From Buttiauxella sp. A111 (lineage in GTDB: Bacteria > Pseudomonadota > Gammaproteobacteria > Enterobacterales > Enterobacteriaceae): a stretch of DNA of 64,000 bases. Position 1 is the stretch's first letter. Every line of letters starts with the position of its first letter. The translations under genes and the position numbers were made by a program. Location of the stretch: positions 186,001 to 250,000 of the forward strand of contig NZ_BJFN01000005.1 of assembly GCF_014189855.1 (NCBI RefSeq). The letters run 5' to 3'. The notes below the pieces were generated by a model. That model worked only from the letters and a program-made list of their open reading frames with translations, had not been told where the DNA came from and did no database searches. This document shows, in pieces, positions 1 to 64,000 of the stretch.

Positions 1-160
1 CTTAATAGCCTGAAAAATAGAGAGTTTAGCCTTAAATATTGTAAATTTTAACGCTAAGCCCTTAACGGCGCTCATAAAAATGGTTAAAGGTTAAAAAATG
101 CACAGCATGCTTTTTAACCATAATAAAACCACAAAATCACGAGAAATGGGGATTCAAAGA
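1..160. other. livK upstream region, no gene
   Basis: AT-rich stretch before livK. An in-frame ATG at 98 would add 21 residues ahead of the signal peptide and is not needed. I see no clear sigma-70 promoter, hairpin or operator here. The upstream neighbour is outside the window. Confidence 0.4.
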
Positions 161-1270
161 ATGAAGGTAAACGCGAAGACATTACTCGCCGGGTTTGTTG
201 CTTTGGCGGTGTCTCACGCGGCAACGGCGGCAGACATTAAAGTTGCCGTTGTTGGTGCAATGTCAGGGCCGGTTGCGCAGTGGGGCGATATGGAGTTCAA
301 CGGTGCGCGCCAGGCGATCAAAGACATCAACGCCAAGGGCGGCATCAAAGGCGACAAGCTTGTTGCAGTTGAATACGACGATGCTTGCGATCCAAAACAA
401 GCCGTTGCGGTTGCTAACAAAATCGTAAACGACGGTGTGCGTTATGTTATCGGCCACCTTTGCTCCTCTTCAACTCAGCCTGCGTCTGATATTTATGAAG
501 ACGAAGGCATCCTGATGATCACGCCTGGGGCAACTAACCCAGAGCTGACAAGCCGCGGCTACAAAATGATTATGCGTACCGCTGGCCTGGATTCATCCCA
601 GGGCCCAACGGCGTCTAAATACATTCTTGAAACCGTTAAGCCACAGCGCATCGCTATCATTCATGACAAGCAGCAATACGGTGAAGGTCTGGCGCGTTCT
701 GTACAAGACGGCCTGAAAAAAGGCGGCGCGAACATCGTCTTCTTCGACGGTATCACCGCGGGCGATAAAGACTTCTCCACGCTGGTTGCGCGCCTGCAGA
801 AAGAAAATATCGACTTCGTCTACTACGGCGGTTACTACCCGGAAATGGGCCAGATCCTGCGCCAGGCGCGTGCGGTTGGCCTGAAAACCCAGTTTATGGG
901 GCCAGAAGGTGTGGGTAACGCATCCTTGTCCAACATCGCAGGTGCTGCAGGCGAAGGCATGTTAGTCACCATGCCAAAACGCTATGACCAGGACCCAAGC
1001 AACAAAGCTATCGTGGATGAGCTGAAAGCTGAGAAGAAAGATCCAAGCGGCCCGTACGTGTGGATCACTTACGCAGCGGTGCAATCTCTGGCGACAGCCC
1101 TTGAGCGTACGGGAAGTGAAGAACCTGCAGATTTAATCAAAGATTTAAAAGCTAACGGTGCGAAAACCGTCATTGGGCCGCTGAACTGGGATGAGAAAGG
1201 CGATCTAAAGGGATTTGAATTTGGTGTCTTCCAGTGGCATGCCGACGGTTCGTCTTCACCGACGAAGTAA
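161..1270 (+). CDS. livK: LivK, periplasmic leucine-binding protein
   Basis: Substrate-binding component of the high-affinity leucine ABC importer, 369 residues. Residues 1-23 are a Sec signal peptide (charged MKVNAK, hydrophobic core, cleavage after ATA); the mature protein starts ADIKVAVVG. The body is a type I periplasmic binding fold and follows E. coli LivK almost residue by residue, for example [17 protein letters not shown] and [18 protein letters not shown]. The start at 161 is chosen because it begins the signal peptide and follows a GGGGATT run; the ATG at 98 is rejected. It heads livKHMGF. Only one binding-protein gene is visible; livJ is not in this window. LivK rather than LivJ is inferred from closer sequence match and from direct linkage to livH. 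Confidence 0.95.
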
Positions 1271-1294
1271 GGCTACGACACTTCAGTCATCCCA

Positions 1295-1319
1295 CCTTCC
1301 GGGCGCAAAACCCGGAAGG
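1295..1319. other. hairpin between livK and livH
   Basis: Perfect 9-bp stem CCTTCCGGG / CCCGGAAGG with a 7-nt loop, with no U-run after it. It lies 25 nt past the livK stop. Such hairpins after binding-protein genes commonly protect the upstream mRNA from 3' decay, so that more binding protein than permease is made. That role is inferred. Confidence 0.6.
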
Positions 1320-1337
1320 CATTAGAAAGGTTATTGT

Positions 1338-2264
1338 ATGTCTGAGCAGTTCCTCTACTTCCTTCAGCAGATGTTTAACGGCGTCACGCTGGGCAGCACC
1401 TACGCGCTGATAGCCATCGGTTACACCATGGTTTACGGCATCATTGGCATGATCAACTTCGCCCACGGCGAGGTCTACATGATCGGCAGCTACGTCTCGT
1501 TTATGATCATTGCAGCGTTGATGATGATGGGCATTGATGTGGGCTGGATGCTGGTCGGGGCCGGTTTCATTGGTGCAATTGTTATCGCCAGTGCTTACGG
1601 CTGGAGCATCGAGCGCGTCGCGTATAAACCCGTGCGTAATTCTAAGCGTCTGATTGCACTGATCTCCGCCATCGGTATGTCCATCTTCCTGCAAAACTAC
1701 GTCAGCCTCACTGAAGGTTCGCGTGACATCGCACTGCCAAGCCTGTTTAACGGCCAGTGGGTTGTCGGTGCCAGCGAAAGCTTCACCGCAACCATTACCA
1801 CCATGCAGTTGGTGATTTGGATCGTGACATTCCTTGCCATGTTAGCGCTGACACTTTTCATCCGTTATTCGCGTATGGGCCGTGCTTGCCGTGCGTGTGC
1901 GGAAGATTTGAAAATGGCGAGTCTGCTCGGTATTAACACTGACCGCGTTATCTCTCTGACCTTTGTGATTGGTGCGGCAATGGCGGCTGTGGCTGGTGTG
2001 CTGCTCGGCCAGTTCTACGGCGTCATTAACCCGTATATCGGATTTATGGCCGGTATGAAAGCCTTCACCGCAGCGGTACTTGGCGGTATCGGCAGTATTC
2101 CAGGTGCGATGATTGGCGGCCTGATCTTAGGTGTTGCGGAAGCGCTGACCTCTGCGTATCTGAGCACTGAATATAAAGATGTGGTTTCCTTTGCGCTGCT
2201 GATTGTCGTCCTGCTGGTGATGCCTACCGGTATCCTGGGCCGTCCGGAGGTCGAAAAAGTATGA
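1338..2264 (+). CDS. livH: LivH, branched-chain amino acid permease
   Basis: Inner-membrane permease subunit of the LivKHMGF importer, 308 residues and strongly hydrophobic with about eight membrane segments. It carries the family's N-terminal [20 protein letters not shown] and later [14 protein letters not shown] stretches. AAAGG lies just before the ATG. Its stop overlaps the livM start by 4 nt (ATGA at 2261-2264), so the two permeases are translationally coupled. LivH pairs with LivM to form the channel. Confidence 0.95.
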
Positions 2265-3547
2265 AACCGATGCATGTTGTTTTAGCACTCCTTTCGGCGG
2301 CTATCTTCTTCGTTCTGGCTGGCGTCTTTATGGGCGTACAACTGAGCCTGGACGGCACTAAGCTTGTGGTCAACAGCGCTGAGTCTGTGCGCTGGGAATG
2401 GGTTCTGATTGGTACGGCGATTGTCTTTGTCTTCCAGTTGTTGCGTCCTGCATTCCAGAAAGGCATGAAAAAAGTTTCTGGGCCGAAGTTTGTGCTGCCT
2501 GCGTTAGACGGCTCAACACCCAAACAGAAACTGTTCCTGCTGGCGCTGTTGGTACTGGCTGTGGCGTGGCCATTCGTGGTTTCACGCGGCACGGTAGATA
2601 TCGCAACGCTTACGATGATCTACATTATTCTCGGCCTCGGTCTGAACGTTGTAGTCGGTTTGTCGGGTTTACTGGTGCTGGGCTACGGTGGCTTCTACGC
2701 CATCGGCGCGTACACCTTCGCGTTGCTCAACCATTATTACGGGCTGGGATTCTGGACATGTTTACCGCTGGCCGGTCTGGTGTCTGCGGCGGCAGGTTTC
2801 CTGCTGGGCTTCCCGGTACTGCGTTTACGCGGTGACTATCTGGCGATTGTGACGCTCGGTTTCGGTGAAATCGTCCGTATTCTGTTGCTCAATAACACCG
2901 AAATTACCGGCGGGCCGAACGGTATCAGCCAGATTCCAAAGCCAACGCTGTTTGGACTGGAGTTCAGCCGCAGCGCGCGTGAAGGTGGGTGGGATACCTT
3001 CAGCAACTTCTTCAACGTTGCCTATAACCCCGGTGACCGCATTATCTTCCTGTACCTCGTCGCGCTTTTGCTGGTCGTGTTGTCGCTGTTTGTGATTAAC
3101 CGCCTGCTGCGTATGCCGCTGGGTCGTGCGTGGGAAGCGTTGCGTGAAGATGAAATCGCTTGCCGTTCACTGGGTCTGAACCCAACGCGTATCAAGCTGA
3201 CTGCATTTACCATCAGCGCCGCGTTTGCCGGTTTTGCCGGTACGCTGTTTGCTGCACGCCAGGGCTTTGTCAGCCCGGAATCGTTCACCTTTGCCGAGTC
3301 TGCCTTTGTGTTGGCGATTGTGGTGCTGGGCGGCATGGGCTCGCAGTTTGCCGTTATTCTCGCCGCTATTCTGCTGGTGGTATCGCGTGAGCTGATGCGT
3401 GATCTGAACGAATACAGCATGTTGGTGCTCGGTGGCCTGATGGTGCTGATGATGATCTGGCGTCCGCAAGGTTTGCTGCCAATGACACGTCCGCAGTTGA
3501 AGCTGAAGAAAGAACAAGTGGAACAAGTCAAAGGAGAGCAGGCATGA
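2261..3547 (+). CDS. livM: LivM, branched-chain amino acid permease
   Basis: Second inner-membrane permease of the leucine ABC importer, 428 residues. It has the long N-terminal extension seen in enterobacterial LivM, followed by a LivH-like core containing [40 protein letters not shown] and the C-terminal [10 protein letters not shown] motif. A GGAGG Shine-Dalgarno at 2246-2250 lies inside livH. The start overlaps the livH stop, and its own stop overlaps the livG start (ATGA at 3544-3547). Confidence 0.95.
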
Positions 3548-4311
3548 GTCAGCCATTGTTATCCGTAAACGGCCTGATGATGCGTTTCGGCGGTCTGCTC
3601 GCTGTAAACAATGTTTCTCTGGAACTGCATCCTCAAGAAATTGTGTCGTTAATTGGCCCTAATGGTGCCGGTAAAACGACAGTATTCAACTGTCTGACCG
3701 GTTTTTATAAGCCATCAGGCGGCACCATCATGCTGCGTGACCAGCATCTTGAAGGGCTTCCGGGCCAGCAAATTGCGCGAATGGGCGTGGTGCGTACTTT
3801 CCAGCACGTCCGCCTGTTCCGCGAAATGACTGTGATTGAAAACTTGCTGGTGGCTCAACATCAGCAGCTGAAAACCGGCGTGTTCTCAGGTTTGCTGAAA
3901 ACCCCTGCTTTCCGTCGTTCACAAAGCGAAGCGCTGGACCGTGCCGCGACCTGGCTTGAGCGTATTGGTCTGCTTGAGCAGGCTAACCGCCAGGCAAGCA
4001 ACCTTGCGTATGGCGATCAGCGCCGTCTCGAGATTGCGCGCTGTATGGTGACGCAGCCAGAAATCCTGATGCTTGATGAACCCGCCGCAGGTCTTAACCC
4101 GAAAGAAACGCACGAACTCGATGAGCTGATTATGGAGTTACGTAACCACCACAACACCACCGTGCTGTTAATTGAGCATGACATGAAACTGGTGATGGGC
4201 ATTTCTGACAGGATTTACGTGGTAAACCAGGGGACGCCGCTTGCGAACGGCACACCGGAACAAATCCGTAATAACCCTGACGTCATCCGCGCCTATTTGG
4301 GCGAAGCATAA
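3544..4311 (+). CDS. livG: LivG, ABC transporter ATPase
   Basis: Cytoplasmic ATPase that with LivF powers the leucine importer, 255 residues. Walker A is GPNGAGKTT near residues 37-45. The signature region reads [13 protein letters not shown], in place of canonical LSGGQ, as is usual in LivG. Walker B is [11 protein letters not shown], and the H-loop sits in [11 protein letters not shown]. The start is translationally coupled to livM. Confidence 0.95.
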
Positions 4312-4328
4312 GAATGGGCGAGACAAAG

Positions 4329-5042
4329 ATGGAAAATATCATGTTGTCATTTGACCAGGTGAGCGCCCATTACGGAAAAATTCAGGCGCTTCACGAAGTC
4401 AGTTTACATATCAAACAGGGTGAAATTGTTACCCTGATTGGCGCGAATGGCGCGGGTAAAACCACGCTGCTCGGCACGTTGTGCGGTGACCCGCGCGCGT
4501 CCAGCGGCAAAATCACCTTTGATGGAAAAGACATCACCGACTGGCACACAGCCCGCATCATGCGTGAAGCGGTGGCTATTGTGCCGGAGGGGCGTCGTGT
4601 GTTTTCGCGTATGACGGTGGAAGAGAACCTCGCGATGGGCGGTTTCTTTGCTGAGCGTGACCAGTATCATGAACGCATCAAACGCGTTTACGAACTGTTC
4701 CCACGCCTGCTTGAACGCCGTATCCAGCGTGCGGGCACCATGTCAGGTGGCGAGCAGCAGATGCTGGCAATTGGCCGTGCGTTGATGAGCCAACCGCGCT
4801 TGTTGTTGCTGGACGAGCCGTCGCTGGGTCTTGCGCCCATCATCATTCAGCAGATTTTCGATACCATCGAACAACTGCGTAGTGAAGGCATGACTATCTT
4901 CCTCGTCGAGCAGAACGCCAACCAGGCGCTGAAGCTTGCTGACCGAGGCTATGTGCTGGAGAACGGCCACGTCGTTCTGGAAGATACGGGTGATGCGTTG
5001 CTGGCTAACGAAGCGGTGCGTAGCGCCTATCTCGGCGGATAA
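4329..5042 (+). CDS. livF: LivF, ABC transporter ATPase
   Basis: Second ATPase of the leucine importer, 237 residues, the same length as E. coli LivF. Walker A is GANGAGKTT, the signature is MSGGEQQML, Walker B is LLLLDEPSLGL, and LVEQNANQAL carries the switch region. The start at 4329 (MENIMLSF) matches the family. The in-frame ATG at 4314 would add five residues (MGETK) and cannot be fully excluded. It is the last gene of the operon and is followed by a strong hairpin. Confidence 0.93.
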   Translation: MENIMLSFDQVSAHYGKIQALHEVSLHIKQGEIVTLIGANGAGKTTLLGTLCGDPRASSGKITFDGKDITDWHTARIMREAVAIVPEGRRVFSRMTVEENLAMGGFFAERDQYHERIKRVYELFPRLLERRIQRAGTMSGGEQQMLAIGRALMSQPRLLLLDEPSLGLAPIIIQQIFDTIEQLRSEGMTIFLVEQNANQALKLADRGYVLENGHVVLEDTGDALLANEAVRSAYLGG

Positions 5043-5054
5043 TCCCTAAGATAA

Positions 5055-5088
5055 CTCAATCGCCTTCACGAAGAAGGCGATTGAGTTT
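5055..5088 (+). terminator. livKHMGF terminator
   Basis: Perfect 13-bp stem (5055-5067 with 5073-5085) around a 5-nt ACGAA loop, followed by TTTGT. It lies 13 nt past the livF stop and between convergent livF and the fumarase gene, so it may act for both strands. It also marks the left edge of the accessory block. Confidence 0.85.
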
Positions 5089-5098
5089 GTCGCGTAGA

Positions 5099-6751
5099 TT
5101 AGCCGCGTGACTGACATCCGCCACACGGTGTTGACAGGATCTGCTGGTAGAAGTCGTTACCTTTGTCATCGACCAGGATAAACGCAGGGAAATCTTCCAC
5201 TTCAATTTTCCAGATAGCTTCCATCCCCAGTTCCGGGTACGCCACACATTCCAGGCTCTTAATACTTTGCTGCGCTAATACTGCGGCCGGGCCACCGATG
5301 CTGCCCAGGTAAAAACCGCCGTGTTTGTGGCAGGCATCCGTCACCTGCTGGCTACGGTTACCCTTTGCAAGCATGAGCATGCTCGCGCCGTGCGATTGCA
5401 GCAGATCCACATAAGAGTCCATGCGGCCAGCCGTTGTCGGGCCTAACGAACCGGAAGCGTAACCGTCTGGCGTTTTAGCCGGGCCCGCGTAGTAGATCGG
5501 GTGATCTTTTACGTACTGCGGCAGTGCTTCACCGTTATCTAACAGTTCTTTGAGCTTCGCGTGGGCAATATCACGCGCCACGATGATGGTTCCGCTGAGG
5601 GCAAGGCGAGTCGAGACAGGATGCGCTGACAGGCTGGCCAGAATCTCTTTCATCGGTTGGTTCAGGTTAATGCGAACCACCTGACCTTCGCCCTGCTGGC
5701 GCAGTTCTTGCGGAATATACTGCCCAGGATTGCTTTCCAGTTTCTCAATCCAGATACCGTCGCGGTTGATTTTCGCTTTGATGTTACGGTCGGCAGAACA
5801 GGATACGCCCATGCCAACCGGGCAGGATGCACCATGGCGCGGCAGTCTGATGACCCGAATATCGTGAGCAAAGTATTTGCCGCCGAACTGGGCACCCAGC
5901 CCGAGATTCTGGGCTTCTTGCAACAATTGTTGCTCCAGTTCCACGTCGCGGAAAGCCTGGCCGTGTTCGTTGCCTTCGGTTGGCAGGCCATCGTAGTAAC
6001 GCGTGGAAGCCAGCTTAACGGTTTTCAGCGTGGCTTCCGCCGACGTCCCGCCAATAACAAATGCGATGTGGTAAGGCGGGCAAGCCGCAGTGCCGAGGGA
6101 ACGCATCTTCTCAACCAGATAGTTTTTCAACTTCGCCGGAGTGATGAGCGCTTTCGTTTCCTGATACAGATAGGTTTTGTTGGCGGAACCGCCACCTTTT
6201 GCCATGCACAGGAATTTGTACTCGTCGCCATCCACACTGTAGAGATCGATTTGCGCAGGCAAGTTGGTGCCGGTATTCACCTCTTTATACATATCCAGCG
6301 CGACGTTCTGCGAATAGCGCAGGTTATCTTCGGTATAGGTGTTGTAGACACCGCGCGCCAGCGCCGCTTCATCACCGCCATCGGTCCATACGCGGTGGCC
6401 TTTTTTGCCCATGATGATCGCGGTGCCCGTATCCTGGCAGGTCGGCAAAATCCCCTTAGCGGCAATTTCGGAATTGCGCAGGAACTGAAGTGCCACGTAT
6501 TTGTCGTTATCGCTGGCCTGTGGGTCGAGGAGGATGGAGGCCACTTGCTTCTGGTGAGAAGTCCGCAGCATAAAGGCTGCGTCGTGGAACGCCTGCTGTG
6601 CCAGCAGCGTTAGCGCCTCGGGTTCGATTTTCAATACTTCCTGGCCGCCAAACTCGCTGGTGGAGACATATTCACGGCTGAGCAGATAGTATTCGGTTTC
6701 ATCTGACGCCAGCGGGAAGGGATCCTGATAGACAAACGGTTTATTCGACAT
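5099..6751 (-). CDS. fumB: class I fumarase, FumB-like
   Basis: Oxygen-sensitive [4Fe-4S] fumarate hydratase interconverting malate and fumarate in the cytoplasm, 550 residues (E. coli FumA and FumB are 548). The cluster cysteines sit in [19 protein letters not shown] and ASCPVGMG. Several variable positions, such as [31 protein letters not shown] and [18 protein letters not shown], look like E. coli FumB, the anaerobic isozyme, rather than FumA. The C-terminus ([11 protein letters not shown]) is its own. It follows the antiporter gene on the same strand with a 57-nt gap that holds a hairpin. Context points to the malate-to-fumarate direction, feeding the fumarate reductase at 8958-11735. The FumB rather than FumA assignment is inferred. 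Confidence 0.9.
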
Positions 6752-6773
6752 AGCTCACTTACTCCATAAAGAT

Positions 6774-6801
6774 AAAAACCGCCGGAGAATGACTCCGACG
6801 G
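6774..6801 (-). terminator. hairpin and U-run between antiporter and fumarase genes
   Basis: On the minus strand a 9-bp stem (one G-U pair) with a 5-nt loop is followed by five U residues. It lies between the antiporter stop and the fumarase start. It is well formed for an intrinsic terminator, so read-through into the fumarase gene may be partial and the antiporter made in excess. The fumarase gene has no other obvious promoter in the remaining 22 nt. Confidence 0.6.
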
Positions 6802-6808
6802 TTATGAA

Positions 6809-8320
6809 TCAGAACATCATGGACATCCAGGGATAACCAATCAGTAAAAGGGCGGCGAGGAAAATGGCCCCAAAAATGCTGCCAAGGCGCCAGTAATCTT
6901 TGGTTGGCAGATAACCACTGCCGTAATAAATCGGGCTCGGACCTGTGCCGTAAGGTGTGATGATGCCCATTACACCTAGTGAAGTGACCATCAGCAGGAC
7001 GAAGACATTCATATTCATCCCTGGGATTGTCGCGGCAATGGTCAGCATTGCGGGCAAAAGCGCGGTGGTATGCGCGGTCGTACTGGCAAAAAGGTAGTGC
7101 AGCAGATAAAACGCCAGCAGCAGCACAACGGTTGCGACACCTGGTGAAATACCCTGCATTAATTCACCGCCTTCTTTACCGAGCCAGGCGATGAAACCTG
7201 TGGTTGAGAGGCCATCGGCAAGGGCGACCAGCGTGGCAAACCAGGCGAATGTGTTCCATGCCGCTTTATTGCCCGTAATATCAGTCCACGACAAAACGCC
7301 TGTCCACAGCATCAGCACGATAATCAGCAGCGCGGCCATGGCTGGCTCAATCCAGTCAGCAGCGAAAATCCACATCATCAGCGCGGAGCAAACAAACACC
7401 AGCAACAGAATTTCATTGCGCGACAGCTTGCCCAGCTTTTCCAGTTCACGATTAGCCCACAGCGGGACTTCATTGTTTATCTTCACCTCTGGTGGGTAAA
7501 ACCAGTAAGCGAGCAATGGCATGGTCAGCAGCAGCAGAATACCCAGCGGCAGGAAGGCGATGAACCAGGTGCCCCAGGAGATAGTGATGCCGACAATACT
7601 TTTCACCAACGCCAGCGCCAGCAGGTTCGGGGCCAGCGCCGAGAGGAACATAGAGCTTGTGATACAGGCGGCGGTAATGGCGACCCACATCAAATAGGAG
7701 CCTATCCGGCGCGCGCTTGGATCGTTGGGTTTTGAACCATACAGCGGTGGCAGGTTAGCGATAATCGGGTAGATAGTCCCGCCGCTACGTGCGGTATTGG
7801 ACGGTGTGAAAGGGGCTAATAACAGGTCGGCAAAGGCAATGGCGTAGCCCAGTGTCAGGCTGCGACGCCCGAGATATTTCACCAGAATCAGCGCCAGGCG
7901 ACGGCCAAACTGGGTTTTATCGTAGCCCGCAGCAAACATAAAGGCGCCGAATATCAGCCAGACCGTGGAGTTGCCGAAGCCGCTCACTGCCCATTTAAAG
8001 GATTGCCCGGCCAGCTTGAATTTCGGATCAGCCAGTTGCTCAGGGCTAAATAGAAGCCATTGGCTGAACAAGGCGATGACGACCACGCCAGTGATACCGA
8101 TAACCGCGCCAGGTAAGGGTTCAAAGATCAAACCGACAATCACCCCGACAAAGATAGCGAAGTAGTGCCAGGCGTAGGGAGGCAACCCTTCTGGTACCGG
8201 AACGAAAAGTAAAAGTACGGCCACAATTATCGGGAGCGCCATCATCAGCAGGCGTTTTTTATTCCCCGCTTTCGGACTGGCTGCGCCGGCTGGCGGTATC
8301 GCTGTCTGTTTATCTTTCAT
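6809..8320 (-). CDS. DASS-family dicarboxylate/tartrate/citrate:succinate antiporter
   Basis: Polytopic inner-membrane carrier of the DASS (SLC13/CitT) family, 503 residues, resembling E. coli TtdT and CitT. Visible family landmarks are the FTPSNTARSGGT motif, NLPPLYGSKPNDPSARRIGSY, and the C-terminal TPYGTGPSPIYYGSGYLPTKDYWRLG block. The N-terminus has a cytoplasmic tail of about 28 residues before the first helix. Relatives exchange an external di- or tricarboxylate for internal succinate. Beside fumarase and a fumarate reductase, malate or fumarate uptake against succinate efflux is the likely job; the exact substrate is inferred. The ATG at 8320 is chosen; an upstream TTG at 8335 would add five residues. 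The upstream region carries a perfect FNR box. Confidence 0.88.
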   Translation of the reverse strand: MKDKQTAIPPAGAASPKAGNKKRLLMMALPIIVAVLLLFVPVPEGLPPYAWHYFAIFVGVIVGLIFEPLPGAVIGITGVVVIALFSQWLLFSPEQLADPKFKLAGQSFKWAVSGFGNSTVWLIFGAFMFAAGYDKTQFGRRLALILVKYLGRRSLTLGYAIAFADLLLAPFTPSNTARSGGTIYPIIANLPPLYGSKPNDPSARRIGSYLMWVAITAACITSSMFLSALAPNLLALALVKSIVGITISWGTWFIAFLPLGILLLLTMPLLAYWFYPPEVKINNEVPLWANRELEKLGKLSRNEILLLVFVCSALMMWIFAADWIEPAMAALLIIVLMLWTGVLSWTDITGNKAAWNTFAWFATLVALADGLSTTGFIAWLGKEGGELMQGISPGVATVVLLLAFYLLHYLFASTTAHTTALLPAMLTIAATIPGMNMNVFVLLMVTSLGVMGIITPYGTGPSPIYYGSGYLPTKDYWRLGSIFGAIFLAALLLIGYPWMSMMF

Positions 8321-8957
8321 TTTGAGTATCTTCAAGTAGTTAAAAATACGTTGATATCAGGGAATAATCAGTCTGGTTTTTTTAGTTTAAAAACTTTCTT
8401 TAATTATAAATGACTAAATTGATTTATTCCTGACATGGCAATTTATCGCAATAAAATGTGCGTTAAATAAAAATTGGTATTATTTATATATTGCACCTTC
8501 ATACTGCATTGCAATTGATTGAGATCAAGAAAAACAGGCGGTGACGACTTTTTATTTATTAATAGTTATTCGATGTGGTGAATGACCTATTCTTTTTAAA
8601 ATGGCTCTAAATGTTAAGTGATGCTGCTTCTAAGTGATGAGTTATTTTATGTTGGTTCATGTAACTCGCTGATATTAATTAAATTAATTGCGCTAATTAC
8701 ATGGATTTTCCTTTGGAAAAAGTATCTAAATTGTTATCAATAATTTACTTTTCATAGTGGTGTTCTTTAAAAGTAATAATACAGAAGAGGTATTGTTGTT
8801 ATTGGTGGTATTAAATAGTTTTTTAACTAACGTAATTAATTTGGTAACTAAAAAAAGAGTTATATTAATGCTATGACAAAAGGAAAGAAAAAACATAACT
8901 AAAAATATTTCCGTCACCCTATTCTGAATTTCAATATTTAAAATCTGGAGTTTCAAT
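8321..8957. other. 637-bp divergent control region, antiporter and fumarate reductase
   Basis: Very AT-rich region between two divergent genes, with no credible gene. It contains a perfect FNR palindrome at 8515-8528. A pair of TAAGTGATG direct repeats lies at 8615-8623 and 8631-8639. The reductase side has a leader of roughly 400 nt if the FNR box drives it, or a nearer promoter that I cannot identify; TATATT near 8860 is a possible -10. A DcuR-type regulator is encoded nearby and may bind here, but its operator cannot be recognised by eye. Confidence 0.6.
8485..8528 (-). promoter_or_regulatory. FNR box with class II promoter toward antiporter gene
   Basis: TTGATTGAGATCAA at 8515-8528 is an exact match to the FNR consensus TTGAT-N4-ATCAA. 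On the minus strand, TATATA at 8485-8490 is placed as a -10 element that would put the start near 8479, with the FNR box centred about 41.5 bp upstream, the class II activation geometry. This predicts anaerobic induction of the antiporter-fumarase unit. The box itself is seen; the promoter assignment is inferred. Confidence 0.8.
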
Positions 8958-11735
8958 ATGACCAGTAACGATCGTATCTTGCATCCATTTACCCTACCCA
9001 ATGGAATTGAGCTGAAAAACCGCTTATTAATGGCACCGATGACAACCTGTACAGGTTATTATGACGGCACGGTAAGCAGCGAACTGGTGGAGTATTATCG
9101 CGTTCGGGCAGGCAGCATTGGTGGGGTCATCGTTGAATGTTGTTTTATCGACGATCTCGGCCTGGCGTTTCCTGGCGCTATCGGCATTGATAACAATGAA
9201 AAAATAGCCGGTCTGGCAAAAATTGCAGAAGCCATCAAGGCTGAAGGGTCCAAAGCGATTTTACAGATTTACCATGGCGGCCGGATGGTGGACCCGCAGT
9301 TGATTGGCGGACGGACGCCTGTTGCACCGAGTGCCCTGGCGGCACCGCGTGAAGGCGCTGTTGTTCCACGCGCCCTGACGGGTGATGAAGTCGAAGGCAT
9401 GATAGCTAAATTTGGTGAAGGCGTACGCCGAGCCATTCAGGCCGGTTTCGACGGCGTGGAAATTCATGGTGCCAATACCTATCTGATCCAACAATTCTAT
9501 TCACCTAACTCTAACCAACGCGATGATGAATGGGGCGGCAGCCGTGACAATCGCGCGAAATTCCCGCTGGCAATCCTGGAAATCACCCACAAAATGGCGC
9601 GCCAGTATGCCGACGACGCTTTTATTATCGGTTATCGCTTTTCACCCGAAGAGCTGGAAATTCCCGGTATTCGCTTTGATGACACCCTGTATCTGCTAGA
9701 AAAACTGGCCGCTCGCGGTGTGGATTATTTGCACTTCTCCGTTGGTGCATCGCTGCGCCCGTCGATTGTTGATACCACTGACCCGACTCCGTTAATTGAA
9801 AAATACTGTGCGATGCGTTCTGAGACGCTGGCGCAAGTGCCGGTGATGGGCGTCGGCGGCGTGGTGAATGCGGCAGATGCAGAACAAGGGTTGGAACATG
9901 GCTACGATCTGATCGCTGTGGGCCGCGCTTGTATCGCGTATCCAGACTGGACGGCACGCATTGCCCGTGGCGAAGAGCTGGAGCTGTTCATCGACAGCAC
10001 CCAGCGTGAAGCGCTGCATATTCCCGAGCCGTTGTGGCGTTTCTCGCTGGTGGAAGCGATGATCCGGGACATGAGCATGGGCGATGCCAAATTTAAACCG
10101 GGCGTGTTCGTCGAAACCGTGCAGGACGACGTGAATGAACTGGTTATCAATGTGAGTCTCGAAAACGATCGCATTGCCAACATCGAACTGGCCTCAAGCC
10201 CGGAACAAAGCGTGGCATTTACCACCAGCTTTGAAGAGATCCGTGAGCGCATTTTGTCTGCCAACACGCCGCATGTCGATGCGATTTCTGGCGCGACCAG
10301 CCAGAGCGAAGCGGTGAAAAAAGCGGTATCGAAAGCGATGCTGAAATCGAGCAAAGCGCGAGTCGCGGAAGAAGGCGGTGATGACAACTCACCGAAAAGC
10401 TACGATGTGATCGTCGTCGGCAGCGGCGGCGCGGGTCTGGCGGCAGCGATTCAGGCTCACGATGATGGGGCGAGCGTCCTTATTGTTGAAAAAATGCCGA
10501 CCCTCGGCGGTAACACCATCAAAGCGTCAGCCGGGATGAATGCCGCAGAAACTCGCTTCCAGCGCGTGAAAGGCATTCATGACAGCAAAGAAAAGTTCTA
10601 CCAGGAAACTCTGAACGGCGGGAAAAACAAAAACAATCCAGAACTGCTGCATTGTTTTGTTGAAAATGCACCGGAAGCCATCGAATGGTTGGCGCATCGC
10701 GGCATCATGCTTAACGATATCACCACCACGGGCGGTATGAGCATCGACCGCACCCACCGTCCACGTGACGGATCGGCGGTTGGTGGCTATCTGATTAGCG
10801 GGCTGGTGCGCAATATCACCCGACGCGGCATTGATGTGATGCTGGATACGTCGGTGGACGAGATCCTGACCAATAACGGTGTAGTGAGCGGTGTGCGCTT
10901 GCTGACTGATGAGCAAGAACGCATTGTGGTGCAGGCGAAAAGTGTGGTGGTTGCCACCGGCGGCTTCAGCGCCAACAGCGAAATGGTCGTGAAATACCGC
11001 CCTGACCTGACCGGTTTTGTCACCACCAACCACAAAGGAGCCACCGGCGGCGGTATCGCACTGTTAGAACGAATCGGCGCAGGCACCGTGGATATGGGCG
11101 AAATTCAAATCCACCCAACCGTAGAACAGCAAACCTCGTATCTGATTTCCGAATCGATTCGCGGCGGCGGCGCTATTCTTGTGAGCCAGCAAGGGCAGCG
11201 GTTCTTCAACGAAATGGAAACCCGCGATAAAGTCTCGGCATCGATCATTGCGTTGCCGGAACACTTTGCTTACATCGTCTTTGACGAACATGTGCGGGCG
11301 AAAAACAAAGCCTCAGATGAATACATCGCCAAAGGTCTGGTGACGAGTGCGAGCTCGCCACGGGAACTGGCGGAGAAGCTGGGAATGGATTATCACGCTT
11401 TCCTCGCCACGCTTGAGCGCTACAACGGTTTTGTGGAAAAGCAGTGTGATGACGACTTTGGCCGCACGACCGCGTTACGTGCGCCAGTAAACGAAGGGCC
11501 ATTCCACGCCATTCGTATTGCGCCAGGGGTTCATCATACGATGGGCGGCGTGACGATAAATGCCAAAACAGAAGTGTTGAATGCGGGTAATCAAACCATT
11601 CCTGGTGCCTATGCAGCAGGGGAAGTGGTTGGCGGCATCCACGGTGCTAACCGTATCGGGGGGAACGCGGTTGCGGATCTTATTATTTTCGGCACCCTGG
11701 CTGGGGGGCAAGCGGCGAAACGCGCCAGAGCCTGA
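8958..11735 (+). CDS. soluble NADH:fumarate reductase, OYE/FMN_bind/FAD_binding_2 fusion
   Basis: A 925-residue three-domain flavoprotein without signal peptide or haem motif, so cytoplasmic. Residues 1 to about 345 form an old-yellow-enzyme barrel (HGANTYLIQQFYSPNSNQR, WGGS) able to take electrons from NAD(P)H. About 390-470 is an FMN_bind domain with DAISGAT, whose Thr447 is the expected site of covalent FMN attachment. From 481 on is a fumarate-reductase FAD domain (GSGGAG at 488-493). The fumarate-site residues known from Shewanella flavocytochrome c are present: His719 (IQIHPT), Arg756 (ETRDK), His859/His860 (GVHHTMGG) and Arg899 (HGANRIGGNA). This is the architecture of the water-soluble NADH:fumarate oxidoreductase described in Klebsiella pneumoniae. 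The neighbouring apbE supports flavinylation. Urocanate or acrylate reduction is an alternative, less likely given His719. CTGGAG precedes the ATG. Confidence 0.87.
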   Translation: MTSNDRILHPFTLPNGIELKNRLLMAPMTTCTGYYDGTVSSELVEYYRVRAGSIGGVIVECCFIDDLGLAFPGAIGIDNNEKIAGLAKIAEAIKAEGSKAILQIYHGGRMVDPQLIGGRTPVAPSALAAPREGAVVPRALTGDEVEGMIAKFGEGVRRAIQAGFDGVEIHGANTYLIQQFYSPNSNQRDDEWGGSRDNRAKFPLAILEITHKMARQYADDAFIIGYRFSPEELEIPGIRFDDTLYLLEKLAARGVDYLHFSVGASLRPSIVDTTDPTPLIEKYCAMRSETLAQVPVMGVGGVVNAADAEQGLEHGYDLIAVGRACIAYPDWTARIARGEELELFIDSTQREALHIPEPLWRFSLVEAMIRDMSMGDAKFKPGVFVETVQDDVNELVINVSLENDRIANIELASSPEQSVAFTTSFEEIRERILSANTPHVDAISGATSQSEAVKKAVSKAMLKSSKARVAEEGGDDNSPKSYDVIVVGSGGAGLAAAIQAHDDGASVLIVEKMPTLGGNTIKASAGMNAAETRFQRVKGIHDSKEKFYQETLNGGKNKNNPELLHCFVENAPEAIEWLAHRGIMLNDITTTGGMSIDRTHRPRDGSAVGGYLISGLVRNITRRGIDVMLDTSVDEILTNNGVVSGVRLLTDEQERIVVQAKSVVVATGGFSANSEMVVKYRPDLTGFVTTNHKGATGGGIALLERIGAGTVDMGEIQIHPTVEQQTSYLISESIRGGGAILVSQQGQRFFNEMETRDKVSASIIALPEHFAYIVFDEHVRAKNKASDEYIAKGLVTSASSPRELAEKLGMDYHAFLATLERYNGFVEKQCDDDFGRTTALRAPVNEGPFHAIRIAPGVHHTMGGVTINAKTEVLNAGNQTIPGAYAAGEVVGGIHGANRIGGNAVADLIIFGTLAGGQAAKRARA

Positions 11736-11746
11736 TACTCAGCGAT

Positions 11747-11813
11747 TGTAGACCGGGTTAGCGTCACGCGAACCCGGCAACACCCCGGCGGCACGTTGCC
11801 AGCCGGGGCTACA
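11747..11813. repeat. REP-like palindromic element
   Basis: Two adjacent GC-rich palindromes between the reductase and apbE: CCGGGTT...AACCCGG and CCCCGGC...GCCGGGG, bounded by TGTAG and CTACA. The layout resembles enterobacterial REP/BIME units. It differs from the CCCTCACCC repeat family found elsewhere in the window, and it is the only repeat of this kind that I see in the accessory block. Confidence 0.7.
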
Positions 11814-11830
11814 GCAGAGGAGCCACAATT

Positions 11831-12784
11831 ATGCCCACCGACGAACGTCTCTATAGTTATTGCGCCGAACTGATGGGCTCGCCCATTCTTCTCAAACTCT
11901 ATTCCCACGATGAAGCGCTCGCCTCCCGCATCTTTCAACTGATTAAGCGTTATGAAGATTTACTCACGGTTAACCGTGCGCAATCTCAGGTGATGAGCAT
12001 CAACCATGCCGCCGGGCTACATCCAGTCACGGTCAGCCGTCCAGTTTATGCACTGATTAAATGCGCGAAGGCCGCCAGTATGGCGCAGGATAGCGCGTTC
12101 AATCTGGCGATTGGCCCGCTGGTGAAGTTGTGGCGTATTGGCTTTCAGGGGCACCGCGTGCCGTCAGCCGCGGAAATTGCTGAGCGCCTACCGCTGACGC
12201 GCCCGCAGGATGTGATTCTGGATGATGAGACTTGCAGCGTTTTTCTTGCGCAGGCAGGGATGGAGATAGACCTCGGCGCGATTGCCAAAGGCTACATTGC
12301 AGACAGAGTTCGTGACTCTCTTCGCCAGCAGGGGGTGAGTGATGCGCTGATTAACCTCGGCGGCAATGTGCATACGTTGGGGAACTGGTCTGTTGGATTA
12401 AAAAAACCGTTTGCGCCGGGCGATGCGCTTATTGGCAGTATTGAGGTCGCAAGCCAGTCGGTCGTCACCTCCGGCGTTTACGAGCGTTACTTCGAGCAGG
12501 ATGGCAAGCGCTGGCATCATATCCTCGACCCGCGCAGCGGTTATCCGCTGGATAACGAACTGGACAGCGTGACGATTATTTCCGCCAACTCTCTTGATGG
12601 TGATATCTGGACAACGCTGATTTACGGCCTGGGCGTGGTGAAAGGCTGTGCGGCACTACGCCATCATGAGGATATCGAGGCGATTTTTGTGACCAAAAAT
12701 CGCGACGTTATCCTCTCTTCGCAGCGTAATTTCCGCTTTTCGTTACTTGACGACAGCTACCGTCTTACTGGCTGTACTGCTTAA
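11831..12784 (+). CDS. apbE: ApbE-family FMN transferase
   Basis: FAD:protein FMN transferase, 317 residues. It would move FMN from FAD onto the threonine of the FMN_bind domain in the reductase just upstream. The family's MEIDLGAIAKGYIADRVRD and NLGGNVHTLG motifs and the C-terminal HHILDPRSGYPLDNELDSV metal/FAD region are present. There is no signal peptide or lipobox, unlike periplasmic ApbE, which fits a cytoplasmic substrate. It lies 95 nt after the reductase with its own GAGGAG Shine-Dalgarno, probably cotranscribed. Its last 20 nt overlap the convergent dcuR gene. Confidence 0.92.
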   Translation: MPTDERLYSYCAELMGSPILLKLYSHDEALASRIFQLIKRYEDLLTVNRAQSQVMSINHAAGLHPVTVSRPVYALIKCAKAASMAQDSAFNLAIGPLVKLWRIGFQGHRVPSAAEIAERLPLTRPQDVILDDETCSVFLAQAGMEIDLGAIAKGYIADRVRDSLRQQGVSDALINLGGNVHTLGNWSVGLKKPFAPGDALIGSIEVASQSVVTSGVYERYFEQDGKRWHHILDPRSGYPLDNELDSVTIISANSLDGDIWTTLIYGLGVVKGCAALRHHEDIEAIFVTKNRDVILSSQRNFRFSLLDDSYRLTGCTA

Positions 12785-13484
12785 GCAAGTTGTACTGTTC
12801 GGCAACCAGTCGATAGCGGTACACCGGGCGGCCAGTGGCACCATAATGAATGCTGGTATAAAGAATGTTAATTTGTGCCAGCCAAATCAGATATTTGCGG
12901 CAAGATACGCGGGAGATAGTGACGGCTGCCGCAAGCTCATCGGTGGAAAACTCTGAGCCCGGATGGTTATCAATCCACTGACAAATCGTGCGTAAGGTTT
13001 GTGCCGTCAGCCCTTTTGGCAAGCGCCGGTCGTCGGTGCTTTCCGGGCTCGCCCCATGCAGCAAGCGATCGACTTCCACCTGCTCATAGTACGGCTGGTT
13101 GGTCATCAGCTTGCGCTTCTCCCGCCACGCGTTCAGAGCCTCTTCAAAACGAGGGAACTGGAACGGTTTAATCAGGTAGTCCACCACGCCATAACGCAGG
13201 GATGTTTGCACTGTGGTGGCATCGGCTGCGGAAGTAATCATTATCACATCGATGGCGCGGCCAGTGGCACGGATCACCGGCAGGAGATCCAGCCCGCTGT
13301 GCTGTTGCATATAAACATCCAGCAGCACCAGATCGATCTCAAGTGCAGGGTCGCTGAGCATTTCTTTTGCCTGGGGTAGCGTTGAGGCTGTGCCACAGCA
13401 GCGGAAACCGGGAACTCTGGCCACATACATGCGGTTAAGCTCGGCCACCATGGCATCATCATCAACAATTAATACATTTATCAT
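12765..13484 (-). CDS. dcuR: DcuR-like response regulator
   Basis: Response regulator of the CitB/DcuR type, 239 residues, close to E. coli DcuR along its whole length. The receiver domain has the acidic pocket at Asp8-Asp10, phospho-acceptor Asp56 (LVLLDVY) and Lys106 (YLIKPF). The C-terminal output domain carries a helix-turn-helix around STDELAAAVTISRVSCRKYL. It is coupled to dcuS by a 4-nt overlap. The likely targets are the adjacent fumarate and malate genes. Whether this is the only DcuR in the genome or a second copy cannot be told from this window. Confidence 0.92.
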   Translation of the reverse strand: MINVLIVDDDAMVAELNRMYVARVPGFRCCGTASTLPQAKEMLSDPALEIDLVLLDVYMQQHSGLDLLPVIRATGRAIDVIMITSAADATTVQTSLRYGVVDYLIKPFQFPRFEEALNAWREKRKLMTNQPYYEQVEVDRLLHGASPESTDDRRLPKGLTAQTLRTICQWIDNHPGSEFSTDELAAAVTISRVSCRKYLIWLAQINILYTSIHYGATGRPVYRYRLVAEQYNLLKQYSQ

Positions 13485-15082
13485 GTTGGAATCCTATTAC
13501 TGTCCCAGGGAAGATGAACAAAAAATTGGGTATACACTCCGGGTTCAGATTCGACAGAAATACTGCCGCCCAATGTGTTTAATTGTTGGCGGGTAAGGAA
13601 CAGCCCGACACCACGGTTTTCACCTTTAGTTGAAAAACCTTTCGCGAAGACAGCCTCAATGTTGGCCTGCGCAATCCCCGGGCCGTCATCGCTCACTTCG
13701 CCACTTAGCCAACCGTTCTGGTAATGCAGCAGCACAGTGACTTCGCCTTCTGGCTGTTCGCTCATCGCATCCAGTGCATTTTCAATCAGATTACCGAGCG
13801 CCGTCACCAGCGCCGTTACCTGTTTCTCATTCACGCTATCAGGCACCAGGCTCTCTTCTGCCAGCGTCAGGGTGAAGCCCAGCTCTTTGGCGCGATGTAT
13901 TTTTCCCAGAAGAAAACCCGCCACGACCGGTGCTTTGATTTGATGCTGAATCGCGCCGATATCCGTCTGGTAATTATGGGCAGTTTGCAGCACGTATTCT
14001 TCAAGCTTGTCGTAACTCTTCATGTTCAACAGGCCGAGGATAACGTGCAGTTTGTTCATGAATTCATGAGACGTGGTACGTAGGGCATCAACATAATTCA
14101 CCATGCCATCAAGACGTTGAAGTAACTGACTGACTTCCGTTTTGTCGCGGAACGTACTTATCGCACCGACGATGGTTCCTTGATGATGAATGGGAACGGT
14201 ATTGCTGATAAGCAGCAATCCGTTGCAGGTAAGCTCGCGGTCATAAATGGGTTTGTCATGCTCTAACACTTCCTGAAGCTCTGCCAGCAGCGGCCCTTCA
14301 TCAACCTCATCGTCGGGAGAGGATTGCAGCATTTTTCTGGCTGCCGGGTTAACCAGCGTCACCTGACCGTGTTCATCCACGGCCATTACCCCTTCTTTTA
14401 ACGAATGCAGCATCGCCTGGCGTTGCTTGAGCTTGGCTGAAAGATCATGGGGCTCATGTCCCAGCAGTGCACGTTTCAATACGCGCACCAGACTCAGTGT
14501 GCCGAGCGTACACACCAGTGCGCTGAACAGAACGGTGAATAAGACGTTCCTGCGGCTACGCGCGAGTTGTTCGTCCACTTTGCTCAGTGGAACACCGACG
14601 GCGACGACACCAATCTGCTGGCGCTGGTCATTATAGACGGGCGTATAGACACGCAATGCAGGCCCCAGTGCGCCGTTGTTTATCGCGACATTTTCTTTGC
14701 CTTTCAGCGTGGGGTTAATGTCATTACCGATGTAATGCAGCCCAATGAGCTGGCTATTGGGATGCGAGTGGCGAATCCCGTTCATGTCGGTCACGACGGC
14801 GAAAAGCAAATGGTTGCGCTTCATTGCAGCAAGCGCCAGAGGTTGAACGATATTGCAGCTGGGTGGCAATGTCAGACCGCGTTTGACCTCCGGTGTATCG
14901 GCGAGCGTTCGCGCGACGGCCAATGCCGTATCTTTCAGACCGTCACGTGTCGCATTGCTGATTTGTGAAAACCACAGAGAGAACACCAACAACAATACAG
15001 TGCCAAGCACACTGCAAATCATAAGCGTCACCGTTGTGCTGAGTTTCATCGGGCGCTTACGGGAGGGTGATAAAACGGTCAT
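13481..15082 (-). CDS. dcuS: DcuS-like C4-dicarboxylate sensor kinase
   Basis: Membrane histidine kinase, 533 residues. Order: N-terminal helix (about 15-40), periplasmic PAS sensor (about 42-178), second helix (about 179-200), cytoplasmic PAS, then a kinase core with His339 (TTSHEFMNKLHV), N box NLIENALDAM and G box DDGPGIA. Ligand residues known from E. coli DcuS are kept: Arg104 and His107 (IRHSHP) and Arg144 (LRVYTP). The aromatic Phe120 of E. coli is Tyr117 here. These residues fit C4-dicarboxylate rather than citrate sensing. The ATG at 15082 (MTVLSPSRKRPMKLST) aligns with DcuS; the longer frame from 15160 adds 26 unlikely residues. Divergent from the MurQ-like gene. Confidence 0.9.
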   Translation of the reverse strand: MTVLSPSRKRPMKLSTTVTLMICSVLGTVLLLVFSLWFSQISNATRDGLKDTALAVARTLADTPEVKRGLTLPPSCNIVQPLALAAMKRNHLLFAVVTDMNGIRHSHPNSQLIGLHYIGNDINPTLKGKENVAINNGALGPALRVYTPVYNDQRQQIGVVAVGVPLSKVDEQLARSRRNVLFTVLFSALVCTLGTLSLVRVLKRALLGHEPHDLSAKLKQRQAMLHSLKEGVMAVDEHGQVTLVNPAARKMLQSSPDDEVDEGPLLAELQEVLEHDKPIYDRELTCNGLLLISNTVPIHHQGTIVGAISTFRDKTEVSQLLQRLDGMVNYVDALRTTSHEFMNKLHVILGLLNMKSYDKLEEYVLQTAHNYQTDIGAIQHQIKAPVVAGFLLGKIHRAKELGFTLTLAEESLVPDSVNEKQVTALVTALGNLIENALDAMSEQPEGEVTVLLHYQNGWLSGEVSDDGPGIAQANIEAVFAKGFSTKGENRGVGLFLTRQQLNTLGGSISVESEPGVYTQFFVHLPWDSNRIPT

Positions 15083-15256
15083 GTCGGTCCAGAAGAGTAA
15101 CGGTGAAGTGCAGATTATCGCAGATGGGGATGGGTACTTAAAGCCGTGCAAATCAAGCAAAACGGCCTTCAGAGGCGGGGAAGCGTGACCCTACTCGCAG
15201 GACTGGCAGATAAATATCCCTATAGTATGTGCGGACGCTTTAAATGGAGGTTTTTT

Positions 15257-16177
15257 ATGAGCAGTAAGCCAACCGGTTCAATGATGGGACGACGTAATAG
15301 CGGTACGGAAAATATCGATAAACTCACAACAGAGGATATGCTGGCAACAATCCTTAAAGACGACCGCGAAATCACTAATGCGATAGCCACCTGTTTACCG
15401 ACGGTCACCCGTTTAGTCGATCATGCGGTGGCGACTTTCAGCCGGGGTGGGCGTGTCGTTATCGTCGGTGCAGGTGCCTCAGGGCGCGCGGCGATGCAGG
15501 TGGCATGTGAGTTTGCCCCTGATACACATCATGGGCTTATTGGGTTGATTGCGGGTGGCCCAGAAGCAATGTTACAGGAGTTGGAGGCTGCCGCAGGCGA
15601 TTACGACCGTGGTATCAACGACTTGCAGGCCATTCATTTTAACCAAAATGATATGCTGCTTGGCCTGTCGGTCAGCGGTAAAACGCCATGGGTATGGGGT
15701 GCGCTCCGTTACGCGAGGTCGCTTGACGCGCCAGTGGCGGTTATCACCCAGGATGCCGGGAGTGAAGTGGCACAACTGGCGGATATCGTCATTGCACCAG
15801 ATACCGGACCGGAAGTGGTAGTGGGATTTGCTAATCCCAAGGCGCGGCTGGCTCAGCGGCAGATCCTCACGATGCTCTCGACGGGGTTGGCGATTCGCAC
15901 CGGCCGAGTTTATGGCAATTTGCGGGTCGATATTAACGCATCCAGCACCCGTTGGGCGGAGCGGCAGATAGCCATTGTGATGGAAGCGACGCACTGTTCT
16001 CGCGCACAAGCGAAGGAGACGCTGGGAAGCTGCAATCATGACTGTCGAACGGCGATTCTGATGTTGTTGACCGGGCTGGACGTCTGGAATGCGCGGGATG
16101 TGCTGGCTGAAAACAGTGAACACCTGCGGATTTCCCTTGAGGAAGCTAAGCGTCGGTCTGTCCAAAAAGCGTCGTGA
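15257..16177 (+). CDS. MurQ-like SIS-domain protein, possibly not a true etherase
   Basis: 306 residues, homologous over its full length to MurQ (N-acetylmuramic acid 6-phosphate etherase) and the GCKR sugar-phosphate SIS family. GAGASGRAAMQ, GLIAGGPEAM, GLSVSGKTPW and ANPKARLAQRQILTMLSTGLAIRTG mark the SIS core. Compared with E. coli MurQ, the catalytic Glu83 is kept (ACEFAP), but an ungapped alignment from GLIAGG to INDL puts Ala where E. coli has the second key residue, Glu114. The N-terminal TEGSN motif is also changed to GRRNS. It may therefore bind or isomerise a sugar phosphate, or act on another lactyl ether. No murP or PTS gene is near; neighbours are malate genes. GGAGG at 15246-15250 fixes the start. 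TATAGT near 15220 is a possible -10. Confidence 0.75.
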   Translation: MSSKPTGSMMGRRNSGTENIDKLTTEDMLATILKDDREITNAIATCLPTVTRLVDHAVATFSRGGRVVIVGAGASGRAAMQVACEFAPDTHHGLIGLIAGGPEAMLQELEAAAGDYDRGINDLQAIHFNQNDMLLGLSVSGKTPWVWGALRYARSLDAPVAVITQDAGSEVAQLADIVIAPDTGPEVVVGFANPKARLAQRQILTMLSTGLAIRTGRVYGNLRVDINASSTRWAERQIAIVMEATHCSRAQAKETLGSCNHDCRTAILMLLTGLDVWNARDVLAENSEHLRISLEEAKRRSVQKAS

Positions 16178-16210
16178 CATCAGCTAAAAATGCCGAGTCA
16201 TGGATGATAA

Positions 16211-16247
16211 AACGGTGAAAGCATGTTGATGCCTTCACCGTTTTTTT
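16211..16247. terminator. bidirectional terminator, MurQ-like gene and 2HCT gene
   Basis: Stem AACGGTGAA / TTCACCGTT with an extended GC-closed top, T7 on the plus side and an A-run on the other. It lies between two convergent genes and suits both strands. Confidence 0.85.
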
Positions 16248-16278
16248 ATGCCTGATGGGCAGGGTCAAGAAGGGGGGA

Positions 16279-17613
16279 TTACATGATCCATCCCAGCAGC
16301 AATGTTGCGGCGATGACGGTCGATGCCCCGCCAATACGGGTCGCAATTTGCGCGAAAGGCATCAGCGACATACGATTTGATGCCGACAATATCGCCACAT
16401 CACCTGTACCGCCCAAACCACTGTGACAGCACGTAACGATGGCCGCTTCAATCGGGTACATATTCAGGCGAGAGGCAATGAAAAAGCCGCTCAATGACAT
16501 GGTGATGACCACCGAACCGCACACCACGACATAGCCTACGGAAAAGACAGAGACGACGCTTTCCAGCGGCACATACAGCATTCCAAGCCCAATCATCAAC
16601 GGCCAAACTAACGCTGCCGAGACAAATTTGTAGCAGCTATGTGCACCCATCTCCATCGCTGACGGGATCAATTTTGCATATTTACAGAAGACAGCTGCCA
16701 GGATCATCAACACCGGCCCTGGAATGTGTACCAGTTTCTCAAACAAGCCGCCGACGATGAAAAAGGCGCAAATCATCAATAACCCGGCCCCCATCAGGTG
16801 AAAATCAGTTTGCTGAGAGCCCTGAGTCTGCGCAAACAAACTGTTGTCTTCGCGGCTGCGGATCAACATCCCATTACCGGTTAGCGACGGGCGACGGCTG
16901 CCAATACGGGCCAGAACACCTGCGCAAATAATCGCGAAGATATTACCTACCACTGCGGCAGGCGCCAGTTGCGCGACATACACATCCGGGGTTTGCCCCA
17001 GTATTGCGGAATAGGCGAGTGAAAGTGGCAGAATCCCTTCACCAATGCCCCCACCGATAATAGGTACGATGATAAAGAAGAATGTATGGTAGATGCTGTA
17101 GCCGAACATTGAACCGACCAGCAGACCGGTTAACACCGCCGTACCGGTTCCCACGACAAGTGGCACAAACATGCGGATCATGCCCTGGATGAGGATCGTC
17201 CGGTTCATACCTAAAATGCTACCCACCACTAAACACGCAATAACAAAATAAAGCAGGTTCGCTTCTTTCATCAGCAGGTGCACGGTAGCCATTGTTTGTT
17301 CTTCAAACAGACCGTAATAGACCAACACGGAAGGCACCATCAGACACAATATTGCCGGGCCGCCAATGTCTTTAAGAACGGGGATCATGCGACCTATTTT
17401 TGCAAATGAAAAACCCAGGGTCATGATAATAGCCAGGCCGCCAATCATATTTTTGGGAAGCAACCCGGAGGCACCTGAAACGGCAACAATGGTGGCAATA
17501 ACAACGAACAACAATATTGGTACGGAGCCGACTTCCATATTACCCAGAAGTCGCAGCGGTTGCCCACCTGAGGCGGGCTTTTCAATGGGATGATTTAGTG
17601 GGTTATTTTCCAT
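16279..17613 (-). CDS. 2-hydroxycarboxylate transporter (CitS/MaeN family)
   Basis: Inner-membrane secondary carrier of the 2HCT family, 444 residues, about eleven membrane segments. The two glycine-rich re-entrant loop motifs are visible as GGGIGEGILPLS and GGTGDVAIL, and the substrate-carboxylate arginine lies in the C-terminal QIATRIGGAS. Members transport citrate, malate or lactate, usually with sodium. Next to an AEC permease and malic enzyme, malate is the most likely substrate; citrate remains possible. Divergent from the AEC gene over a 417-bp control region. Confidence 0.88.
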   Translation of the reverse strand: MENNPLNHPIEKPASGGQPLRLLGNMEVGSVPILLFVVIATIVAVSGASGLLPKNMIGGLAIIMTLGFSFAKIGRMIPVLKDIGGPAILCLMVPSVLVYYGLFEEQTMATVHLLMKEANLLYFVIACLVVGSILGMNRTILIQGMIRMFVPLVVGTGTAVLTGLLVGSMFGYSIYHTFFFIIVPIIGGGIGEGILPLSLAYSAILGQTPDVYVAQLAPAAVVGNIFAIICAGVLARIGSRRPSLTGNGMLIRSREDNSLFAQTQGSQQTDFHLMGAGLLMICAFFIVGGLFEKLVHIPGPVLMILAAVFCKYAKLIPSAMEMGAHSCYKFVSAALVWPLMIGLGMLYVPLESVVSVFSVGYVVVCGSVVITMSLSGFFIASRLNMYPIEAAIVTCCHSGLGGTGDVAILSASNRMSLMPFAQIATRIGGASTVIAATLLLGWIM

Positions 17614-18030
17614 TTTTGTTACCTGATTTTATATTAATAAATAAAGTAGGGGAGGGCAAAATAATAGAGTAATAAAAAATAAAAGTGACGTAACAATTAA
17701 ATCACTATGCAACGATTTCGCTGAGAAACTAACATACGGTATGGTAATTAAATAGCCCTTGATATTTTTATTTTGATGGTTTTGTGATGCTGGTGGAATG
17801 TTCTATTTAAATAATTTAATTCTTATTTTTGTAAGTAAAGTTACTGAATGAGGGCGGTAGTAGGGCAAGCACAATGCGACATTTATATTTGTAAGTAAAG
17901 TAGCTGCCATGAAAGTATTTAAACAAGAGCAAGTGTGATTTCAATCACCCTACTATCAAAAGGGGATCGTTAAATTACCCGGACAAATAGATTGTGCCCT
18001 ACTTGTTTCATTATGCACTCTGGAGATTCC
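17614..18030. other. 417-bp divergent control region, 2HCT and AEC genes
   Basis: AT-rich, with no credible gene. It contains exact direct repeats TTTGTAAGTAAAGT at 17828-17841 and 17888-17901, spaced 60 bp, and a CRP-like site at 17934-17949. The repeats may be operators for a two-component regulator such as the nearby DcuR; this is inference. Confidence 0.6.
17934..17976 (+). promoter_or_regulatory. CRP-like site and promoter before AEC permease gene
   Basis: TGTGATTTCAATCACC at 17934-17949 fits TGTGA-N6-TCACA with one mismatch. TAAATT at 17971-17976 is placed as a -10 element that would centre the CRP site near -41.5. This predicts catabolite control of the permease-malic enzyme unit. Confidence 0.6.
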
Positions 18031-18978
18031 ATGCCATCACTACTATTACAATCTCTGTTCCCATTGGTATTTATCATGTTACTCGGATGGTTAAGTGGGA
18101 AGTTAGGCTACACTCGCCGCGAGGATGCCTCAGTTTTAGCTACGGTTGTTATCCGTTTTGCTCTGCCGTTTCATCTTTTTATCGGCGCATTAAATACTGA
18201 CCCTGAAAAAATACAGAACTTTTCATTTATGGCGGTTCTGATGATTGGTTTGATGGGCACCTGGTTCATCACGCTGCTCATCTCACGGTTCGTTTTCCGC
18301 CATGATATCAAGACCAGTGCGGTTCAGTCGCTGGTCTGTGCTTTCCCTGATATGGCGTATTTTGGTGCCCCGGTGTTGGCCGTATTAATCGGGCCAGAAG
18401 GCTTTTTAGGTGTACTGATAGGGAACTTAATCACCAGCGTATTTATGATACCGCTTACGATTATCCTGATTCGTATGGGGGATAAAAAGGGTGAAAATAG
18501 CCTCGACGATATCCACCCGGTTCAGCTTGTTCTGCAAAATCTTATCAAAGCGATAAAAAACCCGATTGTCTGGATCCCCATCTCTGGCGTGTTACTGAGC
18601 CTGGCTGGCGTGCAATTGCCGCATCTGCTTAGCGCACCAATAGAAATGGTAGGTAAAATTGCAGGCGGTCTTTCTCTGTTCGCACTGGGCCTTTTATTTT
18701 ATGGCGAGCGCCCAGCACTCAATGTTCAGACATTTACGAATATTAGTATTAAAAATCTCATTCAGCCTGGGTTGATGGCCGTTGCTGGTCTGGCTTTTGG
18801 CTTGAGTCATACCTTAATGCAGCAGGTGATTATCATTGGCGCCACTCCTTCAGCTATCGCCGCGGGAATGTTTGCACTGCGTAGTGATGCTTATATTGAA
18901 ACTGCCTCGTCATCAATTTTGATTGGTACCGCCATCGGTGTTTTCACCGAAGGAATAATGATTTATTTGATTTCTTAA
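18031..18978 (+). CDS. AEC-family permease, probable malate transporter
   Basis: Auxin-efflux-carrier family membrane protein, 315 residues, about ten helices in two inverted halves. SLFPLVFIMLLGWLSGKLG opens the protein, and the second half has GATPSAIAAGMFALRSDAY. Bacterial AEC members include malate and malonate permeases (MleP, MdcF). It lies 57 nt before the malic enzyme gene, so malate uptake is likely. The start at 18031 follows CTGGAG; the longer frame from 17992 adds 13 unsupported residues. Confidence 0.85.
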   Translation: MPSLLLQSLFPLVFIMLLGWLSGKLGYTRREDASVLATVVIRFALPFHLFIGALNTDPEKIQNFSFMAVLMIGLMGTWFITLLISRFVFRHDIKTSAVQSLVCAFPDMAYFGAPVLAVLIGPEGFLGVLIGNLITSVFMIPLTIILIRMGDKKGENSLDDIHPVQLVLQNLIKAIKNPIVWIPISGVLLSLAGVQLPHLLSAPIEMVGKIAGGLSLFALGLLFYGERPALNVQTFTNISIKNLIQPGLMAVAGLAFGLSHTLMQQVIIIGATPSAIAAGMFALRSDAYIETASSSILIGTAIGVFTEGIMIYLIS

Positions 18979-19035
18979 TTATCGCCAGGTAGCAATTTAA
19001 TTTACATTTAAAAATAAATATTCAGGAGCAGGTAA

Positions 19036-20721
19036 ATGTTAGTTAAAGAAACACTGTATACACCCTATAATGGTTCCCTGTTGCTCGAGAATCCATTATT
19101 AAATAAAGGCCTTGCTTTTACCGATAACGAGCGTCAGGCTTTTAATCTTCATGGTTTACTGCCCCATAAAGTTGAAACTATTCAGGAACAGACCGAACGT
19201 GCCTGGGATCAATTTTGCCAGTTTAAGAAAGACATTTCTCGTCATATCTATTTGAGAAATATTCAAGATACTAACGAGACGCTATTTTATAATCTGCTGC
19301 GCACGCATATGAAAGACACTCTGCCGATTATCTACACGCCAACGGTAGGAGAGGCCTGCGAGCATTTCTCTGATATTTATCGCCGTGGTAGAGGATTATT
19401 CATCTCCTGGCCAAACCGCCATAATATTGATGAAATGCTACAAAGTTTCTCCCGTAACGACATTCGCGTCATTGTCGTCACCGATGGTGAACGCATCCTG
19501 GGTCTGGGTGATCAGGGCGTGGGAGGGATGGGCATTCCAATCGGCAAACTCTCTTTATATACCGCGTGTGGCGGTATTCATCCTGCTTCGACATTACCGA
19601 TCATGCTGGATGTTGGCACCAACAATACCCGCCATCTGGACGATCCGCTGTATATGGGATGGCGCCATCCGCGCATCACTGACGATCAGTACATTGAGTT
19701 CATGGACATGTTTGTTGAAGCGGTGAAGAACCGTTGGCCAAATGTACTGCTGCAATTTGAAGATTTTGCCCAGAAAAATGCTACCAAATTGCTCAACCGC
19801 TACCGCGACACGTTGTGCTGCTTTAATGATGATATTCAGGGAACCGCAGCGGTGACTGCCGGAACGCTTATTGCTGCGGTTAAAACGGCGGGAGGACGCC
19901 TGCGCGATCAACGTGTGGTCTTCCTGGGCGGTGGTTCGGCAGGGTGTGGTATTGCTGAGAAAATTATCACGCTGATGATGGAGGATGGTCTGTCTGAAAG
20001 CCAGGCGCGCAATAATATCTTTATGGTTGACCGTTTTGGTCTGCTGACCGACGAGATGCCTAATCTTCTCGATTTCCAACAGAAACTGGTTACGGCAAGG
20101 GACGCGATTAGCCACTGGGATGTAGAGACGGCCAATATCTCACTGAAAGATGTGGTGCGTAATGCCCATCCGACGGTGATGATTGGCGTATCCGGGCAGC
20201 CTGGCTTATTTAGCGAAGAGATCGTCAAGGAAATGCATCAGCATTGCCCACGTCCCATCATTATGCCGCTCTCCAACCCGACCTCCCGTGCTGAAGCTCA
20301 GCCCAAGGATCTTCTCGAGTGGACACAGGGACAAGCGTTGGTTGCGACGGGCAGCCCGTTTGCACCGGTTTCCTGTCTGGGGCAAGAGCATGAAATTGCG
20401 CAGTGTAACAATGCCTATATCTTCCCAGGATTAGGGCTTGGGATACTGGCTGTAAAAGCCTCTCGGGTCACCGATGGCATGCTGTCCGTGGCCAGTAAGA
20501 CGCTGGCGGCGCATTCACCACTGGCCAACACCGGAAAGGGCGGGTTACTGCCTCCAGTCGAAAGTATTGAAGAGATTTCCATGGCAATTGCGCTTGAGGT
20601 CGCTCGCATGGCGCAGCAAGAAGGTGTGGCACCGATGATGAGTGAAGAGGAATTGCTCAATAGCATCGAAAAAACATACTGGAAAGCCAATTACACATCC
20701 TACAAACGCGCTTCACTTTGA
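19036..20721 (+). CDS. maeA: NAD-dependent malic enzyme
   Basis: Oxidative decarboxylation of malate to pyruvate, CO2 and NADH, 561 residues (E. coli MaeA is 565). The catalytic tyrosine lies in YTPTVGEAC. The metal-binding region is [11 protein letters not shown], followed by [12 protein letters not shown] and the nucleotide-binding [13 protein letters not shown]. Its length and the QFEDF and FNDDIQGT motifs match the large MaeA/MleA class, not the long MaeB fusion. A CAGGAG Shine-Dalgarno precedes the ATG. Cotranscription with the AEC permease is likely. It may be an extra copy; a housekeeping maeA would normally lie elsewhere, which cannot be tested here. Confidence 0.92.
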
Positions 20722-20739
20722 TTGTTAATAAATAAAATA

Positions 20740-20760
20740 CCGCCTTCATCATGAAGGCGG
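20740..20760. terminator. hairpin after malic enzyme gene
   Basis: Stem CCGCCTTCAT / ATGAAGGCGG directly after the malic enzyme gene. The plus side lacks a clean U-run, so it may need help or act mainly as a 3' stabiliser. It marks the right edge of the accessory block. Confidence 0.6.
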
Positions 20761-20845
20761 TCAGTGCAAAACCGTTTTATTCCCTCTCCATTGTCAATTT
20801 CCCTTCATGTCTGCGTAACAATTCCGTAACCCAACAGTTATTTTT

Positions 20846-20865
20846 CTGTCATACGCGCATGTCAT
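20846..20865 (+). promoter_or_regulatory. probable PhoB box upstream of ugpB
   Basis: CTGTCATACGCGCATGTCAT resembles paired CTGTCAT half-sites with imperfect spacing. The E. coli ugpB promoter, as I recall it, has a very similar stretch at this place. The ugp operon is a known Pho regulon member, so induction under phosphate limitation is expected. Confidence 0.55.
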
Positions 20866-20932
20866 GTTTTGGTGCGAACAAAAACGCGTGTTTTCGCGCA
20901 GCTTAAATGCCCCATAACTAGAGAGATAAGAC

Positions 20933-22252
20933 ATGACTGCATCGTTACGACGTACAGCACTTTACCTTGCGCTGGGATGCATACTTAGCAGCAATGCCAT
21001 CGCCGCCACTTCGATTCCTTTCTGGCATTCGATGGAAGGTGAACTGGGTAAAGAAGTGGATTCTTTAGCACAACGCTTTAACCAGACACATCCTGACTAC
21101 AAAATTGTCCCGGTTTATAAGGGCAACTACGAACAAAACCTGGCTGCAGGGATTGCGGCTTTCCGCTCGGGTAACGCCCCGGCAATTCTGCAAGTTTATG
21201 AAGTGGGTACGGCGACGATGATGGCCTCGAAAGCGATCAAGCCGGTGTATGAAGTCTTCAGTGATGCAGGCATTAAATTCGACGAATCCCAGTTTGTCCC
21301 GACGGTTTCCGGTTACTACACCGATTCAAAAACCGGGCATTTGCTCTCCCAGCCGTTTAACAGCTCCACACCGGTTCTGTATTACAACAAAGACGCCTTT
21401 AAGAAAGCCGGGTTGAACCCGGATCAGCCACCAAAAACCTGGCAGGATTTGGCTGAGTACACCGCCAAACTTAAAGCAGCGGGCATGAAATGCGGCTACG
21501 CAAGCGGCTGGCAGGGTTGGATTCAGATTGAAAACTTCAGCGCCTGGAACGGCCTGCCGGTTGCCACGAAAAACAACGGCTTCGATGGCACCGATGCGGT
21601 TCTGGAGTTCAACAAACCTGAGCAGGTGAAACACATCGCCCTGCTGGAAGAGCTGAATAAGAAAGGTGATTTCAGCTATTTTGGTCGCAAAGACGAATCC
21701 ACCGAGAAGTTCTACAACGGGGATTGCGCGATCACGACCGCCTCTTCTGGCTCGCTGGCTGATATCCGTCAGTACGCTAAGTTCAACTACGGCGTGGGCA
21801 TGATGCCTTACGATTCCTCCATCCCGAATGCACCGCAAAACGCCATCATTGGTGGGGCAAGTCTGTGGGTGATGCAGGGTAAAGACGCTGCGACCTACAA
21901 AGGCGTTGCTGAGTTTATGCAGTTCCTTACCCAGCCAGAAATCGCTGCGGAATGGCACCAGAAAACCGGTTATCTGCCAATCACGAAAGCGGCGTATGAC
22001 CTGACGCGCGAGCAAGGTTTCTACGAGAAAAACCCGGGTGCGGATATTGCAACGCGCCAGATGCTGAACAAGCCACCGTTGCCATTCACCAAAGGTTTGC
22101 GTCTGGGTAACATGCCGCAGATTCGTACCATTGTGGATGAGGAGCTGGAATCGGTGTGGACGGGTAAAAAGACCCCACAGCAGGCTCTGGATTCAGCGGT
22201 TGAGCGTGGCAATCAGTTGCTGCGCCGCTTTGAGCAGTCGACTAAGTCTTAG
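20933..22252 (+). CDS. ugpB: UgpB, glycerol-3-phosphate-binding protein
   Basis: Periplasmic binding protein of the UgpBAEC importer for sn-glycerol-3-phosphate and its diesters, 439 residues. Signal peptide of about 24-25 residues ending in NAIAA; the mature part opens [17 protein letters not shown], nearly identical to E. coli. The conserved [25 protein letters not shown] and RLGNMPQIR stretches are present. It is separated from ugpA by a long palindromic repeat (22260-22410), which may lower downstream expression relative to the binding protein. Confidence 0.96.
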
Positions 22253-22259
22253 TACACAA

Positions 22260-22410
22260 CCCTCACCCTAACCCTCTCCCTGAGGGAGAGGGGACTGTCC
22301 GACTTCTCCTTCAGGCGAGGGAGAGGGGACTGTCCGGCTTCTCCTTCAGGTGAGGGAGAGGGGACTGTCCGGTTTTCCCCCTCTCCTGGGGGAGAGGGCC
22401 GGGGTGAGGG
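22260..22410. repeat. CCCTCACCC palindromic repeat, copy 1
   Basis: Outer ends CCCTCACCCTAACCCTCTCC and GGGAGAGGGCCGGGGTGAGG form one large inverted repeat. The middle holds two or three tandem units of the type GAGGGAGAGGGGACTGTCCG. It sits inside the ugp operon between ugpB and ugpA. Not coding. Confidence 0.9.
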
Positions 22411-22440
22411 CGACCAATGCCACATATTAAGAGCAACACT

Positions 22441-23328
22441 ATGTCATCTTCTCGACCCGTATTCCGTTCCGGCTGGCTCCCCTATGCGCTAGTACTTCCG
22501 CAACTGATTATCACCATTATTTTCTTCATTTGGCCTGCGGGCGAAGCACTGTGGTATTCGCTGCAAAATGTCGATCCGTTTGGTCTTTCGAGCACCTTTG
22601 TGGGTCTGGATAACTTCAAACAGCTTTTCCACGACAGCTACTACCTCGACTCTTTCTACACCACCTTAATTTTCAGTGGATTAGTAGCGGGTAGCGGTCT
22701 GCTGGTGTCGCTCTTTTTCGCCGCCCTCACGGATTATGTGGTGCGCGGTAGCCGTATTTATCAAACGTTAATGCTGCTGCCTTATGCGGTGGCACCGGCG
22801 ATTGCCGCCGTGTTGTGGATCTTTCTGTTTAACCCTGGTCGCGGGCTGATAACCCACGTACTGGAACAGTTTGGGTATCACTGGAACCATGCGCAAAACA
22901 GCGGCCAGGCGATGTTCCTTGTCGTATTCGCCTCGGTGTGGAAGCAAATCAGCTACAACTTCCTGTTCTTCTTCGCCGCCCTTCAGTCCATTCCGCGTTC
23001 ATTAATCGAAGCCGCGTCTATCGACGGAGCCGGGCCTGTGCGCCGTTTCTTCAAGCTGTCGCTACCGCTCATTGCGCCGGTGAGTTTCTTCCTGCTGGTG
23101 GTCAATCTGGTCTACGCCTTTTTCGATACTTTTCCGGTTATCGACGCCGCAACAGGCGGTGGCCCGGTTCAGGCGACCACCACGCTTATCTACAAAATTT
23201 ATCGCGAAGGTTTTGCCGGGCTCGATCTCTCGGCATCAGCGGCGCAATCCGTGGTGCTGATGTTCCTGGTCATCATCCTGACGGTCATTCAGTTCCGGTT
23301 TGTGGAACGTAAGGTGCGCTACCAATGA
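22441..23328 (+). CDS. ugpA: UgpA, glycerol-3-phosphate permease
   Basis: Inner-membrane permease subunit, 295 residues, six helices, with the EAA loop visible as [22 protein letters not shown]. It starts [15 protein letters not shown] like E. coli UgpA. The frame continues upstream to 22417, but MPHIKSNT has no family support. Overlaps ugpE by 4 nt (23325-23328). Confidence 0.95.
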
Positions 23329-24170
23329 TTGAGAATCGCCGTGGGCTGACAATCTTCAGCCACACCATGCTCATTCTGGGCATCATCGTGATTTTGTTCC
23401 CGCTGTATGTCGCGTTTGTCGCGGCTACGCTGGATAACAAAGCTGTATTTCAGACGCCAATGACGCTGATCCCAGGCTCGCATCTGCTGGAAAATATGAC
23501 CTGGATTTGGGTGCATGGCGTGGGGGCGAACAGCGCGCCGTTTGGTCTGATGTTGCTCAATAGCTTTGTGATGGCGTTGGTGATTACCGTTGGCAAAATC
23601 ACCGTCTCCATGCTGTCTGCCTTTGCCATTGTCTGGTTTCGTTTTCCGCTGCGTAACCTGTTCTTCTGGATGATATTTATCACCCTGATGCTGCCAGTTG
23701 AGGTGCGTATTTTCCCGACGGTTGAGGTTATCGCAAATCTCAACATGCTTGATAGCTACACCGGCCTGACGTTGCCGTTAATGGCGTCGGCAACCGCGAC
23801 CTTCTTGTTCCGCCAGTTCTTCATGACGCTTCCCGACGAATTGATGGAAGCCGCACGTATCGACGGCGCATCACCTATGCGCTTTTTCCGCGACATCGTG
23901 CTGCCGCTGTCTAAAACCAATCTGGCGGCGCTATTCGTCATCACCTTTATCTACGGCTGGAACCAGTATCTGTGGCCGTTGCTGATTATCAGCGACGTCA
24001 ACCTTGGCACCGCCGTGGCGGGTATCAAAGGCATGATGTCTTCCGGTGAGGGCACGACTCAGTGGAACCAGGTGATGGCAGCCATGTTACTGACTCTGAT
24101 TCCCCCGGTAATTATCGTTTTAGCCATGCAACGCGCGTTCGTGCGTGGCCTGGTCGACAGTGAGAAGTGA
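23325..24170 (+). CDS. ugpE: UgpE, glycerol-3-phosphate permease
   Basis: Second inner-membrane permease of the importer, 281 residues, six helices. The EAA loop reads [22 protein letters not shown] and couples to the UgpC ATPase. The start overlaps the ugpA stop (ATGA). A 10-nt gap leads to ugpC. Confidence 0.95.
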
Positions 24171-24180
24171 GAAATAACCC

Positions 24181-25251
24181 ATGGCAGGATTAAAATTACA
24201 GGCAGTAAGCAAGAGTTGGGACAACAAAACCCAGGTGATTCAACCGCTGACGCTGGATGTTGCAGACGGTGAGTTTATCGTGATGGTCGGGCCTTCTGGC
24301 TGCGGTAAATCTACATTGCTGCGTATGGTGGCCGGGCTTGAACGCGTCACCAGTGGCGATATCTGGATTGACAGGCAGCGTGTCACTGAAATGGAACCGA
24401 AAGAGCGCGGCATCGCGATGGTATTTCAGAACTACGCACTTTATCCGCACATGAGCGTGGAAGAAAACATGGCGTGGGGGCTGAAAATCCGCGGTATGGG
24501 CAAAGCGCATATTCAGCAGAAAGTGGTGGAAGCGGCACGTATTCTGGAGCTTGATGGTTTACTCAAACGTCGCCCACGCGAGCTTTCCGGTGGCCAACGC
24601 CAGCGTGTGGCAATGGGGCGCGCCATCGTGCGTGACCCGGCGGTGTTCTTGTTCGATGAACCGTTATCAAACCTCGATGCCAAGCTTCGCGTACAAATGC
24701 GCCTCGAATTACAGCAATTACATCGCCGCCTGAAAACGACCAGCTTGTACGTCACCCACGATCAGGTAGAAGCAATGACGCTGGCGCAGCGTGTGATGGT
24801 GATGAACAAAGGTGTCGCTGAGCAAATCGGTACACCTGTAGAAGTTTACGAACGTCCGGCCACTCGTTTTGTGGCGAGCTTTATCGGCTCGCCAGCCATG
24901 AACTTGCTTGAAGGGAGTATCAGCGCTGACGGCACGCGTTTTGAGCTTGCAGGCGGGATGGCATTACCTTTGGGAAGTACGCAAAATTCGTATCAGGGCC
25001 GGGCGGTGACGCTGGGTATCCGGCCGGAACATATTGCGCTAAGCTCACAAGCCGCAGGCGGTGTGCCGTTTATGGTGGACACGCTAGAGATGCTGGGTGC
25101 AGATAATCTGGTGCATGGGCGTTGGGGCGAGCAAAAAATGGTGGTGCGCCTGGCGCATCAAAATCGTCCCCAACCTGGCAGCACATTGTGGCTGCATCTG
25201 CCTGAAAATCATCTGCATTTCTTTGATAAAGAAAATGGACAACGTTTATGA
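24181..25251 (+). CDS. ugpC: UgpC, ABC transporter ATPase
   Basis: MalK-type ATPase of the glycerol-3-phosphate importer, 356 residues. Walker [10 protein letters not shown], signature LSGGQRQRV, Walker [12 protein letters not shown], and H-loop [11 protein letters not shown]. Residues from about 240 form the regulatory OB-type domain ([12 protein letters not shown]). Overlaps ugpQ by 4 nt. Confidence 0.96.
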
Positions 25252-25988
25252 GTCACTGGCCTTACCCAAAAATCGCTGCGCATCGCGGCGGTGGCAAACT
25301 GGCACCGGAAAATACTCTGGCGGCGATTGATGTCGGTGCGCGTTACGGCCACACCATGATTGAGTTCGACGCCAAGCTTTCACAAGATGGGCAAATTTTC
25401 CTGCTGCATGACGACACTCTGGAGCGCACCAGTAACGGCTGGGGAGTTGCGGGCGATTTACCGTGGGATAAATTGCTGAACGTCGACGCCGGAGGTTGGT
25501 TTAGCGGTGAGTTTGCCGGTGAGCCATTACCCCTGCTTTCGCAAGTCGCGGCGCGTTGTAAACAACACGCGATGATGGCAAACATTGAAATCAAACCGAC
25601 TACCGGCACCGACGCAGAAACAGGAAAGGCTATTGCGCTGGCAGCCCTTGAATTATGGCAGGGGCAAACGGCACCGTTGTTATCGTCGTTTTCTATCGAA
25701 GCGCTGGAAGCGGCACAGCTTGCCGTTCCACAATTACCGCGTGGATTATTGCTCGATGACTGGCGTGATGACTGGCGTGAGCTGACGAACCGTCTGGGCT
25801 GTGTTTCCATTCACTTGAATCATAAATTGCTGGATGAAGCGCGCGTGCAAGAGCTCAAAGCGGCGGGATTACATATTCTGGTTTATACCGTGAATGTTCC
25901 CCAACGAGCAGCAACGCTGCTGCGCTGGGGAGTGGATACCATCTGTACCGACCGTATCGACCAAATCGGCCCCGGTTTTAATCTGTAA
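25248..25988 (+). CDS. ugpQ: UgpQ, glycerophosphodiester phosphodiesterase
   Basis: Cytoplasmic enzyme hydrolysing glycerophosphodiesters to glycerol-3-phosphate and an alcohol, 246 residues. The GDPD signature begins [18 protein letters not shown] (catalytic His and Glu), followed by [10 protein letters not shown] and [13 protein letters not shown], then NIEIKP. There is no signal peptide. It is the last gene of the ugp operon and is followed by repeat copy 2. Confidence 0.95.
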
Positions 25989-25996
25989 TCCGCTTG

Positions 25997-26077
25997 CCCT
26001 CACCCCAACCCTCTCCCACAGGAGAGGGAGAAAAGGCAGTCCCCTCGCCCCTGTGGGGAGAGGGTTAGGGTGAGGGG
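25997..26077. repeat. CCCTCACCC palindromic repeat, copy 2
   Basis: Compact copy, one inverted repeat with a short middle. It lies between convergent ugpQ and yhhA and could serve as a terminator for either. Confidence 0.88.
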
Positions 26078-26084
26078 AATATTT

Positions 26085-26543
26085 TCACGGTCCAATCGTT
26101 TTCAACGGAATACTCGGCTGAAGCGGCACCGAATTAGCGTGCGGGTTCAACATGCTGCCATTGGTTTTCGGTTGCAGCATGTGATCCTGACTGCCGCTTG
26201 TGCTACCACTACCACCACTTAACATTCCACCATTGTTATTAGGCAAAACCTGCTGAGTCCCAACATCGAGCTCATTAGGGAAATTTTTTTTTACCTTAAA
26301 AACTTCCTGCTGCGAATTGTTATTTATCTGCGCTTCAAGATGCTGTTGCTGTACACGCGTTTGTGTTTGTAACTGCTGATTTAACATCCCTTTTTGCTGA
26401 GTCTGCTGTGTTTGCATTTGCTGCTGCATCCGTTGCTGACTTGGATTCCGATAATCCGGCTGATTTGGATTATTCAGGGTATTAATCGGCTGTGCCAAAC
26501 AGGTCAATGGCAGCAATGCCGCCAGTAGTATTATTTTTTTCAT
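26085..26543 (-). CDS. yhhA: YhhA family exported protein (DUF2756)
   Basis: 152-residue secreted protein of unknown function. Signal peptide [17 protein letters not shown], then [20 protein letters not shown], a glutamine-rich middle (about 28-70, heptad-like QQ spacing) and the conserved C-terminus [10 protein letters not shown]. In E. coli it also lies between ugpQ and ggt. The ATG at 26543 begins the signal peptide; an upstream GGAGG supports it. Divergent from ggt. Confidence 0.88.
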
Positions 26544-26671
26544 GATCGTCACTTCCTCCATTTGGGGGATCTACTAAGTTTAATCGTTTTCCATGGTTAC
26601 GAAGATTATTTCGGATTTATGAACCAGGCTATTTAGGGGATTGACCCCTGAAAATCATGGAGAAAATAACG

Positions 26672-28411
26672 ATGAAGCAGTGGAAAACAATACGCTGGAT
26701 GGCGATTCCGGCTCTGGTAATCGGCCTGTGCTTATCCGTTGGTGCGGCACCTGCGCCTGTATCCTACGGTGTGGAAGCGGATGTCCATCATCCGGTGCAA
26801 GCACAAAATGGAATGGTTGCCTCACAAGACTCGCTGGCTACGCAGGTCGGAGTCGATATTCTGAAACAAGGTGGGAATGCCGTCGATGCGGCCGTTGCGG
26901 TCGGTTTTGCGCTGGCGGTTACCCATCCGCAGGCGGGGAATATCGGCGGTGGCGGTTTCATGATGTTGCGTACTAAAGACGGTAAAACGACGGCCATTGA
27001 TTTCCGCGAAATGGCACCAGAAAAAGCCTCGCGCGATATGTTCCTTGATGCCCAGGGCAACGCTGACAGCAAAAAATCCCTGACTTCTCACCTTGCGTCT
27101 GGCACACCGGGCACCGTGGCGGGCTTCTCCATGGCGCTGGAAAAATATGGCACGCTGCCGCTGAACAAGGTTATCCAACCAGCGATCAAGCTGGCGCAGG
27201 ACGGTTTTACCGTGAACGATGCGCTGGCCGAAGATCTGAAGGTCTACGGCGCGGAAGTTATCCCTAATCACCCCAACAGCAAGGCTATTTTCTGGAAAGC
27301 AGACGGTGAACCCCTGCAAAAGGGCGACAAACTGGTGCAGACCAACCTCGCCAAAAGCCTCGAAATGATTGCTGAAAACGGCCCTGATGCATTCTATAAA
27401 GGGGCGATTGCTGACCAGATTGCCGAAGAAATGGCAAAAAACGGCGGCCTGATTAGCAAGGTTGATCTACAGAATTACAAAGCGGTTGAGCGTACGCCAA
27501 TTAGCGGTGATTACCGTGGTTACGAGATTTTCTCCATGCCACCACCGTCTTCAGGCGGTATCCACATTGTGGAAATTCTCAATATTCTGGAAAACTTCGA
27601 TCTCGGTAAATATGGTTTTGGCAGTGCCGATGCCATGCAGCTAACGGCTGAAGCGGAAAAATATGCCTATGCCGATCGCTCGGAATATCTCGGTGACCCT
27701 GACTTTGTCAAAGTGCCGTGGCAGGCGCTGACCAACAAAGCCTACGCCAAATCGCTGGCTGAACAGATAGACATTAATAAAGCTCGCCCGTCGAGTGACA
27801 TTAAGCCGGGTAAACTCGCGCCGTATGAAAGCAACCAGACCACGCATTTCTCGGTGGTGGATAAAGACGGGAATGCCGTGGCGGTGACTTACACCCTGAA
27901 TACCGTGTTCGGTACTGGCATCGTGGCGGGAAATACCGGCATCCTGATGAACAACCAAATGGATGACTTCTCCGCTAAACCTGGCGTACCGAACGTTTAC
28001 GGGCTGGTGGGTGGTGATGCCAACGCCGTTGGGCCACATAAACGCCCACTGTCGTCAATGTCGCCAACTATCGTGGTGAAAGACGGGAAAACCTGGCTGG
28101 TAACGGGTAGCCCTGGCGGCAGTCGAATCATTACAACTGTGCTGCAAATGGTGATGAACACGATCGATTATGGAATGAACGTCGCCGAAGCGACCAATGC
28201 GCCGCGCTTCCATCATCAATGGTTACCTGATGAATTGAGAGTCGAAAAAGGCTTTAGCCCGGATACGCTCAAACTTCTGAAAGAAAAAGGGCAGAAAGTC
28301 GAAGTGAAAGAAGCGATGGGCAGTACGCAGAGCATTATGGTGGGGCCAGATGGCACGCTGTATGGTGCTTCCGACCCTCGTTCTGTGGATGATCTGACCG
28401 CAGGTTATTGA
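26672..28411 (+). CDS. ggt: gamma-glutamyltranspeptidase
   Basis: Periplasmic enzyme cleaving glutathione and other gamma-glutamyl compounds, 579 residues (E. coli 580). An N-terminal signal peptide ends near AAPAPVSYG. The precursor autocleaves before Thr390 (in NQTTHFSVVD), the N-terminal nucleophile of the small subunit. Also visible are the glycine-rich GNIGGGGFMMLR, PPPSSGGIH and SPGGSRIITT stretches. An earlier ATG at 26657 would add five residues; the GGAG at 26660-26663 favours 26672. Confidence 0.95.
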   Translation: MKQWKTIRWMAIPALVIGLCLSVGAAPAPVSYGVEADVHHPVQAQNGMVASQDSLATQVGVDILKQGGNAVDAAVAVGFALAVTHPQAGNIGGGGFMMLRTKDGKTTAIDFREMAPEKASRDMFLDAQGNADSKKSLTSHLASGTPGTVAGFSMALEKYGTLPLNKVIQPAIKLAQDGFTVNDALAEDLKVYGAEVIPNHPNSKAIFWKADGEPLQKGDKLVQTNLAKSLEMIAENGPDAFYKGAIADQIAEEMAKNGGLISKVDLQNYKAVERTPISGDYRGYEIFSMPPPSSGGIHIVEILNILENFDLGKYGFGSADAMQLTAEAEKYAYADRSEYLGDPDFVKVPWQALTNKAYAKSLAEQIDINKARPSSDIKPGKLAPYESNQTTHFSVVDKDGNAVAVTYTLNTVFGTGIVAGNTGILMNNQMDDFSAKPGVPNVYGLVGGDANAVGPHKRPLSSMSPTIVVKDGKTWLVTGSPGGSRIITTVLQMVMNTIDYGMNVAEATNAPRFHHQWLPDELRVEKGFSPDTLKLLKEKGQKVEVKEAMGSTQSIMVGPDGTLYGASDPRSVDDLTAGY

Positions 28412-28417
28412 GTTTTT

Positions 28418-28522
28418 CCCCTCACCCTAACCCTCTCCCTCAAGGGAGAGGGGACTGACTGGTTTTCCCCTCACCCTAGCCGGTTTTCTCCCTCTCCTGT
28501 GGGAGAGCGTCGGGGTGAGGGC
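28418..28522. repeat. CCCTCACCC palindromic repeat, copy 3
   Basis: Palindromic element between ggt and msrB. The left half-site CCCCTCACCCTA occurs twice and the right end reads GGGGTGAGGG. It may terminate ggt transcription. Confidence 0.88.
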
Positions 28523-28631
28523 GCTCAATGCCCTTCCTGGTTGTAACAAAAAAGTTAACTTTCCGAGAGGATTCGGTGACCTGTTGTTTTGTAGTCTGGT
28601 TTTACCAAAAGCGGGCAGAGGTAAAACAATA

Positions 28632-29141
28632 ATGATCAACAGACGTAATTTCCTGCTGGGTAGCGGCATAGTTTCTGGTGTGGCGCTAATGGGGCTACTG
28701 CCATCACTGTTTCCCCGTAAAGCGATTGCTCAGGCACAAGCCGAAAAATTCGAAGTCACCCTGAGCGACGAACAATGGCATCTGCGGTTGAGCGACGCGC
28801 AATATTATATTTTGCGTGAAGCTGGGACTGAACCTCCTTATTCCAGTCCGTTGAATGACGAACATCGTCCTGGGGAATTTGCCTGCGCGGGCTGCAAGCT
28901 CCCGCTATTTTCGTCAGAGACGAAATTCAACAGCTATACCGGCTGGCCGAGTTTCTGGCAGCCGCTACCTAATGCTGCACTCACTAGCCGGGATACAACG
29001 TTTGGCATGGTACGCGACGAAGTGCACTGCCGCCGCTGCGGCGGACATCTCGGGCATGTATTCGACGACGGACCGAAACCCACAGGCCTGCGTTACTGCA
29101 TGAATGGCCTTGCGATGACATTCACCCCGAAAGCGACTTGA
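28632..29141 (+). CDS. msrB: exported MsrB, Tat signal
   Basis: Peptide methionine-R-sulfoxide reductase, 169 residues. The N-terminus has a twin-arginine signal (NRRNFLLG, hydrophobic stretch, cleavage near AIAQA). Zinc cysteines are Cys85/Cys88 (CAGC) and Cys133/Cys136 (CRRC); the catalytic Cys156 lies in RYCMNG. No further cysteine is available as resolving residue, so an external thiol must regenerate it. The frame runs back into the repeat at 28515, but the Tat signal fixes the start at 28632. It forms a pair with the exported MsrA 29 nt downstream, giving repair of both sulfoxide isomers outside the cytoplasm. Prefolding with zinc would explain use of Tat. Confidence 0.9.
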   Translation: MINRRNFLLGSGIVSGVALMGLLPSLFPRKAIAQAQAEKFEVTLSDEQWHLRLSDAQYYILREAGTEPPYSSPLNDEHRPGEFACAGCKLPLFSSETKFNSYTGWPSFWQPLPNAALTSRDTTFGMVRDEVHCRRCGGHLGHVFDDGPKPTGLRYCMNGLAMTFTPKAT

Positions 29142-29170
29142 GCCAGATATAAACGATAAGTGAGCTTCCT

Positions 29171-29887
29171 TTGAAAACGACTCGAAAAAGCGTTCGTCAT
29201 TACAGCCTGATTGCAGGCCTGATCGTGGCATCTGCCTTTGTCTTTCAGACCAATGCCTGGTCGTGGGGTGGGGCGGAGTCCGCAGTGGTTATCCCTGCGC
29301 CTGTTCGTGACGAAGCGCCAGGCACGGTGCACAGTGAAACCGCGCTATTTTCTGGCGGCTGCTTCTGGGGAATCCAGGGGGTCTTCCAGCACGTTAAAGG
29401 TGTGACTAATGCGGTATCGGGTTATGCCGGTGGTGATGCTAAGACCGCGAGTTATGAACAAGTGAGCGGCGGCGATACGGGACACGCGGAAACCGTGCAG
29501 GTCACCTACGACCCGACGCAGGTCACTTATGGTGAACTGCTGCATATCTTCTTTTCGGTGGGGCACAACCCAACCGAGTTAAACAGGCAAGGTCCGGATA
29601 CGGGCACTCAGTATCGTTCTGCCGTATTTCCGTTGAATTCAGAGCAGGCTGAAGTGGCAAAAGCGTATATCGCCCAACTGAATGGCAGCCACAGTTACGA
29701 CAAACCTGTCGTGACGAAAGTAGAAAGTAACGGGCATTTCTATCCGGCGGAGGCTTACCATCAAAACTTCTTAAACGATAATCCTGATTACCCGTACATT
29801 GTGATTAACGATTTACCGAAAATTAAAGACTTGCAGCAGTATTTCCCGAAAAACTACAGCAGTCAGGCGGTACTGGTAAAAAAATAA
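29171..29887 (+). CDS. msrA: exported MsrA, single cysteine
   Basis: Peptide methionine-S-sulfoxide reductase, 238 residues, starting with TTG. Residues 1 to about 29 form a signal peptide or anchor (KSVRHYSLIAGLIVASAFVF, then TNA). The catalytic GGCFWG holds Cys64, the only cysteine in the protein, so the usual C-terminal resolving cysteines are absent. Conserved GYAGG, GHAETVQVTYDP and YRSAVF blocks follow. No ATG is available upstream in frame, and the Shine-Dalgarno is weak, suggesting coupling to msrB. Confidence 0.9.
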   Translation: MKTTRKSVRHYSLIAGLIVASAFVFQTNAWSWGGAESAVVIPAPVRDEAPGTVHSETALFSGGCFWGIQGVFQHVKGVTNAVSGYAGGDAKTASYEQVSGGDTGHAETVQVTYDPTQVTYGELLHIFFSVGHNPTELNRQGPDTGTQYRSAVFPLNSEQAEVAKAYIAQLNGSHSYDKPVVTKVESNGHFYPAEAYHQNFLNDNPDYPYIVINDLPKIKDLQQYFPKNYSSQAVLVKK

Positions 29888-29892
29888 ATAAC

Positions 29893-29917
29893 AATCAGGG
29901 GAGGTGATCTCCCCTGA
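29893..29917. terminator. hairpin between msrA and yhhY
   Basis: Perfect 10-bp stem ATCAGGGGAG / CTCCCCTGAT with a GTGAT loop, between convergent genes. There is no long U-run on either side. Confidence 0.65.
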
Positions 29918-29922
29918 TGCTG

Positions 29923-30426
29923 TTACTTCGCAGCTGGCTTAAACCGCGCCATAAAATAGGCATCCACATACTGCCCGTCGCGTAGTGCATAGTTTTTGCC
30001 GGTGCCTTCAATCTCAAACCCGAATTTGCGGTAAACCGCAACGCCGGGTTTGTTATCAACAAACACCGTCAGCTCAATACGTTCGATGCGTAGCCAGTTA
30101 TCGCACAGGTCTGTCATTGCGGCCAGTAATGCTGTCGCCACGCCTCTTCCCTGATAATTGCTGTCTACGCCTATGCCAAAAGTTGCCACATGGCTGCGGC
30201 GTGGGTTTTGTTCCACTGTTAGCATCAGTTGCCCTACAACTTTTTCGTCTATGCACGCCACAAGGTTGCGACTACCGGGTTTTAGTTCGGTCACACGCTC
30301 GGTGAAAAGTGCAAGCGCTGGATGAGGAATATGCAGTGTGTCGCGGTACAGCGCCGGTTGGGCATAAATTTGCTGCAATGCTTGCGCATCGTTGATTTCC
30401 GCGTGACGCACTACGACCTCGCTCAT
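29923..30426 (-). CDS. yhhY: YhhY, GNAT acetyltransferase
   Basis: 167-residue GNAT-fold N-acetyltransferase. The acetyl-CoA loop reads DSNYQGRGVATALL, followed by IELTVFVDNKPGVAVYRKFGFEIEG. It matches E. coli YhhY (AaaT), reported to acetylate certain amino acids. AGGAG precedes the ATG at 30426; the longer frame from 30489 adds 21 residues without family support and would run toward the ryhB control region. Confidence 0.88.
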   Translation of the reverse strand: MSEVVVRHAEINDAQALQQIYAQPALYRDTLHIPHPALALFTERVTELKPGSRNLVACIDEKVVGQLMLTVEQNPRRSHVATFGIGVDSNYQGRGVATALLAAMTDLCDNWLRIERIELTVFVDNKPGVAVYRKFGFEIEGTGKNYALRDGQYVDAYFMARFKPAAK

Positions 30427-30513
30427 TCCTTTTCTCCTCAAATGGTTAGGTAACCCTTTCAACATTATTGACTTTTTAGTTTTCGTCAACTGCTATGTTT
30501 TTCTAAAAAACAG

Positions 30514-30547
30514 TAGACAAGTGCGAATGATAATGATTATTATTGCC
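30514..30547 (+). promoter_or_regulatory. ryhB promoter with Fur box
   Basis: TAGACA (30514-30519), an 18-bp spacer, and TATTAT (30538-30543) form the promoter. A Fur box at 30529-30547 (GATAATGATTATTATTGCC) matches 15 of 19 positions of the consensus and covers the -10 region, so iron-loaded Fur should block transcription. Confidence 0.85.
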
Positions 30548-30549
30548 AT

Positions 30550-30647
30550 GCGTTCAGGGGAGACCCCTACGGAGACAACCTGAAAGCACGACATTGCTCA
30601 CATTGCTTCCAGTATTACTTTAGCCAGCCTTGCGCTGGCTTTTTTTT
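30550..30647 (+). ncRNA. ryhB: RyhB, iron-responsive small RNA
   Basis: About 98 nt. The central pairing region is identical to E. coli RyhB over a long stretch (CTGAAAGCACGACATTGCTC, CACATTGCTTCCAGTATTAC), ending with the AGCCAGC/GCTGGCT hairpin and a U8 tail that binds Hfq. The 5' stem differs from E. coli (GGGGAGACCCCT). When iron is low RyhB represses mRNAs for iron-using proteins; Fe-S proteins encoded here, such as fumarase, are plausible targets. The position between yhhY and yhhX is as in E. coli. Confidence 0.95.
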
Positions 30648-30650
30648 ATC

Positions 30651-30765
30651 CTTCGTATTTGAAGCTGTAGCTGCTTTGGCTGCACTCTCTCACCCAAATC
30701 ACTTACATAAGTAAGCTCATTGGGATTCGTTCCTTTGCCGCCTTGCTACAGCTCCAACTACTTTG
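30651..30765. repeat. ERIC element, copy 1
   Basis: Enterobacterial repetitive intergenic consensus element. It contains the central CACTTACATAAGTAAGCTCA inverted repeat and GGGATTCGTTCCTTTGCCGC, bounded by imperfect ends (GCTGTAG and CTACAGC). It lies between ryhB and yhhX. Confidence 0.85.
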
Positions 30766-30867
30766 GCTAAAATGGGAATATAGGCCCCTGGCATCCACCA
30801 AAAAATCAAGCCATCCGCCACTGAATCGAGTAGGGTAATTGCAATTCAAAGTCAAAAGGATGAAGCA

Positions 30868-31905
30868 ATGACCCTACACTGCGCTTTTATAGGTTTTGGC
30901 AAAAGCACCACCCGCTATCACCTCCCTTACGTTCTGGTTCGTAAAGATAAAATCCACGTCGCGCACATTTTCCGACGTCACGAAAAACCGGAAATCGAGC
31001 AGCAACCGCAATACAGCCACATTCATTTCACCAGCCAGCTCGATGACATATTGAACGACCCGCAGGTCAAGCTGGTGGTGGTTTGTACACATCAGGATAG
31101 CCATTTCGAATACGCAAAACGTGCGCTGGAAGCGGGTAAAAACGTGTTGGTGGAAAAACCCTTTACCCCGACACTTGCCGAAGCTAAACAGCTGTATGAA
31201 CTGGCTAAATCCAAAGGGCTGACCGTTACGCCGTATCAGAATCGCCGTTTTGACTCCTGCTTCCTGACGATGAAAAAAGCCATCGAAAGCGGCAAGTTGG
31301 GTGAGATTGTCGAAATCGAAAGCCACTTTGATATGTATCGCCCGGAAGCCCCAACCAACCCAGGCCAGCCTGCGGACGGTGCATTTTATGGCCTTGGCGT
31401 GCATACCATGGACCAAATCATCTCTCTATTCGGTCGCCCGGATAAAGTCGCCTATGACATTCGTAGCGTGCGCAACAAAGCCAATCCAGACGATACCTTT
31501 GAAGCACAGCTTTTCTATGGCGACATGAAAGCCATCGTGAAAACGAGCCATCTGGTGAAAATCGATTACCCGAAATTCCAGGTTCACGGCACCAAAGGCT
31601 CGTACGTGAAATACGGTATCGACCAACAAGAAACCAGCCTGAAGGCGTATATCATGCCGGGCGAACCGGGTTTTGCGGCAGACAGCAGCGTCGGTGTGCT
31701 GGAATATGTCAATGACGCGGGCGAAACCGTGCGCGAAGAGATAAAACCGGAGCAGGGTGACTACGGGCGTGTGTACGACGCGCTGTATGAAACCATTGTT
31801 CATGGGGAACCTAATTACGTCAGAGAAATTGAAGCATTGACCAATCTTGAGATCCTCGAACGCGGCTTTGAACAGCCTTCTCCTTCTGTCGTGACCCTCG
31901 CATAG
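30868..31905 (+). CDS. yhhX: YhhX, Gfo/Idh/MocA family oxidoreductase
   Basis: 345-residue predicted NAD(P)-dependent oxidoreductase of unknown substrate. The N-terminal Rossmann domain opens with CAFIGFGKSTTRYHLPYVL, followed by the family's VLVEKPFTPTLAEAK (catalytic-type Lys). The C-terminal domain has AFYGLGVHTMDQIISLFGRP. It closely matches E. coli YhhX. AAAGGATG Shine-Dalgarno. Confidence 0.92.
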   Translation: MTLHCAFIGFGKSTTRYHLPYVLVRKDKIHVAHIFRRHEKPEIEQQPQYSHIHFTSQLDDILNDPQVKLVVVCTHQDSHFEYAKRALEAGKNVLVEKPFTPTLAEAKQLYELAKSKGLTVTPYQNRRFDSCFLTMKKAIESGKLGEIVEIESHFDMYRPEAPTNPGQPADGAFYGLGVHTMDQIISLFGRPDKVAYDIRSVRNKANPDDTFEAQLFYGDMKAIVKTSHLVKIDYPKFQVHGTKGSYVKYGIDQQETSLKAYIMPGEPGFAADSSVGVLEYVNDAGETVREEIKPEQGDYGRVYDALYETIVHGEPNYVREIEALTNLEILERGFEQPSPSVVTLA

Positions 31906-31914
31906 CCCTCATCA

Positions 31915-31958
31915 GACGCCTCGTACTCGTTCACTTTTTTTGAACAGAGGCGTCAATT
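31915..31958 (+). terminator. yhhX terminator
   Basis: Long hairpin: GACGCCTC pairs with GAGGCGTC, enclosing a second small stem GTTCA/TGAAC, then AATTTT. It lies 10 nt after yhhX. Confidence 0.65.
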
Positions 31959-32028
31959 TTCACCCACTATGATCATTTCCGATTCGGGTCCACACTTAGC
32001 CCATCAAACGAATTGCGGAGAAATGAAG

Positions 32029-32724
32029 ATGATCTACTTAAGAAAAGCTGAAGAACGTGGTCACGCGAATCATGGTTGGTTAGACAGCTGGCATACCTTC
32101 TCATTTGCCAACTATTACGATGCCAATTTCATGGGTTTCTCGGCGTTACGTGTGATTAACGAAGACGTGGTGGAAGCGGGTGAAGGTTTTGGTACTCACC
32201 CACACAAAGACATGGAAATCCTGACCTATGTGCTGGAAGGTGCGGTGGCGCATCGGGACAGCATGGGTAACGAAGAAAAAGTTCCAGCGGGCGAATTCCA
32301 GATTATGAGCGCTGGTACCGGGATTACTCATTCCGAGTACAACCCAAGTAAAACCGAGCGTCTGCGTTTGTACCAAATCTGGATCATGCCGGAAAAAACA
32401 GGCATCACGCCGCGTTACGATCAGCGCCGTTTTGATGCGCCACAAGGTCGCCAACTGGTGCTGTCACCCGATGCGCGTGACGGTTCGTTGAAAGTGAACC
32501 AGGATATGGAATTGTCCCGTTGGGCTCTGGCAAAAGACGAACAGTCTGTTTATCAGATTCCGGCAGATCGCCGCATCTGGATTCAGGTCGTGAAAGGCGA
32601 TGTGTCTATCAATGGCACTCAGGCGAAAACCAGCGATGCCATTGCTGTGTGGGATGAACAAGCCATATCTGTTCATGCAAACAGCGAAAGCGAAATTCTG
32701 TTGTTTGATTTGCCGCCAGTCTAA
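32029..32724 (+). CDS. yhhW: YhhW, pirin-like quercetinase
   Basis: 231-residue bicupin, the same length as E. coli YhhW, which has quercetin 2,3-dioxygenase activity in vitro. Metal ligands lie in GFGTHPHKDMEILTYVLEG (His, His) and GTGITHSEYN (His, Glu). GCGGAG 8 nt before 32029 supports the start MIYLRKAEERG; the frame from 31969 is longer but unsupported. Confidence 0.92.
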   Translation: MIYLRKAEERGHANHGWLDSWHTFSFANYYDANFMGFSALRVINEDVVEAGEGFGTHPHKDMEILTYVLEGAVAHRDSMGNEEKVPAGEFQIMSAGTGITHSEYNPSKTERLRLYQIWIMPEKTGITPRYDQRRFDAPQGRQLVLSPDARDGSLKVNQDMELSRWALAKDEQSVYQIPADRRIWIQVVKGDVSINGTQAKTSDAIAVWDEQAISVHANSESEILLFDLPPV

Positions 32725-32735
32725 TCGTTACCCGT

Positions 32736-32767
32736 CACATCCTTCTCCTTTTAAGGGGAAGGATGTG
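32736..32767. terminator. hairpin between yhhW and gntR
   Basis: 13-bp stem CACATCCTTCTCC / GGGGAAGGATGTG with a short A/T loop. There is no U-run after it; it is probably a weak terminator or 3' stabiliser of yhhW. Confidence 0.6.
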
Positions 32768-32818
32768 CCTTGTCCGTGCTAAACTTCGTTGTCGATAGCC
32801 AACCCGCACAGCAGGACA

Positions 32819-33814
32819 ATGAAAAAGAAAAGACCGGTATTACAGGACGTTGCAGACCGCGTTGGAATAACCAAAATGACGGTCAGTCGCTTTTTACGTA
32901 ACCCTGATCAGGTTTCAGCCGCGTTACAGGTGAAAATTGCCGCAGCCCTTGATGAACTTGGCTACATTCCAAACCGCGCACCTGACATCCTTTCAAACTC
33001 AACAAGCCGCGCAATCGGCGTGTTATTGCCCTCGCTGACCAACCAGGTTTTTGCTGAAGTGCTGCGGGGTATTGAAAACGTTATTGATGCTTACGGTTAT
33101 CAGACCATGCTCGCGCACTACGGTTATAAACCGGAGTTAGAAGAAGAGCGTCTGGAGTCGATGCTTTCCTGGAATATCGACGGGCTGATCCTCACTGAAC
33201 GTACGCATACTCCGCGCACTTTGAAAATGATCGAAGTGGCGGGTATTCCGGTCGTGGAATTGATGGACAGCATTTCCCCTTGTCTCGATATCGCCGTTGG
33301 GTTTGATAACTTCGAAGCGGCACGCCAGATGACAGCGGCGATTATTGCTCGCGGTCACCACCACGTCGCTTATCTCGGCGCTCGTCTGGATGAGCGTACC
33401 GTCATCAAGAAAAAAGGGTACGAGCAAGCAATGCATGACGCAGGGCTTGTGCCATACAGTGTGATGGTCGAACAATCTTCTTCATATTCCACCGGTATCG
33501 AATTGTTCCGCCAGGCGCGTCGTGAATATCCGCAGCTCGACAGTATCTTCTGTACTAACGATGACTTAGCCATCGGCGCGGCATTTGAATGCCAACGCCA
33601 GGGTCTGAGTATTCCAAAAGATATGGCGATTGCTGGTTTCCACGGTCACGATATTGGCCAGGTCATGGAACCGCGTCTTGCCAGCGTGTTAACACCGCGT
33701 GAACGTATGGGGCGCATTGGTGCTGAGCGATTGCTGGCGAGAATTCGTGGCGAAACGGTCACGCCGCAGATGTTAGATTTAGGCTTTACGTTGTCGCCTG
33801 GTGGCTCAATTTAA
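32819..33814 (+). CDS. gntR: GntR, gluconate repressor
   Basis: LacI-family repressor, 331 residues, identical in length to E. coli GntR. The helix-turn-helix lies in VLQDVADRVGITKMTVSRFL, the hinge in GYIPNRAPDILSN, followed by a periplasmic-binding-like effector domain (gluconate). The start at 32819 is inside a longer frame from 32789 and matches the family. It should bind the two operators before gntK. Confidence 0.95.
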   Translation: MKKKRPVLQDVADRVGITKMTVSRFLRNPDQVSAALQVKIAAALDELGYIPNRAPDILSNSTSRAIGVLLPSLTNQVFAEVLRGIENVIDAYGYQTMLAHYGYKPELEEERLESMLSWNIDGLILTERTHTPRTLKMIEVAGIPVVELMDSISPCLDIAVGFDNFEAARQMTAAIIARGHHHVAYLGARLDERTVIKKKGYEQAMHDAGLVPYSVMVEQSSSYSTGIELFRQARREYPQLDSIFCTNDDLAIGAAFECQRQGLSIPKDMAIAGFHGHDIGQVMEPRLASVLTPRERMGRIGAERLLARIRGETVTPQMLDLGFTLSPGGSI

Positions 33815-33873
33815 CGCCGCGTCGTCAAGTTGCAGGCACATCGGCTGCAACTCAGATTATTTACGCCATATTT

Positions 33874-33889
33874 TTTGATTTAGTTCACA
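33874..33889 (+). promoter_or_regulatory. CRP-like site upstream of gntK
   Basis: TTTGATTTAGTTCACA fits TGTGA-N6-TCACA with one mismatch. gntKU in E. coli needs cAMP-CRP, consistent with this place upstream of the operators. Confidence 0.5.
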
Positions 33890-33943
33890 CTTATTCACTT
33901 TTTAAGTGAATGGTTATTGCTTATTGCGAATGCTCTCCTGACA

Positions 33944-33970
33944 ATGTTACCGATAACAGTTACCCGTAAC
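33944..33970. promoter_or_regulatory. two GntR operators
   Basis: ATGTTACCGATAACA and GTTACCCGTAAC lie side by side. Both match the known GntR palindrome ATGTTACC-GGTAACAT in half-sites (TGTTAC, GTAAC). They lie 29-55 nt before gntK, where a bound repressor would block initiation; gluconate relieves it. Confidence 0.8.
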
Positions 33971-33998
33971 AATCTACTGCGCCAGTCGGAGCTACGCT

Positions 33999-34529
33999 AT
34001 GAGTACTACCAACCATGACCACCACATTTACGTCCTGATGGGCGTCTCTGGCAGCGGTAAATCTGCTGTTGCTAGTGAAGTTGCACACCAACTCAACGCG
34101 GCATTCCTTGACGGTGACTTCCTGCATCCACGTTGCAACATCATGAAAATGGCGTCTGGTGAGCCACTCAACGATGAAGATCGCAAGCCGTGGCTGCAAG
34201 CATTAAACGATGCGGCTTTCGCCATGCAGCGCACCAACAAAGTCTCCCTGATAGTTTGCTCTGCGCTGAAAAAAGTCTATCGCGACCAATTACGCGACGG
34301 TAATCCAAATCTCTCCTTCATCTACATGAAAGGCGATTTCGAGGTGATTGAAAACCGCCTGAAAGCGCGTAAAGGTCACTTCTTCAAAACGCAGATGCTG
34401 GTGACTCAGTTTGAAACGTTGCAAGAACCTCAGTCTGATGAAACTGATGTGATGGTGGTGGATATCGACCAACCTCTTGAAGGTGTCGTGGCCAGCACTA
34501 TTGATGTGATTAATAAAGGCCGGGTGTAG
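33999..34529 (+). CDS. gntK: GntK, thermoresistant gluconokinase
   Basis: Phosphorylates gluconate to 6-phosphogluconate, feeding the Entner-Doudoroff and pentose phosphate routes. 176 residues. The P-loop is GVSGSGKSAV near residues 15-24, followed by FLDGDFLHP and VCSALKKVYRD. CGGAG Shine-Dalgarno. The stop shares one nt with the gntU start (TAGTG). Confidence 0.95.
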   Translation: MSTTNHDHHIYVLMGVSGSGKSAVASEVAHQLNAAFLDGDFLHPRCNIMKMASGEPLNDEDRKPWLQALNDAAFAMQRTNKVSLIVCSALKKVYRDQLRDGNPNLSFIYMKGDFEVIENRLKARKGHFFKTQMLVTQFETLQEPQSDETDVMVVDIDQPLEGVVASTIDVINKGRV

Positions 34530-35869
34530 TGAGTACATTAACGCTTGTTTTAACAGCAGTAGGTTCAGTTTTACTGCTGTTATTTTTAGTGATGAAGGCG
34601 CGGATGCACGCCTTCGTTGCTTTGATGGTGGTTTCCATTGGTGCAGGGATATTTTCCGGGATGCCGCTCGATAAAATCGCGGCAACCATGGAAAAAGGGA
34701 TGGGCGGAACGCTTGGCTTTCTGGCTATCGTGGTCGCGCTCGGCGCGATGTTTGGTAAGATCCTTCATGAAACCGGCGCGGTAGACCAGATTGCGGTCAA
34801 AATGCTGAAGTCTTTCGGCCACAGTCGCGCTCACTATGCGATTGGCCTGGCAGGCCTGATTTGTGCGCTGCCGCTGTTCTTCGAAGTCGCTATTGTGCTG
34901 CTTATTAGCGTGGCCTTTTCTATGGCGCGCCACACCGGCACCAACCTCGTTAAACTGGTTATTCCTCTGTTTGCAGGCGTTGCAGCGGCGGCGGCATTTC
35001 TGCTGCCTGGGCCTGCGCCAATGCTGCTGGCCTCTCAGATGCACGCCGATTTTGGCTGGATGATCCTGCTGGGCCTGTGTGCTGCGATCCCGAGCATGAT
35101 CATTGCGGGGCCGCTATTTGGTAACTTCATCAGCAAATACGTCGAGCTGCACATTCCTGACGACATCACCGAGCCGCACCTGGGCGAAGGCAAACTACCA
35201 TCGTTCGGTTTCAGTCTTTCGCTGATCCTGCTGCCGCTGGTGTTGGTTGGTATGAAAACCATCGCTGCGCGTTTCGTCGAGCAGGGCTCCACGTTGTACG
35301 AATGGCTTGAGTTTATCGGCCACCCGTTCACCGCGATTCTGGTTGCCTGCCTGGTGGCGATTTACGGTCTGGCGTATCGCCAGGGTATGGCGAAAGAGAA
35401 GGTTATGGAGATCTGTGGCCACGCGCTGCAACCGGCGGGCATCATCCTGCTGGTTATCGGTGCGGGTGGCGTATTCAAACAAGTGCTGGTGGATTCAGGC
35501 GTAGGCCCGGCATTGGGCGAAGCGCTGACAGGCCTGGGTTTGCCGATTGCGTTGACCTGCTTCGTGCTGGCGGCCGCGGTGCGTATCATCCAGGGTTCTG
35601 CAACCGTTGCCTGTTTGACCGCAGTTGGCCTGGTGATGCCTGTTATTGAACAGCTCAACTATAGCGGTGCGCAAATGGCAGCATTGTCGATTTGTATCGC
35701 AGGCGGTTCTATCGTTGTGAGTCACGTCAATGACGCCGGTTTCTGGCTTTTCGGTAAGTTTACCGGCGCCACCGAAGGGCAAACCCTGAAAACCTGGACC
35801 ATGATGGAAACTATTCTCGGCACCACTGGTGCGGTTGTCGGGATGATTGCCTTCACTTTATTGTCCTAA
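34529..35869 (+). CDS. gntU: GntU, low-affinity gluconate permease
   Basis: GntP-family proton-coupled gluconate transporter in the inner membrane, 446 residues as in E. coli. GTG start overlapping the gntK stop, as in an efficiently coupled pair. Conserved blocks are FGKILHETGAV, GPAPMLLASQM, IIQGSATVACLTA and VVSHVNDAGFWLFG. Confidence 0.95.
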   Translation: MSTLTLVLTAVGSVLLLLFLVMKARMHAFVALMVVSIGAGIFSGMPLDKIAATMEKGMGGTLGFLAIVVALGAMFGKILHETGAVDQIAVKMLKSFGHSRAHYAIGLAGLICALPLFFEVAIVLLISVAFSMARHTGTNLVKLVIPLFAGVAAAAAFLLPGPAPMLLASQMHADFGWMILLGLCAAIPSMIIAGPLFGNFISKYVELHIPDDITEPHLGEGKLPSFGFSLSLILLPLVLVGMKTIAARFVEQGSTLYEWLEFIGHPFTAILVACLVAIYGLAYRQGMAKEKVMEICGHALQPAGIILLVIGAGGVFKQVLVDSGVGPALGEALTGLGLPIALTCFVLAAAVRIIQGSATVACLTAVGLVMPVIEQLNYSGAQMAALSICIAGGSIVVSHVNDAGFWLFGKFTGATEGQTLKTWTMMETILGTTGAVVGMIAFTLLS

Positions 35870-35873
35870 CAGG

Positions 35874-35906
35874 TAGCTCGCTCTGCCGATTCGCCAGAGC
35901 GAGCTA
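35874..35906. terminator. terminator between gntU and xylB
   Basis: Perfect 12-bp stem TAGCTCGCTCTG / CAGAGCGAGCTA with a 9-nt loop between convergent genes. Only a short T stretch follows. Confidence 0.7.
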
Positions 35907-35924
35907 TTCAAAGCCCAACTCCCT

Positions 35925-37379
35925 TCACGACATCAGTGGCAACAACTGCTGATAAATCTGGTTAAACACTTTACGACGCGTTTTATAGTGCTCATGCCGC
36001 GCCATGTCTGGTTTGTGTTGTTGCTCAAGCGATAACTGCGGTAACAACGCTTGCAGCGGTTTATCCGGCGACATCGCGATTTGCGCCAGGCGAGCCGCAC
36101 CAAGAGCTGGGCCTACATCCCCTCCCGTACGATAATCCAGCGTTTGCCCACTGATATCTGCCAGCATTTGCCGCCAGTACGGGCTACGTGCGCCGCCGCC
36201 AATCAGTGTGACACTTTGCGGCGTGACTCCGCAGGAATGCACGACATCCATCCCATCGGCTAATGCATAACCCACGCCCTCAAGCACGGCGCGAGCCAGT
36301 TCTGCGGGCCCATGCTGGTGAGTCAGGCCGAAGAAAACCCCTTTTGCCTGTGGATTGTTGTGCGGAGTGCGCTCGCCAGACAGATACGGCAGGAACCAGA
36401 TATCTCCTGCATCTTGATTCGCGCTTTCAGCGGCAGCCAGCAATGCCGGAACATTACCCAGACCCGTTAATTGAGCAGCCCAATCGAGACACGATGCGGC
36501 GCTAAGCATCACCGACATGAGATGCCAGCGATGGGGTAAAGCATGGCAGAAGCTGTGAACGGCACTTTCTGGTTTACTGCGAAAACCATCACTGACCGCG
36601 AAGTAAACGCCTGAAGTGCCGAGCGATAACATCGCTTGCCCAATATCCATCATGCCGACACCGACGGCACCCGCAGCATTATCGCCACCGCCAGCAACGA
36701 CTTGCACAGCAGGCATATTCCACGCCTGAGCGACGTCAGCTTTCAACGTGCCGGTAATTTCACAGCCTTCGAATAAATCTGGCATGTGCTTGCGGCTCAA
36801 CTGACATGCATCGAGCATGCTGTCGCTCCAGTCTCGCTTCGCGACATCCAGCCACATAGTACCTGCGGCATCTGACATATCGCTGGCAAAAACACCCGTC
36901 ATACGCAGTCGCAGATAATCCTTCGGTAACAGGACTTTATCTATTTTCGCGAAAACATCAGGCTCATGGTGTTTCACCCAAAGTAGTTTGGGCGCGGTGA
37001 ATCCCGGCATCATGAGGTTGCCCGTTATTTCGCGTGAGTTGGGCACGCTTGCTTCCAACAAAGCGCACTCTTCTCCACAGCGGCCGTCGTTCCATAAAAT
37101 CGCCGGGCGCAGTACGTTCTGCTGGTTATCGAGCAGTGTTGCACCGTGCATTTGCCCAGCAATCCCCAGCGCTTTCACATCTTTAAGAGAGTGCTGCTCG
37201 CCGAGGGCTTTCATTGCCCGGTCTGTTGCTTGCCACCAGTGATCCGGATCTTGCTCCGACCATAACGGATGCGGACGTGATACCGTCAGCGTTTCAGTCT
37301 GTGAAGCCAAAACCTCGCCTTGCTCTCCAAGCAAAATCGCTTTAACACCCGATGTTCCGAGATCAATTCCGATGTACAT
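35925..37379 (-). CDS. xylB: XylB, xylulokinase
   Basis: ATP-dependent phosphorylation of D-xylulose to xylulose-5-phosphate, 484 residues, FGGY family. It opens MYIGIDLGTSGVKAILL (phosphate-binding loop), with GIAGQMHGATLLD near residue 75 and the C-terminal FGGY signature-type region ARAVLEGVGYALADGMD and LIGGGARSPYWRQMLAD. It lies 70 nt after xylA on the same strand, with a hairpin between. Confidence 0.95.
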   Translation of the reverse strand: MYIGIDLGTSGVKAILLGEQGEVLASQTETLTVSRPHPLWSEQDPDHWWQATDRAMKALGEQHSLKDVKALGIAGQMHGATLLDNQQNVLRPAILWNDGRCGEECALLEASVPNSREITGNLMMPGFTAPKLLWVKHHEPDVFAKIDKVLLPKDYLRLRMTGVFASDMSDAAGTMWLDVAKRDWSDSMLDACQLSRKHMPDLFEGCEITGTLKADVAQAWNMPAVQVVAGGGDNAAGAVGVGMMDIGQAMLSLGTSGVYFAVSDGFRSKPESAVHSFCHALPHRWHLMSVMLSAASCLDWAAQLTGLGNVPALLAAAESANQDAGDIWFLPYLSGERTPHNNPQAKGVFFGLTHQHGPAELARAVLEGVGYALADGMDVVHSCGVTPQSVTLIGGGARSPYWRQMLADISGQTLDYRTGGDVGPALGAARLAQIAMSPDKPLQALLPQLSLEQQHKPDMARHEHYKTRRKVFNQIYQQLLPLMS

Positions 37380-37397
37380 AGTGGCTGTTCCTTATGA

Positions 37398-37422
37398 CCG
37401 CGCTACGTAAACCGTAGCGCGG
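37398..37422 (-). other. hairpin between xylA and xylB
   Basis: Perfect 10-bp stem CCGCGCTACG / CGTAGCGCGG with a 5-nt loop and no U-run. It probably protects the xylA part of the message or dampens read-through, so that isomerase exceeds kinase. Confidence 0.6.
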
Positions 37423-37449
37423 GAAGTCGTGAATAATCGAACAGTAAAC

Positions 37450-38772
37450 TTACTTGTCGAACAGATAGTGATTCACCAGGTTTTCCAGCAATTCCTGGCG
37501 ACCGCTCTGATGCTGCGGATTCAGGTTATGCTGTTCAGCGTACTGTGCAATCTGTGAAAGTGACATTTGGCCTTTCAGAATTTGCTGACCCAGTTCACCA
37601 TTCCAACCGGCGTAACGTTTCGCAACGCGCTTATCCAGTTCGCCATCTTCAATCATGCGAGCGGCAATTTTTAGCGACAGCGCCATGACATCCATCGCGC
37701 CAATATGGCCATAGAACAGGTCGTACTTATCGGTGCTTTGACGACGTACTTTGGCGTCAAAGTTCAGGCCACCCGTGGTGAAACCACCTGCTTTCAGAAT
37801 TTCGTACATCACCAGTGAGTTTTCTTCCACGCTGTTCGGGAACTGGTCTGTATCCCAACCCAGTTGCGGGTCGCCACGGTTAGCATCGACGGAGCCGAAG
37901 ATGCCCAACGCAATTGCGCTGGCGATTTCATGATGGAAAGAGTGGCCAGCAAGAGTTGCATGGTTCGCTTCAATGTTAACTTTGATCTCTTTTTCCAGAC
38001 CGAACTGTTTCAGGAAGCCGTAGACCGTCGCAACATCGTAATCGTATTGATGTTTGGTTGGCTCTTGTGGTTTAGGTTCGATGAGCAATGTGCCACGGAA
38101 ACCAATTTTGTGTTTATGCTCAACCACCATCTGTAAGAAGCGGCCAATTTGCTCACGCTCCTGACGTAAATCGGTATTGAGCAGTGATTCGTAGCCTTCA
38201 CGCCCGCCCCACAGCACATAGTTTTCGCCGCCCAATTGATGAGTCGCATTCATCGCGGTAACGACTTGTGTTGCGGCCCAGGAGAAGACTTCCGGGTCCG
38301 GGCTGGTAGCCGCGCCTGCACCATAACGAGGATTGGTAAAGCAGTTGGCCGTACCCCACAGCAATTTCACGCCGCTTTCCTGCTGTTTTTGTGCCAGCAC
38401 TTCGGTCATTTCTGCGAAATTGTTCAAGTACTCTTTCAGTGATGCCCCTTCTGGTGAGACGTCCACATCATGGAAGCAGTAATACGGAACATTCAGTTTG
38501 TGGAAGAATTCGAAGGCTACGTCCGCTTTTAGTTTTGCAAGACCTAATGCGTCACCTGCGCGTTGCCACGGACGTTCGAAAGAACCAGCGCCAAACATAT
38601 CAGCACCATTCCAGCAGAAGTTATGCCAGTAACAAGCAGCAAAGCGCAGGTGTTCTTCCATACGTTTACCCAGCACGATTTCATCTGGATTGTAGTGGCG
38701 AAATGCCAGCGGGTTAGCGGTTTTAGGGCCTTCAAAACGTACACGTTCAAGCTGGTCGAAATAGGTTTGCAT
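37450..38772 (-). CDS. xylA: XylA, D-xylose isomerase
   Basis: Metal-dependent interconversion of D-xylose and D-xylulose, TIM barrel, 440 residues as in E. coli. Catalytic His and Asp lie in [12 protein letters not shown]; metal ligands lie in [15 protein letters not shown] and [23 protein letters not shown] precedes the ATG at 38772; the frame continues to 38790 but MITESI is not family sequence. Divergent from xylF. Confidence 0.95.
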
Positions 38773-38840
38773 AATTGACTCCGTAATCATGGGGACGGCA
38801 AGTAAGCGATTCTGTAACCATCCTGTATTTTCCCTGGAAC

Positions 38841-38866
38841 TTGCTCAATTACGTTATTTCACACTG
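38841..38866 (-). promoter_or_regulatory. conserved xylA promoter block
   Basis: On the minus strand, CAGTGTGAAATAACGTAATT and the following GAGCAA match E. coli sequence before xylA (one base differs, ACGTAAT for ACATAAT). It probably covers the -10 region and part of the XylR site. Confidence 0.55.
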
Positions 38867-38886
38867 CGATTAAGAGAATGCTCAAA

Positions 38887-38902
38887 TGTGCGCTGTCTCG
38901 CA
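38887..38902. promoter_or_regulatory. CRP-like site between xylA and xylF
   Basis: TGTGCGCTGTCTCGCA matches 8 of 10 conserved positions of TGTGA-N6-TCACA. A single CRP site serves both directions in E. coli, which fits this location. Confidence 0.5.
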
Positions 38903-39142
38903 AAAAAGCTTAAAATAATGAATGAAACATTTCGAGGGATATTCCAATAAATAATGCAAGGGGTGGTTTTGTTAAATTAAAACCCGATCGCCATCATAAA
39001 TTAACAATTAAACCAAAAAACATAATGAGAAGATAAAAATCTATAATTGCTGGATTCGCATTCACAGACAACAATTCCAGTCGGTCAACAGATGTTAATA
39101 ATTTTTAATCCGATTTATTCCAACCCTATACAGGTATAAAAA

Positions 39143-40141
39143 ATGAGAATGAAGATTAAGAACCTCTTACTAACGTTGTGTGCCTCACTCGTTCTAACCA
39201 GCACCTGCAGCATCGCAAAAGAAGTGAAGATCGGCATGGCCATCGATGATTTACGCCTCGAGCGCTGGCAGAAAGACCGCGATATTTTTGTTAAAAAAGC
39301 CGAATCGTTGGGGGCGAAAGTCTTTGTTCAGTCGGCTAATGGCAACGAAGAAACGCAAATGTCGCAAATAGAAAACATGATCAACCGTGGCGTAGATGTG
39401 TTGGTCATTATTCCTTACAACGGCCAGGTGTTGAGTAACGTCATCGCGGAAGCCAAAAGAGAGGGGATAAAAGTATTAGCTTATGATCGCATGATTAATA
39501 ATGCAGACATTGATTATTATATTTCCTTTGATAATGAAAAAGTCGGTGAACTTCAGGCGCAAAGCATTGTTAATAAAGTCCCTTCTGGAAATTATTTTTT
39601 GATGGGCGGGTCGCCGGTTGATAATAATGCCAAGTTATTCCGCGAAGGGCAGATGAAAGTATTAAAGCCCTATATTGACAGCGGGAAAATAAAAGTTGTC
39701 GGCGACCAATGGGCAGATGGATGGTTGCCTGAGAACGCATTGAAAATTATGGAGAATGCGCTGACGGCTAATAACAATAAAATTGATGCCGTCGTTGCGT
39801 CAAACGATGCAACGGCAGGTGGGGCAATCCAGGCGTTAAGCGCCCAGGGGCTGGCGGGCAAAGTGGCGATTTCCGGCCAGGACGCGGATTTAGCCGGTGT
39901 GAAACGTATCATTGCCGGTACGCAAACCATGACGGTTTATAAGCCCATCACCAAGCTTGCGAATACAGCCGCTGAAATTGCTGTGGAATTAGGCGAAGGA
40001 AAGCAACCCGCTTCCGATGCCACTCTCAATAACGGCGTTAAAGATGTCCCTTCACGCCTTCTGACACCCATCGAAGTCGACAAAGCCAATATAGACAGCA
40101 CCGTTGTGGCTGACGGTTTCCACAAAAAGAACGAGCTATAG
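39143..40141 (+). CDS. xylF: XylF, xylose-binding protein
   Basis: Periplasmic D-xylose-binding component of XylFGH, 332 residues. The signal peptide ends near CSIAK, and the mature part [20 protein letters not shown] follows. Sugar-binding-family landmarks [20 protein letters not shown] and [16 protein letters not shown] are present. A second ATG two codons later (39149) corresponds to the E. coli start; ACAGG spacing slightly favours 39143. Confidence 0.95.
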
Positions 40142-40202
40142 CCCCTGCGCCCGTGCTTTGTCACGGGCGATACCCACCCTTAAAACAGGTAAAGGAGTGG
40201 CT

Positions 40203-41744
40203 ATGCCTTGTTTACTGGAAATGAAAAATATCACCAAAACCTTCGGCGTCGTGAAGGCGGTTGATAGTGTCAGTCTGTCAGTGGATTCCGGTGAAGTGAT
40301 GTCGCTTTGTGGCGAGAACGGCTCCGGCAAATCTACGCTGATGAAAGTACTGTGCGGCATTTATCCATTCGGCAGTTACGAGGGTGAAATTTGGTTTGCT
40401 GGAGAAAAGCTTCAGGCGAGCCATATCCGTGATACTGAGCGCAAAGGTATTGCGATAATTCACCAGGAGCTGGCGTTGGTTAAGCATTTAACTGTGCTTG
40501 AGAATATTTTCCTCGGCGCAGAAATATCACGCCGCGGAGTGTTGGACTACGACAGCATGACGCTCCGATGCCAAAAATTGCTCGCGCAGGTGAGCTTAAA
40601 TATTTCTCCGGATACGCGCGTGGGGTCGCTTGGGCTGGGGCAACAACAGCTGGTAGAAATTGCCAAGGCACTGAATAAACAGGTGCGTTTACTTATTCTG
40701 GATGAACCCACCGCCTCGTTAACCGAACAAGAAACGGCAGTGCTGTTGGGGATTATTCGTGACCTGCAAGCGCATGGCATCGCCTGTGTTTATATCTCCC
40801 ATAAACTCAATGAAGTTAAAGCGATTTCCGACACCATCTGCGTCATCCGCGACGGCCAACACATCGGCACCCGTGATGCGACACTGCTTCGTGAAGAAGA
40901 CATTATCACCATGATGGTTGGGCGCGAGCTTACGGCGCTTTACCCCAATGAGCCGCACCAGACTGGCGATGAAATTCTGCGTGTTGAGCATCTTACCGCC
41001 TGGCATCCGGTAAACCGGCAAATTAAACGGGTGAACGACATTTCGTTTTCACTGCATAAAGGCGAAATTCTGGGCATTGCCGGACTCGTTGGTGCGGGGC
41101 GTACCGAAGCGGTGCAGTGCTTATTTGGCGTCTGGCCGGGTAAATCTGAAGGGCGTATTTTCATCGATAACAAACAGGTCACTATTGGTAGCTGCCAGCA
41201 AGCCATTGCGCATGGTATTGCGATGGTGCCTGAAGACCGAAAAAAAGATGGCATCGTGCCGATTATGGCCGTAGGGCACAACATCACGCTTGCCGCGTTA
41301 AGCCAGTTTTCTGGGACGTTAACTCACCTTGATGATGCCGCAGAACTTAACTGCATCCTGCAATCTATTCAGCGGCTAAAAGTGAAAACGTCATCGCCCG
41401 AGTTATCTATTGGCCGCCTGAGCGGGGGCAATCAGCAAAAAGCGATTCTGGCGCGTTGTCTGTTGCTCAATCCCCGCATCCTGATTTTGGATGAACCCAC
41501 GCGTGGCATTGATATCGGCGCGAAATATGAAATCTACAAACTTATCAACCAACTGGTGCAACAAGGCATTGCGGTCATCGTTATCTCATCAGAATTACCA
41601 GAAGTACTGGGTCTGAGCGACCGAGTGTTGGTGATGCATGAAGGGCGCATTAAAGCTGACCTGGTGAATAACAATTTGACCCAGGAGCAAGTCATGGAAG
41701 CCGCACTGAGGAGTGAAAAGCATGTCGAAAACCAATCCGTCTGA
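40203..41744 (+). CDS. xylG: XylG, ABC transporter ATPase (double domain)
   Basis: Sugar-type ATPase with two nucleotide-binding domains, 513 residues as in E. coli. The first domain has [12 protein letters not shown], the signature-like [13 protein letters not shown] and [11 protein letters not shown]; the second has [23 protein letters not shown] and [19 protein letters not shown] precedes 40203; the frame from 40104 overlaps xylF and is rejected. The stop overlaps xylH by 23 nt. Confidence 0.95.
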
Positions 41745-42903
41745 ACTGAAACTCACGGCACCTACGGCTTCACCATTAGCGGGGTTGCGGGCGCTTAACC
41801 TCCAGGTTTTTGTCATGATTGCCGCGATTGTGGTGATCATGCTCTTCTTCACCTGGACTACCGAAGGCGCTTACCTCAGTGCCAGGAACGTATCTAACCT
41901 GCTACGCCAGACGGCGATCACGGGGATCCTGGCGGTAGGGATGGTGTTCGTCATTATCTCGGCAGAAATTGACCTTTCCGTTGGCTCGATGATGGGCTTG
42001 TTGGGCGGTGTGGCAGCGATTTTCGATGTCTGGCTAGGGTGGCCACTGCCGCTGACTATTGTTGTGACACTGGCTCTGGGCCTGGTTCTGGGGGCATGGA
42101 ATGGGTGGTGGGTGGCCTATCGCAAAGTCCCTTCATTTATCGTCACACTCGCCGGAATGCTGGCGTTTCGTGGCGTACTGATTGGTATTACTAACGGCAC
42201 CACCGTTTCGCCAACCAGCGCCGATATGTCGCAAATCGGACAAAGTTATCTCCCGGAAGGTATTGGCTTTGGTATCGGCACATTAGGGCTCGTCATTTTT
42301 GTCGCCTGGCAATGGCGAATGCGTATCCGCCGTCAGGCGCTAGGGCTGGCAACACCTGCATCAACAGGCGTTGTAGGGCGTCAGGCAGTGACTGTGGTGA
42401 TCGTGTTAGGCGCAATCTGGCTACTTAATGATTATCGCGGTGTGCCAACACCGGTACTGCTGCTGACGTTACTACTGTTGGCGGGAATGTTTATGGCGAC
42501 CCGCACCGCATTTGGCCGGCGTATTTATGCGATTGGCGGCAATATCGAAGCGGCGCGACTGTCTGGTATTAATGTAGAGCGCACCAAATTGGCGGTCTTT
42601 GCCATCAATGGACTTATGGTTGCGATTGCCGGGTTGATTCTAAGCTCACGTTTGGGGGCTGGCTCCCCGTCAGCCGGGAACATTGCTGAACTTGATGCCA
42701 TCGCGGCATGTGTGATTGGTGGTACGAGTCTTGCGGGCGGTGTAGGGAGTGTTGCGGGCGCCGTGATGGGGGCATTTATCATGGCTTCTCTGGATAACGG
42801 AATGAGCATGATGGACGTTCCCACGTTCTGGCAGTACATCGTCAAAGGTGCGATTTTGCTGCTGGCGGTTTGGATGGATTCGGCTACCAAACGCAGAGCG
42901 TAA
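41722..42903 (+). CDS. xylH: XylH, xylose permease
   Basis: Inner-membrane permease of the xylose ABC importer, 393 residues as in E. coli, about ten helices. Conserved blocks are [35 protein letters not shown] and the C-terminal [23 protein letters not shown] lies about 9 nt before 41722. A GTG at 41713 would add three residues. Followed by ERIC copy 2. Confidence 0.95.
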
Positions 42904-42906
42904 GAA

Positions 42907-43031
42907 TACCCGTCGTCTTTCAAGTTGCAGGTGTGTTGGCTACGTTCAATCGCCCGAATCACTTACTTTAGTAAGCTCGTCGGGTCTCATTCTCTTGCCG
43001 CCTTCCTGCAACTTGAAATCCATTGGGTATA
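42907..43031. repeat. ERIC element, copy 2
   Basis: 125-bp ERIC with near-perfect ends (TACCCGTCGTCTTTCAAGTT and its imperfect complement AACTTGAAATCCATTGGGTA) and the central ACTTACTTTAGTAAGCTCG. It lies between xylH and xylR and so falls inside the xylFGHR transcript, if that is one unit. Confidence 0.92.
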
Positions 43032-43070
43032 GTGTATGGCATCTAAGGTTTTGTTATCAGGGAAACAAGT

Positions 43071-44249
43071 ATGTTTGAGAAGCGTCATCGCATTACGTTG
43101 TTATTCAATGCCAATAAAGCCTACGACCGCCAGGTAGTGGAAGGGGTTGGCGAATATTTGCAGGCGTCTCAAACTAAGTGGGACATTTTTATCGAAGAAG
43201 ATTTCCGCGCTCGTATCGATAACATCAAGGAGTGGTTAGGCGATGGCGTGATTGCCGATTTCGATGATGCAGAAATCCAGCGTTTATTAGAGGGGGCCGA
43301 CGTGCCCATTGTCGGCGTCGGGGGTTCTTACCACTTACCTGAACACTATCCGCCAGTGCATTACATTGCGACGGATAACCGCGCGTTAGTGGAAAGTGCG
43401 TTTTTGCATCTCAAAGAAAAGGGTGTTCAGCGTTTCGCTTTCTATGGTTTACCTAATTCTAGCGGAAAGCGTTGGGCGATGGAGCGCGAATATGCTTTTA
43501 ACCAACTGGTGGCGAAAGAAAAATATCGTGGTGTGGTTTATCAGGGGATAGAAACCGCGCCAGAAAACTGGCAGCACGCGCAAAATCGTTTGGCTGATTG
43601 GGTGCAAACGCTGCCTCCACAGACCGGGATTATTGCGGTGACAGATGCGCGTGCGCGCCATCTGCTGCAAGTCTGCGAGCATTTGCATATTCCGGTGCCG
43701 GAAAAGTTATGTGTGATTGGCATTGATAACGAAGAACTGACGCGCTATTTGTCGCGAGTGGCACTTTCATCAGTGGCGCAGGGCACCCGGCAAATGGGGT
43801 ATCAGGCCGCCAAATTATTACATCGCCTGCTGGATAACGAGCCGCTCGCCTTGCAACGGGTTCTGGTTCCGCCAGTGCGCGTCGTCGAACGCCGCTCAAC
43901 GGATTACCGCTCTTTGCACGACCCGGCTGTGATTCAGGCTATGCATTACATCCGCAATCACGCCTGCAAAGGGATAAAAGTTGAACAGGTGCTGGATGCG
44001 GTTGGGATCTCACGTTCCAACCTGGAGAAGCGTTTTAAAGAGGAAGTGGGGGAGACTATTCACGCGATGATTCACGCCGAAAAACTTGAAAAAGCGCGTA
44101 GCCTGCTGGTCTCTACCTCTTTGTCGATCAATGAAATATCGCAGATGTGCGGTTATCCCTCGCTGCAATATTTCTATTCTGTATTCAAGAAAGAGTATGA
44201 CGCGACCCCGAAAGAACACCGCGAGCGTTACAGCGAAATATTAGTGTAG
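43071..44249 (+). CDS. xylR: XylR, xylose operon activator
   Basis: 392 residues, the same as E. coli XylR. The N-terminal two thirds is a LacI-type periplasmic-binding fold that senses D-xylose; the C-terminus is an AraC-type DNA-binding domain with two helix-turn-helix motifs (VEQVLDAVGISRSNLEKRFK and INEISQMCGYPSLQYFYSVF). It activates xylAB and xylFGH. ERIC copy 2 separates it from xylH; TATAGT at 43029-43034 could be a -10 for its own promoter. Confidence 0.95.
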   Translation: MFEKRHRITLLFNANKAYDRQVVEGVGEYLQASQTKWDIFIEEDFRARIDNIKEWLGDGVIADFDDAEIQRLLEGADVPIVGVGGSYHLPEHYPPVHYIATDNRALVESAFLHLKEKGVQRFAFYGLPNSSGKRWAMEREYAFNQLVAKEKYRGVVYQGIETAPENWQHAQNRLADWVQTLPPQTGIIAVTDARARHLLQVCEHLHIPVPEKLCVIGIDNEELTRYLSRVALSSVAQGTRQMGYQAAKLLHRLLDNEPLALQRVLVPPVRVVERRSTDYRSLHDPAVIQAMHYIRNHACKGIKVEQVLDAVGISRSNLEKRFKEEVGETIHAMIHAEKLEKARSLLVSTSLSINEISQMCGYPSLQYFYSVFKKEYDATPKEHRERYSEILV

Positions 44250-44253
44250 ATAT

Positions 44254-44282
44254 TAAAAAAAACGCCTTCGATATGAAGGCGT
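44254..44282 (-). terminator. terminator between xylR and bax
   Basis: Stem ACGCCTTC / GAAGGCGT, 5-nt loop. The minus strand has a U8 run after the stem, so it is a strong intrinsic terminator for bax; it may also end xylR transcripts. Confidence 0.8.
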
Positions 44283-44319
44283 GAATTATTACTTATTATT
44301 AACAATTTATTTTAATTAA

Positions 44320-45153
44320 TTAGTTCGGTGTCATAAAACGCTGATTGGTCTGGTACATCGCAAATAGGTAGTTGTTATAGCTGTTACCCTTTGTGGAATA
44401 CCCTTTCAGCTTATGAATCATGTTGCTGGCCGTTACTTCTTGATCCGCTTTACGCAATTGAGCGCGTGATTTACGGAAAGATTTATAGGCCGGGTGCGTA
44501 TTCAAATTTGTTACGTAAGAGTTAACGCCTTCTTTAACTGAATCGTAATGCAAATAGCCTTTAACTTTGCCAGGCTCGCTGTTGCAATGGCGCTTACTGC
44601 ACTTCATACCAAACAAGTTGTTATTGCTACGTGCGAGTTTAGACGTACCCCAGCCACTTTCGGCTGCGGCCATCGTTGCCACCATATTGGTAGGAATGAT
44701 GTCGACTTTTTCCATCAACGTGTTCCACGGCACGCTTCGGGTATTACCGTTCCACGCAATTTTATAGCGTTTGGTAATGTCTTTCAGACGCGCACGCTCT
44801 GAAGGTGACCAGCGTTTCTCATACTGCTTAGAAACCAACCAGTTACGTTCAGCAGTGATCGCTGCATTTTGACTAGTAATATATGGCATGACCGTCCGGA
44901 GAAACGCTTTTTTTCTAGGTGTTCCGGAAGGGTATTTTCGCAAATCAGGGAGCGATGCAATTTCACTATTGCGAGAATACTCTTTCTTACTACTTGCCAG
45001 TTTCTTACTTTGTGTATTCGTGCTTTTTTTCGCAGTTAATTGGGCTTTATGCGATTTTGGCTCATGTTTACTTGCTAATACCCCAGTTGAAAAACTGAAG
45101 GTCAGTAACATAAGTATCGCAGCCCCAAATCGTCGGATTGGGGTTGATATCAT
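44320..45153 (-). CDS. bax: Bax, exported glucosaminidase-domain protein
   Basis: 277 residues with a hydrophobic signal (IRRFGAAILMLLTFSFSTGVLA), a basic Ser/Lys-rich linker and a C-terminal endo-beta-N-acetylglucosaminidase fold. The catalytic Glu is expected in MAAAESGWGTSKLARSNNN; LFGMKCSKRHCNSEPG has a cysteine pair. Likely a peptidoglycan hydrolase; no enzymology is known to me for this member. AGGAG Shine-Dalgarno. Divergent from malS, as in E. coli. Confidence 0.9.
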   Translation of the reverse strand: MISTPIRRFGAAILMLLTFSFSTGVLASKHEPKSHKAQLTAKKSTNTQSKKLASSKKEYSRNSEIASLPDLRKYPSGTPRKKAFLRTVMPYITSQNAAITAERNWLVSKQYEKRWSPSERARLKDITKRYKIAWNGNTRSVPWNTLMEKVDIIPTNMVATMAAAESGWGTSKLARSNNNLFGMKCSKRHCNSEPGKVKGYLHYDSVKEGVNSYVTNLNTHPAYKSFRKSRAQLRKADQEVTASNMIHKLKGYSTKGNSYNNYLFAMYQTNQRFMTPN

Positions 45154-45467
45154 TAGATCTCCTGGTCGGATCGTTACGTTTCTAGTGCCTTATTCGTGAA
45201 GGATTTCGAACAAAGTGAACGCAGATACTAACAAAAATAGACCTCCCGAGCACCAAAAGAAATAATCCGATTCTGAAATGATGTCACGTGCGAACTTCTT
45301 TTAACGGCAAAAAGTGTCATATTTTGCGATGGTTATCGCATATTTTAATGTATTGATACCGCCATCACTCACCCTGTTATCTCCTCCCCAACTATCCATT
45401 TTTGGGATGAACTCTACGATTAAAAACAGTGCCACACTGGATAAAAGATAATCGCGGGCTTAACCCT
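45154..45467. other. 314-bp bax/malS divergent control region
   Basis: No gene seen. It holds MalT-box-like sequences near 45381 and 45404 that belong to malS. I see no clear promoter for bax. Confidence 0.5.
45381..45411. promoter_or_regulatory. MalT boxes upstream of malS
   Basis: CTCCTCCCC at 45381-45389 is the complement of GGGGAGGAG, an excellent match to the MalT box GGGGAKGAGG. GGGATGAA at 45404-45411 is a weaker copy in the opposite orientation. malS belongs to the MalT regulon in E. coli, so maltodextrin induction is expected. Confidence 0.6.
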
Positions 45468-47486
45468 ATGAATAAATTACCTCTCTTGATTCTTCTGCTT
45501 CCAGGGCTTGTGCAAGCTGCGTGGACAGCCCCTGGAATTCCGGCGTTCAAAGAGCAAACTCCTGGCGTGTTTGTCAGTGAGGCAACGCTTGCGAAAGGGA
45601 CACTCCCGTTAAGTCTTAAATTCGATCAGACCTGTTGGCAGCCCGCAGAATCCATCAAGCTTAATCAGGCCCTTTCGTTAAAGCCTTGCGAGGGAGAGGC
45701 ACCCGTCTGGCGTTTATTTCGTGAAGGGCAGTATCGGGTACAAATCGACACCCGCAGCGGTACTCCCACGCTGAACCTGAGTGTTAATAGCGAGCCACAA
45801 GCCGCTCCGGTCGATGTGACCCGGCAATGCCCAAAATGGGATGGCAAAGCGTTAACCGTGGACGTCAGTAAAACTTTTGCTGAAGGCAGCGAAGTACGCG
45901 ATTTCTATAGCGGGACGACGGCTACGGTCAAACAAGGCCAGATTACCCTGATGCCTGCGGCGAACAGCAACGGTCTGTTGCTGCTTGAATCTTCCAGCAC
46001 TCAACAGTCCGCACCGTTTAGCTGGCATAACGCCACGGTCTATTTTGTGCTGACTGATCGTTTTGAAAATGGTAATCCGAAAAACGACAACAGCTATGGT
46101 CGCCACAAAGATGGCCAGCAGGAAATTGGCACGTTTCACGGTGGAGATCTGGCCGGATTAACCGGCAAGCTCGATTATCTCCAGCAATTGGGCGTTAACG
46201 CATTGTGGATTAGCTCGCCGTTGGAACAAATCCACGGTTGGGTGGGCGGTGGCACGAAAGGGGACTTCCCGCATTACGCCTACCACGGTTACTACACCAT
46301 GGACTGGACAAAACTCGACGCCAATATGGGCACTGAGGATGAGTTGCGCACACTGGTGGATGAAGCCCACAAGCGTGGTATCCGTATTTTGTTCGATATC
46401 GTCATGAACCACACCGGCTACGCAACGCTTGCTGATATGCAGGAATACCAGTTCGGTGCGTTGTATCTCAAGGGAGATGAACTGACAAAAACGCTTGGCA
46501 AACACTGGACTGACTGGAAGCCTGGCCCTGGCCAAAGCTGGCATTCCTTCAATGATTACATCAATTTCGGTGACAGCACGGCCTGGCAAAACTGGTGGGG
46601 GAAAAACTGGATCCGCACTGATATTGGCAACTACGACAGCCCGGGTTTTGATGACTTAACGATGTCGCTCGCTTTCTTGCCAGACTTAAAAACGGAATCC
46701 ACCCAACCCGCGGGTTTACCGATCTTTTATCGTCATAAACCCGACACCCACGCCAAAGACATTGCGGGTTATACCGTGCGTGATTACCTGACTCACTGGC
46801 TTAGCCAGTGGGTGCGCGATTACGGCATTGATGGTTTCCGCGTAGATACGGCAAAACACGTTGAAAAAGCAGGTTGGCAGCAGTTGAAAGAGCAGTCTGT
46901 CAGCGCACTGGCCGAATGGAAAAAGGCTAATCCAGACAAGAAGCTGGATGACGCGCCGTTCTGGATGACCGGAGAATCCTGGGGCCACGGCGTGATGAAA
47001 AGTGATTACTACAACAGCGGCTTTGACGCGATGATCAATTTTGATTATCAGGATCAAGCAGCAAAAGCGGTGAATTGCCTTGCGGACATGGATCTCATCT
47101 GGCAGCAAATGGCGACTAAGTTGCAGGATTTTAATGTTCTTAGCTACCTTTCTTCGCACGATACCCGATTGTTCCGAGAAGGAGGCCAGCGTGCTGCGGA
47201 ACTGCTGTTGTTGGCGCCGGGCGCGGTGCAGATATTCTACGGGGATGAGACGGAACGTCCGTTTGGCCCAACCGGTTCCGACCCGCTGCAAGGCACGCGT
47301 TCCGATATGAACTGGGGGCAAAATCTGGCAACTCTCTCGCATTGGCAGAAAATCAGCCAGTTCCGTGCCCGCCATCCGGCTATTGGCGCGGGTAAACAAA
47401 ACACGCTGAATATGAAAGAGGGCTATGGATTCAGCCGCGAGTCAGCAGAGGACAAAGTGATGGTTGTTTGGGCAGGAAATCACTGA
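45468..47486 (+). CDS. malS: MalS, periplasmic alpha-amylase
   Basis: Exported glycoside hydrolase family 13 enzyme cutting long maltodextrins, 672 residues (E. coli 676). The signal peptide MNKLPLLILLLPGLVQA starts at 45468; the frame from 45429 is rejected. GH13 regions are visible: VMNHTG, GFRVDTAKH (nucleophile Asp), MTGESWGH (acid Glu) and LSSHDTR. An N-terminal domain of about 190 residues with several cysteines precedes the catalytic barrel, as in E. coli. Confidence 0.95.
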   Translation: MNKLPLLILLLPGLVQAAWTAPGIPAFKEQTPGVFVSEATLAKGTLPLSLKFDQTCWQPAESIKLNQALSLKPCEGEAPVWRLFREGQYRVQIDTRSGTPTLNLSVNSEPQAAPVDVTRQCPKWDGKALTVDVSKTFAEGSEVRDFYSGTTATVKQGQITLMPAANSNGLLLLESSSTQQSAPFSWHNATVYFVLTDRFENGNPKNDNSYGRHKDGQQEIGTFHGGDLAGLTGKLDYLQQLGVNALWISSPLEQIHGWVGGGTKGDFPHYAYHGYYTMDWTKLDANMGTEDELRTLVDEAHKRGIRILFDIVMNHTGYATLADMQEYQFGALYLKGDELTKTLGKHWTDWKPGPGQSWHSFNDYINFGDSTAWQNWWGKNWIRTDIGNYDSPGFDDLTMSLAFLPDLKTESTQPAGLPIFYRHKPDTHAKDIAGYTVRDYLTHWLSQWVRDYGIDGFRVDTAKHVEKAGWQQLKEQSVSALAEWKKANPDKKLDDAPFWMTGESWGHGVMKSDYYNSGFDAMINFDYQDQAAKAVNCLADMDLIWQQMATKLQDFNVLSYLSSHDTRLFREGGQRAAELLLLAPGAVQIFYGDETERPFGPTGSDPLQGTRSDMNWGQNLATLSHWQKISQFRARHPAIGAGKQNTLNMKEGYGFSRESAEDKVMVVWAGNH

Positions 47487-47489
47487 GCG

Positions 47490-47651
47490 CCCTCATCCCG
47501 TCCTTCTCCCCCAGGAGAAGGGGAAGGTCAAAACAGCTCGATCATATTCCCTCTCCCCCAGGAGAAGGGAAAACCGGACAATTCCCTCTCCCCCAGGAGA
47601 AGGGGAAAACCGGATAATTCCCTCTCCTGGGGGAGAGGGTTAGGGTGAGGG
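47490..47651. repeat. CCCTCACCC palindromic repeat, copy 4
   Basis: Long variant with outer ends CCCTCATCCC and GGGTTAGGGTGAGGG. Inside are three tandem units of the type TTCCCTCTCCCCCAGGAGAA. It occupies most of the 302-bp malS-avtA gap and may terminate malS. Confidence 0.9.
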
Positions 47652-47724
47652 CCAGGGCAATATTCTGTGCTGCCCTGGCCGCAATACGCAGCATATTGCC
47701 GATAAGAGGCTATCCTTAATGCGT

Positions 47725-47753
47725 TTGCACCGCGTCTTTTACGGCGTTATGGT
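47725..47753 (+). promoter_or_regulatory. avtA sigma-70 promoter
   Basis: TTGCAC, a 17-bp spacer and TATGGT, 36 nt before the avtA start codon. avtA is repressed by alanine and leucine in E. coli; no operator is evident here. Confidence 0.65.
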
Positions 47754-47788
47754 TAGCCTCTTTTGATGGTCAAAGACAGATCTACGTT

Positions 47789-49042
47789 ATGACGTTTTCA
47801 CTTTTCGGCGACAAATTTACCCGCCATGCAGGCATTACACGCCTGATGGAGGACCTCAACGACGGCCTGCGCACACCTGGAGCGATCATGCTCGGTGGCG
47901 GTAATCCTGCGCAAATTCCTGCGATGAATGACTATTTCCAGGATCTGCTGGCGGACATGCTGGCAAACGGGAAAATGACCGACGCGCTATGCAATTACGA
48001 TGGCCCGCAGGGGAAAAGTGAGTTACTTGACGCGCTTGCGGATATGCTGCGCACAGAATTAGGTTGGGATATCACACCACAGAATATTGCACTGACAAAT
48101 GGCAGTCAGAGTGCATTTTTCTACTTATTTAATTTGTTTGCGGGTCGTTATGCCGATGGCAGCACTAAAAAGGTGTTGTTCCCATTGGCGCCGGAATACA
48201 TCGGCTATGCGGATTCCGGCCTCGAAGAAGACCTGTTTGTTTCGACGCGTCCCAACATCGAACTGCTGCCGGAAGGCCAGTTCAAATATCACGTAGACTT
48301 TGAACATCTGCGCATCGGCCCTGATACCGGGATGATTTGCGTCTCACGCCCGACCAACCCGACGGGCAACGTGATTACCGATGAAGAGCTGATTAAACTC
48401 GATGCGCTGGCCAACCAGCACGGTATTCCACTGGTGATTGATAACGCTTATGGCGTTCCATTCCCGGGGATTATTTTCAGCGAAGCTCGCCCGCTGTGGA
48501 ATCCAAACATCATCTTGTGTATGAGCCTGTCCAAACTGGGTTTACCGGGTAGCCGATGCGGAATCATTATTGCCGATGACAAAATCATCTCTGCTATCAG
48601 CAATATGAACGGCATCATCAGCCTGGCACCGGGTGGCGTTGGCCCAGCGATGGCGTGCGAGATGATTAAGCGCAACGATTTGCTGCGTTTGTCTGAGACG
48701 GTGATCAAACCGTTCTATTACCAGCGAGTTCAGGACACGATAGCGATAATTCGCCGCTATTTATCGCCTGAACGCTGCCTGATCCACAAACCCGAGGGGG
48801 CAATTTTCCTGTGGTTGTGGTTCAAAGACCTGCCAATCTCTACCGAATTGCTCTATCAGCGCCTGAAAAAACGCGGCGTTTTGATGGTGCCGGGGGATTA
48901 TTTCTTCCCAGGGCTGGATAAACCGTGGCCGCACACGCATCAATGTATGCGCATGAACTATGTGCCGGAGCCGGATAAAATCGAGGCAGGCGTGAAGATC
49001 CTTGCCGAAGAAATTGAACGCGCGTGGGCTGAAGCGAAGTAA
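47789..49042 (+). CDS. avtA: AvtA, valine-pyruvate transaminase
   Basis: PLP-dependent aminotransferase (transaminase C) exchanging amino groups between valine and pyruvate or alanine, 417 residues as in E. coli. The PLP lysine lies in CMSLSKLGLPGSRCG; substrate-binding landmarks are TNGSQSAFFYLFN, SRPTNPTGNVI and DNAYGVPFPG. Confidence 0.95.
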   Translation: MTFSLFGDKFTRHAGITRLMEDLNDGLRTPGAIMLGGGNPAQIPAMNDYFQDLLADMLANGKMTDALCNYDGPQGKSELLDALADMLRTELGWDITPQNIALTNGSQSAFFYLFNLFAGRYADGSTKKVLFPLAPEYIGYADSGLEEDLFVSTRPNIELLPEGQFKYHVDFEHLRIGPDTGMICVSRPTNPTGNVITDEELIKLDALANQHGIPLVIDNAYGVPFPGIIFSEARPLWNPNIILCMSLSKLGLPGSRCGIIIADDKIISAISNMNGIISLAPGGVGPAMACEMIKRNDLLRLSETVIKPFYYQRVQDTIAIIRRYLSPERCLIHKPEGAIFLWLWFKDLPISTELLYQRLKKRGVLMVPGDYFFPGLDKPWPHTHQCMRMNYVPEPDKIEAGVKILAEEIERAWAEAK

Positions 49043-49050
49043 AAATGTGA

Positions 49051-49080
49051 AAGCCTTCTCCGCAAGGAGAAGGCTTTATT
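49051..49080 (+). terminator. terminator between avtA and nickel permease gene
   Basis: Perfect 11-bp stem AAGCCTTCTCC / GGAGAAGGCTT, GCAA tetraloop, then TATT. It is shared by the convergent genes avtA and the permease. Confidence 0.85.
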
Positions 49081-49083
49081 ACG

Positions 49084-50109
49084 CTAGCGAACTACCAGAG
49101 AGTCATACCCTTTCCAGCGATAATTCAGCATCGACACAATCCAGCAGACAATAAACAACCCAACCACGATAAAGCCCGCATTGCCGAGGTTTTCATTCAG
49201 CGCATCAACCCATTTCCACAAGCCGTTATGCAGGTCGAACTTATCTGCCAGCAATCCTAATGCTTCCATGCCGCCGATAAACAGGGCGACGACCACAGAG
49301 GTGCCGGTGATCGTCATATTGTAATAGAGCTTGCGTTGCGGCTTGTTAAACGCCCAACCGTAAGCGCCAACCATAATCATATTGTCGAGCGTATCAATCA
49401 GCGCCATCCCGCTGGCAAACAGCGCCGGGAACACCAGAATTGACCACATCGACATACCGCTGGATGCGCTGGCGGCTGAAATACCCAGCACGCCAATTTC
49501 TGTTGCTGTATCAAAGCCTAAGCCGAACAAAAAGCCGACCAGATACATGTGCCAGCTTTTGTTAATCAGCTTGAAGGTGGAGCGGAACAGCCAGCTCATC
49601 ACGCCTCCACCGGTGAAATCGGTCGCCTCGGCAGAAAGCGGTTCGCCACGTTTTAGCTGACGGAAATTACGCCAAACGCCGCGTAAAATCACCAGGTTGA
49701 CCAGCGCCATTGCCAGCAAGAAACAGGCCGACACTGCGGTACCAATCACACCGCCGACGTCATGAAACCAGTCCATATCGTTCTGGAATGCAGCGGCAGT
49801 GGCGGCAATCGCAACAGAGGCCAACACCACAATGCTGGAATGGCCGAGCGAAAACCAGGCGCCAATGCCAAATGGGCGTTTCCCTTGCTGCATCATTTTG
49901 CGCGTCACATTATCAATTGCCGCGATGTGATCGGCATCGACTGCATGCCGCAATCCATAGCACCAGGCCAGCAGACTTGCGGCCATCAAGGCAGTGCTGT
50001 GGTGAAATGAAACCAGCGCCCAGGCCCAGGACGCAAGGTTGGCGGCAACTAACACTGCCAACAAAACGGCTGCGCGCGGGTTGTCACGAAGAATACGCAA
50101 GAACATCAT
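49084..50109 (-). CDS. NiCoT-family nickel/cobalt permease
   Basis: High-affinity Ni2+ (or Co2+) transporter of the HoxN/NixA family, 341 residues, eight helices. All family signatures are present: RHAVDADHIAAIDN (metal-binding helix II), SLGHSSIVVL, LGFDTATEIG and GMALIDTLDNMIMVGAYGW. The start codon lies 1 nt after the hypF stop (TAA-A-ATG), with AAGGA inside hypF, so it is translationally coupled. A second ATG follows at once (50106). It would supply nickel for the [NiFe] active site of HycE. Confidence 0.92.
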   Translation of the reverse strand: MMFLRILRDNPRAAVLLAVLVAANLASWAWALVSFHHSTALMAASLLAWCYGLRHAVDADHIAAIDNVTRKMMQQGKRPFGIGAWFSLGHSSIVVLASVAIAATAAAFQNDMDWFHDVGGVIGTAVSACFLLAMALVNLVILRGVWRNFRQLKRGEPLSAEATDFTGGGVMSWLFRSTFKLINKSWHMYLVGFLFGLGFDTATEIGVLGISAASASSGMSMWSILVFPALFASGMALIDTLDNMIMVGAYGWAFNKPQRKLYYNMTITGTSVVVALFIGGMEALGLLADKFDLHNGLWKWVDALNENLGNAGFIVVGLFIVCWIVSMLNYRWKGYDSLVVR

Positions 50110-50110
50110 T

Positions 50111-52348
50111 TTATCCTTGTGAAGGAAGGGATAAGCGGGCGGCGGCAACCAGGGCCTGACCCAATGCAAGAGCACCGTCACCGGCGGGTAACAGTGTCGG
50201 GAAGAGCAGATTGAAATCTGCGAGATGATGCGCAAACCGTTCGCGCATCAGTGTGTTATGCAGTACGCCACCGCTGAACACGAGGGTATTAATCGACAAC
50301 CGGCGCGCGTGGCTGCGAGCCAAATCAGCAAAACCTTTTGCCAGCGCATCATGGAATGCCCAGGCGCGAGCAGGCGCACAGTCGTGCCAGTTCATCCATT
50401 GCTGCCAGAACGTCGCCATATCAAGTTTGCCTTCAACAAGCGGCAGGGTGACAGGATGGAGACAGGCACCGCTAAGTGACGCCAGTGCTTCAAAGCGACA
50501 AGCGGCTTCCCCTTCATAGCTTTGTTGCAGCGGTGCACAGTTAAGCGCGGCAGCAGCAGCATCGAATAGACGACCTGCGGAGGAGGCGAGCGGGGTGTTA
50601 ATTCCACGGGCAATCGCCGTTGCCAGTAGCGGCCAGTTTTGTTCGCGCACAATTGCGGTTTCTGGATATTGTTGCCAGTCCGGCAAAAAAGTCAGGCAAT
50701 GGGCGAGCAGGTTGCGCCACGGCTGGCGAGCCGCGAGATCTCCTCCAGGCAGAGACACGGCTGGTAAACCCCCTAAGTGTTCACATTCCTGATAATTCAC
50801 ACGCAGGCATTCGCCGCCCCATAGCTGGTCGTTCTCGCCATAACCAATACCATCCAGCGTTAGCGCAATGACATCTCTCCCGTCCCGTGGCCAAAAGTGT
50901 TCGGCCATGCAAGCCACTGCATGAGCGTGGTGATGCAAAACCGTGCTGATGGGCAACCCCATTTCACGCCCAATACGGGCGCTGTGGTAGCCTGGATGGG
51001 CATCTATCACGACATGTTCTGGCGTAAAATCATAAGCTTCACACATCAGCGTGCACGCTTTATGCCATTGCTGCTCCACGCCATCTTCAGAGAGATCGCC
51101 CAGATGTTGGCTGAGCACCGCCTGGTTGTCGCGAAGCAAACAGAAGGTATTTTTCAAATCTGCGCCCAGCGCCAGAATCGGCGGCAGTGCGGCAAAACCA
51201 GGCGGCAGCGGCAGGGCATCCGGCACAAATCCACGGGCACGACGCAGCATTTCACCGTTGGCACGCACCACGGAGTCATCCATACGCTGCACGATGTCGC
51301 GATTGTGCAGCAGCCAGCCGTCTGCAATGTTGGATAATTCTTCGCGCGCTTGTTGATTGGTAATGGCAGGCGGTTTGGCATTTACATTACCGGAGGTCAT
51401 CACCAGAGGTGCGCCGAAGCCCTGCATCAAAAGGTGTTGCAGTGGATTGGCGGGCAGCATGACGCCGACTTCGTTCAGATGTAGTGCGATAAACTCGCTT
51501 AAGTCGGGTAAATCCGACTTCGCCATTAAGACAATCGGTGCTGCTGGAGTATTGAGCTGTGCGACGACATCCGCAGGCAATCCGTCTGAGTCTGGCAGCA
51601 TTACCGCCAGCGGTTTTGTCGGGCGATGTTTACGGTCCCGTAAGTTGGCAACGGCGTTGTTGTTGCGCGCATCAACCGCCAGATGGAACCCGCCGAGCCC
51701 TTTTATCGCCACGATCTTTCCGGCTTTTAACGCCATTACGGCAGCCTGAAGAGCATCTTCGCGTTCTAAAGACACTTCCCCACATTGCCAGGCCATGTGC
51801 GGGCCACAATCCGGGCAGGCGACGGGCTGCGCATGAAAGCGCCTGTCCATCGGGTTGCGATACTCTTTCTCGCACGCCGGACACAGCGGGAACGCCGCCA
51901 TGACCGTGTTTGGCCGGTCATACGGCATGGCGTTAATAATCGTGAAACGTGGGCCGCAGTGGGTGCAATTGATAAACGGATAGCGATAACGGCGATCGTT
52001 TGGATCGTTGAGTTCGCGCAGGCAATCCGGACACGTTGCGGCGTCAGGGACAATTTGCGTGTCCATCGAACTGCTGTCGCTGTGGCGAATAGTGAAATCC
52101 TGCGGCAGGGTTTCCCACTGCATAGTGGATTGTTCAACGCTATCGATACGCGCCAGCGGTGGGCAATGGGCGTGAAGCTGGGTCATAAACGCATCAGCGG
52201 CAGATGTCAGGCGCACTAATACTCCCGCGCCGTCATTACAGACGTCGCCTGTGAGTTTGAGTTGTTGCGCCAGTTGCCAGACGAAAGGCCGAAAACCCAC
52301 GCCCTGGACTTTGCCGCGAATGCGTAGCATCACGCCGTTAAGATTCAC
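50111..52348 (-). CDS. hypF: HypF, carbamoyltransferase for hydrogenase maturation
   Basis: Makes carbamoyl-AMP from carbamoyl phosphate and passes the carbamoyl group to HypE, the source of cyanide ligands of the [NiFe] centre. 745 residues (E. coli 750). Order: acylphosphatase domain (Arg20 in GVGFRPF, Asn38), two paired zinc fingers (CPDC at 106-109, [18 protein letters not shown]), YrdC-like domain ([17 protein letters not shown]) and Kae1-like domain ([24 protein letters not shown]). GTG start with AGGAA upstream. Confidence 0.94.
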
Positions 52349-52372
52349 TTATGTTCCTGTTCGGTTTTAACA

Positions 52373-52452
52373 CCCTCATCCCAGCCTTCTCCCTGAGGGA
52401 GAAGGAGCTATTCTTTTCTCCCTCTCCTGGGGGAGAGGGTCGGGGTGAGGGC
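52373..52452. repeat. CCCTCACCC palindromic repeat, copy 5
   Basis: Compact copy between fdhF and hypF, inside what appears to be a hydN-fdhF-hypF-permease operon. Confidence 0.88.
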
Positions 52453-52463
52453 GAGGGGAGTTC

Positions 52464-54614
52464 TTAAACTTCTACCGCACTGCGCAAACGCGCTTTCATA
52501 TCGCTATAGGTGGTTTGCGCATAGTTCTCGGCCCATTGCTGGTCAGCAATCTGGCTGATATTCACCGCGCAATACTTGGTTTCCGGCGTTTTGGAAATGG
52601 GGTCAAGGTTGTCCTGAGTCAGTTCATTACACGCACCAATCCACCATTGGTAAGTCATGTACACCGAGCCAAGATTTATGCGCTCATTCACTTCGGCACG
52701 GCTGATGACTTTGCCGCGACGCGAACTGACCCACACCAGTTGCTTGTCTTTGATATTGAGCAACTTGGCATCCGTCGGGTTGATTTGCACAAATCCAGGC
52801 TCATCGGCGAGTGTTTGCAGCGCCGCACAGTTGCCCGTCATCGAGCGGCAGGAGTAGTGTCCGACCTCACGAACGGTACACAGCACCAGCGGATAATCCG
52901 CGTCTGGCACTTCGGCAGGTGCGCGCCACTCGGCGGCAAAAAGCTGGCCTTTACCGTTTGGCGTATCGAACTTGCTGTCTTTGTAGAGGTACGGCGTACC
53001 AGGATGGTCAAGCGTCGGACACGGCCATTGCACATGGCCCATCTCACCCATTTTCTCGTAGGTCACGCCATAGAACAGCGGGCAGAGTTCGCGCAGTTCA
53101 TCCCAGATTTGCTGGTTGTTGTCGTAGTGCATTGGGTAGCCCATTTCGGTGGCGAGCAGGCTGATAATTTCCCAGTCACGTTTGACGTTGTATTTCGCAT
53201 CAATCGCTTTCTCAAAACGCTGGAAACCACGGTCGGCACAGGTAAACACGCCGCCATGTTCGCCCCAGGAAGTGGCTGGCAAAATAACGTCGGCCACTTC
53301 GGCGGTTTTGGTCATGAAGATGTCTTGCACCACCACAAAATCGAGCGCTTCAAAGCCTTTGCGTACCAGGCCAAGGTCGGCTTCAGTCTGCAGCGGGTCT
53401 TCGCCCATGATGTAGTAGGCTTTCATCTCGCCTTCGATAGCCATATGTGGCACTTCGGTGATACGCACGCCGACTTTGTCGTCCATATCGTCGACGTTAA
53501 TGCCCCAGGCTTTGGCGAATTTGGCGCGTACTTCCGGGTCAACCACATCCTGATAGCCAGGGAACTGGTTTGGCAGTACGCCCATGTCACACGCGCCCTG
53601 CACGTTGTTCTGCCCACGAACCGGGCCAACGCCGACGTTTTCGCGACCGAGGTTTCCTGTCAACAGCGCAAGGCTTGATAAGCCTTTTACCACGTCAACC
53701 GCCTGGCCAAACTGCGTGACGCCCATGCCCCACATGATGGTGGCGGAAGGCGCGGCAGCAAATGTACGCATCGCCTGGCGAACCATGTGTGCCGGAACAC
53801 CGGTCAGGTGCTCAACGTCTTCTGGTGCGTAACCTTTGACGACCTCACGGTAGGCATCCAAACCGTCAGTGTATTTCGCCACATACTCTTTATCGTAGAG
53901 ATTCTCTTCGAGCAGCACGTAACCAAAGGCATTCACCAGCGCCATGTTGCAGCCGTTTTTCAGCTGCAAATGTTGGTCGGCGATACGTGCGGTTTCGATG
54001 CGACGCGGATCGCAAACAATGATTTTCGCGCCATTTTCTTTCGCTTTAATCACCCGACGCGCCACAATCGGATGCGAATCGGCACAGTTATAACCAAACA
54101 CCAACAGGCACTTAGAGTGTTCGATATCGCCGATGGAGTTGCTCATCGCGCCATTTCCCAGCGTCACCTGCAAACCTGCAACCGACGGCCCGTGACAAAC
54201 ACGCGCACAGCAGTCGACGTTGTTGGTATGCAACACGCCGCGTGCAAACTTCTGCATCACATAGTTAGTTTCGTTACCTGTTCCGCGTGACGAACCGGTC
54301 GTCATAATCGAGCGCGGGCCATGTTGCTCTTTAATCGCTTTCAGACGTTTAGCGGTATAGCTGATGGCTTCATCCCAACTGACGGGCTGGAGTTTCCCGC
54401 CTTTTTCGTAACGAATCATTGGCTGCGTTAAACGCGGTGTGAGCAGTTTGGTATCGTTGAGAAAATCCCAGCCGTAATAGCCTTTCAGGCAGAGTTCATT
54501 CTGGTTTGTGACACCATCAGCGGCTTCAGCACGGATAATTTTGTTTTTCTCAACAACCAATTTCAATTTGCAGCCTGCGCCACAGTAAGGGCAGACGCTG
54601 GTAATCTTTTTCAT
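52464..54614 (-). CDS. fdhF: FdhF, formate dehydrogenase H, cysteine form
   Basis: Molybdopterin bis-MGD enzyme oxidising formate to CO2 for formate hydrogenlyase, 716 residues (E. coli 715). The [4Fe-4S] motif is CPYCGAGCKLKL...CLKGYYG. Residue 140, selenocysteine in E. coli FdhH, is here an ordinary Cys: codon TGT at 54195-54197 in CCARVCHGPSVAG; the following His141 is kept. Other landmarks are VRGQNNVQGACDMG, GEDPLQTEADL and EVGHYSCRSMTGNC. It therefore does not need the SelABC machinery but may turn over more slowly. The start at 54614 matches E. coli; the frame from 54647 is rejected. It lies 56 nt after hydN. Confidence 0.93.
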   Translation of the reverse strand: MKKITSVCPYCGAGCKLKLVVEKNKIIRAEAADGVTNQNELCLKGYYGWDFLNDTKLLTPRLTQPMIRYEKGGKLQPVSWDEAISYTAKRLKAIKEQHGPRSIMTTGSSRGTGNETNYVMQKFARGVLHTNNVDCCARVCHGPSVAGLQVTLGNGAMSNSIGDIEHSKCLLVFGYNCADSHPIVARRVIKAKENGAKIIVCDPRRIETARIADQHLQLKNGCNMALVNAFGYVLLEENLYDKEYVAKYTDGLDAYREVVKGYAPEDVEHLTGVPAHMVRQAMRTFAAAPSATIMWGMGVTQFGQAVDVVKGLSSLALLTGNLGRENVGVGPVRGQNNVQGACDMGVLPNQFPGYQDVVDPEVRAKFAKAWGINVDDMDDKVGVRITEVPHMAIEGEMKAYYIMGEDPLQTEADLGLVRKGFEALDFVVVQDIFMTKTAEVADVILPATSWGEHGGVFTCADRGFQRFEKAIDAKYNVKRDWEIISLLATEMGYPMHYDNNQQIWDELRELCPLFYGVTYEKMGEMGHVQWPCPTLDHPGTPYLYKDSKFDTPNGKGQLFAAEWRAPAEVPDADYPLVLCTVREVGHYSCRSMTGNCAALQTLADEPGFVQINPTDAKLLNIKDKQLVWVSSRRGKVISRAEVNERINLGSVYMTYQWWIGACNELTQDNLDPISKTPETKYCAVNISQIADQQWAENYAQTTYSDMKARLRSAVEV

Positions 54615-54670
54615 CGGTAACAGACCTGTTAAAAGTGAAAATCTCATTCCTTCATATTTTTAGGAATGCA

Positions 54671-55216
54671 TTAGAAAATCAGAGATGAAGTCGCATCAAA
54701 CGCGGCACGGCGGCGTTTTTCAGCACTCATTTGTTCAAGCTTGTTGCGGTCAACGCAGATAATGGCGTTGGTTGGGCAGGCTTCCATACAGGCCGGGCCT
54801 TCTGCGCGGGTGTGGCAAAGATCGCACTTATTCGCTTCGGCTTTTTCGGCCATCACGTTAAGACCCGCGCCGCTGTTGCGCACGACGGGGCGAACGACCA
54901 CTTCCATCGCGCCATACGGGCAGGCAACCACACAGGTTTTGCAGCCGATGCAACGTTCTTGCATCACATTCACAAACCCATGTTCGCGGCTGATAGCACC
55001 GTTCGGACAGACGTTAGCGCAAGGTGCGTCTTCGCACTGGCGGCACATCGTCGCTGTAGAAACATTCACGCCTTTAATCACGTGAATACGTGGCAGGAAA
55101 GTTTGCGGAGTTAATGCCGCGCAATCCTGTGCTTCCTGATGGGACACGACACAGGCCACTTCGCAAGTGCGACAGCCAATACATTTGCTCGAATCTGCAA
55201 TGATGAAGCGGTTCAT
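54671..55216 (-). CDS. hydN: HydN, ferredoxin-like electron carrier
   Basis: 181-residue protein with four [4Fe-4S] cluster motifs (CIGCRTCEVAC, CRQCEDAPCANVCP, CIGCKTCVVACP, CDLC...CMEACP). It supports formate dehydrogenase H function, probably as electron carrier between FdhF and the hydrogenase. Two ATG codons lie in tandem; 55216 has the better spacing from AGGAG and matches E. coli. First gene of a unit with fdhF, hypF and the nickel permease. Confidence 0.93.
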   Translation of the reverse strand: MNRFIIADSSKCIGCRTCEVACVVSHQEAQDCAALTPQTFLPRIHVIKGVNVSTATMCRQCEDAPCANVCPNGAISREHGFVNVMQERCIGCKTCVVACPYGAMEVVVRPVVRNSGAGLNVMAEKAEANKCDLCHTRAEGPACMEACPTNAIICVDRNKLEQMSAEKRRRAAFDATSSLIF

Positions 55217-55260
55217 CATAAGCTCCTGGGGAGAGTGTTTTTATAAGTCGGCGATAGACA

Positions 55261-55277
55261 TACATAAAGTGTGCCAA
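55261..55277 (-). promoter_or_regulatory. sigma-54 promoter of hydN
   Basis: On the minus strand TTGGCAC, 5 nt, then ATGTA. The -24 element is perfect and correctly spaced; the -12 element is a poor match (G of GC kept). It lies about 45 nt before hydN. Confidence 0.6.
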
Positions 55278-55353
55278 CTTTGAAACTAGCGTGATTCAAG
55301 GCGTTACGCATTGATCCGGGCTGGGGTGACAGTGACATCGACACATTTGACGA

Positions 55354-55373
55354 TGTCATTTGGGCAAATGACA
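55354..55373. promoter_or_regulatory. FhlA-type upstream palindrome, hydN side
   Basis: TGTCATTTGGGCAAATGACA is a near-perfect 20-bp inverted repeat about 80-100 bp upstream of the sigma-54 promoter, where a formate-activated FhlA hexamer would bind. CGATGTCATT and the nearby GTGACATCGACACATTTGAC contain further TGTC/GACA half-sites. Confidence 0.65.
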
Positions 55374-55385
55374 GAGGGGGAAAAT

Positions 55386-55412
55386 CCCCTCTTCTGGGGG
55401 AGAGGGTTAGGG
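55386..55412. repeat. CCCTCACCC palindromic repeat, partial copy 6
   Basis: Only the right half remains: CCCCTCTTCTGGGGGAGAGG then GTTAGGG. It lies between hycI and the hydN control region and may act as the hyc operon terminator. Confidence 0.7.
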
Positions 55413-55436
55413 ATAAGGTGTTTAAATCACCAAAAC

Positions 55437-55916
55437 TTACTCGAACTCCGGCGCTTCCAGATCTGCGAAACCGCCTTTACCTTCCCAGCCTGCCAGACGT
55501 TGATACACCGTCTCCACCGCCGCTTTAATCGCGTCGGTCATTGGGTAGTAAAAGCCGACGATATCGGGCTGAATGCCTAAGAAAATCACTTCGCCAACAT
55601 CCTCTTTCAACTGATCAATCAGATAGTTGAGTGGCATGTTGTGGGTGGTCATCATAAACATTTCGGCGATATCGTCCGGGTCGATAACACGGATTTCACC
55701 AGGGGCGAGGCCCATATCCGTGGCATCGACCAGCAGCAATCTTTCAGGGCGCAATTCGCGAATCGCCACCACATCGTTTTCCGGTGCGGTGCCGCCGTCG
55801 ATAACTACCCAGTCGCCTTGTGGCGCAGCCTGGCACTTTTCGGCCAGCAACGGGCCTGCACCGTCGTCGCCCATCATGCTGTTACCGACACACAGTAAAA
55901 CGCTCTTGTTAGTCAT
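55437..55916 (-). CDS. hycI: HycI, maturation protease for HycE
   Basis: Nickel-sensing endopeptidase that trims the C-terminus of HycE, 159 residues. LLCVGNSMMGDDGAGPLLAE opens the protein (metal-ligand Asp in GDDG), followed by LLLVDATDMG (Asp) and MMTTHNMPLNYL (His). Last gene of the hyc operon; overlaps hycH by 8 nt. GGAG Shine-Dalgarno. Confidence 0.95.
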   Translation of the reverse strand: MTNKSVLLCVGNSMMGDDGAGPLLAEKCQAAPQGDWVVIDGGTAPENDVVAIRELRPERLLLVDATDMGLAPGEIRVIDPDDIAEMFMMTTHNMPLNYLIDQLKEDVGEVIFLGIQPDIVGFYYPMTDAIKAAVETVYQRLAGWEGKGGFADLEAPEFE

Positions 55917-56319
55917 AACGTCTCCGTACCATCAAATAAATGGCGGGTTCTTGTTGGATGGCTTGCAGCATGTCGAGCAATTCCTGGCTCCAGATTTGCT
56001 GCTGTTCGGTTTGCGTCGGTTTTGCGGCATCAAAGGCTTTCGCTAACAAAACCACATGGCTTTGGTCGATAACAATTTCGCCATAACGCGGCACACCTTC
56101 CATTTTGCGCCGCGCTTCGCTGCCCTCTTCAAGCGTGGCAATCCACGCTTTGTAAGGTTCAAATGAGCAAACCAGATTCTCTTTCAGGCAGTCGATAACG
56201 CCGAGATGGTGGCCGATTGCGAGGCTGTAATAAACCACCTGTTGCGCATCACTCGGGGTGTTGTCGTTTTCATCGACAAACTTACGGCTAAGCTGGCAAA
56301 AGACCACCGACTCGCTCAT
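55909..56319 (-). CDS. hycH: HycH, formate hydrogenlyase assembly protein
   Basis: 136-residue soluble protein needed for hydrogenase 3 maturation in E. coli; its molecular role is unclear. It matches E. coli HycH, for example VVYYSLAIGHHLGVIDC and GSEARRKMEGVPRYGEIVI. AGGAG precedes the ATG at 56319, which shares one nt with the hycG stop; the longer frame from 56400 is an overlap artefact. Confidence 0.93.
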   Translation of the reverse strand: MSESVVFCQLSRKFVDENDNTPSDAQQVVYYSLAIGHHLGVIDCLKENLVCSFEPYKAWIATLEEGSEARRKMEGVPRYGEIVIDQSHVVLLAKAFDAAKPTQTEQQQIWSQELLDMLQAIQQEPAIYLMVRRRYD

Positions 56320-57083
56320 TACACGCGCTCCTGTTTCACCAGTTCTTCCAGATGAGTGACGATCTCGGTCAGTCGTGGATCGTTCTCGTGTGCCAGCCAC
56401 TGCTGAACACTGCCGCCACCGGCGGTGAGATTTTCCATGTAGCTGTCAGCAATCTGGCGTCCATAGCGATAACCCGCCAGGTGACGGGCAGCGCGGTCGA
56501 TACGTACACGCAACGGCTGAACCATATCCGGATGCAGAATTTGCGCCGGTTGAGCGTCCATCTCACTCGCTTCACGGGCGTGGATTTTTTGCTCCAGCAA
56601 GCCCAGCGCCATAGCAAAACCGTACAGTGTTGCCGCAGGTGTCGGTGGGCAGCCCGGAATATACACGTCGACCGGGACGATTTTGTCGGTGCCGCCCCAG
56701 ACGCAATACAGATCGTGGAAGATGCCGCCGCTGTTACCGCATGCGCCGTAGGAGATACAGATTTTTGGGTCCGGCGCGGATTCCCAGGCGCGCAGCGCAG
56801 GGGAACGCATTGCGCGAGTCACCGCGCCGGTAAACAGCAAAATGTCCGCATGACGAGGTGACGGAACCACCTTAATACCAAAGCGTTCTGCATCGAAAAG
56901 TGGCGAAAGTGTGGCGAAAATTTCGATTTCGCAACCGTTACAGCCACCGCAGTCAACGCGATAAACGTATGCAGATCGTTTAATCTTTTTCAGCAGTGAC
57001 GCTTTCATGCTGGCGATAGACTCATCCACCGTCATGGGGACGGGCATGCCTTTATCGTCGCGTGGGCCGAGTAAAATGCTCAT
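56319..57083 (-). CDS. hycG: HycG, hydrogenase 3 small subunit
   Basis: NuoB-like Fe-S subunit that relays electrons to HycE, 254 residues. Cluster cysteines lie in [21 protein letters not shown] and [14 protein letters not shown]. The soluble protein docks HycE to the membrane arm. Start and stop each overlap a neighbour by one nt (TAATG). Confidence 0.95.
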
Positions 57084-57625
57084 TAGCTGGCCTCTCTTAT
57101 CTGGCGGCTAAGGTCGATTTGGTCGGAAGACACCAGGCTTTGCTGGCGTTTGCATTCCGGGCAGGTTTCAAACGAGGCGCGGTGCGCTTCGGCAAGTTTG
57201 TCGCCGTTGTGCTCAAGCAAAGCAATGGCGTAATCAATCTCTTTTTGCACGGCAAAAGGTTTGCTGCACTGACGGCAATTGCACAAATCAAAACGCGCTT
57301 GTTGCAGGAAGTCGGCTTTGTTCCACACCGCCAGTTCGTATTCCTGAGAAAGCTTGATGGCCGCCGTTGGGCAGACTTCTTCACAACGCGCGCAAAAAAT
57401 GCAGCGACCAAGATTGAAGGTCCACGCCAGTTGCCCGGCAACCAGATCGGTTTCCACCGTTAATGCGTTAGACGGGCAGGCGTTCACACACGCCGCACAA
57501 CCGATGCATTGCTGCGGGTTGTGTTCCGGTTTGCCACGGAAATTAGGGTCCACGGCTATCGGTTGTAGCGGGTATGACTCGGTGGCCACGCCGCCTTTTA
57601 TGGCTTTCTTGATGAAGTTAAACAT
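57083..57625 (-). CDS. hycF: HycF, Fe-S subunit (NuoI-like)
   Basis: 180-residue electron-transfer subunit of hydrogenase 3 with two [4Fe-4S] motifs ([12 protein letters not shown] and [12 protein letters not shown]) and extra C-terminal cysteines (CNCRQC, CPEC) that may hold another metal. It lies downstream of repeat copy 7. Confidence 0.95.
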
Positions 57626-57660
57626 GATGACTCCAGTGTTTTGCCTTGGTTTTTAACATT

Positions 57661-57805
57661 GCCCTCACCCCGACCCTCTCCCCCAGGAGAGGGGGAATAC
57701 CGATCGATCCCATTTCCCTCAGGAGAGGGGGAAAACCGATCGCTCCCTGGTGAGGGATAAAACCGGACAGTCCCCTCTCCCTCAGGGAGAGGGTTAGGGT
57801 GAGGG
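57661..57805. repeat. CCCTCACCC palindromic repeat, copy 7
   Basis: Long variant with outer ends CCCTCACCCCGACCCTCTCC and GGGAGAGGGTTAGGGTGAGG and irregular inner units (CCGATCGATCCC, CCGATCGCTCCC). It sits in the middle of the hyc operon between hycE and hycF, where a 205-bp gap interrupts otherwise tightly packed genes. Confidence 0.9.
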
Positions 57806-57830
57806 TTGTACTAAACCAAGGCATCTCAAC

Positions 57831-59540
57831 TTATTTCAGCGGCGAATTGGTGCGTTCAATGCTGTAGCGCTCTAACTCTTTGTACGGCACCACTTTGGTT
57901 TTGCGCTTACGCACATCAACCACCGTCATGCGATCGGTACACGAGTAGCAAGGATCCAGGCTGCCGATGATCAGTGGCGCATCGGAAACGGTGTTGCCAC
58001 GCAGCATGTAACGCAACGTTGGCCAGTTGGCGTACGTCGCCGCACGGCAGCGCCAGCGGTACAGCTTCTGGTTGTCGCCGGTCATCGACCAGTGAATATC
58101 ATCGCCACGAGGCGCTTCGGAGAAGCCGAGTGCAAAACGGTTTGGAATGTAGGTGAAGCCGTCAACGGCGAGCGGCCCGCCAGGCAAGTTGTCCAGACCG
58201 AAATCAATCATGTTCAACGCGGTATAAACCTCGTTGATGCGCACTTTGAGGCGCGACAGCACGTCACAACCGGTTTCGCTGTGAACTTCCATTGGCAGCA
58301 GGCCGTAACCGACAAACGGGTGATCGGCGCGGGTGTCACGGGCGTGGCCGCTGGCGCGAACCATTGGGCCGACGTTACTGAAATCACGGGCGATTTGCGG
58401 GTCGAGGCGGCCAATGCCGACGGTACGCTGTTCGATATTCGGCGTGCTCATCAGAATATCCACCAGATCTTTCACTTCACGGCGCATCTGTTGTGCCAGC
58501 TGGCGCGTCTGGATCATGTCGTCTTTTAACAGATCGCGACGAATCCCGCCGATCAGGTTCAGGCCGTAAGTTTTACGCGCGCCGGTGAGGATTTCCGCCA
58601 TCTTCATGGACATCTCACGCACGCGGAAGAACTGCATAAAGCCGGAGTCGAAGCCGACGAAGTGGCAAGCGAGGCCGAGGTTGAGCAAGTGGCTGTGCAG
58701 ACGTTCCACTTCCAGCAAAATCGCGCGGATCATCTGGGCGCGTTCTGGCACGACAATCCCCATCGCGTTCTCAACAGACGTGGTGTACGCGGTGCTGTGG
58801 GCGAAGCCACAAATGCCACATACGCGGTCAGACAGGAAGGTGACTTCGTTGTAGCCCATGCGGGTTTCAGCCAGTTTTTCCATGCCACGGTGGACGTAGA
58901 ACAGGCGGTAATCGGCGTCGATAATGTTTTCGCCGTCAACGAACAGGCGGAAATGCCCGGGTTCGTCAGACGTTACGTGCAATGGGCCAATCGGCACCAC
59001 GTTGTTCTTCTTGCTGCCCAGCTCGTTGATGAACTGGTAAGTTTCCTGGTCGCTGGTTGGCGCAGGGCGCTGGCGGTAATCCATGCTGTCTTTACGCAGC
59101 GGATACAGGTCATCTGGCCAATCATCTGGCAGCACTAAACGGCGTTCATCTGGCAGGCCAACAGGTTGCAGGCCGTACATATCACGCACTTCGCGCTCAC
59201 CCCAAACGGCGGCTGGCACACGCGGCGTGACGGACGGGAACTCAGGTTTATCGGCATCCACTTCGACGCGCACGGTGATCCAGCATTTCACGCCGGTTTC
59301 CATAGAAAGCACGTAGTAAACCGCATAGCTGCCGCACAACTGGCGTTCATCGTTACCGAACAATACGGATAACCAGCCGCCTTGTTGGTAGTAAAGCCAC
59401 TCCACCACTTCTGGCAGCATGTTGAGCTTCACGTTGACGGTGATTTGGTCTTTGGTCTGCCAGGCTTCGTCGATCACGGCATGAGGAAATTGCTTATGCA
59501 GTGCGGCGAGATAATGTTGACCAATCTTTTCTTCAGACAT
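57831..59540 (-). CDS. hycE: HycE, hydrogenase 3 large subunit
   Basis: [NiFe] catalytic subunit of formate hydrogenlyase, 569 residues. The N-terminal 170 residues resemble NuoC and the rest NuoD. Nickel ligands are the two CxxC motifs in RVCGICGFAHS and DPCYSCTDR. The last 32 residues (MTVVDVRKRKTKVVPYKELE and beyond) are the propeptide; cutting after Arg537 by HycI locks nickel in place, as in E. coli. It faces the cytoplasm. Confidence 0.96.
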   Translation of the reverse strand: MSEEKIGQHYLAALHKQFPHAVIDEAWQTKDQITVNVKLNMLPEVVEWLYYQQGGWLSVLFGNDERQLCGSYAVYYVLSMETGVKCWITVRVEVDADKPEFPSVTPRVPAAVWGEREVRDMYGLQPVGLPDERRLVLPDDWPDDLYPLRKDSMDYRQRPAPTSDQETYQFINELGSKKNNVVPIGPLHVTSDEPGHFRLFVDGENIIDADYRLFYVHRGMEKLAETRMGYNEVTFLSDRVCGICGFAHSTAYTTSVENAMGIVVPERAQMIRAILLEVERLHSHLLNLGLACHFVGFDSGFMQFFRVREMSMKMAEILTGARKTYGLNLIGGIRRDLLKDDMIQTRQLAQQMRREVKDLVDILMSTPNIEQRTVGIGRLDPQIARDFSNVGPMVRASGHARDTRADHPFVGYGLLPMEVHSETGCDVLSRLKVRINEVYTALNMIDFGLDNLPGGPLAVDGFTYIPNRFALGFSEAPRGDDIHWSMTGDNQKLYRWRCRAATYANWPTLRYMLRGNTVSDAPLIIGSLDPCYSCTDRMTVVDVRKRKTKVVPYKELERYSIERTNSPLK

Positions 59541-59557
59541 AGATAAATTCTCTTAAA

Positions 59558-60484
59558 TCACGCCGCCAGCAAGGAGACGAAGGCTAAAAAGGCAAAGCCA
59601 AAACCGGCCCAGGTAATGCGCGAGGTTTCCAGCATCCGCAGGCGCGCCATGCTGTTCTCAAACAGCGCGATAATCAGCACGCCAGCGACCAGTTTGACTG
59701 CCGCCAGAACCAGCGCGATGACAAGGCCGCCCCAGCTAAATTCGCTCATCTGGCCCCACGGCAGGAACACGCCGACGAACATTTGCAGCACAACCAATTG
59801 CTTGAGGGAAATCCCCCATTTCAGCACCGCAAAACCGGCACCGCTGTATTCGGTCAACGGGCCTTCCTGCAATTCTTGCTCGGCTTCTGCGAGGTCGAAC
59901 GGCAGTTTGCCCATTTCGATAAACGTGGCGAAAGCACAGGCGGCGAGCGCCAGAATCAGCGTTAAGCTCTGTGCAGTCGGCCAGTGATAGATGGTGGAGG
60001 CGATATTGCTGATGTGTGTGCTGCCCGCCACTTGTGCGGCCACCCACAGTCCCAGAATCAGGATCGGCTCAACCAGCACGCCCAGCATCGCTTCACGGCT
60101 GGCACCGATGCCGGTAAACGGGCTGCCGGTATCCAGGCCTGCAATCGCGAAGAAGAAACGGGCGATGGCGAACAGGTAAATCAGCGTGATCAAATCGCCC
60201 AGCGACGGCAGCGGGGAATAGAGCGTCACCACCGGCAGCGCGGTCGCAATGGTCAGCATCACGCCAACCATCACAAACGGCATCAGGCGGAACACCCAAC
60301 CGGAAGCGGCTGGCGCCACACTCTGGCGTCTCAGCAATTTGAACAGGTCACGATATTCCTGCATCACGCCAGGCCCGCGGCGGTTGTGCATGCGGGCGCG
60401 GGTGACGCGGGTGATACCGGACAACAACGGCGCAACGGCAAACAGCACCAACGCCTGAATCAACGAAAAGAAAATGGTATTCAT
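59558..60484 (-). CDS. hycD: HycD, membrane subunit (NuoH-like)
   Basis: Membrane anchor of hydrogenase 3, 308 residues, about eight helices. The NuoH-type HNRRGPGVMQEYRDLFKLL loop, FIEMGKLPFDLAEAEQELQEG (conserved acidic residues) and FENSMARLR are present. AAGGAG before the ATG at 60484; the frame from 60511 would overlap hycC and is rejected. Confidence 0.95.
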   Translation of the reverse strand: MNTIFFSLIQALVLFAVAPLLSGITRVTRARMHNRRGPGVMQEYRDLFKLLRRQSVAPAASGWVFRLMPFVMVGVMLTIATALPVVTLYSPLPSLGDLITLIYLFAIARFFFAIAGLDTGSPFTGIGASREAMLGVLVEPILILGLWVAAQVAGSTHISNIASTIYHWPTAQSLTLILALAACAFATFIEMGKLPFDLAEAEQELQEGPLTEYSGAGFAVLKWGISLKQLVVLQMFVGVFLPWGQMSEFSWGGLVIALVLAAVKLVAGVLIIALFENSMARLRMLETSRITWAGFGFAFLAFVSLLAA

Positions 60485-60494
60485 CTCAGGCTCC

Positions 60495-62303
60495 TTAAGC
60501 GCAAACCGCAACCAGCAACACGGCCAGTTCGATCATCGCCAGGCGACGGAACGTACCGGCAAGGCAATCACACTGCCAGCCAGGCACCCACTTCACCGGG
60601 TTGAGGGTTTTGCGCAGTTTCAGCAGTGGCGCGAAGGCCGCTTTCACGGGTTGAGCAAAACCCCCTGCGGTAATCACCATCGCTTGTTCGTGGTCGTAGC
60701 CACAAACCCAGGCCGTACCGCGCGTGCGGTTTGGCAGGCGGTCGCCACGGAAAATCACCATCAAAATGAATGGCAGCAGTGGGGAAGCAATCAGCAGCAG
60801 GGTGATCATCGGTTGTGAAACGGTGGTGTTGGCGGTTTGCAGCGGCAGTGGGATCGCGTTTTGCAACAGCGGAATCAGCCACGGAGCGGCGACACCGGCA
60901 ATCACACAACAGGCGGCAAGTGCAGCTACAGACAGGCTCATCAGGAACGGTGCGGAAGTCGCGTTTTCAGCTTCTGGCGTGCGAGGCGCGCCGAGGAAGG
61001 TGACGCCATACACTTTCGCCATACACATCACCGCCAGCGCACCGGTAATCGCAAGGCCTACGGCCAGCAATGGGCCTAAGAAACGTGCGATAAACAGCGG
61101 CAGGGTGCCGAGATGGAAGAACGACTGGTAAATCACCCATTCGCCCGCAAAGCCGTTCAGCGGCGGCAGGGCGGCCATTGCCATCAGGCCGACCAGCATG
61201 GCGATAGAAATCAGCGGCATACGCTTGCCAATTCCGCCCAGTTTTTCGATGTCGCGATGACCGGTACGGAACCACACCGCGCCCGCGCCAAGGAACAGCG
61301 TGGTTTTGAACACGCTATGGTTGAACAGGTGATACAAGCCGCCAATCATGCCCAGCGCAATCAGCGTGGATTCGTTCAGCGCAAGACCCATCAGGCCACA
61401 GCCAAGGCCGAGCAAAATAATGCCGATATTCTCAAGGGAGTGGTAAGCCAGCAGGCGGTTGATGTTGTGTTCCATCAGCGCGTACAGGCCGCCGATAAAC
61501 GCGGTAATCATCCCCAGAACCACGACCAGAATGCCCCACCACAACGGCATAGCGTTGCTGATAAGGGAGAAACTCATTATGCCGTACAGGCCAATTTTCA
61601 GCACCACGGCGGAGAACAGCGCGGCGGCTGGAGCAGATGCGTTGGCATGAGCCTGTGGCACCCAACCATGGAGCGGAATAATGCCCGCCAGCAAACCAAA
61701 ACCAATCAGACCGAGCAGCCAAACCACGGAGCTAACCGGTGCGCCATTGGTTAACAGATGCAATTCGGCATAGCTCAGCGTGCCGTACTGTTTCCACAGC
61801 ATCCAGCACGCCACGGCCAGCAGTACGGTGCCAAGGCGGCCCAGAGCAAACCACAACTGACCGGACTTTTGGCAGCCTGTCAGGAAGTAGCCGCACAGCG
61901 CGACGATCTCAGCTAACACAACCAGCATGCCGAGGTTATCGGCAACCAGCGCCGCTACCGCCGCCGCCATCACCAGATTGACCAGCAAGCCGTTGGCTTT
62001 TACCGCCTGATGACGGTGCCAGTCGATATTAAACAGCGAGATAAACAGACCAGGCAGACCGAGAGTGACCAGCCACACGCCGTTAAACGCATTGAGCTGG
62101 ATATTCTGGTGCCAGATTTGCGCCATTCCGCCAAAGCCCGTTAACGCATCGAAGCCCGCAATCAGGACAAGGACAGAGCTGATGGCACCGCCAAGCCCGG
62201 CAATAAAACCGCTCACCGGTTTATTAAAAACTGTGATTCCTGCAAGCGTAGCGCTTAGCACAAAACCCATTAGCGCCCAATGAATCAGGATAAATGCACT
62301 CAT
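60495..62303 (-). CDS. hycC: HycC, membrane subunit (NuoL/antiporter-like)
   Basis: Large polytopic subunit, 602 residues (E. coli 608), homologous to complex I antiporter subunits. The central GLLAGIIPLHGWVPQAHANA and conserved lysine/histidine helices (YHSLENIGIILLG, GGLYHLFNHSVFKT) suggest ion movement, though coupling in formate hydrogenlyase is debated. Overlaps hycB by 4 nt. Confidence 0.95.
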   Translation of the reverse strand: MSAFILIHWALMGFVLSATLAGITVFNKPVSGFIAGLGGAISSVLVLIAGFDALTGFGGMAQIWHQNIQLNAFNGVWLVTLGLPGLFISLFNIDWHRHQAVKANGLLVNLVMAAAVAALVADNLGMLVVLAEIVALCGYFLTGCQKSGQLWFALGRLGTVLLAVACWMLWKQYGTLSYAELHLLTNGAPVSSVVWLLGLIGFGLLAGIIPLHGWVPQAHANASAPAAALFSAVVLKIGLYGIMSFSLISNAMPLWWGILVVVLGMITAFIGGLYALMEHNINRLLAYHSLENIGIILLGLGCGLMGLALNESTLIALGMIGGLYHLFNHSVFKTTLFLGAGAVWFRTGHRDIEKLGGIGKRMPLISIAMLVGLMAMAALPPLNGFAGEWVIYQSFFHLGTLPLFIARFLGPLLAVGLAITGALAVMCMAKVYGVTFLGAPRTPEAENATSAPFLMSLSVAALAACCVIAGVAAPWLIPLLQNAIPLPLQTANTTVSQPMITLLLIASPLLPFILMVIFRGDRLPNRTRGTAWVCGYDHEQAMVITAGGFAQPVKAAFAPLLKLRKTLNPVKWVPGWQCDCLAGTFRRLAMIELAVLLVAVCA

Positions 62304-62905
62304 TTTTTTACCTCAGGCTGGGTAAACAAGGTGAGATCGCCAAGCGTGGTGCTCAGGGTCAGTTCACGTTTGCGTTTGCTTGATTTGGCAATGTCGTTGT
62401 TATCAACCACACGCAGTGCTTTGGTTGGACAGGTGCGGACACACGCCGGGCCAGCCTCATCAAAGCTGCACAGATCGCACTTCACGGCGATAGCGCGAAC
62501 GCCTGGCACCCAGTCGAGCAGGGAACTGATACGTGCAGGAGCCGGAGGCGCAGGTGGCGCTTTCGGGCTATTGGCATTCGCAGGGATATGAATTGGGCGG
62601 CTACCGGAGAATTCAATCGAGCCAAATGGGCAGGCGATGCCGCACAGTTTGCAGCTTACACACAGGCTTTCGTTGAGCTGTACCGCCCCGTCGATACGGG
62701 TGATAGCGTTAACCGGACACACGCCTGCACACGGCGCATCTTCACAGTGATGGCACATTTGCGGGGCGGAATCATTAGCATCACGCATGACTTTCAGGCG
62801 TGGCATGGATTGCAGGCCGTGCAGACGGTGCGTTTCGGAGCAAGCCGCCTCACAGGTATGGCAACCCATACAGAGTTTGGAGTCGGCGATTATAAAGCGA
62901 TTCAC
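62300..62905 (-). CDS. hycB: HycB, Fe-S subunit linking FdhF to hydrogenase
   Basis: 201-residue protein with four [4Fe-4S] motifs (CMGCHTCEAAC, CHHCEDAPCAGVCP, CVSCKLCGIACP, CDLCSF...CVRTCP). It accepts electrons from FdhF. It starts with GTG, with GAGGA about 10 nt upstream. It carries a Pro/Ala-rich insertion (NSPKAPPAPPAPARI) in the third quarter. An ERIC element lies between it and hycA. Confidence 0.94.
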   Translation of the reverse strand: MNRFIIADSKLCMGCHTCEAACSETHRLHGLQSMPRLKVMRDANDSAPQMCHHCEDAPCAGVCPVNAITRIDGAVQLNESLCVSCKLCGIACPFGSIEFSGSRPIHIPANANSPKAPPAPPAPARISSLLDWVPGVRAIAVKCDLCSFDEAGPACVRTCPTKALRVVDNNDIAKSSKRKRELTLSTTLGDLTLFTQPEVKK

Positions 62906-62924
62906 CAGTTGTTCCTCTGTTGCT

Positions 62925-63036
62925 CGTCATACTTCGATTTACAGGTGTGTTGGCTGCACTCACTTGCCTCAGTCACTTACTTAAGTAAGCTCCTGGGGAC
63001 GCGTTCCTTTGCCGCCGTCCTGTAATTCGAATTATC
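62925..63036. repeat. ERIC element, copy 3
   Basis: Contains CACTTACTTAAGTAAGCTCC and TGGGGACGCGTTCCTTTGCC, a near-exact match to the ERIC1R/ERIC2 primer regions, with ends ACTTCGATTTACAGG and CCTGTAATTCGAAT. It is inserted between hycA and hycB within the hyc operon. Confidence 0.92.
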
Positions 63037-63085
63037 TAGAGCAACTCATCATTATCATCATTTTTGACGAAACTGTGCCGATGGT

Positions 63086-63098
63086 TGTCGTTTCGACA
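63086..63098. promoter_or_regulatory. possible FhlA site between hycA and hycB
   Basis: TGTCGTTTCGACA inverted repeat, followed by a further TTTTCGACA half-site. An FhlA-binding site between hycA and hycB has been described in E. coli, to my knowledge; this is the best candidate here. Confidence 0.4.
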
Positions 63099-63121
63099 CT
63101 TTTCGACACTCCGCAGAGCCA

Positions 63122-63577
63122 TCAGGCCTGAGCGCTTTGCTGCAGTTGCCCCATCGACACAGGGGTGTCGCTGTGAACCGCGCTATACAGGTTTTCGTAG
63201 ACCGGACGAATTTTTTCGAGGTAATGCTCGAGAACATTCTCGCGGTTACGGTTGCTGATGCTGTTGTCTATGCGGCCTTCGTCATCAAGGATTGCTTTTG
63301 CAATCAATACTCTATCGTCGCCATTACGCTTCTCAACGTAGTACTCGATAGTGTGGCTGTTGAAGCCTTCTGCCAGGCTGACGTGAATGACGAAGTGGTC
63401 AAATAAGAAGAAGCGCAGTGAATCGTCAGGATTGCACCCGACTGCATGATGCAGTTTGGCTTTAGAAAGGGTGATCCCCTGAATCAAGCTATTGCAGTAT
63501 TGCTGCCACTGCGTGAGCAAGCGTTGGTGCTTGTCAGCAATGTATTCGGCTTTTTCACTCAGTTCCCAAATGTTCAT
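63122..63577 (-). CDS. hycA: HycA, regulator of formate hydrogenlyase
   Basis: 151-residue negative regulator that counteracts FhlA (E. coli HycA is 153). It matches along its length: IWELSEKAEYIADKHQRLL at the start, GITLSKAKLHHAVGC and EGFNSHTIEYYVE in the middle, VLEHYLEKIRPVYENLY near the end. There is no recognisable DNA-binding motif. First gene of the hyc operon. Confidence 0.93.
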   Translation of the reverse strand: MNIWELSEKAEYIADKHQRLLTQWQQYCNSLIQGITLSKAKLHHAVGCNPDDSLRFFLFDHFVIHVSLAEGFNSHTIEYYVEKRNGDDRVLIAKAILDDEGRIDNSISNRNRENVLEHYLEKIRPVYENLYSAVHSDTPVSMGQLQQSAQA

Positions 63578-63613
63578 TATTAGTTCACTCTGTTTTTGCT
63601 GTTGCAGCTACAG

Positions 63614-63630
63614 AGCACGTTTCGTGCCAA
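63614..63630 (-). promoter_or_regulatory. sigma-54 promoter of the hyc operon
   Basis: On the minus strand TTGGCAC, GAAAC, GTGCT: GG and GC dinucleotides are exactly 10 bp apart, as required by sigma-54. It lies 37 nt before hycA. Confidence 0.82.
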
Positions 63631-63689
63631 TATTGTATTTAGTTGAAATTATTGGTTTTTGTATTGCTAGCTTGCAAATAGCCACAGGA

Positions 63690-63719
63690 ATGACATGTCA
63701 TTTCGTCATGTTTGACGGG
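63690..63719. promoter_or_regulatory. FhlA-type upstream sequences between hyc and hyp
   Basis: Palindrome TGACATGTCA followed by TTTCGTCATGTTTGACG, rich in TGTC/GACA half-sites like the element upstream of hydN. It lies about 65-100 bp upstream of the hyc promoter and should serve hyc and possibly hyp. Confidence 0.6.
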
Positions 63720-63741
63720 GAGTGACATTTGGCATTGGACG

Positions 63742-63829
63742 CCCTCACCCCCTCATCCCGACCTTCTCCCCAGGGAGAAGGAGAAACCGGACAATTCCCT
63801 CTCCTGGGGGAGAGGGTTAGGGTGAGGGC
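63742..63829. repeat. CCCTCACCC palindromic repeat, copy 8
   Basis: Compact copy between the FhlA region and hypA. It begins only 7 nt after a TTGGCAT that looks like the -24 element of the hyp promoter. Confidence 0.88.
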
Positions 63830-63879
63830 AGTTTTGGCACCATCCTTGCATTACCTCCACCAGATACCCCGGAGGCAAC

Positions 63880-64000
63880 ATGCACGAAATCACCCTCTGC
63901 CAACGCGCACTGGAACTCATTGAAGCTCAAGCCCGCCAACATGGCGCGACACGCGTCACCGCCGTCTGGCTGGAAGTCGGCGCTTTCTCATGCGTTGAGC
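63880..64000 (+). CDS. hypA: HypA, nickel insertion protein (5' part)
   Basis: First 40 codons, cut by the window end. MHEITLCQRALELIEAQARQ is typical HypA, with His2 and Glu3 of the nickel-binding N-terminus. GAFSCVE closes the visible part. GGAGG lies 4 nt before the ATG. HypA works with HypB to load nickel into HycE; hypBCDE and fhlA probably follow outside the window. Confidence 0.93.
   Translation, partial: MHEITLCQRALELIEAQARQHGATRVTAVWLEVGAFSCVE

Follow-up and report, generated by a model that had tools for sequence, protein, structure and literature searches.

A probable two-module C4-dicarboxylate fermentation island with putative malate disproportionation in Buttiauxella sp. A111

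Ten genes separate livF from ugpB

In E. coli K-12, livF adjoins ugpB, and the same junction in Buttiauxella sp. A111 raises the question of whether the genes found there form one pathway for C4-dicarboxylate fermentation. We analysed a window of 64,000 nt, the whole stretch of DNA under study, and all coordinates are positions within it. By using the ORF list and family profile searches, ten ORFs were placed at 5099-20721, flanked by livF and ugpB, in agreement with the original prediction of ten genes between two operons that are adjacent in K-12. The predicted families were recovered as well, except that the MurQ-like protein has diverged at a catalytic Glu. The genes are as follows.

5099..6751, minus strand: class I fumarase of FumA type, converting malate to fumarate (NCBIfam NF011920, score 1187.6 bits against a cut-off of 1094; 85% identity to K-12 FumB)
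6809..8335 (start perhaps 8320), minus strand: DASS transporter, probable C4-dicarboxylate:succinate antiporter (PF00939)
8958..11735, plus strand: soluble NADH:fumarate oxidoreductase, Frd (OYE / FMN_bind / FAD_binding_2 domains; 89% identity to its counterpart in K. pneumoniae ATCC 13883)
11831..12784, plus strand: ApbE flavin transferase, probably cytoplasmic (PF02424; N-terminus not signal-like by eye)
12765..13484, minus strand: DcuR-type response regulator (NF007750, 431 bits, cut-off 262; 67% identity to K-12 DcuR)
13481..15160, minus strand: DcuS-type C4-dicarboxylate sensor kinase (NF008298, 766 bits, cut-off 520; 57% identity to K-12 DcuS)
15257..16177 (likely start 15257), plus strand: diverged MurQ-like SIS-domain protein (profile matches, residue alignment)
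16279..17613, minus strand: 2HCT-family carrier, probable malate importer (PF03390, 500.1 bits, cut-off 26.2)
18031..18978 (likely start 18031), plus strand: AEC-family permease (PF03547)
19036..20721, plus strand: malic enzyme, probably NAD type (family profile; outside the K-12 MaeA group in a tree)

The comparison of livF-ugpB junctions suggested with the original prediction was made within Buttiauxella, using 12 genomes (the window genome, a second one from its species and 10 more), and the island was absent from this junction in all 10 genomes of other species. The livF-ugpB spacing was 198-222 bp in eight of these and 565 and 1031 bp in the remaining two, which carry different small inserts. 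Matches to the island Frd (E <= 1e-200), 2HCT carrier (E <= 1e-3) and DcuS (E <= 1e-100) were found in 2 of the 12 genomes, both of the window species. No place covering 80% of the island was found in 5426 E. coli genomes, and neither an integrase nor direct repeats were seen when the letters of the island junction were inspected by eye. We rejected a relocated, vertically inherited MaeA as the source of the island malic enzyme, since the tree set this enzyme outside the K-12 MaeA group (100/100). The sole other malic enzyme found in the window genome has 764 aa, and a same-genus malic enzyme (E <= 1e-100), present in 3 of 10 genomes, is merely 55% identical to the island enzyme.

The island combines two modules

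The original prediction described the ten genes as a single self-contained unit. This did not hold: the island consists of a fumA-DASS-Frd-ApbE-DcuR-DcuS core and a 2HCT-AEC-malic enzyme module, and the contiguous ten-gene set occurred in only 4 of 392 sampled genomes. The core is widespread, and its six-gene order was kept in 65 of 80 loci. In the same sample, Frd was present in 23 of 25 genomes with the island-type malic enzyme versus 70 of 367 genomes without it (in two of the 70 the Frd match is only partial); counted by genus, these values were 14 of 15 versus 22 of 139. The co-occurrence in other genomes expected from the original prediction was observed for the malic enzyme and Frd. Three genomes, all of one genus (g141), contained the malic enzyme without an Frd match at E <= 1e-250. 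Furthermore, the modules adjoined in 11 of 26 genomes carrying the island-type malic enzyme, across 8 genera and in five gene orders, with frd present only as a remnant in one of the 11; adjacency was not seen in the other 15. The malate module is separate from the core yet tied to it.

The core encodes a predicted soluble fumarate reductase

The Frd protein carries OYE (residues 8-341), FMN_bind (397-461) and FAD_binding_2 (483-905) domains in a single chain. The flavinylation motif DxxSGAT is present as DAISGAT at 441-447, and apbE is the next gene. In an alignment with flavocytochrome c3, His365, Glu378, Arg402, His504 and Arg544 were identical and Thr377 was replaced by Ser; we take the aligned positions to include the fumarate-site His, the Arg acid catalyst and a further Arg. 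NADH-dependent fumarate reduction would be expected from the reported activity of the Klebsiella orthologue. The original prediction had redox balanced without quinones or a membrane fumarate reductase. The proposed route is indeed quinone-independent, but a canonical frd operon also occurs in the window genome (frdA, frdB and the first part of frdC, at the end of the stretch examined), so quinone independence belongs to the route and not to the cell.

The island carries a DcuSR pair and a diverged MurQ-like protein

The island DcuSR pair was the only one detected in the cell, and the remaining DcuS matches in the window genome were at most 33% identical. Comparing the island and K-12 DcuS sequences by eye, we found Arg107, His110 and Arg147 retained and Phe120 and Phe149 changed to Tyr; these positions are presumably residues of the C4-dicarboxylate site.

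The MurQ-like protein has Ala in place of Glu114 in the window. Position 114 was Ala in 45 of 54 rows and Glu in 6 of an alignment that includes repeated contigs and is gapped nearby, and the protein reads GFANPK where MurQ has GSSRMK. We take Glu114, the second catalytic Glu of MurQ, and the GSSRMK stretch to be catalytic. The protein passed two NCBIfam subfamily models (260.1, cut-off 168; 258.3, cut-off 255) and scored under the equivalog TIGR00274 (236.2, cut-off 302). Although the two subfamily models pass, we rejected a role as MurNAc-6-phosphate etherase (MurQ) on these residues. The protein is nonetheless retained in the locus.

Both arms may share a promoter box

The following boxes were located in the two divergent intergenic regions.

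8381..8393, minus strand: putative DcuR box, DASS promoter (PWM match; rank 3 in the window with the seeded matrix, rank 4 with the seed-free matrix)
8515..8528, unstranded: FNR box TTGATTGAGATCAA, DASS/frd intergenic (found without mismatch in 69 of the 72 distinct orthologous regions)
8819..8831, plus strand: putative DcuR box, frd promoter (seeded matrix only)
8840..8852, plus strand: putative DcuR box TTTGGTAACTAAA in the frd promoter (used to train the matrix)
17827..17839, plus strand: putative DcuR box, hct/aec promoter (rank 2 in the window, both matrices)
17887..17899, plus strand: putative DcuR box, hct/aec promoter (rank 5, both matrices)
17934..17949, unstranded: CRP box TGTGATTTCAATCACC, upstream of aec (TGTGAnnnnnnTCAC present in all 10 distinct hct/aec intergenics of orthologous loci)

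An exact FNR box was found in 0 of 11 hct/aec intergenics, and in 1 of 11 when one mismatch was allowed. The CRP box together with the lack of an exact FNR box at the malate promoter suggests that the oxidative arm may also run aerobically.

The seeded matrix was built from frd promoters, with a seed chosen by eye after both promoter alignments had been seen. Its top five matches in the window all fell within the two island promoters. Of the 10 hct/aec intergenics, 9 scored above 300 shuffles (p < 0.025), the failure being genome G082. In four genomes with aec-me or me but no hct (G097, G205, G085 and G119), matrix scores were at most 10.3 within the 36-40 kb examined. As a seed-free control, 13-bp blocks of the dass/frd region were ranked by conservation and the top eight were each matched to hct/aec. 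The putative DcuR block matched 7 of 10 hct/aec intergenics at p <= 0.03, and the seven other blocks, which matched 0 or 1 of 10 each, were rejected as a common box; the rank-3 window match of this control falls inside apbE. A MaeR-type repeat, TTATTWAA, was rejected too: it occurred in 10 of the 11 hct/aec regions and in 65 of the 76 dass/frd regions, but also in 25% and 58% of the respective shuffles. When 35 K-12 intergenics were scored, the frdA promoter ranked first and that of dcuB second, both being reported direct DcuR targets (PMC9429925). The matrix missed the promoter of dctA, a known DcuR target, and so placed two of three K-12 targets on top. One footprinted DcuR motif, TTATCTCACATAATTTAT (PMC10636207), is unlike the island box. 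We regard the conserved frd-promoter block that recurs in the malate promoter as a putative DcuR box.

The predicted pairing of the malic enzyme with soluble NADH-fumarate reduction drew support from the 23 of 25 co-occurrence, the five neighbouring orders and this common putative box. The modules could instead serve two separate functions side by side. In cells fermenting sugar or glycerol, the core would then act as an electron sink that uses fumarate, malate or related acids, and hct-aec-me would be a malate catabolism operon under CRP control, active mainly with oxygen. This would account for the exact FNR box at dass/frd and the CRP box without an exact FNR box at hct/aec, for the many Frd genomes that lack the island-type malic enzyme, and for the 15 genomes in which adjacency was not seen. 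However, the strong one-way dependence of the malic enzyme on Frd, the five adjacent orders and the putative box common to both promoters argue against it, and we consider it unlikely. That the catabolic genes merely hitch-hiked together by chance, without a coordinated role, would fit a junction that accepts different inserts too, but given the co-occurrence, repeated linkage and conserved regulatory boxes this is extremely improbable.

A proposed pathway of malate disproportionation

We consider it fairly probable that the locus is a C4-dicarboxylate fermentation island of two modules, gained by horizontal transfer, with malate disproportionation and DcuSR control of both arms. Disproportionation to succinate and products of pyruvate is likely because of the gene content, the module linkage and the putative common promoter box. 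The island would probably let the bacterium live anaerobically on malate, half of it being oxidised and half serving as electron acceptor.

Enzymes of the malic enzyme family decarboxylate malate oxidatively to pyruvate, CO2 and NADH, those of the FumA family dehydrate malate, and the soluble Frd family reduces fumarate with NADH. In the proposed pathway, malate would be imported via the 2HCT and/or AEC carriers. The island malic enzyme would turn one part of it into pyruvate, CO2 and NADH, and FumA would dehydrate the other part to fumarate. The soluble flavinylated Frd would then use the malic-enzyme NADH to form succinate, which may leave through the DASS antiporter against malate or fumarate. 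On balance, two malate would give one succinate, one pyruvate and CO2, and host enzymes may carry pyruvate on to acetate, formate and ATP. The conserved boxes suggest that the island DcuSR would sense C4-dicarboxylates and activate both divergent promoters through the common box, that FNR would limit the reductive arm to anoxia and that CRP would put the malate arm under catabolite repression.

The same machinery might have a main external substrate other than L-malate, namely citrate, tartrate, citramalate or fumarate, entering via 2HCT or DASS. Among K-12 proteins, DASS shares 55% identity with TtdT (tartrate) and 49% with CitT (citrate), and the 2HCT relatives with solved structures are citrate carriers. 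Nevertheless, citrate lyase and TtdAB are absent among the ten genes, malic enzyme acts on malate, and the 2HCT protein stayed under the citrate-carrier cut-offs (477.5 versus 549.05 for TIGR00783, CCS; 255.7 versus 600 for NF047943, CitS), which makes another substrate very unlikely.

A bolder form of the malate disproportionation reading, which we put forward as a tentative possibility, is a mobile self-regulated pathway in which the imported DcuSR governs both arms, so that a single transfer would suffice to turn a DcuSR-less lineage into a quinone-independent malate fermenter; the MurQ-like protein might then be an extra enzyme or regulator with a link to the sensing of C4-dicarboxylates.

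Comparison with known systems

The island Frd and ApbE are orthologous to the soluble NADH:fumarate oxidoreductase (KPK_2907) and cytoplasmic ApbE of K. pneumoniae, where the reductase is reported to be NADH-dependent and to require the cytoplasmic ApbE. According to a 2020 FEMS study, the Klebsiella reductase is reportedly induced by anaerobic fumarate or malate. The core gene order in K. pneumoniae ATCC 13883 is the same as in the island; however, the island core is joined to 2HCT-AEC-malic enzyme at livF-ugpB, whereas the ATCC 13883 locus has no such module within its 10-kb flanks. The dcuB-fumB, dcuSR and frdABCD genes of E. coli resemble the island in having a fumarase, a C4-dicarboxylate transporter and DcuSR, but they differ in using a membrane fumarate reductase, which is quinol-dependent, and DcuB, with no malic enzyme partner. 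In E. coli, about 30 kb separate frdABCD from dcuSR.

MaeP of the Lactobacillales maePE-maeKR system is a 2HCT carrier. As in the island, a malate carrier and malic enzyme are accompanied by a citrate-family two-component system, and the system is L-malate induced and glucose repressed (PMC5457438). It is described as consisting of maePE and maeKR alone, without a fumarase, antiporter or fumarate reductase, all three of which the island has. Its MaeR repeats, TTATT(A/T)AA, also differ from the putative box of the island. Trypanosomatids possess an NADH-dependent glycosomal fumarate reductase. This enzyme is soluble and has its own ApbE (PMC12052999), which is fused to the reductase in a eukaryote organelle, whereas the island ApbE is a separate gene.

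Among the matches listed in the open literature (titles and abstract openings), there was no description of the ten-gene set or of a two-part package with common control. The reductase and ApbE are already known from Klebsiella, and, as far as those titles and openings go, the new part is their combination with the malate module and an apparent common switch. A candidate DcuR box linking both arms is offered here. If the proposal is true, a soluble NADH-fumarate reductase beside the membrane enzyme gains a physiological setting, that of the malic enzyme's partner in malate disproportionation.

An insertion confined to one species of the genus set

The ten open reading frames of the original prediction were all recovered at their coordinates, and its family assignments held throughout: class I fumarase (fumA), DASS protein, three-domain soluble fumarate reductase (Frd), ApbE, DcuR, DcuS, MurQ-related SIS protein, 2HCT carrier (hct), AEC permease (aec) and malic enzyme. 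As had also been stated, livF and ugpB adjoin in E. coli K-12. The island was missing from the livF-ugpB junction in all 10 genomes of other species in the genus. The spacing there was 198-222 bp in eight of them; in the other two, which carried different inserts, it was 1031 bp (locus L112) and 565 bp (locus L115), so this junction is a minor insertion spot. By eye, the L112 insert looked like a short toxin-antitoxin-type gene pair. Of the 12 genomes in the genus set, only two had the island Frd, 2HCT and DcuS proteins; both belong to this species and share one arrangement. Within the genus set compared, the island is thus an insertion confined to one species. Differences in G+C content among its genes (core 52-55%, hct 51%, aec 45%, malic enzyme 50%) fit a composite origin.

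Two modules and their co-occurrence

The order fumA-DASS-frd-apbE-dcuR-dcuS was found in 65 of 80 Frd loci (the best 80 from 545 relatives; 15 of the 80 end early at contig ends), and 44 of these best 80 had the core order plus the SIS gene. Island-type malic enzyme and AEC lay inside the fetched flanks of 6 of the same best 80. We searched 392 family genomes for malic enzyme and built a tree of 35 malic enzymes, from which rows below ~69% identity were mostly left out. The island enzyme fell outside the K-12 MaeA group (5 rows, 100/100), and island-type enzymes formed two groups, one of 20 rows including that of the window (94/87) and one of 7 rows (93/84). With malic enzyme at least 71% identical and Frd at E <= 1e-250, Frd occurred in 23 of 25 genomes with an island-type malic enzyme versus 70 of the 367 others (Fisher p = 8e-14), two of these 70 having only a partial Frd match. 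Counting by genus, the sole correction for kinship, gave 14/15 versus 22/139 genera (p = 2e-9). When genome G151 was included, Frd occurred in 23/26 (19/20 in the window's malic enzyme group, 4/6 in the other); all three exceptions are members of genus g141, with an frd remnant still present in G245.

The core and the malate module (hct, aec and malic enzyme) adjoined in 11 of these 26 genomes, from 8 genera and in five relative orders; the G245 frd is the remnant. Adjacency was not seen in the remaining 15, among them G263, whose contig stops directly past malic enzyme.

Relative orders of the malate module and the core (genome handles from the family sample)
SIS end, hct inward: window
SIS end, malic enzyme inward: G270
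fumA end, malic enzyme inward: G210, G094
fumA end, aec inward: G198, G077, G274, G245
fumA end, aec reversed: G329, G228, G327

The ten genes of G210 are a circular permutation of those of the window, in two collinear DNA blocks of 79% and 76% identity. In three genus g2 genomes (G163, G376, G317), a DcuR paralogue (64-66% identical; at ~18.2-19.6 kb of the fetched stretches) lay immediately 3' of malic enzyme and co-oriented with it, and no DcuS was found in those stretches; it is perhaps an orphan regulator of the malate operon. In genome G371 (locus L202, ~7.1-11.6 kb), which has no Frd match at E <= 1e-250, a second malic enzyme-aec pair is accompanied by a dcuSR of its own (51-59% identical).

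A putative DcuR box shared by the two promoters

A 13-bp matrix was built from the frd-proximal site in 72 dass/frd intergenics, with a seed picked non-blind, by eye, with both promoter alignments already in view. When the 64-kb window was scanned on both strands, the five top matches of this matrix (8840, a training site; 17827; 8381; 8819; 17887) all sat in the two island promoters. The best match beat 300 dinucleotide shuffles in 9 of 10 hct/aec intergenics (p < 0.025; p = 0.15 in the failing one, G082), and 10 of 13 passed on the DASS side (p <= 0.03). As a seed-free control, the eight 13-bp blocks best conserved in the dass/frd alignment, with starts at least 8 columns apart, were tried in turn. 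Just one of them, located at 8840 and ranking eighth in information content, recurred in hct/aec intergenics (7/10 at p <= 0.03, the remaining three at p 0.05-0.07); the other seven did so in 0 or 1 of 10 each. The best window matches of the seed-free matrix were 8840, 17827, 12685 (within apbE), 8381 and 17887. Four genomes without hct by malic enzyme (G097, G205, G085, G119) gave no match above 10.3 in the fetched stretches.

In 86 kb of K-12 sequence, 35 intergenics reach 100 bp or more, and among these the frdA and dcuB promoters ranked first and second, in stretches picked for containing the DcuR targets and with base composition uncorrected. PMC9429925 names both as direct DcuR targets. 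The matrix missed dctA, the third K-12 target, and by eye the box is unlike the footprinted DcuR motif in PMC10636207.

An exact FNR palindrome occurred in 69 of 72 distinct dass/frd intergenics (73/76 with repeats; shuffles, 0.3%), with spacers that vary between intergenics. In hct/aec intergenics, exact FNR boxes numbered 0/11, or 1/11 with one mismatch allowed, and the CRP box TGTGAnnnnnnTCAC was present in all 10 distinct ones. These boxes suggest that DcuR, FNR and CRP may activate the island.

The SIS protein and the host background

The SIS protein, 38% identical to K-12 MurQ, scored above cut-off with two NCBIfam MurQ subfamily models and below it with the equivalog model. At position 114, which we take to be the second catalytic Glu of MurQ, the window protein has Ala, as do 45 of the 54 aligned rows, and 6 rows have Glu; position 83 is Glu in 34 rows and Asp in 14. 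GSSRMK is replaced by GFANPK and SGxTP is mostly retained, in an alignment with repeated contigs among its rows and gaps near 102-111 in up to 23 of them. Judged from these residues, the protein is probably not an etherase. It was found in 47 of the best 80 Frd loci, Klebsiella, Enterobacter and Kosakonia among them, and was absent from the Pantoea, Erwinia and Rahnella Frd loci inspected.

Frd aligned to flavocytochrome c3 across the FAD domain and retained the fumarate-site residues, whose numbering and roles we assume from that protein; residues 441-447 are DAISGAT. Two Frd-type reductases, one ~72-74% identical, occurred in G045, G081, G178, G182, G201, G261, G263, G275, G329, G385 and G395, and the second possibly has a different substrate.

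The host also has a canonical frd operon adjoining epmA (FrdA 92%, FrdB 91%, start of FrdC 81%, in a stretch that stops short of frdD) and one further malic enzyme, of MaeB size (764 aa). Besides the island fumarase it has a FumA/B-type enzyme (87% to FumB), whose gene adjoins one of the AspA/FumC family, and a third class I fumarase off the island (67% to FumB; G000:C2:79142-79759, L153). No other DcuS-like kinase of the host exceeds 33% identity, and DcuS at E <= 1e-100 was found in 0 of 10 same-genus genomes of other species; thus, the sole DcuSR of the host appears to have come with the island.

Proposed function and comparison with known systems

For each malate it oxidises, malic enzyme yields one NADH, and Frd spends one on each fumarate it reduces; dividing malate 1:1 between the two would therefore balance. 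What the analysis establishes is the gene content, the co-occurrence, the linkage and the conservation of the boxes, while substrates, transport direction, flux and activation by DcuR, FNR and CRP are what we infer. Searches of the open literature brought up no account of the two modules together with their shared box. The reductase and its flavin transferase are already described in PMC12052999, PMC4348036 and PMC11325843, and the malate arm is similar to maePE-maeKR as presented in PMC5457438.
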